Shown here piece by piece: positions 1 to 60,627 of a stretch of DNA of 60,627 bases. The stretch lies in the NCBI GenBank assembly GCA_034687125.1, contig JAQGBZ010000369.1, positions 1 through 60,627 of the forward strand, read 5' to 3'. The stretch's first letter is position 1. Each line of letters begins with the position of its first letter. The notes under the pieces were generated by a model. It was not told where the DNA came from. It saw only the letters and a list, made by a program, of their open reading frames with translations, and searched no databases. The position numbers were made by a program, and so were the translations under genes. Source of the stretch: Neelides folsomi (taxonomy: Eukaryota > Arthropoda > Collembola > Neelipleona > Neelidae).

Positions 1-275
1 ATATATTTACATGGAGCAACAGTCCATCACCATGGATAATGGTTAGCTTGAGATGGGAAAATATACATTACTTCACCGTGGTTAAAGCTAATATTGCATG
101 GAAAATCCATGGTTCACCATAGGGAGTGAAGTCGTAAATCCTAGCCAAAATTTGATATTACAAAATTATAAATATCTTTGCTAGATTGGAATATAATTTA
201 TCGGTTTAAAATGTGAACGATTGAAAAATCCAAAATTCTCAGTTTTGGAACATCAGGTATGTTTTCTCGTGTATC

Positions 276-660
276 TTGAATGTATTTTTCATTTTCCAAC
301 GGGTTGAAGTTCAGTCGAAGTTTGGGAATCGTAAATACCATCGAGGTCATAACGTCGACGGCGCGTGTGTTTTTGGTGGGCTTGAACGCGAAACTGGCCG
401 TATTTTCATGGATGTGTTGGAAAAACTTGACAACGCTACACTGCTCGCATGTGTGCAAAAATGGATTCTTCCAGGCACAACCGTTTACTCGAACTCGTGG
501 AAAGGCTACAACGACTTATTGAAAGATCCTTCTTATATTGTTATGCAGGTTAATCATTCCATAAATTTTAAAGATCCTGTATCAGGTGTGCATACCAACT
601 CTATTGAAGGTACGTGGAGGCCTGTAGGATACCTTGCCAGGTATGTTTGTAAAAAAAGTT
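276..660 (+). pseudogene. Merlin/ISXO2-like transposase remnant
   Basis: An open frame of about 125 codons matches the DDE core of the ISXO2-like family, the transposase of Merlin DNA transposons and IS1016-type insertion sequences. Visible landmarks in order are VEVQSKFG, then GGLERETG, ILPGTTVYS, YNDLL, VNHSINF and HTNSIEGTW. In an active enzyme the first block reads V-E-x-D-E and the middle block S-D-x-W. Here the first Asp-Glu pair is replaced by Gln and the second Asp is Asn (VYSNSWKGY), while the final Glu in SIEGTW remains. Two of three metal ligands are therefore gone and it should be inactive. A GT donor-like site (GCCAG/GTATGT) follows at about 641. No terminal inverted repeats were found. 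The family call is firm; the ends are not. Confidence 0.82.
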
Positions 661-1708
661 TCTGTTTTAAAAATTAACCGCTTCAAACTTTTCTGTACAG
701 TTGCATCCTCTTTGTACTACCCCAAAAACATTGTTAGGATGGAGGCCCAAAACATATGGATTCATAATAAAAATATTTTTTAAAAGTCGCCTAAAATTTT
801 TATATTAATTTTGCATTACTAACTGACATCAGATTTGTAATCAGCACTATCAAATTGTATAAAATAAATACTAGAAATAGTCAAAATCATCCGCGCCCAT
901 ATTCTTCACTTATTCCATTATATTATATATCGTACCACTTGGATCCATTCGAGAAAAGAGTTCGGTTTGGGCGTCTTACCTTCCCTTTTCCAGATCTGCC
1001 AATTTCAATATTACGCTGATGAGATGGGCTTTGTTGCTTTATTTTTTAATAATTAAATAATTGGCAAAGGTAAAAAAACACACCCCGAATTAATCAATTT
1101 AATTAAGCTTATTTTTTTTTCTTTTACAAAACTTTTTCTTTTGGAAAAAATGAATCTGAAAACTAATTTAGCCATTGGTGCATTTAAAATGGGACATCAT
1201 GTATCTGACCAATTGAAGAGACACTTTCATCGTTGGTATTTTTTCGAAATTCAACTTTTGACTCTTCCGTATAAAAATCGTTTTGAAGATTTGTACTCTA
1301 AGATGGTTATCGATTCCAGATCCTCAACATTATAAACGAATTTAAAAACAAAATTGGTATGTTCCAACATCAATAAATACATAATATCTTTAAATCATTA
1401 TATATATAAATGTTATTTTAAATTATTCGTGGACGTGATCGTTTATTGTACAATAATCTAATTACTTCAATTTATAATTTATATTATAGTATTTAACAAT
1501 TCGACTCACAACCAGAATTTTACTCGACCCGATAGAATTGCCGAATCCTCTATATACAATGGACAACCAACTCCCCCCAAAATTTATAAATTCAATGCGG
1601 CAATATGATAATGTATTAAATGTTTTAATATTTAACAAACCATTTGCATTTTAAATATATAAATCTAAAATTTATTGTACGACACTTTGGGCAATTTAGA
1701 ATCAAATA
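661..1708. other. AT-rich spacer, no gene seen
   Basis: No supported gene. A 64-codon open frame at 1141-1335 has no recognisable motif and a codon make-up like its surroundings, so it is left uncalled. Confidence 0.5.
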
Positions 1709-1885
1709 CGGTTCATATACAGCGCCTCCATTTTAACAAGTTATTGGATTTTGACAGCAGCGCATTGCTTTCCCATGAACTTTAACCAAGATTATACCAC
1801 GTCACCCGGCAAATATTTTGTTCGCCAGGAATATCAGCATTTCAGTAATAGATACTTCGAAGTAGAAGTATTAACATTTTATTAG
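1709..1885 (+). pseudogene. Trypsin-like (S1) serine protease exon fragment
   Basis: One reading frame gives SASILTSYWILTAAHC at about 1721-1768, followed by a stretch containing GKYFVRQEYQHFS. This is the N-terminal half of a chymotrypsin-fold (S1) protease around the catalytic His, for which W-I/V-L-T-A-A-H-C is diagnostic; the later YFVR-x-E-Y segment matches the usual strand that follows. The Cys that normally precedes the G/S-x-S-L/I-L segment is Tyr here. The frame closes at 1883-1885, and neither the Asp nor the GDSGGP Ser block was found nearby. It is either an isolated exon or, more likely given the broken genes around it, a dead fragment. Confidence 0.72.
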
Positions 1886-2689
1886 AAGCTAAAATCCTTA
1901 CGAAACCATCAGCTTTGGTAAGTAATGTTATGAATGAACTTTTCCAATTTTTTCTTAACCAATTCTGTTTTGGATTGGATTTTGCCAAGTGAGTAATTGA
2001 TGGATAAGTGCCTTCGTACTACATTGATTAAATATTTGTATATTATTTACTGATACATGCAGAATTTGATATATTTGATGTTTACAATTAAAGTGTTAAA
2101 GTTAGCATATACTTATTATTTCCTATATTACATAGCTATAATTTTATACACATATTAAATGTTAATTAATATTAATTAATTTAATTCCAAAATTGAATGA
2201 ATCGTTTTTTACATTCCACAATGGCCATAAGCGCATATGTGGTGGAAACACATTTTCCACCAAAATACAAATGGAAATATTTGTAAATTGCATCCAGCGG
2301 CCAATCACCATTTTTGTTTTGCATTGAAATTAGTAAATTGTAATCGTCAATTATAAATTTTTTTAAAGATTATTTTGTTTAATTTACAGATTACAGACTA
2401 GTTTTACTTAATTTTTTAAAATGTGTGTATGTATAATATATACCTAGTTTATTTCCTTCATCAAAAAATAATTGTAATTAATATCAATTAGGAAGACCAA
2501 TAAAATATATTTGTAATTTGAACCATCAGAAAATTGAATAGACATTAAATCATAAATGAAAAAATTTTTACTGTTAATTTTTAATAAATTTCCACAAAAC
2601 ACACTTTTGAATAACGGAGCAAGGTTGTAAAAAATGTATTGTAAAACCATAGATTATGTTTTTTTGATTTCCAGAATTGGGTTCAATTT
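1886..2689. other. AT-rich spacer with one short open segment
   Basis: Mostly AT-rich with no gene. On the minus strand about 2205-2310 is open and GC-richer and reads like protein (it includes FGGKCVSTTYALMA), but no family could be assigned. Confidence 0.4.
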
Positions 2690-3016
2690 TAAAATGGGAT
2701 GAGTGACGAACAAAAAAATGCTGTCGCAGGCGAAAGTTTCCCCGGGACAAATTCCTAATAAAAAGTTCAAATGGCAAAAAAGCTTCTGGTTTTTTCACAC
2801 TTCCGTCTTCACCAATGAATCTCTCAGGGCGGAATTTAGTCGGATCCCCAAATCTTATCCTGATGGGCCGCGTAGGTGTTTGCTAATATATTTGAATCCA
2901 TGAAAATGCATTTCTTCTGTGACTTGCCTTAATGCTCCTAAATTAACCAAAGTGCAGTATCGCATTACTTCATTGATGAACGCTTCCGTGTAAACCATTT
3001 TTGATCGATCATAAAG
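2690..3016 (-). pseudogene. Cytochrome P450 C-terminal pseudogene
   Basis: The minus strand encodes, in collinear order but different frames, the P450 signature blocks. A K-helix segment, DRSKMVYTEAFINEVMR, carries ExxR. It is followed by ALRQVTEEMHFHGFKY, then NTYAAHQDKIWG. Next comes the PERF region, DPTKFRPERFIGEDGS (about 2790-2845), and last the heme-ligand block GICPGETFACDSIFLFV with its Cys. P450s are heme-thiolate monooxygenases, usually of the endoplasmic reticulum; the K-helix and PERF wording looks like CYP2-clan insect enzymes. At least three frame changes separate these blocks, so it cannot be translated as one protein. The N-terminal two-thirds was not found. A hAT element starts about 100 bases upstream on this strand and may have interrupted the gene. 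Confidence 0.85.
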
Positions 3017-3428
3017 AAGCGGAGGAGCGGATAGAGATTAAGTTGTTGAGAAGGAGAAGAAGCAAAAGAAAGAAAGCTTCAGAACAGAAGTTTGGGCTGG
3101 AAGTTGTGTTGAGTTCAGTGCTCGATGCCGGAATTTGCCGGAATTTGCTTATTAAGCATTTGGCAAATGCCTATTAGGCAATGCCGGTTTGGAAAATTTA
3201 CAGAAAAGAGCCAAGACGAATAGTTCAATGAAACATAATTCAGCTATCTTGCTAAATTAAGCAATTTGCAAACATCTTGAGAATGATGAAGGTACATAAT
3301 CAACCATTTTAAAGTATATAACATAAATTAAATATAAAATAGTATAACTAATTTTTAATATAACAAAAATGAATTGGAAATCTTGGACATTGAAATGGAC
3401 CCTGAAGCTGAGACGATGCATCGAATAA

Positions 3429-4004
3429 ATGTTATTCAAGACATTGAGAGCCAAGACATACTTCCACCTACCCCAAACGCAAGTCAGGAATAAAAATCCA
3501 CCATCGCCACAAGACAGCCAGCAGACAATGATATCAAATGTTGGCTCTGAAGATGAGCAATATCCGACTTCATCAAATCGAATCAAATATGAAAAAACGA
3601 ATCGCCGTTTTTCATCAGATTGGGAAAACTTCACTACAATTAAAAAAGAGAAGAAAAACATCATAAAAGCAACTTTCAACGCGTGTCAGAAAGCTTACAA
3701 ATTCTCAAAAATCGATCGAATTAAACTACATCTTCAAAAATGTAGCAAATTTTTAGAGAGCCATAACCGTGTCAAACCTGCTAAGTGTCATACCGGTTCA
3801 ACAGTTGCTGCGCTTTTTAAAAACGTAGAAACTACAAAACCATTGATTACCGACAAAATTGCCAAAATGGTATATGGTGCCAAAATGCCAATCACATTTG
3901 TTGAGAATCCTCAGTTTGTTGAATTAATCAATGAACTAAAACCTTCTTATCAATTACCCTCAGTCAAATTCATTGGTGGTACATTATTGGATGAAGCAGC
4001 CCAG
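3429..4004 (+). pseudogene. hAT transposase N-terminal exon (BED/DUF659-like)
   Basis: An open frame of about 190 codons ends at a good donor (CCCAG/GTATGT, GT at 4005). Residues near the middle (ACQKAYKFSKIDRIKLHLQKC) look like a worn BED-type zinc finger, with one metal Cys missing. The C-terminal part (IAKMVYGAKMPITFVENPQF, then LRP-like LKPSYQLPS and GGTLLDEAAQ) matches the segment just before the catalytic core of hAT or DUF659 transposases. The catalytic core and the C-terminal dimerisation domain were not found downstream within the element. The start codon is uncertain. It lies inside the inverted-repeat element and shares its orientation. Confidence 0.72.
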
Positions 4005-4300
4005 GTATGTTCTATATAAAAATTATTTATTAATTGTAACCCTTATAAAAATTTTATTTAGTTCTTTCATTTCAATTTATAATTTTAAATATTAATCTAT
4101 TCTATGATTATTTTAAAATTTTATAATATAGAATAAATTTTACAATGATACTTTACCTTAGAACATGATAGCTCTGATTCTTCAATAGCCTTAGAATCGT
4201 CCATTTTAATGAACCTGTAAAAAGGTGGATTTATTATAAACGAATTGTCAATGATCCATAAGAGTGAGACATTTATTTGTCGATGATCTGAGATGGTGAA

Positions 4301-4549
4301 ATGATCCACCAGGTGAGAAATATCGATGACCCTAGTGGTGAGGTAATTGAAACAAGTAGCCCCGAACTTGAAGCTGAGGCAGTGAAAAACACTGCCAATG
4401 AAGCTGAGAGGGAGGGTTGAAAAATAGATTATTATTACCAAAGATCCCACTGAGCGAGACATTTGTTGTAGACCTCAGTTGGTCAGGTAAAAACTAACCA
4501 ATGATCCATTAGATGAGATTAGATTTCGATGATTCTGGTGGTGAGGTAA
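4301..4549. repeat. Diverged 46-49-bp duplication inside the hAT element
   Basis: Segments at 4301-4346 and 4501-4549 share ATGATCCA, a GATGAGA or GGTGAGA word, TCGATGA and GTGGTGAGGTAA in the same order and spacing. A third weaker version lies near 4250-4290. The copies are about 200 bases apart, suggesting an old tandem duplication of internal element sequence. Confidence 0.55.
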
Positions 4550-4780
4550 GTTAGGTTATTTAAATAAAATATTATTTAGGTAATTAATTTGAGATATTAT
4601 GAACGCGTTAAATAAAAATCTGGATTGGTAGTAATTTTTTAAATAAAATTGATTTTTACGCATGGGCTATTTATTATGGAATTTGTAAGTCTCAATTGCC
4701 TCTTCGGTAACCCGGCATCAGGCAAGTATCAGGCAATACCCGAAGAATTTTCCAATCAGGCTGCAGGATGCCGAGCACTG

Positions 4781-5883
4781 ATTTAGTCCGTCCCTCGGCT
4801 CAACAAGTAAACCTCTGGAAAAAATACTATATCTTTTAGAAACTAAACGAATAACTTTCTATTCAATAAGTCATTTCAAGCAAATATCCTATTACTATTA
4901 TTTAATTGTCATTAAAATGAAAGCTAAATGCTATAAAATGATTAGAAAATTGATTTAAAGGGCCCCATAACGTTTAACAGTTTGTTTCTTGGAATAGTTG
5001 GGCAAAGAATTGCTAAGAATCACGATGCACTCCATGCTTTACAACTTGTTTATTTATTTATCAAAAACGTGTTTAATGACGGGTATCTTCAACTCGGATC
5101 ATTTAAAGTCAAGCTTTTGTTTATATTTTTTTCCTATTAATGCAATATGCTCAAAGTTTGAATTTCCAAAGCTCATTAAATATAAAAACTTCTTGTCTGG
5201 TTTCATTTTGGCATTTCCATAACTAAATATTTCTAATTTTCAATTTCTCGGAATGAAATATCTGTATTTATGTTTGAGATTTTAAAATGTGTAGTTATTT
5301 GACACACTCAATAAAATATAATTACAATAATATGAAGATTTCTAAACTAAGGCATGAAAACCGCGTATTGAATTCATCCTTTTTATCCATAGACGTGCGA
5401 TATAAAATGATTGTAAAAATTTGATTACTCTATAAAATTTTATTTATTTATTTATTCAAGGGGGAAAGAAAATTTTTATAAAATTTTTATTAAGATTAAT
5501 ATTTTATAATTACAAAAATAAACTTCTTAATGTTAGTTAGATCCAACCCTAATATTCGAGATATTATGCATAAGATTAGATTAGATTAAATTATATTTGT
5601 AGGTTATATTTAAAAGTAGTACATACATATCGTAAAATTATAATGTATACCTATTATTATTATGACATTGTAGTGTGATTATTAAAAACACTTGTAGTTC
5701 ATTTGTGCACATTTTAGGATCCATAGTAAAACATGTACACTGTTTTAATTAAAATTATCACTATATATCACAGTTGTTGGAATATACGCTTAAAGACTAA
5801 ATTGAGCGCTTAATTCATTTATATATAGTTAAAATAAAGTACATACATGGTAGCATTTGGCATTTAGCAATAATAAAAAATAT
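4781..5883. other. AT-rich spacer, no gene seen
   Basis: No supported gene. A 74-codon open frame at 4998-5222 shows no family motif. The right part is presumably the 3' flank of the transporter on the minus strand. Confidence 0.45.
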
Positions 5884-7669
5884 TTAAATCTCAGTTTTGG
5901 CATTTCTCGTTTCCCGCTCTGCCTCCAATCGCAGGTTTTTGGCTTTATAAAAAAATGGCACAATGGACAATACTGAAGCAAATGCCGCCATGAAAATCAA
6001 TGCATTTTTATAATTCTTTGGTGGATCTGCATTTAGATTGTCGTCCCTCAAAATATCCAATAATGACAAGACAATGACCGCCGCCGCTTGTCCCCCCATC
6101 CACAACAAAGAAGTTGAAGTTGATGGCGGTGCTGGATACGTACATTCAATACCAAGTTCAAGAGCCACTGGCAAAAGAGAAAACGACGTCAATCCCATCA
6201 CGGCAAAACTGACAATTAAAATCCAAAAGAAATTTTCCCTCACAGTAAAAATAATTGCAATGTAAGTCAATGCAATCAATGGCGTGACGCATTTAATAAA
6301 ATTTTGATAATTTTTTGTTTTGTCTACATAAGGACCAGCCACGCCTGCACCGATCAACCCCGCGACAATTAGTCCGGCGCCGAATAACCCAGCTTCATCT
6401 TCGCTGTATTTATACGGTTGGACAATTTGTTGGATTAACGAAGTCACGGCATTGAAGAAAGCGACAAAAAGAGAGAAAACGATAAAAAGGAGCCAAAACG
6501 CTTTGTTTTTTGAAACTTTCTTGATTGAGATCCAAAATGGGAGTTCGACGAGATCGGCGATGGCGGAGGCGGCCGAGGGCGAAGGCGGAGTTGACGGAGT
6601 CGCTTGCATTATAAATGCTGGGATTATGGCGACGATTCCGATTCCTCCGACGACATAAAGACTGCGAGGAATGTCCGATGAAGTTGAAACGATGGAGGGA
6701 AATAATATGAAGGCCAAAGCAGCAGACAAAGGACTTGCTATAAAAATAAATAATTTATATTATTAATTTTTTAATTTTCAATTTAATCAAATTATTTTAT
6801 ATTTCAACATTAAAAGTTTTAATATTGTTTAAATGTTAATTAAATGATCATTAACTTACAAATGCTCCCAATGGTCGTTGCTGTAGCTCGACTTCCTTCA
6901 CTGAACCAAACAGCGGCAAACTTTGGGGGCGCATTGAGAAAAAAGGGTTGTCCAGCAGCGGCTATTAACTGCCCGATTAAAACTATTGAAAGACGCCATT
7001 CAAAATTCTCTTCATCGCTTTCAATAAACGCTCCTATGTATCGAATCCATGAGCCGATAATGTTCAGTAATCCTCCAACAATTAACTAAAAATTAAAAAA
7101 AATTAACTAAAGAATAAAAAAAACCACCGAGTAAAAATTATTAAATTCTTATTACATAACAGTATTAAAATATCAAGAAAAAACATTTCATGTAATAATT
7201 TCATTCGCAATTCGCAGAGTTTTTAAAATATCATTATTTGAATAATTACCGCAGTTTTTATCCCCCATTTCTCAAAAATAAATCCACTGACTGGAGCTAC
7301 AAGGACAAATGCGACAAAATACAAAACGGCCGTTAAATTAACATTTGTTTCTGTTGTGTTGAGCCATTCTTTTGCCATTCCTGGGACGGCCGTGAAAGTG
7401 AGCCAAACAAGTCCAGTTGACAAATTCAAAGCGATGATTGCGCCCATTCCAATCCATCTACGTTTGTACATTTGATATTCAACTTGGTTTCCTCCGTCGT
7501 TTCCTCCATTGGTTTCACTTTGTCCATTCTGCTCACTCCCAACACTTCCAAATCCAAATCCGCTGTCTTCAACTTCACTTCGCTCTCTTTCATCTTCTGA
7601 CAAGGAACGAAATCGACCTTCGGAATTTTCAACACTTTCAGAATCGGAAATTACATGAACTTTGGACAT
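5884..7669 (-). CDS. SLC49/FLVCR-like major facilitator transporter
   Basis: Three exons join in frame: 7669-7250, 7085-6860 and 6737-5884 (stop), giving 1500 bases and 499 aa, normal for SLC49. Introns of 164 and 122 bases have GT-AG ends. The ATG at 7669 follows CAAC, a good arthropod start context. About 65 N-terminal residues are acidic and Ser-rich and should be cytosolic. The family block YKRRWIGMGAIIALNLSTGL opens the first helix. The loop after helix 2 ends with KWGIKTA, exon 2 gives GSWIRYIGA and GQPFFLNAPPKFAAVWF, and exon 3 begins SSPLS and carries GAGVAGPYVDKTKN. About 12 membrane spans are readable. FLVCR1/2 export or import heme, choline or ethanolamine; the SLC49A3 and A4 members are less well known. 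The wording is nearest to the SLC49A3 (MFSD7) type, but the substrate cannot be read from sequence. Divergent from the kinase 2.3 kb away. Confidence 0.88.
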
Positions 7670-9991
7670 GTTGGAATTATTTACTAGGTATACAGCTTAA
7701 ACCTCTCAATGTCCAATTTCAACACAAGTCAATTCTCAATTAAAATCGAATAACTCACATCAATTAACTATAAATTACAACATTTTGATCATAATTTGGA
7801 TTTATTTATTATTCTTAATTCACTTTGATCTTTAACTTGGCCATTGAAGATTGGTGGAATGAATGACTTTAGGATTTAATGATTTCTGAGAACTTCACGC
7901 AAAACATTAATTATGATAAACTTGCAAAATTAAGTAGAATGAATTAGTTAATATTCTTTAGGTATACTTGGACTAATATTAATATCAGCGGTGAAATTAT
8001 TTCGTAATTAACAGTGTAGCACGAAAAGGTCAAATGGTCAATTTGAAAATAAAAAAGTTTAAAATAACACAGACGTCACTTTTAAATAATTCTTCGTTTG
8101 TTACAGGTGCGGGCGATGTGAAAATTGTCCATTTTATTATTTTATGGCAGATCCATTAAATTATGAATGTTGTGTGTAACTGTGTGGTTATTTTTGAACT
8201 GTGAGCGTCAATGAATTAAAAAAAGATGAGTTGTAAAGGGAATCACAAGGTTTGAACCCAAGGCCCATAAAGAATAAAAAAGAAAAGGTCAAGGAGTGAA
8301 GGAGGGAATGAATGTCAAATTCCCAACACCAAACTTCCAATTGGCTCCCTCCAAAGGAAGTGAACATAAAAATTAATGAGAATGTTAAATGGGCAAAGTT
8401 GTGAAGACCCACGAAATGATAAATAGACAAATACACAGAGTGGCTTTTACATGCAACTCGACACTTTGGGATTAACAATCACTTTTATCCTCATGAGTAC
8501 ACAAAAGCAATTCACATTTAATTACATTGAAAATATATGAATAATATTCCTATGTAATTACATTGGTAAATAGAAGATCTACAGTGGCCATTCACTAAGG
8601 ACATTGAACACTATTAGCTATACTGTATGTGTATATTTATGTATTATTTATAAATGCATGCTAAAATGAGGAATATGAATTATTAATTATTAACATTGTA
8701 ATCTTCATTGTACTAAATACAAACTTTGTTTTGCTGATATTTATTTATATACATACATGACTTATATTTGTATGCTTAAATACAACACGGGTATGAGTAC
8801 AGAGCATAAGAGTATGTATGAATCTAATGTAATTTAAAGTATTTAATATTCTATCTGTATAATTTTCAATAGTTTTGTGTGACCCAGAAAGGAACACAAG
8901 ATTGAAATAATTGGCTTGTGGCGATAAGATTCATTTTGTCAATGTTTCTATCTTTTTTCTTCTTCACATTCACTTCAATGTTTTTTATCAATTTATCAAC
9001 CAATTGAGACAGCATTGAAGAGTTGACCAAAAAATGAATTGAAACGTCAATGAACATTTACAATATTTATATAATTAATTAATCATTAAATCATTATTCA
9101 ATAGTTCGACAGCTGAAATTATGCAAAGTAATTCCTATACCATATTGAATTAAAAGCGTCAATTTCTAATTACAAGTGAATCACTTGAGATTTAGATGAT
9201 TTAAGCAAAGCATAGGTTTATAAAATTATTCAAGCATGCTAATAGATTTATATAATGCTCATACTGTATTATTACTACCGATATTTATGAAATTAAAGCG
9301 ATGAGAAGAAAATTATATTTGTTCTAAATTGGAACTTTGGAACATTGCGCATTGAGCATTTACATTACAAATGGATTATATATTAACTTATTGGTTTAAA
9401 TAAATTATTTCTATGCTCATTTAAGTTCATTTTAATGTTGTAATGTTTATTTGTAGGAAATAAATAAACCACCAAAGGTGGTTCAACTTTGAGAATAAAA
9501 GAGAGGTATGATCAGATAACCCCAATCAATTCCTTTTACAATTCCTACCAGGTAAATTGTGAAGTCATTTAATGTATTGAACATTCCATCGGAGCATGTC
9601 GGGTTTGGTCCGGACGACCAAACTCACCCGAGAATGTGTTGCCATACACAAACCAATTCTTTTCCTTTCCCAACCAAAACTCTCCTTATACTTTCACCTC
9701 CTAACTTTTAGACCTGAGCAGGTGAAAATCTGGATATGATATATCCATATACTACATACGTAGTTGTTCTATTAAACATATATCAATTATACTTTGGTCT
9801 TATGAGCCATATCCCGAATGAGTAATGATGGATGTTTATTTATACGAGTATTTTGGTGCAGCCCGAGTGCCAACATCTTCTTTATGACTCATAAAATGTA
9901 GAGGCCCCATAAAGTGAATTTAATCAATAAAATCCCCAACTTTTCCTTTCACTCCGCTCCCAAACTTTTCAATTCCACCTTGGATTTGGTC
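7670..9991. other. Divergent intergenic region between transporter and kinase
   Basis: This 2.3-kb gap separates two genes read outward, so both promoters should lie here. No convincing TATA or initiator pair was picked. It holds a GC-rich hairpin at 9603-9623 and a Cys-rich open segment near 8107-8179. A 96-codon minus frame at 8188-8478 and a 63-codon minus frame at 8866-9057 lack recognisable motifs. Confidence 0.5.
9603..9623. other. Perfect 8-bp-stem hairpin
   Basis: GTTTGGTC at 9603-9610 and GACCAAAC at 9616-9623 flank the 5-base loop CGGAC. The site is GC-rich in an AT-rich spacer, about 370 bases upstream of the kinase start codon. It could fold in RNA or act as a palindromic binding site; no function is known. 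Confidence 0.5.
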
Positions 9992-13252
<3,261 letters not shown>

Positions 13253-13463
13253 ATTGTCTCCATCAACCATAATCAACATCGACAGATAGAAAATCAAAGA
13301 AAACTATTGATGTATTATTTAAATAATTAATTAATTACTCGAATAACAAAATGTTAAATATTAAAGATTTTGTTCAAACTCATTTTTAGATGACATTAAA
13401 TTTATAATTTGTAATATACACAATTAAAAATAACACTTTACATATTTAAACAATTGACTAGTT

Positions 13464-13469
13464 AATAAA
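13464..13469 (+). terminator. Candidate poly(A) signal for the kinase gene
   Basis: AATAAA lies about 212 bases after the stop codon at 13252 and is followed by an A- and T-rich stretch. It is one of several AATAAA words in AT-rich DNA, so the choice rests on position. Confidence 0.4.
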
Positions 13470-13595
13470 GAATTTTGAACTTTACTCATACTTTTTTACG
13501 ACATTTTATTAGACATGAAGTCATCATGGGGTCTGGGGGGCTCTATGGAGCAGCATGTACAGATATTTGCATGAAGTCAAAATGTATGTAGGTAT

Positions 13596-13942
13596 GGGCT
13601 AACATATCGCTATCTTGTAAAATTGAGGCTCCATGCAGTCTTACATGTAAATTTTCCTATCTTATAAAACTCCGCTCCATGGAGAAACCTTATGAATGCA
13701 ATATTTTACTCATTTTTCAGTGAAAGGGCACTTTAAGACTTTTAAATGCAATAGATCTATTTTTGCTCTACATGGAGCACCATGGAGTTTCAGGAGTACC
13801 ATGGAGCGATTTTGACCAACATAGAGCTTTTTTGCATGGAGCAGAATTTTATAAGATAGGGAAATTTACATGTAAAACTGCATGGAGCTAAATTTCATTC
13901 CATGGAGCACCTCAATTTTACAAGATAGCGATATGTTAGCCC
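13596..13942. mobile_element. Fold-back MITE with long terminal inverted repeats
   Basis: The left end starts GGGCTAACATATCGCTATCT and the right end is its exact complement. The outer 33 bases match perfectly, and the arms continue as diverged inverted copies for about 85-110 bases each. The right arm carries about 22 extra bases (the CCATGGAATGAAATTTAGCT region, read inverted). The centre is rich in CATGGAGC words. At 347 bp with no coding capacity this is a typical miniature inverted-repeat element. No clear target duplication was seen (flanks GGTAT and AAATG), so the superfamily is unknown. Confidence 0.85.
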
Positions 13943-14651
13943 AAATGGACGGTTAAATTAACCCCTGAATTAATTGATTAAACAATAGTGGGGTCTGTGA
14001 TATAAAAATTATAATATTTAGCGGGCTAATAACTAATGAGTTTTTAAAATTTAATGTTATACTACATAGAAGATATTATTAGATTATATAACATTTTAAT
14101 AGTAACTATAATCAAGAATGATTAAAAGAATCATACCTAATAGTTATTTGATATTTCCTCAACTAATTGGATACAAGAAAATTGTTCTTTCCTTAATATT
14201 AATTTGCTTATTTCCTCATTTTTTATTTTTTTCCTTCCAAATTAAGGAAAATAATAAATTCAAATTTAACGGCTAAAATGTTATTGTTTAATAATTTTCA
14301 TTAATTTATTTGTTCAACTTCAACTGTAAATTATTAATTAATAAAATTTTATAGATGATGGAATATTGATTGCTACAAATGGGAGATTCAAATTCAATTC
14401 ATGGTATTTAAAATTAAGTAATTTCTTTATATAAATCAATGATTTATAAATATAATTATGTATATACATATTTAAAATCAAAATCATTGATAATTACCTA
14501 GGTATATAATGAAAACATGGGTTTTTTAATTTAATTTAATGTTGAAGTAATTATAATTTTTTTTATTTATAAATAAATTAATGTAGATAGAGATTTTCAT
14601 ACTTCTGAATCATTAATTTGATTAATTATGTAATTTATAATTTATTTTTAG
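13943..14651. other. AT-rich spacer upstream of the NLR-like gene
   Basis: No complete exon could be placed. The NLR-like gene opens with a splice acceptor at 14650-14651, so a first exon and promoter should lie here or further upstream. A small open segment at about 14355-14402 sits between an acceptor-like and a donor-like site, but none of its frames joins the next exon in phase. Confidence 0.4.
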
Positions 14652-17600
14652 ATCGGATTTTAAAATGGGCTACAATTTTAGCAAAGTATTACTATCCACA
14701 AAATGAAGTACAACTATTTTATTTGAAATTAAATTTACTGAATAAACACGAAGAAAATGAAACGAAAAATAAAGTTGTCGCATTTTACAATGCGATTGAT
14801 ATGTGGATGAAAACAAAGCCTGAAGGAAAAATTGAAGATAAGCTTTTTGAAATTTTGAGAGAATTGAATTGGAACATTGCGGCTGAGGAAATTTCTGGAA
14901 TTCCAATAAAAAGACAAACAACTGACGGAAAATTGTGGAATGTTCCTAAAAAATTGAAAACTTTTATAGGAAGAGAAATTTATTTGAAAAAAATCGAAGA
15001 ATTATTTGAACAAGAAATGCCCTATGTTCTGGTTTCAGCTTACGTTGGAATGGGTGGAATTGGCAAAACATCTTTGATTTCTGAATATATTTGGAGAAAC
15101 ACAAAAACATATGAAAGAATCATTTGGTTCAATTCTGATCCTAAAGAGAATTTGCTCAATAAAGAATTCCTCAAATTTGGCGAAGAATTAAAAATCACAA
15201 AAGAAGAAAATAAAGATATTTCAAAAATTATCAAATGGTTTGAAAATACTGAAAATGATTGGTTAATTGTATTTGACAATGTTGAAAATGCGGAATCAAT
15301 TGAAAATTATTTACCCAAAACAGGGGGTAAAATTTTAATAACTTCAAGGAATCGGTCTTTCGAAAATGAAGAAACAATTCAATTAAATCAATTTGAATTA
15401 CAAGAAGTAAAAGATTATTTAATGAAAGTCATTCCAAACGAGTATGTAAAGCGTCCCCGGATTTAATAGAAAAATTTGCAAATCAACTTGAATTTCATCC
15501 ACTCGCAATTTCACAAGCAATTTCTTATATAAATAAAATGAAAGTCAGCATTGGTAAATATGTTGAAACTTATGAAATAAAATTAGATTTAATGCAAAAA
15601 TCAATTCCAGAAAATATTTTGATCAAAAATCCTTTTATTAAATCTCACAAACATGTATTTACAAATCTAATAGTTTCCGTAAGAGAGATTTACCTAAATA
15701 ATTTAGATGCGTTTAATTCATTGAATCAATGCGCATATTTACTGCCAAATAAAATTCCAAGAATTTTACTCGAAGAAGATGTTTTGGAGATTCTTCAAGA
15801 ATATTCAATGATAACTTTGGAAAATGATGATTTTCTATCCATGCATCGACTTGTGAAACAATCATTATTATTTAAAATATTTGGAAATTACACAACAGAA
15901 AAAGACCTTCAAATGCAATAAATTTAATTATTTCTTTACTTTAATTTCCTTTTGGATTATATTATTATATTATTAATAATTACCCAAAATAAATATTACT
16001 GCATATTTTAAATATATAATTTCTTGTTGATTTTAAAGGTATCCTGAAAATATTTCTCAAGAAGTCCTTAAAAAAGCATTTATTTTGATTGACACGCATT
16101 ATCCTTTTGGACGAGTAACTGAAAATAGATTGATCTTAAAATCATATTTATTGCCACACTATCAATCATTAACATTTTACAACAGCAAAATTAATGGGAT
16201 AATTTTTCAAGATTTTGATCTTCGTAAACGATTTGAAATCAAAAATTACAATTTCAAATTGAGAAATTCAGATAAATTTGCAAATATATTACACAATAAA
16301 CCTATTACATCAGGAAATTATCAAATTCAGAAACCCGAAGAAAATACCATAATAAACGGTCTTAAATATTATGAAATGTCATGTAAATGCCATCAAGATG
16401 ACTTTGAAATTATAATCAAAAACTTAAAATTAAGTTTAAATATATTTCGAAATATTTTGAAAAATGATCATGAATTAATTATTGAAATAAATTATATTCT
16501 TGGAATTCAAAATCGTCACAGATTGAAGTTTAACTATAAATGTCAATCAGAACCTGAAAATTTTGCAGGCAAAGAAATTAATTATATTTCGAGGTACAAT
16601 TTGGCGCGTTCGTATTATTATGAAAAAATAGGAGACAAAGATGATATGACTAAAAGAAATGAATTTGTGTCCTTCTTATATCAATCCTATAATATACAGC
16701 GAAATTTACTGAGAAAAGGTCATTTTGATTATTTCAGGATTTATATTTTATTTAAATGATTACTTAAATGTTTATATTCAAATAATCATAATTATATTTT
16801 TATTTGAGTGTAGAATGGATTTTATTTATAAGTTTTCATTTGTCAAAAATCCACAATAATCCTGAAGATTTATATTTACTATATAATACTCTTTTCGATC
16901 AAGAATTTAATAAATCCATTATTAACATGAATATGGATTTTTTTGCTTTATATTATGATTTGCTTCTAAAGTGGGCGAATGAAAGAGAAACTGGAATTTC
17001 ATTGCATTTCATGTTAATTGAAATTTTACAACAAGATTTAAAGTGGATTAAAATCGTTAAAAGCATTCCAGTAAATATTTTTACATTTTGCCCTTAAAAT
17101 TCAATTTATTTATATCAATTTAATTTTAAAATTTACAACATAAAATCTTTTTTAGATCAAATGGTTACCAAGGAAGAATCCAAACGTTGAATTGAGAAAT
17201 CAAATGATTTCAAAAGTATTTGAGAACAATGAAAACTTAAAATTACAATTTATATGTGAAGACTTGGAGTTCAATGAAAGAATGTTTATTGAAACATTAA
17301 AATTTAATAATATTCAATTAGATTTTAATAATTCTGCAAATGACTCTCTTTTACATATTGTAACTGAATTAGAATTATTGGAAACAACTAAATATTTTCT
17401 TGAAAAGGGGGCAAATTTAAAACTTTTAAATGAAAATCACTTTAACCCTTTAGAAATTGCAATTAAAAATGAATCCATAGATTTAGTAAATGTTATTTTA
17501 GAAAGTAAAGCAATGGTTGACATAACTAATTGTAACAAAACATTTTTAAATAAGGCATTATATTTAGCTTCATTCAACGGAAATTTTGAAATTGTTAAAT

Positions 17601-20294
17601 CTCTAGTAGAAAAAATGAGAAATATTGACACTTTTATTGATAAATCAACTTCCTTGCATATAGCATCACTATTTGGGTATGAAGACATTGTCAAACTATT
17701 TTTAGAGAAAGGAGCAAAACTTGAAGTTTTGGATGAGAAAAAAATGACTCCTTTACATAAGTCGTCGAATAACGGAAATGCGGAAATTGTAAAATTACTT
17801 ATCAAACACGGTGCGAAAATTGATGTGTTTGATATAAATGAATGGACTCCCTTGCATTGGGCTTCCAATGAAGGGCATTCAGAAATTGTCCAAATCCTTA
17901 TTAAAGAAGGAGCAGAAATAGATGTTTGGGACAAAAATAAATGGACTCCCTTGCACATGGCTTCTAGTAGAGGAAATGCAGAAGTTGTCAAATTGCTTTT
18001 AGAAAAAGAAGCAAAAATTGATGTTTACGACGAAGATAAATGGAGTCCCTTACATTTGTCGTCAATTGAAGGCCATTCAGAAGTTGTGAAAATTTTATTA
18101 GAAAAAGGAGCAAATTAAATTCTTTTGAAGAATTTAATTGGACACCTTTACATTGGGCTTCAAATAATGGACATGCCGAAGCTGTCAAATTACTTTTGGA
18201 AAATGGTGCTAAAATTGAAGTTTATGATGAAGATAAATTGACTTCTTTGCATTTATCCTCTACAAATGGACATACAGAAGTTGTTAAATTACTTTTACAA
18301 AAAGGAGCAAATATTAATGTTTTGGATAAATTTAAATCAACCCCATTGCATTGGGCGTCATCTGAAGGGCAATTTCATACTGTTGAATTACTTTTAGAAA
18401 AGGGGGCAAAAATTGAAATTTATGATCAAGATCATTTGACCCCTCTATATTGGGCATTGGGTAAGGAACATTTGGAAATTGTAAAATTATTTATTGAAAA
18501 GGGGGCAGATCTTTTAGATGACTTAAATTGGAAGCTTTTGCATTGGGCGACTTCAATTGGGAATTTCGACATTGTGAAATTACTTTTGGAAAAGGGAGCA
18601 AAAATTGAAGTATTTGATAAAGAGAATTCGACTCCGTTGCATGTACCCACAATAAATGGATACACTGAAGTGGTAAAATTACTTTTAGAAAAAGGAGCAA
18701 TGGTAGACGTTTTGGATAACTTTAATCGGACGAGTTTGCATTGGGCTTCTTCTCTGGGACATTTTAAAATTGTTCAATTACTCATAGAACAAGGAGCAAA
18801 AATTGATGTTTTGGATCAAAATAATTCAACTCCTTTATATAGGGCGTCTAGTAAAGGGCACTCTGAAATTGTAAAATATCTCATAGGAAAAGGAGCAAAA
18901 ATCGATCATTTAGATAATTCAAATTTAAGTCCTTTGCATAAAGCTTTATCCAATGGACATTTGAATGTTGTAAAGTTACTTTTAAAAAAAGTAAATAAAT
19001 TTGATGTTTTTGATAAATCAAATTTGGCCTCTTTACATAAAGCTTTATGGTCTGGACATAGAGATGTTGCAAATTTTGTATTTGAAAAGGGAATCACTAT
19101 AGATATTTATAATGATGATAATTGGACTCCTTTGCATTTGGATTCAATTTGGGCACATGTTGATGTAATTAAAATTATGTTAGATAAAGGAACGAAAATG
19201 GATGTAATTGGAAAGGGTAATTGGACACTTTTACATTGGGGATCATCTGAATCACACCAAGAATTTGAAAAATTACTCGTTAAAAAATCATTTAAACTTG
19301 ATACCTTTCATAAATTGGAATCTGAGGATTCTGAACCATTGCAAATGATTTCATTTGAAGATGTATCTGAATTTTGGAAGGACATTTATTGTACTAAATT
19401 TGAAAGAAGATCGAAGAGAAAAGATCGAGAAATTGTAAAATTGCTTTTAGCTAAAGGAGCAAAATTTGATTATTTTATTAATAATATTTGGGTTGCCTTA
19501 AAGATAATGTTAAAAGAAGAAGATTCACTTAATTCCAAAATATTATTAGAAAGTAAAGCAAAATTAATTTTAGAACATAAAAACAAAATTGTTCCATCAA
19601 GAGATTTTATAGGACGTAATATTCCTCGGAAATTAACTCTCAAAAGTTATATATACGATAATTTTAAACTAATTTGTAATTTAAATGAAAATGTAAATTA
19701 TAGAAGAAGAAATTTGGTTTTTCGAGGAGGATTTTTTAAAAACGTAATAAAAATAGGAAATTATGAAGATAACAATGAAAATGAGGACACATGGTTTTCA
19801 GAATATAAAGATAAAATTCCTCCAAATGAATATCACTTAGAAATTGTGAAACTACTTTTGGAAAAAGGAGCAAAAATGAATGTTTTTGGAAATGAAAATT
19901 GGAGTATTTTAAATTGGACTTCAACTGATGGAAATGACAATTTTTTAAAATTACTTAAAGACACTGGAACAAAACATATTATTTCTGATTTGAATTATTC
20001 TCCTACAAAATGGCTTCAAGACTTTACTTCTAATGGAGTTTTAAAAATGCTTTTAGAAAAAGGAGCAAAATTAGATCTTTTTAATAAATTCATTTGGGAT
20101 CCATTAAATATTGAGCTGAATAAAGGAGTTCAAGTTGAAAACTTAGTTTCAGAAGTAGGAATAAAAAGAGATATTTTGAATCCACTGCATGTAGCCTTAA
20201 CAGAGGAACATGCCAATATTTGAAATTAATTCTGAAAAATGAACTTGAAATACAAGTTTTTAATTATAAAAATTCCGCATTCTTACATTTTTAA
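14652..20294 (+). CDS. NLR-like death/NB-ARC/ankyrin protein, three frameshifts
   Basis: The exon opening at 14652 (acceptor TTTTTAG) first gives a death-like helical region ending in DKLFEILRELNWNIAAEEI. The NB-ARC ATPase follows: P-loop GMGGIGKT (15047-15070), Walker B WLIVFDNV (15260-15283), TSR in KILITSRNRSF, a GLPL-like FHPLAIS, and the winged-helix MHRLVKQ (15841). A helical, partly TPR-like spacer (16.0-17.2 kb) leads to about 25 ankyrin repeats of 33 residues (17.35-20.29 kb). Introns fit at 15915-16038 (GC-AG), 16719-16813 and 17071-17155. Three frameshifts interrupt the frame, at about 15455, 18115 and 20221, each as if one base were missing. Intact length would be near 1780 aa. 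NLR/STAND proteins are ATP-switched sensors that oligomerise on ligand binding; here ankyrins would sense and the death-like domain would signal. The first exon is not found. It may be a young pseudogene, or the shifts may be assembly errors. Confidence 0.8.
15455..15458 (+). other. Frameshift 1 in the NLR-like gene (C4 run)
   Basis: The NB-ARC frame closes at 15464-15466. The clearly homologous continuation (ANQLEFHPLAIS and onward) starts at once in another frame from 15460. The change equals one missing base and falls at a run of four C. No GT-AG intron of any size here restores the frame. Confidence 0.75.
15915..16038 (+). other. Candidate GC-AG intron in the NLR-like gene
   Basis: No GT donor lies before the stop at 15919-15921. 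A GC donor at 15915 joined to the acceptor TTTAAAG at 16037-16038 gives an in-frame junction (DLQM/YPENISQE) and a 124-base intron, like the others in this gene. Confidence 0.5.
18109..18120 (+). other. Frameshift 2 in the ankyrin array
   Basis: The repeat frame closes at 18116-18118 just after EKGAN, and the same repeat resumes in a different frame as NWTPLHWASNNGH. One missing T in the AATTAAATT stretch would explain it. Repeat register is kept on both sides. Confidence 0.75.
20217..20223 (+). other. Frameshift 3 near the end of the ankyrin array
   Basis: The frame closes at 20221-20223 after EEHANI. In the next frame KLILKNELEIQVFNYK follows, as an ankyrin helix would, to a stop at 20292-20294. 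One missing base again accounts for it. Confidence 0.65.
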
Positions 20295-23200
20295 ATTTTC
20301 AATGATGATCAATTACAAAGAACATTTAACAGAGATGAGACCAACCTTTTATTATCTTTCCCAATTGAACTTTAAATTAACTACATTACAATATACAAAT
20401 TTATCCAGAGTATACCTTACCTTTAAAGAAAATTTGCAAAAAATTGTTGGTCCAAATTAATTGAGTTATAATTTAGAGACATTAAGAATTTGTGGACAAT
20501 CTTTAAATCTTCGTAATAGTCGTAATATGTATATTATACTAATTATTACTAATTGTGTAATTAATATGACATTCAGTGATGTTTGGTAAATATAAAATTA
20601 ATTTCAATTGGGCTTATATTACGGATTTTTAAAAGAATTAGCATAATTACTAGTTAAACCTTGAAAGCTTCATGTGAGAAAGATTTCAAATTTTAATCGA
20701 CATTTATTAAATCGTTAATTTGCGTTATTACCTTATTACATTTTCCCTTCTTTCTTATTAGTGTTATTATTATCCAACTTGTGCATGAATGTTGCTAGGT
20801 TTTCTTTCCTTTGATGGCATTTGAATATTTAATAAAATGAACAATTAAATTGTATTGGTTTATTCAATAGAAAATAAAATAATTAAAATAAATAACACTA
20901 AAAATCTATTTTTATGACGAAAGTTGATTGTTTAAGTTTTGGGCATTTTAAACATCACCATAAGCAATTGAATTTATTTTTGAATATTAGATCAAGTGTT
21001 ATTTTTAATAAATATCGTAAGTAATCGTAATTATCTAAAAATATTTCCAAAATGAAAATTGAACTTGAAAAAGCTAAAATCATGCAACCAATGATAAAAA
21101 TGGGTAGAAGTTTTCGTATTATTAAAGCTTTTGGTATATAAATTGAGATTTAAGTAAACTTTAAAAGTATTTATTTTATCAAAATTGATTTGATTCCATT
21201 TTCTAGCCTAATAATAAATTGTTTTATTTTCTTTGACCTTTCAACCCTCAAAATTTCAGACTGGTAAATTCTGGTAAACTTGACCTCTGAAATACACGTA
21301 TTTTCCTATACCTACAATTGTGCTCGTGCTCTTACTTCACATTCATATTGTAAAGATGTTTTCAAAGAAGTTTTCAATAATGAATACTTATTTTATTGCC
21401 ATTATATTAATTAAAAGATCTTAAATAATGGTGACTTAACAAAAAATGAACCAATAAATAAAGCATAAAATCGTAATTAAATAAGATTATATTTTATTAT
21501 CAATTTGTTCTTGAATGTGTTTTCTATCATTTTCATTCAATTCCCAATGTAAGTCATTAACCACAGAAGTCACAGAACAAATAATATTAAAAGTTGCAAA
21601 GTCAATCAAAGGAAATAAAATTGAATAAAAAGTATTTGATCGTTTTGATTCAATCTAATCTAACTGTAAGCGGATTGACATTAAATTGCAAGCTATAAAT
21701 CTCAACGCCATTGAATTGTCAATAAATAATCTGAGATTAAAAAGTAGTTTTGATTCATTTGATCGGAGGCCTTTAAAATCATACAAAGTTTACTTAATGT
21801 TAGCTTTAAACTCAATGTTTGTATTTAAGTTCTTTTAAAAAGGATTTCCTTTCTGCCCTCAATGTCGAGGAGAACGGAGGGGAAAGGAAGGTTGAAAAAA
21901 CGTAAAGAAACTCATCGTAAATAAATCTTTATTATTTATTAAATCCACGGAGGATTTTAAACTTCAATGAAGAATTACAACAATGAAGATTAAATACCAT
22001 ACATACTTTTAATGTATATTAAATACATACATGTATACACACATACTTTTATGCTACATGTATGTACTTATGTTTGTATACATTTGTGTATGGTATAAGA
22101 AATAAATGTAAATAATAAAAAGGCTTTTAATCACAATTTTCCTATACAAGAAGTGACTTTCATTCACTTGCACTTTTTCTCATTATTATCCTATTATGGT
22201 TATGAAGAGTTTTCTGTTATCAAACGGAACTTCCTTTATTGAGCCTCAATAAAATCCAAATAGAAACTTCTATAAAGGAATTTCTTCAGAATAACCAAAT
22301 ACATATGTACAGGTAAGTAATAATAAAAAGTATGTACAGGTGTAATAATAATAAGTAATAAAAACAGTGTTAATGAAAGGTTTAATAAATAATGAAAAAA
22401 GCACGGTGTTGATGATTTAAATGTTGACGAAGTTTCCTTTATCAATAATGATGGAACTTCCTTTGTTTAACCGTGGAAAGATTCAAAAATGCACAATGGG
22501 GTTTAAATAATAAAAAACGACCCAAGTCGTTGACTTTGTTATGATAAAAGCGGAAACCAAGACATAGAATGTTCTTCAGTTAATTTACATTAAAACTCAT
22601 TCAAGTCCTTTTTCAAAACTTCACTTTCTACTCATTTCATTCTTTTTTTATAGATTTTTATAAGAATCGGCTAAACTTGAGAATTCAATGGAAAAATTGA
22701 AATTTGAAAGTTGCCATTTTTTACAATAAAATGAAAAATCATTTCCAAATATTTTCAAATTTCGTGCTTCAAATAATTTAAATGAAAAATGTCACTAAAC
22801 TTAAATTTGCCCTATATTTTAATTAACTTTGATTAACTTAATTAATTCATTGACAAAGATTCCATTAAAACAAGACGTTTAAGTAATATTCTTAAATTAA
22901 GACATTTTAGTTAAAAAAAATCAATTAAAAATAAATGGTTAACTAACCTTAGCCAAATTGCAAAAAATTTAGTAATTAAAAGTCCTAATAAAAGAATCAT
23001 AAAAGCAAAGGTTCAATAAAAACCCCAAGTTGAACATTCAACGGAATATCTCGATTTAAATCAAAGATCTGGAGAAAGATAAAACCATTTTAATACTTAA
23101 AGTTAGCTGGGATGTATTTAGTTAAATGGGGCATTTGATTAATATGCCAAGCAGGGAATATAAATTAAAAATCCACCCTCATTCCTCATTTAAGCCCATT

Positions 23201-25160
23201 TATAAACTCATTTATAAACCCATTTAATAAAAATCATTTATTCCCATTTAACCATTGCAGTGAGTTAAATTGAGTTGTTTGCATTTAACTTCAAATTCCA
23301 TTTAATTCTTTCCACAGTTGCGATTGAATGATAAAAACTGAATATTAAAAATGTAAACATTGGCTGACTCATCCGACCCATTTCCTCTTTCTCGTCTCAG
23401 AAACTCATAATTTTGTAAACCTGGTCTTTTCCATTCCTTGTCTTCAATCAGAATTACACTCAATGTGTGTGTTGTTGTGCCTTTTCCCACGACAATGAAG
23501 CAACGCGGAGGAATCAGGAAATTGGTCGTTCTTTTCCATCCCTTGCCCAACAAATCTCTTAAACATCAAAAGCCGATCAAAAGAGGTTATCGAAAAATCT
23601 GGAAAAATTATTTTTTTTATTGCTTCATCTCATTTAACACATTTGGGAATTAAAAATTTTCAATTTATCATAATTTAACTTTAATTCTAATTAACTCAAC
23701 TTATAAATAATAAATTATAATTTGTTTACTGTAGAGTTTATTTATTTTTTATTCTATTTTATATTTTATTACAGTTTTATAATCCTTCATTTTACTGTAG
23801 TTAAAAATATTTAATTACAGTTAAAGTTTTTATATCCAATTTTGGCAATTATGTAATTGTAATTTGTAATTTAATGGTTGATTTGTCAATATTATGGTCA
23901 TTTTAGTTATGTCGTAATTTTGTTATATATTTTGACTGTGATTAATTTCCCTTTTGACAGTTTAATGGAAGAAGATAAAGAAGATTGTGAGTTAAATGTT
24001 GTGTGAATCAAATTCCTTCTAATTCCTTCACAGATTTTCTTTCACGTCTTGTTCTTGTTCAGCTCAGAATTTCACAACAACGCCAATAGCCAAATTGTCA
24101 TACAATCTTTGAAACATTACAGCCCTTGTAAAATAAATCACACTTTGATACACACCTCTGTTTTAATGCAACGATTAATATAGCTACGATTAATATAACT
24201 ATAACATTAAAATTTTAACTACAATACCATATACCTTATATATATTTAATATACAGATATAATATACCGATATTTAATATAGCCAAAGATGTGAAACTTC
24301 AAAATACCTCCAGAGGCATCATTCAATAAATGTTAAATATCCAACACGCAAAATTTTAATTCTTTAACTATTGGATCATAAATTATGATTTACAATCATT
24401 ATCTTACGTTAAAGGTAATGTTAATCTGATTTAAGTATAATTGGTAATTAAAATAAAATTTTAAGTTGAAAGTACGCGGATTAATTTTGACAAGATTTAA
24501 ACTGATTAATATAATGTTTATTAAGCAGAGCAAGTGTTTGCATTTATTAGTTTTACTATGAAGTGTGTTTGCATATGTTTCACTTTTATTGTCAATGGAG
24601 TTTCTCTTTCCTCCACATGGCGAATGTCTCATTGTGTTTGGTCAGGAAGCTCATCTTCCCACACAAGAGAATCAGAAGCTCTTTATAAAATAAACTCTTT
24701 ACAACACCCAAGAAAAATATTAAGGTGAGAGTTGGAACTTAAATCCTTAATGTCTCTAACATTTAAGCATACTACATACCCATACTTTATTTATACAGAT
24801 ATCTCTATGTATAATTCACTATACATTATTCATATATAAAATACATATTTAATATCCATGGAATATTATTTAATACAAAAATTTAGTAAAATTATTTAAT
24901 CCAAAGGTAATTTAATTTAATTTATTCCATGGATTTGGCCCATTGAGGAAATTGAGCCTATTTATCTGAAGCTGAATTTGCAATGAGTTTGTGAGTTTGT
25001 GAGTTTTGGCCACCCATTGAGATCTCCATTTGGATTGAGAATGAAAACGAGATGATTTTTTGTTCTTCTCCCTTTTGGTGTGCGGTGGAGTCGAAAGTGA
25101 AGAAGAGAAAGGGGCACAAAATGCATTGTGAGATTTAAATACATAACAAAGTGCATTTAA
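20295..25160. other. Gene desert, first part
   Basis: No gene supported. GC-richer islands without coding signal occur near 21850-21900, 23310-23560, 24540-24720 and 24950-25140. The alternating purine/pyrimidine stretch of TACATA and TGTATG words at 22000-22095 is low-complexity. A 73-codon frame at 20239-20460 overlaps the end of the ankyrin gene and has no motif. Confidence 0.5.
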
Positions 25161-25168
25161 CAATCACG

Positions 25169-25225
25169 ACATAAGATACATAACATTAAATAGCATTAAG
25201 ATACATAACACAAGATACATAATAA
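25169..25225. repeat. Short repeat of AAGATACATAA
   Basis: AAGATACATAA or close variants occur three times at about 18-24-base spacing within 57 bases. It is a small local duplication with no other signal. Confidence 0.5.
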
Positions 25226-25942
25226 GATTGAACACAATGAGCTAATATGTATAACTAATCGTAATATACAAGTACATATCTGTTCGTAAGAATAGCAAGA
25301 TGAGAATGTGTGGGTTATAAAAATATTATCACATTGGTTCGATTGTTGCAATTTAGCTGTGAGGTCAGAGGGGGATTGAAAAAGTAAAGCAGATTTGAAT
25401 TGTCTTTAAAATACGACCAAACTTTCCCAACCCCCCTTCACTTAACATGGAAAAGTTAACATAGACGACTTTAACATGTAAACTTAACAGGGTTCTTAAC
25501 AGAGTTCTCTTATAGAACAATTGCAGAGTCGGAGTCTCAAATGCCTAAAGATTTAAATCAATAAATTAAAATTTAATCAAACGCCTGTCCGTCCACCCCC
25601 TAAGTAAAATATCAATTGTATTTTACAACATTTACCATACATAAATATAATATATACCTGTACATACCTGTAGGTACAGATATTGTTATTCTTAATACAT
25701 TGAGTCATACATATTTAACTTACATTTAACTTATGGGTTATCACTTCATTATCGCGTCATCTCAAATGCACCGAGAGCCAATTTTACATTTTATTGAATC
25801 ATCGGACAAGAATGGCCCAAAGAATACAAATCCAACAACTCATAAACACTTAACTTTTTATATTCAATTATTATAACGTGGTCATTTACTCCACATTCAC
25901 TTCATACACAAACTTGTATTCATAAATTCATATAGACAATAT

Positions 25943-26014
25943 TTATAAAATGCCAATATATATAAAATGCCAATATATGTAAAATGCCAATATACCAATG
26001 TGCCAATATATGTA
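25943..26014. repeat. Tandem repeat, about 16-bp unit (AAAATGCCAATATAT)
   Basis: Four imperfect copies of a roughly 16-base unit, core AAAATGCCAATATAT, run head to tail. The open frame on the opposite strand across it is a by-product of the repeat period. Confidence 0.7.
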
Positions 26015-26188
26015 GTACAGTATAAGCAATATGCAGAATTGTATGTTAAATGTGTGTATATTGGAACAGGTAATTGAGGATATAAAGTAATAGTGAATGT
26101 AATATTTAAATATATGAGTGCGGAGTGATTTATGGAAGAGATTGTGAGAGCTTAATGAGAATTCCAATGTAAAGATATGTGGAGGTTT

Positions 26189-26220
26189 GTACAGGTAATG
26201 TACAGGTAAGTACAGGTAAG
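26189..26220 (+). promoter_or_regulatory. Triple ACAGGTAA cluster
   Basis: Three ACAGGTAA words sit at 26191, 26202 and 26212, about one helical turn apart. In insects ACAGGTA is a Snail-type E-box variant and CAGGTAA/CAGGTAG is the Zelda (TAGteam) site. The helical spacing suggests an enhancer element, though a short tandem duplication would look the same. Confidence 0.4.
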
Positions 26221-28864
26221 CTTGGGGAGATGTGAAGTTGTGGAGAGGAGTTGTTTGGTGAATGAGCGACTAATTGTAATTGACAGGAACAAATTGGACT
26301 TGCGGGCCAAGTCGTAAACTTCCCGGCTTCTTCAACTCCCACAAAACGAGATGAAATCGATGTGGAATCTCCATCCATTTACATGTGAAGCTCAAAGTGA
26401 AATGAAGTGAAGAAACAATTAAAACATATAGATTTCACATCTAATCACACACTTGGCTTAAATTCAACAAGTGACAAATTTTATCTGATGTAAAAATACA
26501 ATTATTAATTGTAGTAACATTACAATCATAATACTACAATAATATTGTAATACATTAACATTGTAATCAGTAATCAAACACATTTGTAATCCTATGATCA
26601 TTCACTTCATTGAGAATGATTAAATCTGATGAATAAATCAGGAAATGATTTTTTATAATTGATAATTTCCAAATATTCCAATTAGTAAATTAAACGATGG
26701 AATTATAAGATCATTTGTATAACACAACTGTAGATAAATATTAAGATCTCATTATCATAAAATTTCACTTTTTAATGGAGATTTAATTTGGTTCAATTAC
26801 GCATGGTTTAGGTTCATTTACTGATAAACGTTGATTTAGAAGCTGATTATTAAAATGAAATGATGAGGGAATATTTAAATGTAAAATAATTGCGGATTGG
26901 AACTAAATAACTTTCCTATATGATTCTCTGTGTTGTAAACCATATCCGGCAATATGCGTCTGTCCACGTGAACATGCGAACCTGCGAAAACCACCGTTGT
27001 TCGCTTCATTAAGAAATAAATGAAAGGGAAAGAATTTCCTTTTCAAAATTTATTTATTTACAACATTTTGCCAAACAACTGACAACTCCACAATTGTTTT
27101 CTTCTAGTTCAATTTATCATATATATAAATATAATACATACATATCAGACACAATATTACACATACATACTAAACCTACTATACATTATTATAGAAATAA
27201 ATATGGATATGTAAATATGAAATCTTTATTCAAATTCCTCACGTATTAATTTCACAAGACAAATATGATCTTATAAAAATTGTCTATAAAAGGAATCTTT
27301 TATTTGTTAACTTTATTTAAACCAAGATGGTCAAGATGTAAAACATGGAATGAATTTAAGTTAACAAAAGATCAAACTTTAGCTATTGATGTAATTTGAC
27401 TAACTTCGTCGTGTGTGTGCCATTTAAAATAAGGGAAAATGAAATAGATGTTCGAAGTAAAGGATTGATCAATGGGGTTGGGTCATAAGAGGAATTGGAA
27501 TGAGGGAAATGTTACGTGGTTTACGATCCGCTCCACTCCCAAAAAAACCATCAAATCATCCTTAAAAAGAAACAAACGACATTCTTAGACCTTATATAAT
27601 AACTCAATGGACATTTACAGGTATTATAACCAACATATTTATATACATTTACATAATAAATGTGTATAATAAACATGTGTAATATACTGTGGGTATAATA
27701 AACATATGTATTGTATAGTTATAATAAAAATATGTAAAGTTTCATTTGTTTCACAATTTAAAAATGAGACCCTTTGAATGAGTGTGAGAGAATTATTAAA
27801 TAGTTAAATAAATTAAATAGCAAATGTCATATATATGTTCTTTATCAAATATTGTTCTTGTTACGCACAAAGAAGAGCACGAGAGATGTTCTTTAAGATA
27901 GGAAACAACCTGTGGTGAATTTCTGTAGACTTTATATGTCTTGCTTTATGTAGGAAAAGAATTTTTAAAAGTAAAAATGATCAAATTGTAATTTATTTCT
28001 CCTCATTTCCTCCTGTGGGATTGAGGAGGAATTGCGAGTGTCAAGATTACAACCAGACTCACTTGTTCCATTTCCTACATACAAATTCTCATCATAAACC
28101 ATGTATTAAAAATTTAAATAAACTTAACATTAATATTTTTAATACATTAACATTAATACAAAAAATATAAATTCTACATATTAATAGGTCTGTGTTCATA
28201 TTGTATATCGGATCTTCAGGGTGACCAAAATCACATGTTACAGGTCTGTATACAAAAATATGAGATATATACATAGCATTAGCACTGTGTATAATAATAG
28301 TATGATATTTGCAAAAATGTATGTATTGTAATGGCAATGTTTCTTAAAGGGGTTTATTCAGGGTGGTGATTGTAAATAGGGAGAATTGGCGAAACTTCTT
28401 TTAACTCCCACGAGTTTGTGAAGAAGTGAATGAGAATTTCAGTCCACGACGCCACTCGGTCCGTTCAACATCAAAAACGTTCCTTCTTCCCTGTAAACTC
28501 AAAGTCTTTTCTCATCTTGGAGGGCTACAGAGATACTTTGGGGGAGTGTTGGATGAACAAGCCAGAGATAGGGAATTCACATGTAAAGAATTTGGGATTT
28601 TAATCTCGGAGATCTTTGGAGTTTTTAATTGAGATTTCCTTCACAGCTCTCTGGTTCGATTATGATGTGAACTCTCGTGAACTGAAGCTGAAGTGAAACT
28701 CCTTCCCTATTCACTTCTTTATCACTCGCAATTTCTCTCTTTTAATAACACACTTTTAAAAACCAAACATTTGAATCAACAAACCGGAAAATTCAAATAG
28801 TTTTTTATAAATTAAAACAATAATTCCGACTTAAGTGTCTTAAATAACTCTGTGCAGAAAAATT
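26221..28864. other. Gene desert, second part
   Basis: No gene supported. A GC-richer island at 26280-26380 has no convincing coding signal. At 27645-27735 there are about four imperfect copies of a TATAATAAACATATGTA-like unit. The 68-codon frame at 28426-28632 is GC-richer than its surroundings but matches nothing recognised. Confidence 0.45.
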
Positions 28865-28966
28865 AAATTGTGCGAAAAAATTTTCAAATTGATCAAAAAC
28901 ATTTTCAAAGTGCAAGAACATTTTCAAAGTTCAAAAACATTTTTAAATTGTGCAAATATTTGCCAG
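28865..28966. repeat. Tandem repeat, about 20-bp unit (AACATTTTCAAA)
   Basis: Five imperfect units of 19-21 bases, core AAAAACATTTTCAAAGTGC, run head to tail. The period is about two helical turns. It ends about 115 bases before the candidate exon at 29080. Confidence 0.7.
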
Positions 28967-29079
28967 AAACTGTTTCCAATTATAATATATTCAAAAACGG
29001 ATTTTTGTCATTAACTAAGATTCGTCGCGGACTTTAGTTGAAAATGCTCTAAAGATTTAAAAATCTGAATTAAATCGAA

Positions 29080-29305
29080 ATGTGTTCGACTGATAGCGAA
29101 AAGGCCCGGACTTATTTGGGTCATTCGGAGGATTCTCGGGGTCGTCGGGATGTCGGCGGAACGAAGCGGTTGACGGGTCGGAGCGGAAGTCTCGGCCACA
29201 TTTGCCATTTCTTCTCCCCGTTCCAAATCAACGACAAGGCGAGCAATAAGGAAACAAAGGAAAATCATCACACACATCGGAAATCAAGGAAAAAGAATTT
29301 CTCAA
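29080..29305 (+). CDS. Candidate orphan first coding exon
   Basis: ATG opens 75 codons of clearly GC-richer sequence, starting MCSTDSEKARTYLGHSEDSR and rich in Arg, Ser and Lys (RKSRKKNFSS at the end). It finishes at a good donor, CTCAA/GTAAGA, with GT at 29306 and phase 1. In an AT-rich desert this looks like a real exon, possibly a 5' exon of a gene whose other exons lie far away. The next strong plus-strand acceptor downstream that fits in phase is 46124, the start of the secreted-protein gene, but that gene has its own start and signal peptide right there, so the link is doubtful. No family is recognised. Confidence 0.35.
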
Positions 29306-30506
29306 GTAAGAATTCCAATTTAACCAATTCCTTATAAAAACTTATAGATTTATAACTTTTAGATTTATACATAAAATACATAAGTAGAAATAAAAGTAAA
29401 ATCAGTAGACAAAAACAATGAAAATAATAACTATAATAAATAACTATAATTAACATCAAAATAACCGTAAGCGTTAAATAGTAAAATCGTATAGCAAGTT
29501 ACTTTAAGCACAATTTATCATTATGTTCATTATATGAATGGAACTGTAAAAGAATGTGTTGCTTGCTAACACAATTTTAAATGCTAAGAGTCAGACGATT
29601 CTTTTGAATCCTATATGAATCATATGGATTCTTAATGTTAATTAAAGTGTAATTAAACTATAATCATAGTTAATTAAAACAAGGGACAGTTATAATAAAG
29701 AGACAGTTTTCTTATTTTAGGTTTTTGCCTTGCTTACATTAAGTTAAATTAAACCGAAGGTTGAACTATAACTTTGATAGGAAATGCATAAGGACCTTTA
29801 AGAATTTCAATTTAACACAGAGATCATATCATACTTTGATTAAAATAATTTTTATTGTCATTTGTTACAATTAACTAAATTTTCCCAACGGCAATAACAA
29901 ATTAAAACTAAATTAAGTTTCCAAACCCCAAGGTTCAAATATTTAAATTCCAACAAGATCATTGTCTTAAAAAATTTATTCTTTTATTTATTAATTCTTC
30001 CTATTATTTTATGCGTAATGAAGTTATTAAGAGAAAATGAATTAAATAATTAATTTTGACTAATGAAGTCATTAATGACAAATAAATTAATAAATTTTAC
30101 TTTAAGCTAATTGAATAATTTAAGGAGGAATTTGTCGAAGGTGATCTAATTAAGGAACTTGATACAATTTGTATAAGAGATACAATTTGAATAAGAAAAG
30201 ACAAAAGACCTTAAGATCAAAACCCTGAAACAATTTTGTCTGGTCTTGTTAAAAGGAATTCCGCATTGTTTCAACTTTTTTTAATTCCAGAGATGAAAAA
30301 AGACGGGAAATTTGTCTCAAATGGAACATTTACATTTAACACAACATTTGATATAAATCATATACAAAAGCTATACAAAGTTCTTTATACAAAGTTTTTT
30401 TATAATTTGTCCAATTATTAGAGAACTCCCAAGAATTTTCTTAATGGGAGGTTTCATATAAACTATAATCTTATAACATTAAAATCATTAAGTGGACATT
30501 GGTATA

Positions 30507-30567
30507 ATACATACATACATACAAACATACCATACCCATACATAATATATATACATACATATATGTA
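30507..30567. repeat. ACAT/ATAT microsatellite
   Basis: Imperfect run of ATACATACATACATACAAAC and related words, ending in ATATATGTATG. Low-complexity; likely to vary in length. Confidence 0.75.
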
Positions 30568-30803
30568 TGATCTATATCATACGTGTAGATGTCTTGAATT
30601 AAAAAAATCGTTATAAATAATTAAAGTGTAACATTGACTTGTTGATCGTTGAGCCCTTCAGATTTTCACATGGACATTTCTCTTAATAATAAATGGGGAG
30701 CTTTTTCGACCCCAAACCCGTTTGTCTCTCTAAATCCCAATTAGCCTTGAATGAACCTCAAATGAGATCAAATGCGGTACAAAAATATTCCTTCATAGTT
30801 CCC

Positions 30804-30915
30804 ATGCAAATTAATGCACAGGTGGGGCTATTCAGGTAATAGTGCACACAAGTAAAAGCACAGGTAAAGGCACATGTAAATTAACAGGTAAATGCACGTA
30901 GGTAAATGCACAGGT
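30804..30915 (+). promoter_or_regulatory. Candidate enhancer: octamer plus CAGGT cluster
   Basis: An ATGCAAATTAAT word (POU octamer fused to a homeodomain TAAT core) at about 30804 is followed within 110 bases by CACAGGTGG, TTCAGGTAA, CACAGGTAA, AACAGGTAA, GTAGGTAA and CACAGGTAG. In insects these match Snail/Zfh E-box and Zelda-type sites, and POU proteins bind the octamer. GCACA also repeats between them. The grouping is denser than expected for AT-rich DNA, but function is inferred only from motifs. Confidence 0.42.
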
Positions 30916-33900
30916 AGGCAAATTGGCTCAAATTAATCCACCAAATGGAATGTCTAATGAGGGTGGAAAAAAATGCAGTAAATTGGGATCATAATAATGC
31001 AATCATTAAAGTTCACCATTTACTTTAATTATACTTTATATGAATATAACTCCACATACTCCCATTAGCCATCAATACATTTACTGTCATAATAGTTAGC
31101 CTAAAACCTGATCTATTAAATATACTTATAAATCAAGCGTATTTATTAATAAATACAATGGTTAAGAAAAAATTCAAAAAGAAGTGCCAAGAATTTATAA
31201 TGTAGGTATTTATAAGTTATGTTAATGCATTGGATTAACGTCAGAAGGAATTTATAATGTTGATAATGTTTTAAGATTTACTGATAAATTGCATTGCATT
31301 TAAATATTCTGATTGCATTTGTAGGATATAAATTTAATTCCGACAGGTGTTTATTGATTCAAATCGTTCACCATTTGACATTTATGAATAATAGACCAAT
31401 TTTAATTTATGGGTTGGGATTTATATCTCACGCGTTGTTCATTAGGAGAATTGTGTTCGAGTCAATGAGTTTGGATTTGTAGGTGATGGTTATTATCAGA
31501 GCGAATTAGACAAAACCACCACAGCCGATCCAATGCATTGGTTCACAAAATTCAAAAATGTAACGCATTGGTTCAGATCGCCCTACATTTAACTTAACTC
31601 CAATCGACTTAAATATACATTAAACATTAAATACACAATTTGGAAAAAAATAACTCGTTTCTTGAAAATGTCCGGTTTATTCAAGGTGATTGGGAATTGA
31701 CGTCTTGATGTCTTTATAACAAAAAATGGATCTATTTTGATTGAGCGAAATTTATTGCTAACTACATAATTATGTTTAATATAGCTAATATAACTATAGA
31801 ATATATTTATGCCTACTTTGTATATTAGCTTATGTATACATATGTATGGTAAATACTAAAATATATACTATTATAAATATATCTAATCTATATTAGGTAT
31901 TATTATTGAGTAGTTGTAAAATGCTCAAGGCGTGGGTTGGGTCAAATTAAATTACATTAATGAGGAATTTAGGAACAAAAAATTGTTTTGTAAAAGTTAA
32001 GCTCCAAATGGAAAAACTTCCGGATCTCTTTTAACGACCAATTAAGCCAATTGATTAAGTTTTATAGACAGTTGATCACACTAAATATTACACCAACTCA
32101 CATTAAATAAAATAAAGTTTTTTCATAATTAAATAAATTTTATTACTCGTAATTAACAATGTATTTCAAAATACTGTTTTAATGAACAGATATTTACATT
32201 TGTAATTAAAAAGTGTAAAACAAAATTTTTCAATAAAAGTTGCTAAAAATCTTTTACCAATAATTGTTAAAATTTTGCTTTAAAACGACAATTAAAAATA
32301 TTAAATATTATTTAATTATTAAATATTGGAATGAAAATATTAAATAGATATGAAAAGTCCAGTTTTGACATTACGCAATGGGTTGAGAAATGTTTGTGTA
32401 TATTTTGGATGATTTGTGTTATTATTTCACCTACGCGCTCCGGTCATCACCGCACCCTTTTAATGTCCAAGTGAGACATGTGGAGGGAAAAGGTCGGCGT
32501 TGAGTTTCAATTCCCATTCACTCACCAATACACTATTTGGCCCAATATTCATTTCAATCTCTTTAATCATTTGGATCTCAGATCTCACACGTAGCTTCAA
32601 TTGCTTCAAGCACCTTAAGAGCAAGGACACATCATTCAAAATTCCTATATGGAACCATTAATTACAATTCACTCAAGTTTTTGAATCAAAGCCAATGATT
32701 TTTAAATGACAAAAGTAAAAATGAATCCTAAGGCTAAAATGCTCAAATTTTATCAATAAATAAATTGAATACAAATTTTAATTTTGTTAATTAATTACTA
32801 ATTTAAAATATAAATTAATTTTAAATGCTATTTAACTATTTAGTGTAAATTCTTTCAAATGAGCATTTATGACTAACGGATAAATACAGTAGTTAAATAG
32901 TAAAATAGCAGTAAAAGAACATTCTCGAATTATTTAAACGTTGAGTGTTATAAAGGGATTTCATATTCACAATTAGGTTTTTCAACTTAAATGCTTACAT
33001 AATCCTTTATATGTTATACATTATTTTACTTCCATAAAAGTCTAAATGTAAGTAGCTTTAAGAGTATTGTGATTATAAAAGGTTTTTAATCATTGTTAAC
33101 GATATTTAACCATTATTATGTTTATTATTCAGCTTAATCTCAAGCATTGTTCACTCACAGTTTGAGAGTCTTTTGACTTCTTTTGTTTTAATGAGTGTCG
33201 GATGGGAATTACAAAGGAAGTTATATGAAGTGAAGGAGCTAACAAGACCAAAAGATCAATGATTTATATAACATGTTCTTTTCATTCTCTATGATCGTAA
33301 CTATGTAATTAAAAACCTATCGACATGAAGAATAAAAGGAGTTTTGTGAAGGAATTGGAAATATGTTGAAGTTCTTCAGTCCCTTAAAAGGAATCGCTTT
33401 ATGGCTCATTTAAATAACTCAAATGTCCCATCCACACATTCACCAATACTCAAAGCATTACATTGTAATTTACATTACATTATACTTAACTTATATAATT
33501 ATACACAATCACCTTTGCTCCTTTCACATTCAAATTAGAACATAAAAATAACAATAAATATAATATTCAAGATTCTAAACAAATCAACTTAACACTCAAA
33601 GTTGACCAATTCTTTTATAAATACAACTATAATAACAATAATTATAAAGGGTGTGAATAAAGGTGTGAAAATCTTGAGATTAATGACACAATGTGAAATT
33701 CTCAAATGCACACGTATTAATATATTTATATTTAAAGAGAATTTTTACAATGGCATAGTTAAATTCATAATTTATGATTTATTTGTTAAATAAGTCGGAA
33801 ATAGAAAATATTGAAAAATGAAGAAAATGAGCAATTTGGATTTTGAAGGGAAATTGAAGAAGATTTATGAAAAATTTTCCTAATAAGAGAAGTAAGATGA

Positions 33901-36900
33901 GTTTTAAGTATTAAATAATTGTAATTATTGTTCTCATCTAAGAATTCTGACAGAGTTGATTGTTGTGATTTCGCATGAGGAGCTAAGGAAGTTAAATAAG
34001 GTGTGTGGTGAGATTTAACGAGGAAATAAATGCAGTCACTTTTTTGACAATGGGAACATTTGAGTTCTACCGTTTTTTGTTCAGCCCAAATCAAAGATAA
34101 TTACAAACTTCAAAACAACCCCAAATTACAACACACATTTTTCCCATCTTCTTTTCCCATCTCCTTTTCCTCATCTTCAATTACATTTAAATTATAACCA
34201 AGTATTTTAACTGTGTTTTAACAAACTTTAAAGTTCTTTAAACTTATAGCCAACTTCATTAAAGTCATTAATACAAGTATATGGCACTTATAAGTATATG
34301 ATACTTGTGCCATTTAATAGACTTGTGGCATAAGAATATTAATATAATTACATTCGGCATACTTTAACGTGTATTAAAAACTTAAAATGATTGTAAGAAT
34401 GATCTACAATGGCAATTACAATTTAACAATACATAAGTTATAACATACATAAAAGTTAGTTAAGATTACAATGATGCAATTAATAATGTTTAAGCAATGG
34501 AAAGTCATTTGGGATATATTTCGTCAAAACTTATTATTTTAATATAATTATTAATTATCATTAAATCATTATTTAATACTTCAATTCTACAACTAACAAC
34601 AACTGTTAATAACAGTCTGTTATGTTATGTACCATATATTACCTCTAATTATTTTGCATTTATGCAAAGGAGAACCATTTAGTTTTATTCATCCCTAATG
34701 GCAGGATTTATCGCGTTGAATAATAAGAACATGTGGTGATTATTAGAATGTGAGGGAGTGGAGGATTGGCATTAATTAAAAACAAGTTGATTGAAGTTGA
34801 TTGAACGGAGAAGATTTGTGGGGAGAGATTTGGATCTTGATGTTGTAATGACAAATTGTGACTTTTACGAGTCGTCTCACTTCAAATCTCCCCAAGAAAA
34901 AATATCAACCATTTAGACTTACCACTTTAACAGTTACAAGTTTACCTGAGCTACCTCAGTTCACTTCTAATGCTTTACCTTACCTGTACCATTATCTTTA
35001 GTTGACTTTATTTACCTCGTTTACCTTTATACTTATACCTATGCATATATTGGAGATGATCCTTGTGAATCATAGATAGAGATTGTTAAGGTCTTATATG
35101 TTTTTATTTAAGGTGGTTTTTCTATAAAAGTGCTTATATTTTTTATATAAATTTTTCTACATTTTCCACCGGTGATTTCCCCAATTAAGATCAACTCAAT
35201 TCCTCATTGTTCTTTTAATAAAAAATGTGAGACATAAAAGGGACATTGGCGTCTCACACTACAGCGAAGATGAGCAGAAACATCTTTTATATAAAAATCA
35301 CATTTTCCAAATCCATTTAATTATTTAACTCATTGTATTTTAATTTGTTTAAAGCTATTCGATACAATTCGATAAAAATGAAAAGAGAACTATTTTTAAT
35401 GTTAATTTTTAAATCTTAACTTTATAAATATATTTTAAACGATTTTTAATTAATTAATGGTGTATAATAATTATAATTTTTATGTTTCTTCTGTTTATTA
35501 TTTTGAATTTTTCTTGTTCTAGAACTTGATTTTACTTATTAATAGGAAATTGAACTTTGTAGTTTCGATTGTTTGGAATTAATTGCCAACTAAAGGTTAT
35601 CTCTTAAAGGTGAAGATTCGGAGCTGAAGATTCCATATAAAAATCTATTAAGAATAAATGTGAAGTTTCTTTTCTTTCATTGTTCTCAATTTGTCTTCTT
35701 CTTTTGTTCCCCAACAAAGAAAAGTTTTATGGTCAACAAATAATAAATGGAGATATCATAAGAATCGTAGCATAACCATAAGGGCATTTCCTATTAAACA
35801 AACCCAAGACTTCTTTTAATTCATTACCTATGTTTTATACATATAAGAACAAATGGAGTAAAAAGTGTAGTAAGAATGTAACTACTCTCTGTATAAAAAT
35901 GTATAGTTGCACTTGGGGTTTTGGTTTCATTCCGGAAGGACGTTTCCGTAAGAATTTCCCCTGCTCTTTAACTTCAATCTCCCTCCAATTTGCATACATT
36001 AGGAAGTTAATTAAATTCCTTTCACTTCTTAATGACTTTGAACTCGGAATTGTTATCCAATAACCATCATTTAATTTACACCATTTTACAAATATTGTTC
36101 ATATATTAAATAAATAGATTCATTTATTTAAGATTAAGTAATATTACATTAAAGCACAATTAATTATCTAAAAGCTATTCATAATTTAAAATAATAATTA
36201 TATTAATAATTGTTTGAAAATAAAATAATTAGATTGGTAAATCTTATTTTTTTATAAAAACATTAAAATTTCTTGTTTATTAAAATTAAATTTAATGGGA
36301 GTATTTTATAATAATTTTAATAATAATAAAAAGAGTAATCATATTATGTCAACTTTCCCATATTTTGATGTCATTTTGATTTGATAATGACAACCGACAT
36401 TTTCCACTTTCTTTCTTTCATTGTGAGTCATTGAGGCTCAAATTCAATTTCCCTTCAACTCCATTCAAATTCAAAGTTGAATAATAAAAGCCAAGTAATT
36501 CGTGAAAACCATTTTGATTATTTCATTCACAAAATTAAATTTATTCAAATCCCACAAAAACTCCAATGAATGTAAAAAATGATAAACTTACTTAAAGTTA
36601 GTGTCCTTATAGTGTTGAAGTTTAATGTAAATTGAACTTGCATGGAAAATGAATCAATTTTATAATGATGAAGTCTAAAATAGAAAACATGAAATTTCTT
36701 TAATAAATCCACTTTATTTATTATTAACATCAAAACGAGTTTCTTAAAGATTTAATTTATAAATGTTATGACTCAGCTTTCACATTTGTCTTTCAATTTT
36801 GTTATAAATATTATTATTTATTCAGATATCCTTCCTTTATTAAAATTCTCATAAAATTAAAATTCATTCCTGTCCTTTCTTTAAATCAATATTAATTTTT

Positions 36901-37495
36901 TTAAACATATAATTAAAAACTCTGTTTGTTAAAACTATGTCAAAATTGATTGATGGATGAAATACGAAAAACTGGAATGTGAACTGAAGTTGAATTAGGT
37001 TGAGTTTAATTCTTGTAATTTCATTTTAATTCAAATTTCTAATTTTCCAAAGAATTGTGTCCACGTAGTGAATTACAAAGGGAGTTTAACTTTGTTGAAC
37101 TGACAGTGTGAGAAAAAGCCGAAATGAAGTAAAATGAAACTGTCAATTGAGTCAAAATGAAAAAAGAAAGGGTCAGTGGGAAAAGCCGCAATTTTCGCAC
37201 TTGTTTCATTTTTCCATTAAATCCGTTTCAACCTCACGTTAATGAAAGTCTGAGTGTTTAAATTACTAAAGTCATAATGTACAATTTAATATAAGGACAG
37301 TTAATTAATGAAACTTATTGTTAATGAAACTAGAAACTTACGTTGACTATAATCTGCTCCGAATGTAATCAAGAAGGAAGTTCAAATTTCTCCAATGTGG
37401 AATTTTCCCATGGACCTTTTAAAAGAAGGCCAACAATGGTCTTTTAATGTAAGTTACATTTAGCTAATGTAATAAGATAGGGGAAGAAGATCATT

Positions 37496-37696
37496 ATGAC
37501 TTTTGCCTTCATTCCTTCCATTCTTCTTCTCCTATTTGAAATCCATTCTCAAATCCATTCTGATTCTAATGATGAAAATGGAAAGGATTTTCCTATGTCC
37601 AACACACGAACAGTTCTGATCTCCTCACGAAATACTTTTTTTAATCTTCAATTCCGATCAGACAATAAGACCCCTAATGAAACTCCATTAACATAA
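37496..37696 (+). CDS. Candidate small secreted peptide, 66 aa
   Basis: ATG opens a 66-codon frame whose first 22 residues (MTFAFIPSILLLLFEIHSQI and two more) have the n-, h- and c-regions of a signal peptide. The rest is polar, without Cys, and has no dibasic processing sites. Nothing else in the surrounding 15 kb looks like this. It may be a short secreted peptide or a first exon. It may equally be chance, since AT-rich DNA often encodes hydrophobic starts. Confidence 0.28.
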   Translation: MTFAFIPSILLLLFEIHSQIHSDSNDENGKDFPMSNTRTVLISSRNTFFNLQFRSDNKTPNETPLT

Positions 37697-40600
37697 CATT
37701 CTTTCACTATACATTCTTAGAATTACTTTTATAATCCTAGTCATTATAATACTACTTTCATTATAATACTTTTAATCCTTTCATTATAATAACTTTAATA
37801 CTTGGATTACAATACTTTGATTATAAATTATAATACTTCGATTAGAATACCTTTATTATACTTTTAATGTTAGTTCTTTTATGGTCCATTTGATAATGCC
37901 TTTATTATAACCCCATGATTTACATCAAGCTCCTTTTGACTTTCATTCCATATTTGAATAAACCTATTTGAATAAACGTGGTATTCAAACAACGTGATTT
38001 AAACACAATTTTGATACAAAGAGTTTTAATATCAAAGTGTGATGGTTGAAGTGTATTTGGATTAAAGTTCTCTATCTTGTTAACTTGATATAATAGTTAA
38101 TGGCATAAGGAAAGGGAAATTACACTTTTAAATGTATTCTTTAATACAAACATGATAGTTTTTAATCCTCTCACTTTCTATATAATGTGTTCCTGTATAA
38201 AATCACAGTTTATTATTATAACACTTTTACAACTTCATTCACTCAAAGTACTCAAACTATACAAAGGGAAATGTAAAAAGATTCATAAATTATTAACGTG
38301 CGTTTTTATATAAATTTTAGTATTATGATAAATATCATTATAAACTTAATAATGCTAACCTTATAATGTTTAGATATACATTTATATTATATAAATTTAT
38401 ATCCAAAATGCAATGTTAAGATAAAAATATCTAAAGCCGTGTAGAAAAAAGGTAAAAATTGTTATTTTGGCGAAGTTTTAAAGTTGAAGAAATTTTTTTG
38501 TAGTTTTTGTGTGATTTATCAAGATGGGGATCGGAGAGATTTTCCATCTGTTTTACTCCGCTTACTTCATCACTGTCGAGAAAAACTCCAAAGTTAGATC
38601 TTTATTCAACGTGTAAATATTATATACATAACACTTACATTTTGCATCTTAATAATAGAGAAGTGTTGTTTACCTTTTTTCATCTTTTTCTTAAATCTCT
38701 TCCTAAGGTTCAATTATTAAATTATCTAAATTTTCTTATTTATGAATTATATCAGAATATTTATTACTTTAAACAGAATTTAGATACGTGATATATACTG
38801 CTATTATTAATATATTGATACAATTTTATTAATAAAAAAGTATGTATAAGAATTTTTACATTATATGATTATTTGGTTATATAAGTAAATACATACTATC
38901 TGTACTCTATGTACACATCTGTAAGAAAATAATTTTTGTAGTTTAAAGTTTGCTATATTTTGTATAGATTTTGAAGTATATATGAAAGTGTATGGGTTTG
39001 AAGTGATCGTTTAAAAATTTCTCGTGATTTGTCGATTTAAGTGAATGTTATGCAAATGGATCGTTCTCCTTTCCCTTGAGCTATTAAACATTGTTAAAGG
39101 AATTGTTCCGAATCTCACCGGCTTCAAATCTCACGTTATTAAAAGAGAAACGACCGACGTGATTAGGCGGAAAATGTAAATGGAGTAAGAATGAAACCAA
39201 TGGATTTATTATATGGGTTACTAAAGGTCAAATACTCAAATACAAATGATCTTTATTTCATAACACACTCATTTCAATATTCCGAATTTGTAAATTAGAT
39301 TTACTCAAGTGGGAAATTCAATTTTTGACAGAATCATTATCAATATATAATACACATTGATGTATACAACATATTTTATATACAGTAGTATACAAACTCT
39401 AATGGATACAATTGCATTGTAAGTATGATATAATTTAAATAGTTAATGTTAATGTTGTAGTTTAAAAGTGTTGAAAGAATGTTAACGGTTGCTGTTGTAA
39501 AGAGAGGAAGAAATGAAATCAATTTAATGCTTCGCTTCCTCTCTTTTTTATTACAACCATCATTTATTTTATATTTATCAGATAGGAATCTTAATGTTCA
39601 ATTTCTTCAGCTCCCGATGAAAAAAATAATTGTTGGGATAGCGAAACGAAAACTTCTTCATTTAATTAATTTTTTTAATCTTACTCCTTTTAACCATTCA
39701 TATAATGTACATAATTAACATGTATGTAAATACTTGCACACATGAATACTGTAAATAACATGTAAGTAGACATTAGATATACTGTATAGATTTAAATACT
39801 GTGTATTGTATTTCGAATTCATCAAATGAATCTAACGATAATTCGATAACGCAATAATTAATTTATTTAAAATTACATTAAATGTGACAATTTTACATTG
39901 CACAAAATTAATTTTTGGATTTAATTCCAAAATCCAATTGAAAGTGATTTGGAAATTTTACAATTATTTCATTTAAAATGCAATTTGGTTAAAGTTTCCA
40001 ATCTATGTAATTGTTAACTGTTTTTAAATTAAACCTTTAGAAATTGAAAGTTTACATTACAACTTCTCATTTTCTTCCAAATTTGATAATTCTCAATTTA
40101 TTCATTAAAAACGTATTAAAATGATATTAAAAGACTTAAATTTCCTGATCATCAATTTCCTAAGTAGTTAAAGATGAATTTCCTAAATTCCACATGTTGT
40201 TGGTAAATAATTGAAGGGTTTGAAATCCATTTGGGTCCACACCTGGTTCACGTAGTTTTACAACAACTTTGCATAGCAACTTTGCAAAGGATTTGATGGG
40301 AAATTTTGTTTATAGGGAAGGAGGTTATGAGGGAAAATGTTGACTCATCCACTCTCAATTTCCTCCCTCCAATTCTCAGGAAAAAATCGCAAAAATTCTC
40401 AATGTTTGCAAATTTTTATTTTTTTGCAATTCCTCAAATTTTTATCATTTTCTTCAATTATGATTAAAAAATAAAAGGTAATATTGATAAATACTACATG
40501 TTTAAATGCAATTTAACGAGTAATTCAAACTATAAAAATTGATTTATTAGGATTTATACATTTTCATTTAATTTCTTAAATCTGAATCTACATTAAACAT

Positions 40601-43600
40601 CATAAAGTTAAAGTAAGGTAGTAAAAGTAGTTAAAATTTCAATGTGTGTTTTCCTTCGTCCTTGATTGATAAACTTTCAGTTTTATTTTCCTATGGAGTT
40701 CTCAATTTTTAATAATTGTGATTTTCTTTCATCTCCTTCCCTTCACCTTTCATTAAAAGTCCATTTATCTTTTCCTTCGCCCATAAATTGGAATAAGGCG
40801 TTGAGGCGCCGTGAACTTTCAAATTATCTTTCATCAATTCAGAATTCATTCCTTTCCTTACACATATGATAAGCTTACTAAATACATAGTATATAAAATA
40901 CGTCAATTCGTATAGGATTTATAGGAATTTATTAAATAATCATTTAATCACATAACCACAATTCATCGCGTTTTCATAATTTATTGATTCTACATTGATA
41001 CGAATTTTGTATTTGTTTTATACACAGAAATTAATAATCTCAAATTATACATTGAATTTATATTGAATTTATATTGAATATATACCATTGGAATTTATCT
41101 GCAATTCTATACAAGTTAAGTGTATTTTTTCTTAAGGTCAATATCAAATTGGCTCTAAGGAATATTTGTATTCCACAACATAGTTAACAACAATTTAATG
41201 AAAGTTCATAAATTCATTTGAAACATAAAGCGAATATTTAATTTGATCAACTTACTCTCCCCATGTGGTTCTTCCCATTTTACCTTTAAGCCATTTTTCC
41301 TTATTAAACTTACAATTATCAACTCGTTCCAAACTCGCTCACAAACCAAATCTCATTCCCTATCTCTTTACATGTAAACTTGTTATAATTAATGCTAATG
41401 TATAATTAACCAACTCATTAAACTTTGTTCCCAACCTCTATTTGAACAATTATTAAATAATCATAAATTAGACGCAGCTCCAATTGGCGGTTTAATTCTC
41501 TTTAATAATTTAACAACTAATGAAGTTTTCCCATAAAGTGCAGGAACTTAATTGTCTTTAACAAAATGCAATTTAAAACATATAACTTAACAGTGTATAT
41601 CATACATGATTAAATTGTATTATAGTATAGGATTTGATATGCTTTTGTTAATTAGTTATTATGTAATGCATAATAAAAATGGTTCGTATGTTCACAATGT
41701 TAATAATGATTATATGGATCAAGTGCATTTATTAAACCCAAAGTCTTTCAAGAATTTTTGAAATGTTTATTGAAGTATAGTCAAAACAACATAGTTAATT
41801 ACCTGCACAGGTAATTGGAGTAAGTAGAGTGAGAGATTCTATGCTTAAGCAAACAAAAGATTAAACACAAATTCCTCCATTGAATGAAGATTCAACTTAA
41901 ATGTTAAAGACATGGTTAAAGGCTCGCATGGATTTACCTGTGTATGGATTTATCTGTATATGGATTAAAGTTTTGTATTGATAAGACAGGTGTGGTTTTC
42001 TCCGACTAATTAACACGTGCCTTCTCGGCTCATTCCACAAACAGTTCTTTGTTCTTAATTAAAACTTTTCAACACTTCAAATGGTTTCATTCATTCCCTA
42101 AATTCCTTTTATGCATCGGACCATTTTTAATTATTTTCATTGTCTTCCTATTCCTATTTTGTTAACTACGAATATAATACTACATTTAGTATACATATGT
42201 TAAATTTCCTACAGAGAGTAAATGCATTTCGTATGTGAAGTTAATTGAAATCAGGAATTGATAACTGAATGAGTTTTGAACAATATTTGATTTCGCTATT
42301 TATTGCATCACTTTGGTTAGGTTAAGCAGATAAAGAAAAATTCTTCTGTCTCAAATTGCAAACCCAAAAGGTTGAAAGAAATGAAATGAAGAGAAAAAGG
42401 ATAAAAAGAATGAAAAACCGCGTCCCCACACAACTCACCATTTCCGATAGGAAAATTCACAATTTACAATGAAAATTCACAAATAAAATTATCACGAATC
42501 CAATTGAGGGATTTTATTATTAACGAATATCAGGAATCTCATTCAATCATTGCAAAACAATTCAGACTTTGCACATTAATTTAGTTTTCCCTTTTGTATT
42601 ACAAATATAGTAAAATATTTTTTTTATTAAATCGCTATACAAATTCATTCCATCAAATAGAATTTATTTTCTATATAATTTTGCAAGTAAAATTAATTCT
42701 GTAAGTGTCGATAGAAAATAAATACTTCATATACAGACACATAATTATTCATATCATAAAAGCGTAATTATGATGTCTAATTTAAGTACTAAATGAGTTT
42801 GCAAATATTGAAGATTCTTTTCTTAATTAACATCTTTTCAATTGGAGTTTAAGCAAAGCTAATAAAACATTCGAGTTTTATATAGACAGATTTTCTCTCA
42901 ATATACCATATAATTTGTACATGTACAAATGTTTTGTATCTATTTTAATTTCAATTTTACAATACACATCTTATGAATTTGTTAAGTACATAAAAGTCAT
43001 ATTGAATATATTTTGAATGTAAAAATTGTGTATGGGAAATGGCGTGTTGGAAAAGTTTTAATTTGACTCAATTGAATTTACCAAAGCAAATAAATTTCTC
43101 TTTTTGCTCCACTTTCAACTTTGAGAACTTTGATTTAGCCAGAATTCTCCCTTTAAAACTTTTTACTTTGAGATTCATTTAGTTAATTGAATCTACGTAG
43201 AATTTAAACAACTCAAGTTCTTAAAATATTAACCATTGAAATTCATTTGAATTCATTTGATAAAAATGTCCAATAAAAACATTTCCTTATTGGCAAATCG
43301 CAAAAAAGTAAATAGGAAAATGATAAGAATAGTTTTTCAATAAATTATCAATTTTATGTGCCAATAATCCTCAATGGGATCTTTTTATGATAATTGTGTG
43401 TGAATATTTAAAAAAGGGAGTTTAAAAAATGGCAAGTGATTGAGATTTATTTTTAATATTTCCGCAAGATTTTATTCTTTTGTGGTTTCTTTCATGGGAA
43501 TGAGGAATTGAGGTTTTTAAAAGACTCTTTCAATTACACACCTTTTTTAGTATTCTAATCCTTACACTTTTTACTCACCTTTGAAATGAACATGAACTTA

Positions 43601-45486
43601 CATTTAGAATAATAACATGAATAATATTCAAATGTAAGATTTTATATCAAATGAATAAAATCTCAACACCTCATTTAACATTTGAACTAACTTTAAGCAC
43701 GTAGTTAAAGATGAAGGAAATGGAATGAGAATTGAACCAAGAAAATTTCATATTATTCAATTTATCCCAGAACAAATTGAAATTTTCTTTCCTTACATTA
43801 TAAATGTAATGTACCATTTTATATGATAAAACCATGTTAGAATGATATAACAATTCTCTTCTACATGTTCGACTTTAAAGAACTTTTTAAGCCTTGATTA
43901 TTTTTTAATATTTAAACTTCATGGATGCTCTTTAGTATTTATTTCAACCAAATTATCTTAGCCAAATTATCCAAGTCAAATTATTTTACCAGAGGAAATT
44001 AAACCTTTTGGTATATATGGAGGTAAATTGAATATAGTTTGCAATGTAAGGTATTTGTATTTGACTCGGTAAAGGTGAATTGGATTAAAAACATGAAACG
44101 TGTGATTAAATGCGAGAAAGATCTTTAAAGAGATCTTGAGATGAAAAAAGAGATGATTTGAATGTAAAACCATGAAGGTCGAAATGAAAAAAAATTGTTC
44201 GACTTCTCGCCCCGCTCGACTTCTTCTCTAAACGACAAGAAAGGCATTTGGAGTTCCTGCGGTTCTCACATTTTGGAGATTCATCACAAAGCTTCACTTT
44301 TACATATAAATATGTATATTAGACATTTAAAATAACTTTGTTCCTTCTATCTATCATTTAAACCAATGATCCTTTTTACAATATTATTAAAAATATTTTT
44401 TATAAAAGTATTACAATATTATATATATATTTAAGTATTTCATATTTATTTTAATAAATCTTATGCTTACTTATACATATTGTAACTATATGTAGTTTGA
44501 TATTAATACACTTGGTAGGATCCATTTAGTGAAAGAGTTTTTGTTGGATGATTTTTTAGAATTATAATCGTTGGTATTTAGCGGTTGAAGTGGAATGACG
44601 TTGTGTGATTTAATGGGTCAGTTGGACACGGAAGGTTGAAAGAGACCGTGAAGGATCCGCAAATATCACACCTCACTTTTAGAATAACATTTTATATACA
44701 AACTTCATATACGATACTTGTATTTATATATTTTATCATTATTATTAATTGACAATATTAAAAATCTTTAACAAGTATTGTTTTTTAACTTTTAAATCTC
44801 GTTATGTTTGACATTCATATCGTTAAAATGGCATATGAATATAGTAATGGTATGTAAATTGATGGTAAATGAATAGAAAAAAGAAATTCGAACATTTCGC
44901 TTTCTTTAACAAGAATTCTTTTCATTTGTAAATCAAATATTTATTTACCTTCTTTCCACTTTAATCAAATTCATCAAATTCGAGATTCATTTTAAATGTA
45001 AACATGAACATTTTTATGAATTTTATGATAACCATTATATAGACATTTTTATAACCATTTTACTATGCTTTTTAAATTCTTTATTGCGATAATGTTGATC
45101 ACTTAAAAGTCAACGACTTTGGATTCAAATTCAATAAATCCTTTCATGTGAATTTATCATATTAATAATTAAAATTGAAGGTAAAAGTGCTCTTGTAAAA
45201 ATTACAATGTCTCTTTAAATCTTCACACTTGTAAAGAATAATGAAATTAACAAAGAATAATGAAAAGGATAAGAATAATAACGTAAAGAATAATGAAGAG
45301 ATTTTGGCGAGAATGAAAGAGAGATTTTCTCCGCATGTGTCGTCGTGTTTGATGAATTTTGAACGCCAGGTGTCTTTTAATATCATAATTAACACTTTAC
45401 CGTCACGATGACTCAAAATGGTCAAAATTGCACGTTTATTAACATACATAAAGTCAAACCTTGATATTTCCCTTCAGCCCTTCATT
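37697..45486. other. Gene desert, fourth part
   Basis: No gene supported. There is a degenerate repeat at 37729-37870 and GC-richer islands near 39050-39170, 42350-42440, 44130-44290, 44590-44670 and 45310-45420. The minus frame at 44106-44297 (63 codons, four Cys near its start) is one of these islands but has no recognised motif. Confidence 0.45.
37729..37870. repeat. Degenerate repeat of CATTATAATACTTT
   Basis: At least six variants of ATTATAATACTTT or GATTAGAATACCTTT follow one another at irregular 16-24-base spacing. Confidence 0.55.
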
Positions 45487-45487
45487 T

Positions 45488-45540
45488 GATATAAAGACGG
45501 TTGATATAAAGCCACTGTCAGACTTTTTCAAGTCCATCTC
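45488..45540 (+). promoter_or_regulatory. Candidate core promoter of the secreted-protein gene
   Basis: GATATAAAG occurs twice, at 45488 and 45503. A TATA-like box here would place transcription start near 45530-45540. A 5' untranslated exon could then be joined to the acceptor at 46122-46123, which directly precedes the coding start. Inferred from position and motif only. Confidence 0.28.
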
Positions 45541-46125
45541 AATTTCTCAATTTCCCATTCAATCTCTCTCCTATTGTTACATGGACAAATATGAACTCAT
45601 CAATTGTTCCATTCACTAAATAAGCTTTCAATATCAAATGGATTTGATCAGAAATTCTGATTCACAATTGAAAAACAAATTTCTTATTTAAGGTGCAGTA
45701 AATGTAAGAAGCTTAAATGCAATAAAGTGAAAGAATGTGACAAAATGAGAAAGAAAGGGATTTTAATTCATTGCAAAACTCCAAGTTCATTTTACTAATT
45801 AACTACATTGAAAAATTTAAAAAAAACCAAGATCACTTTTTGTTAACCAATTAAAGATTATTAAATAATTAAGCTCATTAAATCAATTCAAGCTTTATTA
45901 AAGAGTTCATCATAATAAACTTAGGTTAATGACAATAATGAAATTAATGACATTGAGATTTTACCTTACAAAAGTATATATTTAATAAAATAAGTATACG
46001 ACTTTTTTATACAAATTACTTAATTTAACTTTCCAAAACTGCTAAATTTTTAATTAAGCTAATTTAAATTAATTAATCAATATTTAATAATTAACTAATA
46101 AATTATAATTTTTTGTTTTTCAGGT

Positions 46126-49100
46126 ATGAGTTTGTCAACTTCTTCTCTTCTCTTCCTTTTGGCCATTGTGAGCTTCGTCCACTGCGAAGAGGAAAACGGT
46201 CGTTCCTTCAATCCAAATCATTTCGAAGTCGATCGTCGTTTCGGTCGCCCCGCTCGTCTTCCCCTCAACCCGCGTCGGAATCTCCCACGTCGTCCACATC
46301 GGAATTTCGACGATCTTTCACCCGCAGCCCAAACACTTTACGACCTCCGCGGTTTTCACATCCCTTTGGGGAATGCCGAAGAAACTCAGCGATTCCTCCA
46401 ACAAAACAATCACCGTTTGAACAATGCTCCTCCCCGTCCTTCGAGCTTCATTGGAAACAATGGCCAGCAACATCACCATGGTGGAATCATCGCAGCACAA
46501 AATTCAAATTTTAACAATCGCCATCAACCAATTCAACCCCAACACCAACAACAACAACCACTAGTTTTTCCTTCATTTTTCCAATCACACGATTCGAGAA
46601 CTCCCGATAGAAATAATGTCCAAATATTTCCCCACAATTACAATAATGTTTTCGGTCATGGTCAACATCATCAACAGACTTTGAATTTCCCGCGACAGCC
46701 GCAGCCGCCGACTAATTTCCGTCCGAGTCAAGTCGATCTCGGCACAACTACCGAAACTACTTTATTTAAACCTTCGTTAATTGGGCAAAATTTAGCTCAG
46801 TCGACAACGTCCCGACCGACCCCGTTTTTAAAACCTGCCCAAGAGAACGAGGACGAGCCGTTCGTTTACGTTTACGAGGACGTTGATTATGGCGACGAAG
46901 AACCCAACGTTTTGGTAAATCGCCCTCTGACGACGACTCTTAAAACCACAACCCGCGGAACTTCAAAACCTCCAACAACGCCCAAAATCCGTCTACATCC
47001 CACGCAGGTTGTCCCACAGACGACGAACGTCTTAGACGACGATTTATTTTACCACAATGAAGAATTTTTAAGATTCCCGCCGTCGCCCTCACCGCCTGCG
47101 CCGACCCAACAACAGCAAATAGCCAAGGGCCCAAAGGTCGAAATTAATCCAAGTAGCGAACGTCGACCGCCACCAGATCAAAGCAATGCAATTCAACCAG
47201 CAGTTGGCCCAGACGTTTACAATCGAAATCAACAGCCGCCGATTATCTTAAGAGGAACCCCGGAACAAATTTATGTTGACGATCGTCGCCAACCGCAAGA
47301 CGAATTTCCCCAACAGTTTTATTTAGAAAAGAATCCGAGACAGAAAGGAAATCGCGATGAAGAAGTTTATTACGATATTTCGCCTTATTATTCATCGGAA
47401 AGAGATCAATTCAGAAACACAAGGATTCGAACAGAAAACAACGATCCGAATACAATTAGTGTAAACAACAACAATATATTTTCCCAACCGGAATATTTTG
47501 CCGAATTGGATCCAAATTCAAATTCGATTTCATCTCCCGCTCCTTCCACCACACGAGCCACGACGCCAGCCCCAATTGTTATTGTCACAACTTACAATCC
47601 TTCGACCTCAACTGCGCCGACGTCAACCACCCCGGGAGAAACTGAATATAAAAGTAAATTGCCGCCATTCCCCGGAACACGTGGACGGATCACTCCATTC
47701 ACCCGGTCAACATCAACTACGCGAACTCCGGAAACTACGACCACAACAACGACGCCAAGGCGAAGGTTGAGAATTCGTCGACCAACAACTTCACCAACAA
47801 CTACGACTTCGACCACGACCACTACAACAACAACGTCTAAGCCAAGGACGGAAAGACCAAGAGTTATTTTATTACCCGAAACAACCCAAGAATACTATGA
47901 TGATTATGATATTCAAGAACTCCCGCGGCAAACTCCACCAAGGCAGAGAATAGCTCCACCTAAGGGCAAACAGAAAATTGTTTATTACACCGATGAGGAC
48001 GAAATCATCGAGGATTATTTAGAAGAATTAAAACCGAAATTGAAACCGAAGGTCAATCGCGATCCAACTCCTTTGCCAGACCCTTCGAGATTTCCGCCAT
48101 TGTCACCGACAATTAACTCAATTGGGGGATCGACAACTTTTAGAGGACGCGGGAAACCTAAAAAAGTCTCAACGACGACGTCGACCACAACCACGAGGAC
48201 GACGACTCCATTTGTCATTAAAACCAGCAAGGATAAAAAGACAGGGAAACCGTTGTATGGAGGGAAGATGTTGAGCAAAGAAGGGGGACTATATGCTGGT
48301 CATGATATTCCACTTTACGTTCCTTATGGGGCTCCAGTTCCTCTTTTGCCAGTCAACACAGTTTTGGACAGAATCCCCGGGCTTTATGACCACAATGGAC
48401 AATATCAAATTGAAGTGACACGGAGACCGGCGGTCACTGTCACAACGAGCAGCTCCGGACCACGTCAAACTCATAGGATTAGATTCCAAGGTATTTTTAA
48501 AACTACGATTATAATACACACTATATGTATAATTACAATTAGCTCAAATTACAATTAATTTTACAATGTATCAAAATATTTATGTAATTAATAATTTACA
48601 TTAAGTGGTTAGTATTATTATAAATTGTAGAAAATAGTTAAAATGAAAAAAAAAATTGAAAATGTATGACAACAGCGTAGGTCTTTTTGAACCGTTGCAG
48701 TCTCCATTGGGTATTTTTTTACTAATATTTTTATATTTCACAGGGACAACTTCACCTCCGCCGATTTCCTCCACAACAGCTCCTGAAGTTGAAGAAGAAG
48801 ACGAGTCCGAGTTAGTTCGAATCCCAAGACCTCACATTCGTCCTGTCCAAACCACAGGAAACGTTCGAATCAGGAAGAAGCCAACTCCCCAACCGGATCG
48901 TGACAATTTCGACGAGAAGAAGAAGCAATTGATCATTTTCACAACTCGCCCTCCTGACCTTCACTCGACGACCGGTTTCGGTTCAGATGTCGAATTAACC
49001 GGGCCAGAAAGACCCTCCAAGCCGAATATAATAATCCGCCGTCGTCCAACTCGCCCTCCTCGTCCAATCCGACCCAAGCCAAAATTTTCCAATGAAGAGC

Positions 49101-50221
49101 CGGCAGAAGAAGTTGTTGAAAAAACCCGAGGAAAGACAAAGCAAATAATCGTTCCACGAAAAACCCGCCCGAGGGTTCGAGCAACTCCAACTCCATCTAC
49201 CACGGAAGCACCTACAACCGAACATATTGTTGAATCGGTCTCAATCGTTACGCAATCGTCAGTAAAGATCTCCCGGAAACCTACCGAATTACCCGGGAGA
49301 TTTAGCAGCCGTTACCGAGAAGAGGAATTCGGCCCGACTGCACCATTTAGTCCCACAGCTCCATCGTTTGCTTCTTCAGCAGCCGCCCTTGTTTCACCAG
49401 CTCCCTCTGCTGGGCCTTCAATAAAGCCGTTCAAGTCCAGGACCGTTTTCAAAGTGCCAAAAAAGATTCAAATTCATTCCACTACGGGAAATCCAATCAA
49501 AAAGGCTAAAAAACAATTGATCCATGACGAAGACGAACCCGCGTCTAAAAGGAGCGCAAGACCCCAAGCCGAAGACGATTTGCCCCCGACAATTCTTTTG
49601 TCTCCCAAAGATGTCATCGTGAATCGGAAACCATCAAGGAGAATTCCACCAGGATCGGCTTCAGATCGGCTAAAAGCATTGGCCGAAAGGAGGAAAAAAC
49701 TATTTGGGAGAAATAACGGCGGAGTTGTGGCGCCATCTTTGAGGAAGAAACCTATCGGGAAGAAAATTAAATCCAGTGATGATGAATATTTGAACGGAGA
49801 GCAAACTGCCAATTTGCCTCAGTCAGGAAATAGTTCAACTGTGGGGGGTTCAAACGGGAAGCGGGAAATTAGCAATTCTGGGAAAGAAAATCAAGTTGTG
49901 GACAAAAACGGCAGTGTTGATGTTTCCAGCGAAGAAGTGAGCTCGCATGAAACTGCGCAAGTGCTTGGGCTACAAAAACTAAAAATCAATTTTAAAACCA
50001 ACCGCCAAAAGGACGAGGAATTGACGAGAGAAGAAGACGACTCAACAATGCAAGACGAAGAGGACGAGAAAAACGAAGGTTTGAAAAAATCCTCATCAGT
50101 TGAGCCGTCGACTGAATCTTCAAGACACGTAAAAAGAATTGTCCCGATGGCCACAGAAGAGCCGATTTTGCCATTGGAAACTTATTTCCCAATTTTATCC
50201 CAACACCATCTGCAGAATTAA
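46126..50221 (+). CDS. Secreted Pro/Thr/Gln-rich mucin-like protein, 1280 aa
   Basis: Two coding exons, 46126-48490 and 48744-50221, join at phase 1 (RFQ-G-TTSPPP) to give 3843 bases. The ATG lies two bases after an acceptor (TTTTTCAG), so a noncoding exon precedes it. Residues 1 to about 20 (SLLFLLAIVSFVHC, then EEEN) form a signal peptide. After it come Arg/Pro-rich, Gln/His-rich and acidic stretches, then long Thr/Pro/Ser tracts (about residues 500-600) that suit O-glycosylation. A Tyr/Gly/Pro-rich segment with KTGKPLYGGKMLSKEGGLYA and DIPLYVPYGAPVPLLP is the least simple part. Exon 2 carries Thr/Pro, Lys/Arg and acidic tracts and ends KRIVPMATEEPILPLETYFP. Cys are nearly absent. It resembles extracellular-matrix or cuticle-associated mucin-like proteins of arthropods; no named family is recognised. 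It lies beside the 26-kb desert. Confidence 0.85.
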
Positions 50222-51563
50222 ATTTAATTAATTAAAGATTTAAAGTTTAATTAAACATTAATTTTTAATTCTTCGTTTTATACACGTACATTATTATTCT
50301 TAATGGTAATTTAAAAAGTGAGCGCATTTACAAATTTAATTAAGAAATAATTAAATAATTATTTTTTGTCGATATTCCCTTTCATTACCTTTTTAATCAT
50401 ACGATAAATGATTTTATTTGTAATTAACTTTAAATGTGTAAACTAAAATCTTTGTATTTTGTCATTAATTCCAGAAAATATTTTAAACCTTTCCTTTGTT
50501 GTGATTATCCCATTTATATTTTAGGTTCAGATTTTTGTGTAAAAAATTGAGCCTTAGGTTAAACTTTGTATATTTAAATTTCCTTATTTGGTGAAAAATG
50601 ATGAGATTTTGGGCGAAGAATTAAATAATTTTAATTTCGTGTACAAATGATAAATGAAGATGAATTTATGATTTTGTGTGAAGGTTTTTATTCATTTTAT
50701 TTTAAGGAGTGAAATCTTAAATCTTTTATATTGATAATATTATTATTATGATATTAAAATACCTATATTATACGTGTTATTCAATTTTAAGCTTAACTGG
50801 CATATATACTATACTAATTAATGTTAATTGAAATTTAATGATATTAATGATACCTGTTTTAAATTACATTTATTAAATTGTGTGTAAGGTAAAATTTAAT
50901 AAATAATTTAGCTTTATAAAAATATTGATAATTGATAAACTATTTAAAATTACAAATTATTATTTATACAATTTGATGTACTTAAAAATTCCTTATTAAT
51001 TAAGTTAAAGTTAAAAGTTTATGTATTTTTGACATTGTTTGCTTATATTTGTACCTTAGATTTTTACTTTTATATTTGGAGATTTAATGTTTAAATCTAA
51101 TATTGTGAGAAAATGGGGTGAAAATCGTGGAGACCTAAATACATAAATACTAATGTAGTTTATAGATAATTAACAGTGTATTAACTTCCGTGTACATTAA
51201 ATAATAAGGTTTAAATATTTTGAAATAGTGAAATAAATTGATTTATAATTGATTGATGATTAATGATGAAATTAATTAGAATTATTTGTCATTAAATTCA
51301 GTCATTTTATTACAATTTGGCATACTAATACATGTATTAGAATTAATTAGAATACAAAAATTCGAAAACATCATTTTCATAATAGTGAAAATCGCATAGC
51401 AGAAATTAGACTCGTATTGGATTTAATATCGCGACTTAGTTTGATTTATCTGTATAATTTTCATTGTGATTAAAAGATAATTATAATTTATTAATTTTAA
51501 TAAATATAAATGTAATTTGAATTTCTTGAGTTGATTACTTATTCTTATTACATTTTAGCAAAA
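50222..51563. other. AT-rich convergent spacer
   Basis: Lies between the ends of two genes on opposite strands, so both 3' untranslated regions should be here. No gene seen. AATAAA words are frequent and none stands out. Confidence 0.5.
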
Positions 51564-52967
51564 TTACTTTTTCTTATTTAAAAAGTAATTTATAATTTTG
51601 GCAATGTTCCCTTTGCCTTTTTTCGCCATCTTTTGCTCTTCAACTTCTTCAACTTGGATTGTTTCCCCACTTGGGGATTTTAGTGGTTGTTCCAATTTCA
51701 CCGAAGATCCAACATTCGAAATCAACTCAGAACCCACAATTTGAATTCCTTCGGGATTTTGCTTAATTTGGAATTTGAGCTCCCTGTTTTTCACAACTCG
51801 GGTTTTTTCAATTCCATCTCCGGATTGTGAAGAATTTCTCTTCGCCTTGCACTTTTGCTTGTCTTTGCATGCCAATTGTCTGTAGTAGCCTAAAAGCGGC
51901 CAACAAATTCCGGCAAGAAGAATTGAAACAGTCGAGATGAAGAGAATCGAAAAACAGCAGCGAAGTGTGTAGAAAATTCCTTCAGCATAAGGACCTTTAT
52001 ACCCGTCGATCAAACGTTGTTTCTCTTCGCTTGTTTTAGCATTCTCAAGTTCCCTCTCAAACTCTTTGTTTTTCTCATCAATGACGGATTTGTTGAGTTG
52101 AGTTCTGTATGGATCCATCGACCAGTAAATTCCACACAGGAAGAAAACAATGAGGAAAAGGAGACGCATTAAGACAGCAATGAACAAATAACATTTGCTT
52201 CCCTATTAAAGAATATTAAACAATTAACTAAACTATTATTTAAATATATAATTTAGTTAGTTAATTAATTAAATTAACCTTCAAAGCTGCAACGAAAACC
52301 AGGCCATTTGAAAAAAGGAGAAAAACCCCTCCGAATAACGAAGCTAAAATGAAACACATTAAGTTTAATTAAGATTTAAACACGATGATTATTATTACTG
52401 AATAAAGTAAAATTGTTAATTAAAGTTAATTGTTAATTTAATTTAATTTACCAGCAGATGCCCAAAAGTAATAATTGACATAAGCAGGTCCATCAGAAGG
52501 GAGCGGACGCGGATGTGGAGGACAATTGATCTTGATCGAAAAACAGGAATTGTAAATGTCCAAAGCGGCTTTGTAATTGACCTTGTCCGATTCGTATTTG
52601 TTATTGAGGTCAACTTTCTCTTTGAATCCGAATGAAATGTTGGCTCTGAAATTTGTGTGGACGAAGGGACGTTCCTTCAATGTTGTGTTCGTCCCACCAA
52701 TGAAAATGATAATCAAGTCAATCTGAAAAAAGTAATTCATAATTAATTAATTTACTAACTAACAGAACCTGGTTAAATTATTGTTATAAGGTTTTTAAAG
52801 CTTAATTGAGATTAAATATATTAAACATGTATTTGGTGTGATTCAATTTGATTTACAAAGATGGCTAAATAAGCGGCAATGACGGCGGCCGTTTTCAAAT
52901 CCACTCCTTTTGGTATGAGAAATGTGCAAAGATGAATTCCTTCTTCGTCTTCTTTCAATTTCTTCAT
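51564..52967 (-). CDS. Four-transmembrane protein, 361 aa, family unknown
   Basis: Four exons join in frame: 52967-52857, 52722-52452, 52343-52279 and 52202-51564 (stop), 1086 bases in total. All three introns are GT-AG and short (134, 108 and 76 bases). Four membrane spans are readable: about residues 27-46 (AAVIAAYLAIF then IDLIIIFIGG), about 120-145 (YYFWASAASLFGGVFLLF), about 150-175 (YLFIAVLMRLLFLIVFFLCG), and about 225-250 (LRCCFSILFISTVSILLAG). A charged loop of about 45 residues lies between spans 3 and 4, and the Lys/Glu-rich C-terminal tail of about 110 residues is probably cytosolic. The loop after span 1 has an N-x-T site and two Cys (SCFSIKINCPP). The topology recalls tetraspan proteins, but the tetraspanin CCG motif is absent. 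I do not recognise the family. Confidence 0.82.
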
Positions 52968-53263
52968 TTTGGATTCTTCAAATGATCAAACCAATCCAAG
53001 ATTTAAATCTACGTATTTTGATAATTCTCAAATGCTAACAAAAATAATTGTAGTAAAATTTTATTTGTCTTTGTTTCCAAATACACAGAGTTCGATTATT
53101 CAAATATGGAGACCAAATAAAACAGCATTTAACGAGATATTGCATTATTATTTCCAATTTATTTCATTTTAATCATTACAATTTTGTCTTATTACAATCA
53201 ATAATTTATACTCATTAATTATACAATGATCTCAATTTATACTTATTTAGATTGGTTTACAAA

Positions 53264-53608
53264 TTATAAGTATCTTGATTTAACTGGGATGTAATTAATC
53301 GGCATAAAATGTGGACGAATGAAAAATCCAAAATTGTCAATTGATTTCCCAATGCAAAGTCCAAGGAGTTTCAGAAGACTCGCCGTGTTGGAAATGGCGA
53401 AGGCCAAAAACTCAATGGCGGATTTCAACCATTCGAATGACACGAGAACCAGAGATTGGAAATTGAGGATTAAATTCGTTGTAGTTTTGTTGACATCAAA
53501 TAAGAATTTGTCCAAGCTTTCAATCGTACAGTAAAAAACCATGATCAAGAGGCCAAGGAAGAACACTCGAGTAAAACGAGGCAATTTCAACAATGAAAAA
53601 ATCTTCAT
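53264..53608 (-). CDS. Small membrane-anchored protein, 114 aa
   Basis: A single open frame, GC-richer than its flanks, starts with ATG at 53608 and ends at 53264. Residues about 14-30 (VFFLGLLIMVFYCTIES) form a transmembrane or signal-anchor segment. The middle is amphipathic and helical (SAIEFLAFAISNTASLLKLL), and the C-terminus ends in aromatic and basic residues. It lies upstream of the four-span protein on the same strand, about 300 bases away. It has its own start and stop, so it is taken as a separate gene; no splice sites suggest joining. No family recognised. Confidence 0.55.
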   Translation of the reverse strand: MKIFSLLKLPRFTRVFFLGLLIMVFYCTIESLDKFLFDVNKTTTNLILNFQSLVLVSFEWLKSAIEFLAFAISNTASLLKLLGLCIGKSIDNFGFFIRPHFMPINYIPVKSRYL

Positions 53609-53775
53609 TTTACTGATTCACTTAATTTGGTCAATTAAATAAAACTTTTTAAAACATTATCATAAAACTCGATAAAAATTATGGTAATTGTAATATTTAA
53701 AGTATATTAATTATGTGTTTTAAAATAATTCTATTTCTATGATATTTTAACAGGAATTCTTTAATTTTTATACTA

Positions 53776-53988
<213 letters not shown>

Positions 53989-56054
53989 TGTGTATTATCA
54001 TAACTTCCATTACAACTCCAAAATAATAAAGAAATTTGATACCTTTGGGTTCATTATAAATGGAATAATTAAGCATACTTGTATACAAACCAACTACCAA
54101 CATTACTAATTTCTCCATATGCATAACAGATTAGTTAAATAACCTTTAATATGGATAAAGTTGTAGTCTAAAATAACTTAACTGGTAATATGATGTCAAT
54201 GAGTCAATTTTTGTTCAATTCACTTTTGCAATTGCATTGCAACGCAAAGACCAAAGAAATATTCCATTTTTAATGCCTTTCAACTTCATCTACCATCTGG
54301 TTCAATTTCGCATTTCGACTTCCTTTTTTAAATATTAATAGCCCAATATCGGAAATACATACTATACTTACTTACTAACTTACCATAAATTTTTCAAATA
54401 TAACAATTAGGCATGAAAAAAATAGTGCAAATAAAAAAAACATATAAATTGTAATTATTATTGGGTGAAAAGCCAAACTTTTTAAATCATTGTCATTTAT
54501 ATTAGGATCTGCAGTATGTGTGAATTCTAATTTTTTTTAAATTTATGTGCATGTTTATTTTGCAGCTCCAAGGTACCCGACACCCGAGCCCCAAACTAGC
54601 CGACTATCCGACCTCCAAGCTACCAGACATATATTCAAATGCATTACATCTCCTATCTAATCTCCAAGCTAGCCGACTATCCGACCCCCAAGCTATCCTA
54701 TTCGCTGATATTTCACCCGATTAGATTCCTTCGTCTTTGCCAAGCTACCCAATTTATTCATTGCCATCTACCTTCAAATATTCTTTTTTGATCTCCATGC
54801 TACCCGATTTACAAAAATTAGATTCCCAATGTGATCAATCATCTACAAAAAATTTGGTATATGTACATTTATGCTTAATGCAATTATAATATATTTATAA
54901 TTATTAAAAAATGTAATTATTAAGCAATGCAAGTCCAGAAATTATATTATAATTATTAAATGATTATCATAAATCATAAATTTACATTACTTATAACAAT
55001 TTGTGTTATGATTGATTAAAAAAATATGATGAAAAATTTAATTTATGTAAGACTAATTTAAGCACTTAATTTACAATTTAATAAACAATACAAAAAATCA
55101 AAATATACAATAATGAAATTTTAAAGTAAATAAAGTAAAAAAATTAGCATTTAATTATAAATACATCTTTTATAAAAGGTCTTATTTATAAATAGAGTAA
55201 GAAGAAAATTATATTTGAATTAATAAGTCGATTTGAATAAAATATTCTAAGTGAAATAAAAAAAATGTAATACTACTTATAATTACAAAGAATTGTAATA
55301 ATTTATTAGTTAAACATTGGATTTTACAAGCCAAACAGATTCGATTGAACTTTTTGGTTCAATTGTGATGTGAGCAAATGGTTTATTAGTTAAACCATCC
55401 AAATGAATTTTTTTTCTTCATGACATACTACAGCATAAATATGAGAGATCTAAGAGACACAATTTGAATTGCGAATTACGGTATAACCAAATTGTTAAAA
55501 TACGCGATGTATCATTTATTTTTACCAAGATCAAATAAATTAAAATTCATAATTCTCTAGAAACTTAAATTAATAAATACTAGAACCCCGTTTTTTCCCA
55601 ACAGGTCCCATATACTAATACTCTTCTAATAAGTATACAAAGTATAAATTTTATATAAATATAATTCGACGGATATGTGAAAATATTACTAATATTCAGA
55701 TATATGATCTAAGGTAGATAATAGCCATTTTAACTTGTTTTTGCTTTATAGAGTTTTGCATAAAACAGTCTCAGTCTAGTCGTGCTAGTCTAAGGAGGTT
55801 TTTTTCTGTCCTCAAAAATGATCCCAAAACGATCATAAACGATTAAAATTGAACCTTTTTGAACTAAATTAAGTTTTTACCTTTTTCACATTTTACTTGG
55901 AAAATATACAACATTTAATCATATAATCCTATTAAAAGTACATACATAGCCTATTTACCAATATACTTATATATTTTCTGAGAATTTTTTACTGTGGACT
56001 GTTACTCATACAAAGAAAACCCATTTAAATCCATATATAATAAAGTTTCAAATA
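53989..56054. other. Spacer with a C-rich short repeat
   Basis: Mostly very AT-rich and without genes. The exception is the C-rich repeat at 54564-54815, listed separately. Confidence 0.5.
54564..54815. repeat. C-rich degenerate repeat, about 24-bp unit
   Basis: Variants of CTCCAAGCTAGCCGACTATC recur at least seven times, some adjacent at 23-24-base spacing and others with AT-rich inserts between them. The unit is GC-rich in an AT-rich background. Only one strand is C-rich. No frame is open across it. Confidence 0.65.
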
Positions 56055-56399
56055 ATGTCTAACAATCAAATCTTAAGTGAAATTAAATTAATCAATAAAA
56101 AACTACAAGAAGTCAGACTACAATTATCAACTCAAAAGTTATTGTTTGAAGATGCCTTGGAGGAAATCAGAAGCCTTAAAGCTCAGATAAATGAAACTAC
56201 TAACGATAAAAACCTTACAATTGGAACACTTAAAGAAGACCTTATTAATAAAATCAAGATTGAAATAAATGAACACTTTGAGAGAGATAAAAGTAAAAAT
56301 AATGTAATTTTTGGGGTTCCAAAAAATGAAAAAGACACTTCAACTACAATCCACCAACTGATCCCAAATTGCACTGCAGAAATATTTATTTTCATATAA
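56055..56399 (+). pseudogene. LINE ORF1-like coiled-coil fragment
   Basis: A 114-codon frame begins with a Leu/Lys/Glu-rich coiled coil of about 75 residues (IKLINKKLQEVRLQL and onward). It is followed by RDKSKNNVIFGVPKNEKD. The coiled coil plus a K/R-x-N-x-(I/V)-I-F-G-(V/L)-P motif is typical of the start of the RNA-binding domain in ORF1 of non-LTR retrotransposons. The frame stops about 25 residues later, before the rest of ORF1, and no reverse transcriptase follows. It is probably a truncated copy. Confidence 0.5.
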
Positions 56400-56639
56400 G
56401 CATTCAACTCTTTGCTCACAACTTGAAGAATGACGATTTATTTTCATCCAGGGATAGTGAATTGTAAATAATAAACAAATACTTATATTATTCATGTATT
56501 TATTTAGTCCATTGTTAGTTATATGTAGTTCCCCCTTAAAATTATGTTTTATCTTTTATGTAAAATTATAAATTTACATCAGTTTAAATATAAATTTTTA
56601 TAATTATTGAAATTAATTACTTTTATTTTTGAGAGAACC

Positions 56640-56945
56640 TGACTGAACAGGGATGGCGCGCTGATCGTTCTTACCTCGCTGCTAGAATGGTGAAGGATTC
56701 CAACAAGATCGGACTCGTTGGATTTTCTGGAAAACTTCATGTACTCGGAGACAACAGTCTTCTTAACAGTCCCATTGTCCTCCAAGCTGGAAAGGAAAAG
56801 CTGCCAGTCATTTCACGGAAGCAATGGAACAAATTCAGTATTAGCCTGGGGAAACCGAACTTATCGGACTTTTGTAGTTGAGTGCAAAAGAAGGTGAGCT
56901 CGGTTATCGACATGTTACCCATTGTTTCAAATGGCCCCAACAATG
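56640..56945 (+). pseudogene. GC-rich coding-like fragment, unassigned
   Basis: The frame through 56687-56881 is GC-richer than its flanks. It contains LVGFSGKLHVLG followed by NSPIVLQAGKEKLPVI. The spacing (G-L-x5-G-x-L, then a P-I-x-L block) loosely recalls the segment before the integrase of BEL/Pao elements. That link is weak. The minus strand is also open here, so the strand itself is not certain. Confidence 0.25.
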
Positions 56946-57096
56946 AGAAGGATATCTTATAATAAATTATATGGAGTTATTGGTTCCTTAAATTTCGAAT
57001 TGGGTGGTCTTCTAATATGTAGATGAGTATTAGAAGATGATTATCATTACTACCGGTACTAAATTGTATTTATGTATTTGGGTACTACTTTGGAGC

Positions 57097-57226
57097 CAAC
57101 ATAGGAACTCTAATGTATTAATTTGTACAGTGGGTAGTTGAGTACTAGATTGTATGAGTAGTTGAGTACTACCTTGGTCAGTAGCGTGTACCAAATAGTA
57201 GTTACCGATAATGAAGTAAATAAAAT
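57097..57226. repeat. Direct repeat, copy 1 (putative LTR part)
   Basis: CAACATAGGAACTCTAATGT at 57097 begins about 130 bases that recur at 59992. The two copies are nearly identical, apart from an 18-20-base gap in copy 2 around the repeated GTAGTTGAGTACT words and a few substitutions. Confidence 0.85.
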
Positions 57227-57299
57227 TTTATGTAACAAACAAAAATTATTCACTTTTTTTATTATTAACAATTTAAGGAACTTTTTAAGATTTGCTTCA

Positions 57300-59700
57300 T
57301 AGACATTTTTACGATTGGGATTGGACACGGGAGAGCGGAGTTCATTTATAAAGTATTGTTGAGAATTCGAGAGCTTGAAAGTGGTTAAGAATGGAAAAGT
57401 GAAATGAATGGAGGTCGCATCTGATGAGCCTTTAAGGGAGTTTTTGCGAAAGGAAGCCGTTTTTGTCCCTGTGTTACTTTCAAGTACATGCTTTGAGAAG
57501 GATGATGGGGTTAATAAGGCCGCCTTCTCGACGAGGTCCGGCCAGCGGGAATATGGGGTCTCCTTCTTCTTCCGCCTGATGACCTTCTTGATTGGTTGAC
57601 CTAATCAAATGTTAAGTATTCATTTTGCATTTGCTCGAGTCGCAAGGTTGGGTACATTTTTGTTGTTGGTGAAAGGGGTCGCTGTTCAAGAAGGAAGATC
57701 TCTTCCTGGTGAGATCCATTGTTTTTCATGTGGACTGGCAGAGACGCTGACGCTCTTAAAGATTTCTTTATACTTCGTTTCTCACGCCACTGGCGTTGTT
57801 TCTCCCGCCCTTTCCCCCAAAGATTTCGACATGTGCCCGTAATAAAGAAAAATTTCCAAAGAAGAAAAATGAAAATCAGGATCAGTGTTGATGTGAGTAC
57901 GATTGTGATTATCTTCCCCGTTAACTATCTTAGTGGATTCATAGCCAGATTTCTTAGTTTTTCAATATAAATAATTTGCAGTGGTGAGAAGCTTTTTCCT
58001 TCAGAGTGGGTTTTTACAAGCGAGTCCAAAATCATCGTTTGTTGTAAGTTTCCAACGAGTTCAATGATGGTTACACTCTGGCTGATTTCATTCGCTGAGT
58101 AAATTTCGGGAGATGAAAATGACAATTCAGGAATGTGAGATTCGTCGAACTTTGCCGCGAGTTGGGGGAGTGTGGAAATCTCAACGATTTCTTATTTATT
58201 TGTTAGGCTCAGCACTCTATCCCCTGTGTCGAGAAGAAACTCAGTTGAACTTTCGCAATTTAAGATGGTGGAGATTTCAGTTATTTCACAGCTCATTCCT
58301 CCTTGGAGAAATCTCTCCTTTCTTTCATTCTCCATTTCAAATTGTATTGGAATTCAACAGTACGCAGAATTTGATTCTTTGGTAAAAACCCATACTTTCT
58401 TATTTCAATACAAAGAGTAATTAGGAGAACATCTCCTGCGAAAGAGGAGCGATAGAGAGGAGATGAGAGAAAAAGTTGAGTGATGAGGCTAGGATGTCCC
58501 ATTCTTGCTAGGAGTTTTATTAATTCAAGATGAGATCTAGCGTTGTGGCATATGGATTGATGGGTCAAAACAATGGGCTCATTCAGCATGATTTTTACCA
58601 TGTCAAAAAGGTAGTTGAGTTTGCCATTGATTTGTGCCAAACACATAAATGTGGCTCTGAAGTGCTCCAATGAGGAGACTTGAGGCGTGTGGTGATTAGT
58701 TGAGCTTATTGAATGATGGATAGAACCCGTGACCGTTTGCTCTTTTCTTGATGCTGTTTGAGGTTTGGTGGAGTTGTCGAGTGGAGCACTGATTGTGTAA
58801 ATGGGGATGTCATTGATTCCGAGAGAATTTAAGCCATTGGTTTTACAATTAAGGCGGGCATAGCTGGAGATCTGACATGTCTCTCTCTTGGGCTGTTGAT
58901 CACCTTCTCTACCAGGATTGTTTCGGCGATCGAGAATCCTTCAATGGCCATTGGCCATTCTTGGAGAAAAGTATCACTGTTTCTGAATAGCCCAAACTCA
59001 CTCTGCACATTTGTTTTTGATTTATTTTTCTCAAAAAGTGCTCAAGTTGAGGACAATTCAGACTTTCACCCGTCAAGATACAATTCGATGTTTCTCCTTT
59101 CCTCAATCGGCAAAATTGAGCATCGGTTGCTTTCCATAGCAGCCACCCTTTGTTGGTGGCACATACCTCGTCAGCTAGGTAACAGTTTTAAAGCAACGGC
59201 TCGACACTTTGTATCGAATTATCGGCGTCTGAAATGCGAGTTTTATTGAAATTATTTGGTAATTGTAGACCGTATTTTCTCTCCTCGCTCTATAAGTCCA
59301 GGCTGCATTGACTTAAAGGTTCGTCGAATGAAGTCCATTTGCGAAGAAGGGGGGAGCCATATGGTGTCATTCGAGTAATGATTATTTCTTTACACTGCTC
59401 CCTCGAGATGTAAAATTTTGAAGTTTCTATATTCTGTGAGTATCCTCCAGCCCAATTCCAGTACCTCCATTAAAAGGTCTTCTTTGCTTCGCAAAGATAG
59501 GCTAGTATAGGATTCTGGTTAAGCTCACTCTACCACAAGGTGATTAATACGACGGATGTGGGTACAGTCATGCCGGGAAGTTCACATGTAAGGTCCGCAG
59601 GTACACGATATCTCAAGCCCATGGCATGTGGATTTCAGGTCAAAAATGGTTTCCTCTGTCGTCAAACAAGTCCATAAATTTGTAGTTTATTACATTCGGA
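57300..59700 (-). pseudogene. Decayed envelope-like region of an LTR retroelement
   Basis: Between the two direct repeats lie about 2.4 kb of GC-richer DNA in which the minus strand is coding-like in changing frames. From its 5' side there is a Cys-bearing ectodomain-like part (59650-58900), a long helical segment (open at 58670-58293), another helical stretch (58125-57925), and a strongly hydrophobic span near 57925-57855 followed by basic residues. That order, with a single C-terminal membrane anchor, is what a fusion-type envelope protein of an errantivirus-like or other env-bearing LTR element shows. Stops and frame changes are many, so it is inactive. No gag, protease, reverse transcriptase or integrase was found between the repeats. 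No function today is implied. Confidence 0.5.
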
Positions 59701-59991
59701 TTTGTACTCCCATGACATATGATGTAGAAGAAAAGGAAAGTTCCAAGTGGGCCCATTATTTGAATCAACTGGTAATATTACCATAAATTAATACTTATTT
59801 TTTGATTTATTTTATATTTAGCTTAAGCTTAACTTATAAACCTATTCATAGTGATCTTCTTTATAGATTGTAAATTAAATTTTAATTATTTTATTTTATA
59901 TTCATCACTAATAATTGCAACAGATAAATAATTTATTGGGAAAAAGGAAAGAATTTTAGTGAGTCAGTCAACAGACTCACTCAAAGTCAGT

Positions 59992-60105
59992 CAACATAGG
60001 AACTCTAATGTATTAATTTGTACAGTGGGTAGTTGAGTTGTAGTTGAGTACTACCTTGGTCAGTAGCGTGTACAAAATAGTACTTACTAATAATAAAATA
60101 AATAT
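59992..60105. repeat. Direct repeat, copy 2 (putative LTR part)
   Basis: Same start and orientation as the copy at 57097, with a short internal deletion. In the minus-strand reading of the envelope-like region this would be the upstream repeat. Confidence 0.85.
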
Positions 60106-60627
60106 GAGCAGTTACTGCCATTGCCAAAACCTCTTTACATACGTCACAGATAGTTATTTTTCCTTAAGTTTAAGTCCCCGACCATGATCGATTAAGTTTG
60201 CTTCACGATAAATTTAAATAATAAATTTTATTTACAACGTTAAAAATTAAACGATTATTTAATCAAAACGCTACACACCCAATGTAATATATTTGGTAAA
60301 ATAATATGATTATATAAACGGTTGAATAATTGTTTATCTTAAGTTTTGAATAAAATTTCTGGCTTATTTATTTTATAAATTTAATTAAAAAACTTAAATA
60401 AATATTTTAATGTTTCAATGGTATTTATAGACGGGAATTATAATTCATTAGTATTTAAATTTGAAAACGAATTAAAAATTTATCTTTTATGGAATTTAAT
60501 TTTATAAAAATAGGTTGCAAAATGAATTTAAGTAATCTAATTAATTATACTTTTTACTATTATCTTGTTTTAACAATTTATTTTGGAATTTTTTGTAGAT
60601 GTTTAAAACTAAATAATAATTTTCAAA
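60106..60627. other. AT-rich window end, nothing seen
   Basis: No gene, repeat or RNA gene could be supported. Confidence 0.5.

Follow-up and report, generated by a model that had tools for sequence, protein, structure and literature searches.

A springtail gene family joining a death-like domain, a bacterial-type NB-ARC and a long ankyrin array, and its frame-broken member in Neelides folsomi

Textbook accounts generally describe arthropods as having no NLR receptors and as depending on Toll, IMD and RNAi. A locus in the springtail Neelides folsomi, in which a death-like region, an NB-ARC and an ankyrin array follow one another on the same strand, raises the question of what kind of gene this is, whether it is intact and where its parts come from. 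Such a layout is that of an immune or cell-death sensor, unexpected in this animal branch. There are reports of arthropod NACHT proteins (PMC5062602), and none of the papers searched pairs Collembola with NB-ARC.

Layout and integrity of the locus

The window, that is, the whole stretch of 60,627 nucleotides analysed (contig JAQGBZ010000369.1), holds one frame-broken member of a multi-copy springtail gene family with the layout death-like domain, bacterial-type NB-ARC and long ankyrin-repeat array. The features of the locus are the following:

14379..14403, + strand: exon 1, MGDSNSIH plus one base, with a GTATTT donor, upstream of the start given by the first-pass annotation
14404..14651, + strand: intron 1, from a GT donor to a TTTTTAG acceptor, its removal restoring the codon phase
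14652..14899, + strand: N-terminal death-like helical domain (exon 2), from the alignment with 20 other genome copies
14940..15442, + strand: first open piece of the NB-ARC (P-loop, Walker B, TSR)
15443..15453, + strand: stretch with the NB-ARC frame break, where the open frame switches
15454..15914, + strand: second piece of the NB-ARC and winged helix (HPLAIS, MHRLVKQ), to the end of exon 2; FxSxx_TPR in register, model 175-291, 24.7 bits
15915..16038, + strand: intron 2, with a GC donor instead of GT
16039..16718, + strand: exon 3, helical TPR-like linker, order and splice sites kept in paralogues
16814..17070, + strand: exon 4, linker, kept in paralogues between GT-AG borders, no Pfam match
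17156..18115, + strand: exon 5, ankyrin array part a, 8 units (Ank_2, 3.2e-57); exons 3-4-5 are open up to here
18116..20220, + strand: exon 5 continued in a different frame, ankyrin part b, 16 units, the last four partial (Ank_2, 4.8e-92)
20221..20294, + strand: 3' tail, beyond one more break, running in a third frame to a stop

Counterparts of exon 1, each a short Met exon with a GT donor, stand ahead of several paralogues (MDTSNQ, MVDSIK, MDSSNE, MDAINQ). All motifs named by the first-pass annotation were located on the + strand in the order it gave: P-loop VGMGGIGKT (15044-15070), Walker B WLIVFDN (from 15260), TSR (from 15341), GLPL-like HPLAIS (from 15496) and MHRLVKQS (from 15841). Exons 3, 4 and 5 join by splicing into a single open frame, and the longest open frame of the locus is 717 codons; in 300 first-order Markov sequences the longest frame averaged 100 codons and never exceeded 170.

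Of the single receptor gene proposed for this locus, the order of the parts stands, whereas the coding path does not: it is broken inside the NB-ARC (15443-15453), in the ankyrin exon (~18115) and at the 3' end (~20220), and at the donor site of intron 2, GC in the window, all nine paralogues displayed have GT. A full protein cannot be made from this copy as assembled, and the locus is best explained as a recently broken or mis-assembled family member. The site of the NB-ARC break is uninterrupted in, for example, the C824, C235, C305, C458 and C517 copies, within a single exon of 417-451 codons. We give an even chance to the window copy being a dead pseudogene while other copies work. The three breaks and the loss of the GT donor favour this account, as do breaks in other copies, such as an in-frame stop in the C824 ankyrin array and the stops that interrupt the NB-ARC exon of C449; against it, each of the three breaks is at or next to a short homopolymer, where consensus errors often fall, and exon 2 is under purifying selection, with dN/dS of 0.26-0.39 for both window pieces in six pairs with paralogues, indicating that the copy was coding during most of its history.

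The family, its ankyrin array and its N-terminal domain

A search of the genome, in which 28 of 32 candidates matched on scoring, identified 15 loci with the death-like domain and the NB-ARC, the window included. An ankyrin exon follows downstream, in the same order, at nine of the 15, again with the window (the C829 array, on the opposite strand, is excluded from this count). The uninterrupted paralogue C235 (1949 aa) comprises the death-like domain, NB-ARC, winged helix, helical linker and 35 ankyrin units, and in paralogues the first three of these occupy one long uninterrupted exon. Given the shared order at nine loci and the single frame of exons 3-4-5, the NB-ARC and ankyrin halves belong together, and the N-terminal and ankyrin parts, assigned to one receptor by the first-pass annotation, did not prove to be separate genes at the genome level. 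Two of the 15 loci carry a DM9 domain, above the Pfam cut-off of 26.2 bits in the next exon of C341 (39.8 bits) and of C832 (36.4 bits); a DM9 assignment for the first C-terminal exon of C341 was rejected, with 0 families in Pfam.

With a model of the repeat unit derived from the C235 copy we counted 24 ankyrin units in the window (8+16, the last four partial), in line with the earlier estimate of about 25. WD40 was absent from the Pfam matches in the window, the sensor being the ankyrin array, and repeat number varies from 13 to 35 units among the open arrays of five copies (two on C235, and C662, C517 and C449). To analyze divergence along the repeat we used contact positions which we take to be the randomised positions of designed ankyrin proteins, mapped after the C235 column entropies had been seen; five positions were used in the first, post hoc run and all six in the later one. 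In the C235 copy, pN was 0.361 at contact positions and 0.146 elsewhere, with a pS of 0.183. Contact pN exceeded that of the remaining positions in all eight arrays (permutation p < 0.05 in seven), a set whose units are interdependent and to which the window contributes twice, once with each half of its array; at contact positions pN exceeded pS, with a bootstrap interval over zero, in four of the eight, neither window array among them. Judged from these alignments, the putative binding-face positions change faster than other positions.

The N-terminal region had been called death-like from its helix pattern. The helices are recovered in AF2 models of low to middling confidence (pLDDT 50.7 for the domain alone), while the Death assignment is sub-threshold: Pfam Death matches five of 21 family members (best E 0.001), all below cut-off, the best at 19.6 bits against a gathering score of 22.6 bits, and the window's own domain matches only Death_3, at 13.0 bits. 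Three further tests were negative. The death-like alignment matched nothing in a profile search of the PDB; hhalign against one canonical Death domain of the same genome (C765) gave a probability of 0.5, where shuffles reached 3.7; and Foldseek with the domain alone returned a best E of 4.3 and a single death domain (1wxp) at E 9, values that are not meaningful at pLDDT 50.7. VIA matches to the two-domain model fall mainly on residues 83-264 and barely cover the N-terminal domain. The domain adjoins caspase exons on C832 (Peptidase_C14, 71 bits; 69.4 bits genome-wide), precedes kinase exons on C769 and sits after a canonical Death domain (34 bits) on C765. Death-like domains have been described in bacteria (PMC8195603).

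Identity and origin of the NB-ARC

The NB-ARC of the window, with Walker A and B present, scores 33.8 bits against a Pfam cut-off of 23.5, bearing out the earlier domain call, and the bacterial NCBIfam model FxSxx_TPR is the better fit (109 bits; 153 bits in the C235 copy). A winged helix is predicted from the FxSxx_TPR match, which in the open C235 copy runs from model position 1 to 326; Pfam DUF7779 reached 21 bits in the winged-helix test, under its cut-off. The predicted NB-ARC model aligns structurally with tomato NRC1, Apaf-1, Dark and CED-4.

Bacterial NB-ARC-TPR proteins (NF040586; Rickettsia endosymbiont P0121) are collinear with the family over NB-ARC and winged helix, at 32-36% identity among the best matches listed and down to 22% in the lists. 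The best matches cover the NB-ARC part only, not the death-like domain, and the bacterial model has TPR where the springtail family has its ankyrin array. TPR, one of the families put forward earlier for profile search, did not exceed any cut-off in the window (TPR_12 reached only 14 bits, in the exon 3 linker), and the family falls outside the FxSxx-COOH system TPR proteins, its parts scoring 109 and 153 bits against a 300-bit equivalog cut-off, with no TPR over cut-off.

In the second of two trees, which included named loci, the 12 springtail copies form one clade (100/100) with P0001-P0004 as sister (99/90), and these are then joined by Rickettsia and gammaproteobacterial proteins (100/96). 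The first tree comprised 56 of 240 listed homologues (160 and 181 found), the 12 own copies and the springtail's own Apaf-1; from this the named-loci tree differs in lacking Apaf-1 and 11 of the 56 homologues and in including 13 of 80 named loci. In the latter, bootstrap had not settled, midpoint rooting served for drawing only, and 22 of 70 rows, own copies included, failed the composition check. Both trees exclude the broken or partial loci C449, C699, C765 and C542 and the partial C832 copy. A Paracaedibacter-type protein group lies beside the own copies in the first tree and on the other side in the named-loci tree. Among the 80 named loci, tblastn matched the window best to Streptomyces (29-32%) and the C235 copy best to a Bacillota MAG, then Rickettsia. 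A donor search of phage DNA and phage proteins gave no match; relatives occurred in 14 of 95 stretches of viral contigs (26-51% identity over the best segment) and in 20 plasmid records, all below 60% identity and eight of them Streptomyces. PADLOC returned weak hits only for the window and none for the C235 copy.

Lateral transfer of the NB-ARC is likely; an intracellular proteobacterium is the most probable source of the module, which would then have been fused to the death-like domain. With few animal NB-ARC sequences in the tree sampling, vertical descent keeps a share of the probability and the bacterium-to-springtail direction is provisional. We assign appreciably less than an even chance to the NB-ARC being an old animal NB-ARC-TPR/ANK receptor that springtails retained and most other arthropods lost, its bacterial likeness being due to shared ancestry or to animal-to-symbiont transfer. 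Coral NACHT/NB-ARC proteins, whose described N-terminal domains include Death and whose C-terminal ones include ankyrin, maybe not in one protein (PMC4083563), speak for such a receptor, as do phage WO NACHT-ankyrin proteins, reported as nearest to, and embedded among, arthropod homologues (PMC5062602). Three observations weigh against it: no animal-named row occurs among the best 120 matches of each of two homologue searches (uniref and nr rows included, most rows nameless), the own copies are placed beside proteobacterial proteins in the trees, and a single long uninterrupted exon holds the death-like domain, NB-ARC and winged helix.

Bacterial nearest relatives could also mean that the contig or gene is contamination from a symbiont or other organism, which we consider extremely improbable. 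Spliceosomal introns at conserved sites and the spread of copies over many contigs led us to reject prokaryotic contamination; moreover, protein-kinase and MFS exons share the window's contig, and the assembly contains 39 cuticle-domain (Chitin_bind_4) matches and a springtail COX1, as expected of the arthropod-like genome first suspected. The mite allergen family Blo-t-5 gave no match in the genome, in a search whose control likewise gave no signal; COX1 places the genome in Collembola.

An Apaf-1/Dark protein with a swapped sensor, the reading invited by the first-pass comparison with that lineage, was also rejected, on grounds short of a proper tree. The NB-ARC fold and a predicted caspase link are common to both; the Apaf-1/Dark sensor, however, is WD40, the NB-ARC is nearer to bacterial NB-ARC-TPR proteins and better fitted by FxSxx_TPR, and the genome has a separate Apaf-1-like NB-ARC and WD40 gene (C267), the pieces of which had no BLAST match among the 240 listed homologues and a very long branch in the first tree.

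Proposed function and significance

Our main reading, to which we assign a probability of roughly 0.55, is that the locus belongs to a springtail-expanded family of NLR-like STAND NTPases, with an N-terminal death-like domain shared with caspase, kinase and other exons and an NB-ARC from a proteobacterium, acting as ligand-gated switches for cell death or defence. The layout of NB-ARC and ankyrin sensor agrees with the innate immune or cell-death switch proposed earlier, a role that we infer from sequence. The ankyrin array, with its diversifying binding face, would keep the NB-ARC closed until bound by a ligand, for which a protein of a microbe or symbiont is the likeliest candidate; ADP/ATP exchange and ring or filament assembly would ensue, and the clustered death-like domains would recruit partners with the same domain, above all caspase and kinase, triggering cell death or defence signalling. 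It is unlikely that the family, instead of sensing microbes, regulates apoptosis or development in the animal itself or is an effector domesticated from a symbiont. In favour of this reading are the death-like domain borne also by a caspase and the Rickettsia endosymbionts among the nearest named bacterial relatives; copy number, repeat numbers of 13 to 35 and fast binding-face change are more in keeping with a diversifying receptor than with a housekeeping role.

The proposed receptor family resembles known systems in part. Fungal NLRs (NB-ARC/NACHT with ANK/TPR) likewise use a STAND switch and near-identical repeat units varying at the concave binding face (PMC4986451), and excess change at concave-face positions is found here; their effectors differ (PNP_UDP, sesB-like, HET), with no caspase link noted (PMC4986451). 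As described, coral and placozoan NACHT/NB-ARC repertoires combine Death-family effectors with NB-ARC and show lineage-specific expansion (PMC4083563, PMC6321704), a pattern that the springtail family with its death-like domain resembles, and coral C-terminal repeats include ankyrin, as in springtails (PMC4083563), whereas placozoan proteins carry WD40 or TPR (PMC6321704). Phage WO and arthropod NACHT-ankyrin proteins, in which STAND and ankyrins are common to arthropods and an endosymbiont's phage, are set apart by their description, having NACHT rather than NB-ARC and a latrotoxin C-terminal domain (PMC5062602).

More tentatively, and with somewhat less than even odds, springtails may have built an NLR system of their own, in which an NB-ARC captured from an intracellular proteobacterium and fused to a death-like domain common to caspase, kinase and adaptors later expanded with exchangeable sensors (diversifying ankyrin arrays or DM9) into an inflammasome- or resistosome-like network independent of Apaf-1. 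A survey of HGT chimeras in arthropods predicted the greatest number in Folsomia candida but, in its described procedure, filtered out ankyrin repeats as confounding (PMC13389597), and genes of this kind could thus have escaped notice. A springtail family with a death-like domain, NB-ARC and diversifying ankyrin array, alongside a caspase with the same N-terminal domain, would make the independent origin of NLR-type sensing in animals directly testable, and would exemplify how animal cell-death wiring can take up a STAND switch from bacteria.

Gene model and genomic context

The splice pattern of the window locus was derived from its paralogues, yielding five exons:

14379-14403, plus: exon 1, a tiny Met exon
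14652-15914, plus: exon 2, death-like domain, NB-ARC and winged helix
16039-16718, plus: exon 3
16814-17070, plus: exon 4
from 17156, plus: exon 5, ankyrin

The first-pass annotation had read this locus as a single death/NB-ARC/ankyrin receptor. This reading is partly supported by the splicing of exons 3, 4 and 5 into one open frame to 18115, but the window copy itself is frame-broken at three sites (between 15443 and 15453, at about 18115 and at about 20220), and its intron 2 donor is GC, with GT in nine of nine displayed paralogues. The breaks may reflect decay or consensus errors. Because dN/dS between the two window pieces and paralogues is 0.26-0.39 (six pairs), the locus has been coding for most of its life.

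The arthropod affinity proposed for the genome can be narrowed to springtail, on the basis of 39 Chitin_bind_4 matches in the assembly (75.1 Mb, 840 contigs) and of COX1, for which, among the best 120 of 7999 rows, the first-listed named Collembola were 84-86% identical, one further record was 93% identical and non-collembolan rows began at about 82%. Elsewhere in the window, animal-type genes are represented by an MFS transporter exon (5887-6759, minus) and a protein kinase exon (10570-10797, plus). An ISXO2-like (IS1595) transposase domain lies at 225-674, plus (45.6 bits), and a G+C-richer stretch (0.44) at 46102-50218, plus, holds two long open frames of 818 and 524 codons, with no Pfam match at E 0.001.

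Family architectures and the N-terminal domain

Searching the assembly with the window exon produced 28 matches, with 32 candidates scored. Ranges interpreted by hand place a death-like domain with NB-ARC at 15 loci including the window, the remaining matches being fragments or N-terminal domains lacking NB-ARC. The order of NB-ARC followed by ankyrins recurs at nine loci, again including the window, as a downstream same-strand ankyrin exon, and the paralogue on contig C235 retains all five exons uninterrupted (1949 aa, 35 ankyrin units). Other members depart from this plan.

Further architectures (L, stretch of the contig named)
C341, L011 3555-6574: NB-ARC copy leading to DM9 (39.8 bits, cut-off 26.2)
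C832, L029 3-2090: NB-ARC copy leading to DM9 (36.4 bits, cut-off 26.2), cut by the contig end
C365, L023 2313-4358: death-like domain joined directly to an array of about 14 ankyrin units, in a single frame, without NB-ARC
C166, L025 6216-7562, minus: single open frame of 449 aa with death-like domain, hydrophobic stretch, then a TPR-like region (TPR_12 22 bits, under cut-off)
C832, L029 3436-5145: death-like domain, then caspase exons (Peptidase_C14 71 bits; STHG and NACRG motifs)
C769, L030 2028-3285: death-like domain, then protein kinase exons in that order, putatively a single gene
C765, L027 3217-3971, minus: canonical Pfam Death (34 bits) directly upstream of the death-like domain

The DM9 repeat domain, a possible lectin-like sensor, replaces the ankyrins in its two copies (splice phase judged by eye), and the hydrophobic stretch of C166 looks membrane-spanning. 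For the caspase, the kinase and C765, the coupling is a same-strand exon order read from DNA, not a transcript; the caspase is a candidate downstream protease, and the C765 pair a possible tandem adaptor.

Alignment of 21 copies of the N-terminal domain reveals the helix and tryptophan pattern typical of death domains. Pfam Death matches more members than any other family (5/21, best E 0.001, all under cut-off); scanned singly, four of ten members match it at model positions 16-84, 32-82, 7-85 and 31-83 of 86, and a genome-wide search with the model scores the C765 member at 18.4 bits (E 0.14). Against a death fold, the domain gave no match in a PDB profile search and no signal in hhalign against one canonical Death domain, and its low-confidence single-sequence model had no useful structural matches. 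The domain, which the first-pass annotation had called death-like from its helix pattern and as its weakest part, is likely of that kind.

Variation in the putative sensor and probable source of the NB-ARC

The 33 in-register ankyrin units of the C235 copy have a mean DNA identity of 81%, and some pairs are identical; in this array pN is 0.361 at six binding-face positions and 0.146 elsewhere, with pS at 0.183 (permutation p 0.0006). Contact pN exceeds that of the remaining positions in all eight arrays (p < 0.05 in seven; 0.051 in C662), and exceeds pS past the bootstrap interval in four of the eight, none of them the window's. Fungal NLR repeats are reported to vary at the binding face, as these arrays do, in a study that calls high internal repeat conservation rare in metazoans (PMC4986451).

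In a tree of 70 NB-ARC rows, drawn with midpoint rooting, the 12 springtail copies form a single clade (100/100), sister to four homologous proteins, P0001-P0004 (99/90), and both fall within a group (100/96) that includes Rickettsia endosymbionts and gammaproteobacteria and excludes the actinobacterial, cyanobacterial and two fungal rows; support is rough, with an unsettled bootstrap and 22 rows, own copies included, deviating in letter make-up. An earlier tree rooted on the genome's own Apaf-1 recovered the same neighbours (SH-aLRT 94 and 88). The genome's Apaf-1-like pieces lie separately on C267, with WD40-like exons, and have no BLAST match among the 240 returned homologues. Against 80 named loci, plain tblastn ranked Streptomyces best for the window (29-32%) and a Bacillota MAG, then Rickettsia, for the C235 copy, without singling out Rickettsia as nearest; P0001-P0004 are 36-37% identical to their nearest locus. 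Together, in a set without cnidarian, crustacean or other springtail NB-ARCs, these results favour a bacterial source for the family's NB-ARC, with an intracellular proteobacterium as the most likely donor; vertical descent or transfer in the reverse direction may apply instead.

Known relatives and proposed action

The general kind of receptor is already known, with published descriptions of coral NACHT/NB-ARC repertoires where Death is one of the effector domains and ankyrin one of the repeat types (PMC4083563), placozoan Death-family and NB-ARC combinations with WD40 or TPR (PMC6321704), and NACHT-ankyrin proteins in arthropods and phage WO (PMC5062602). Open-licence PMC searches found nothing for Collembola with NB-ARC, nothing on topic by title and abstract start for springtails with NOD-like receptor or NLR, and, among the papers listed by broader searches, no springtail case; a term search of the main text of the Folsomia candida genome paper found neither NB-ARC nor NACHT (PMC5490193). 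As far as the literature was searched, what is new is a family, in a springtail, that combines a bacterial-type switch with exchangeable sensors and has its N-terminal domain in common with a caspase. Alongside the parts, order, membership and relatives documented for this family, we infer each step of its most likely action: a ligand binding the ankyrin face would open the ADP-held NB-ARC, which would oligomerise and cluster the death-like domains, and these would in turn recruit a caspase or kinase bearing the same domain.
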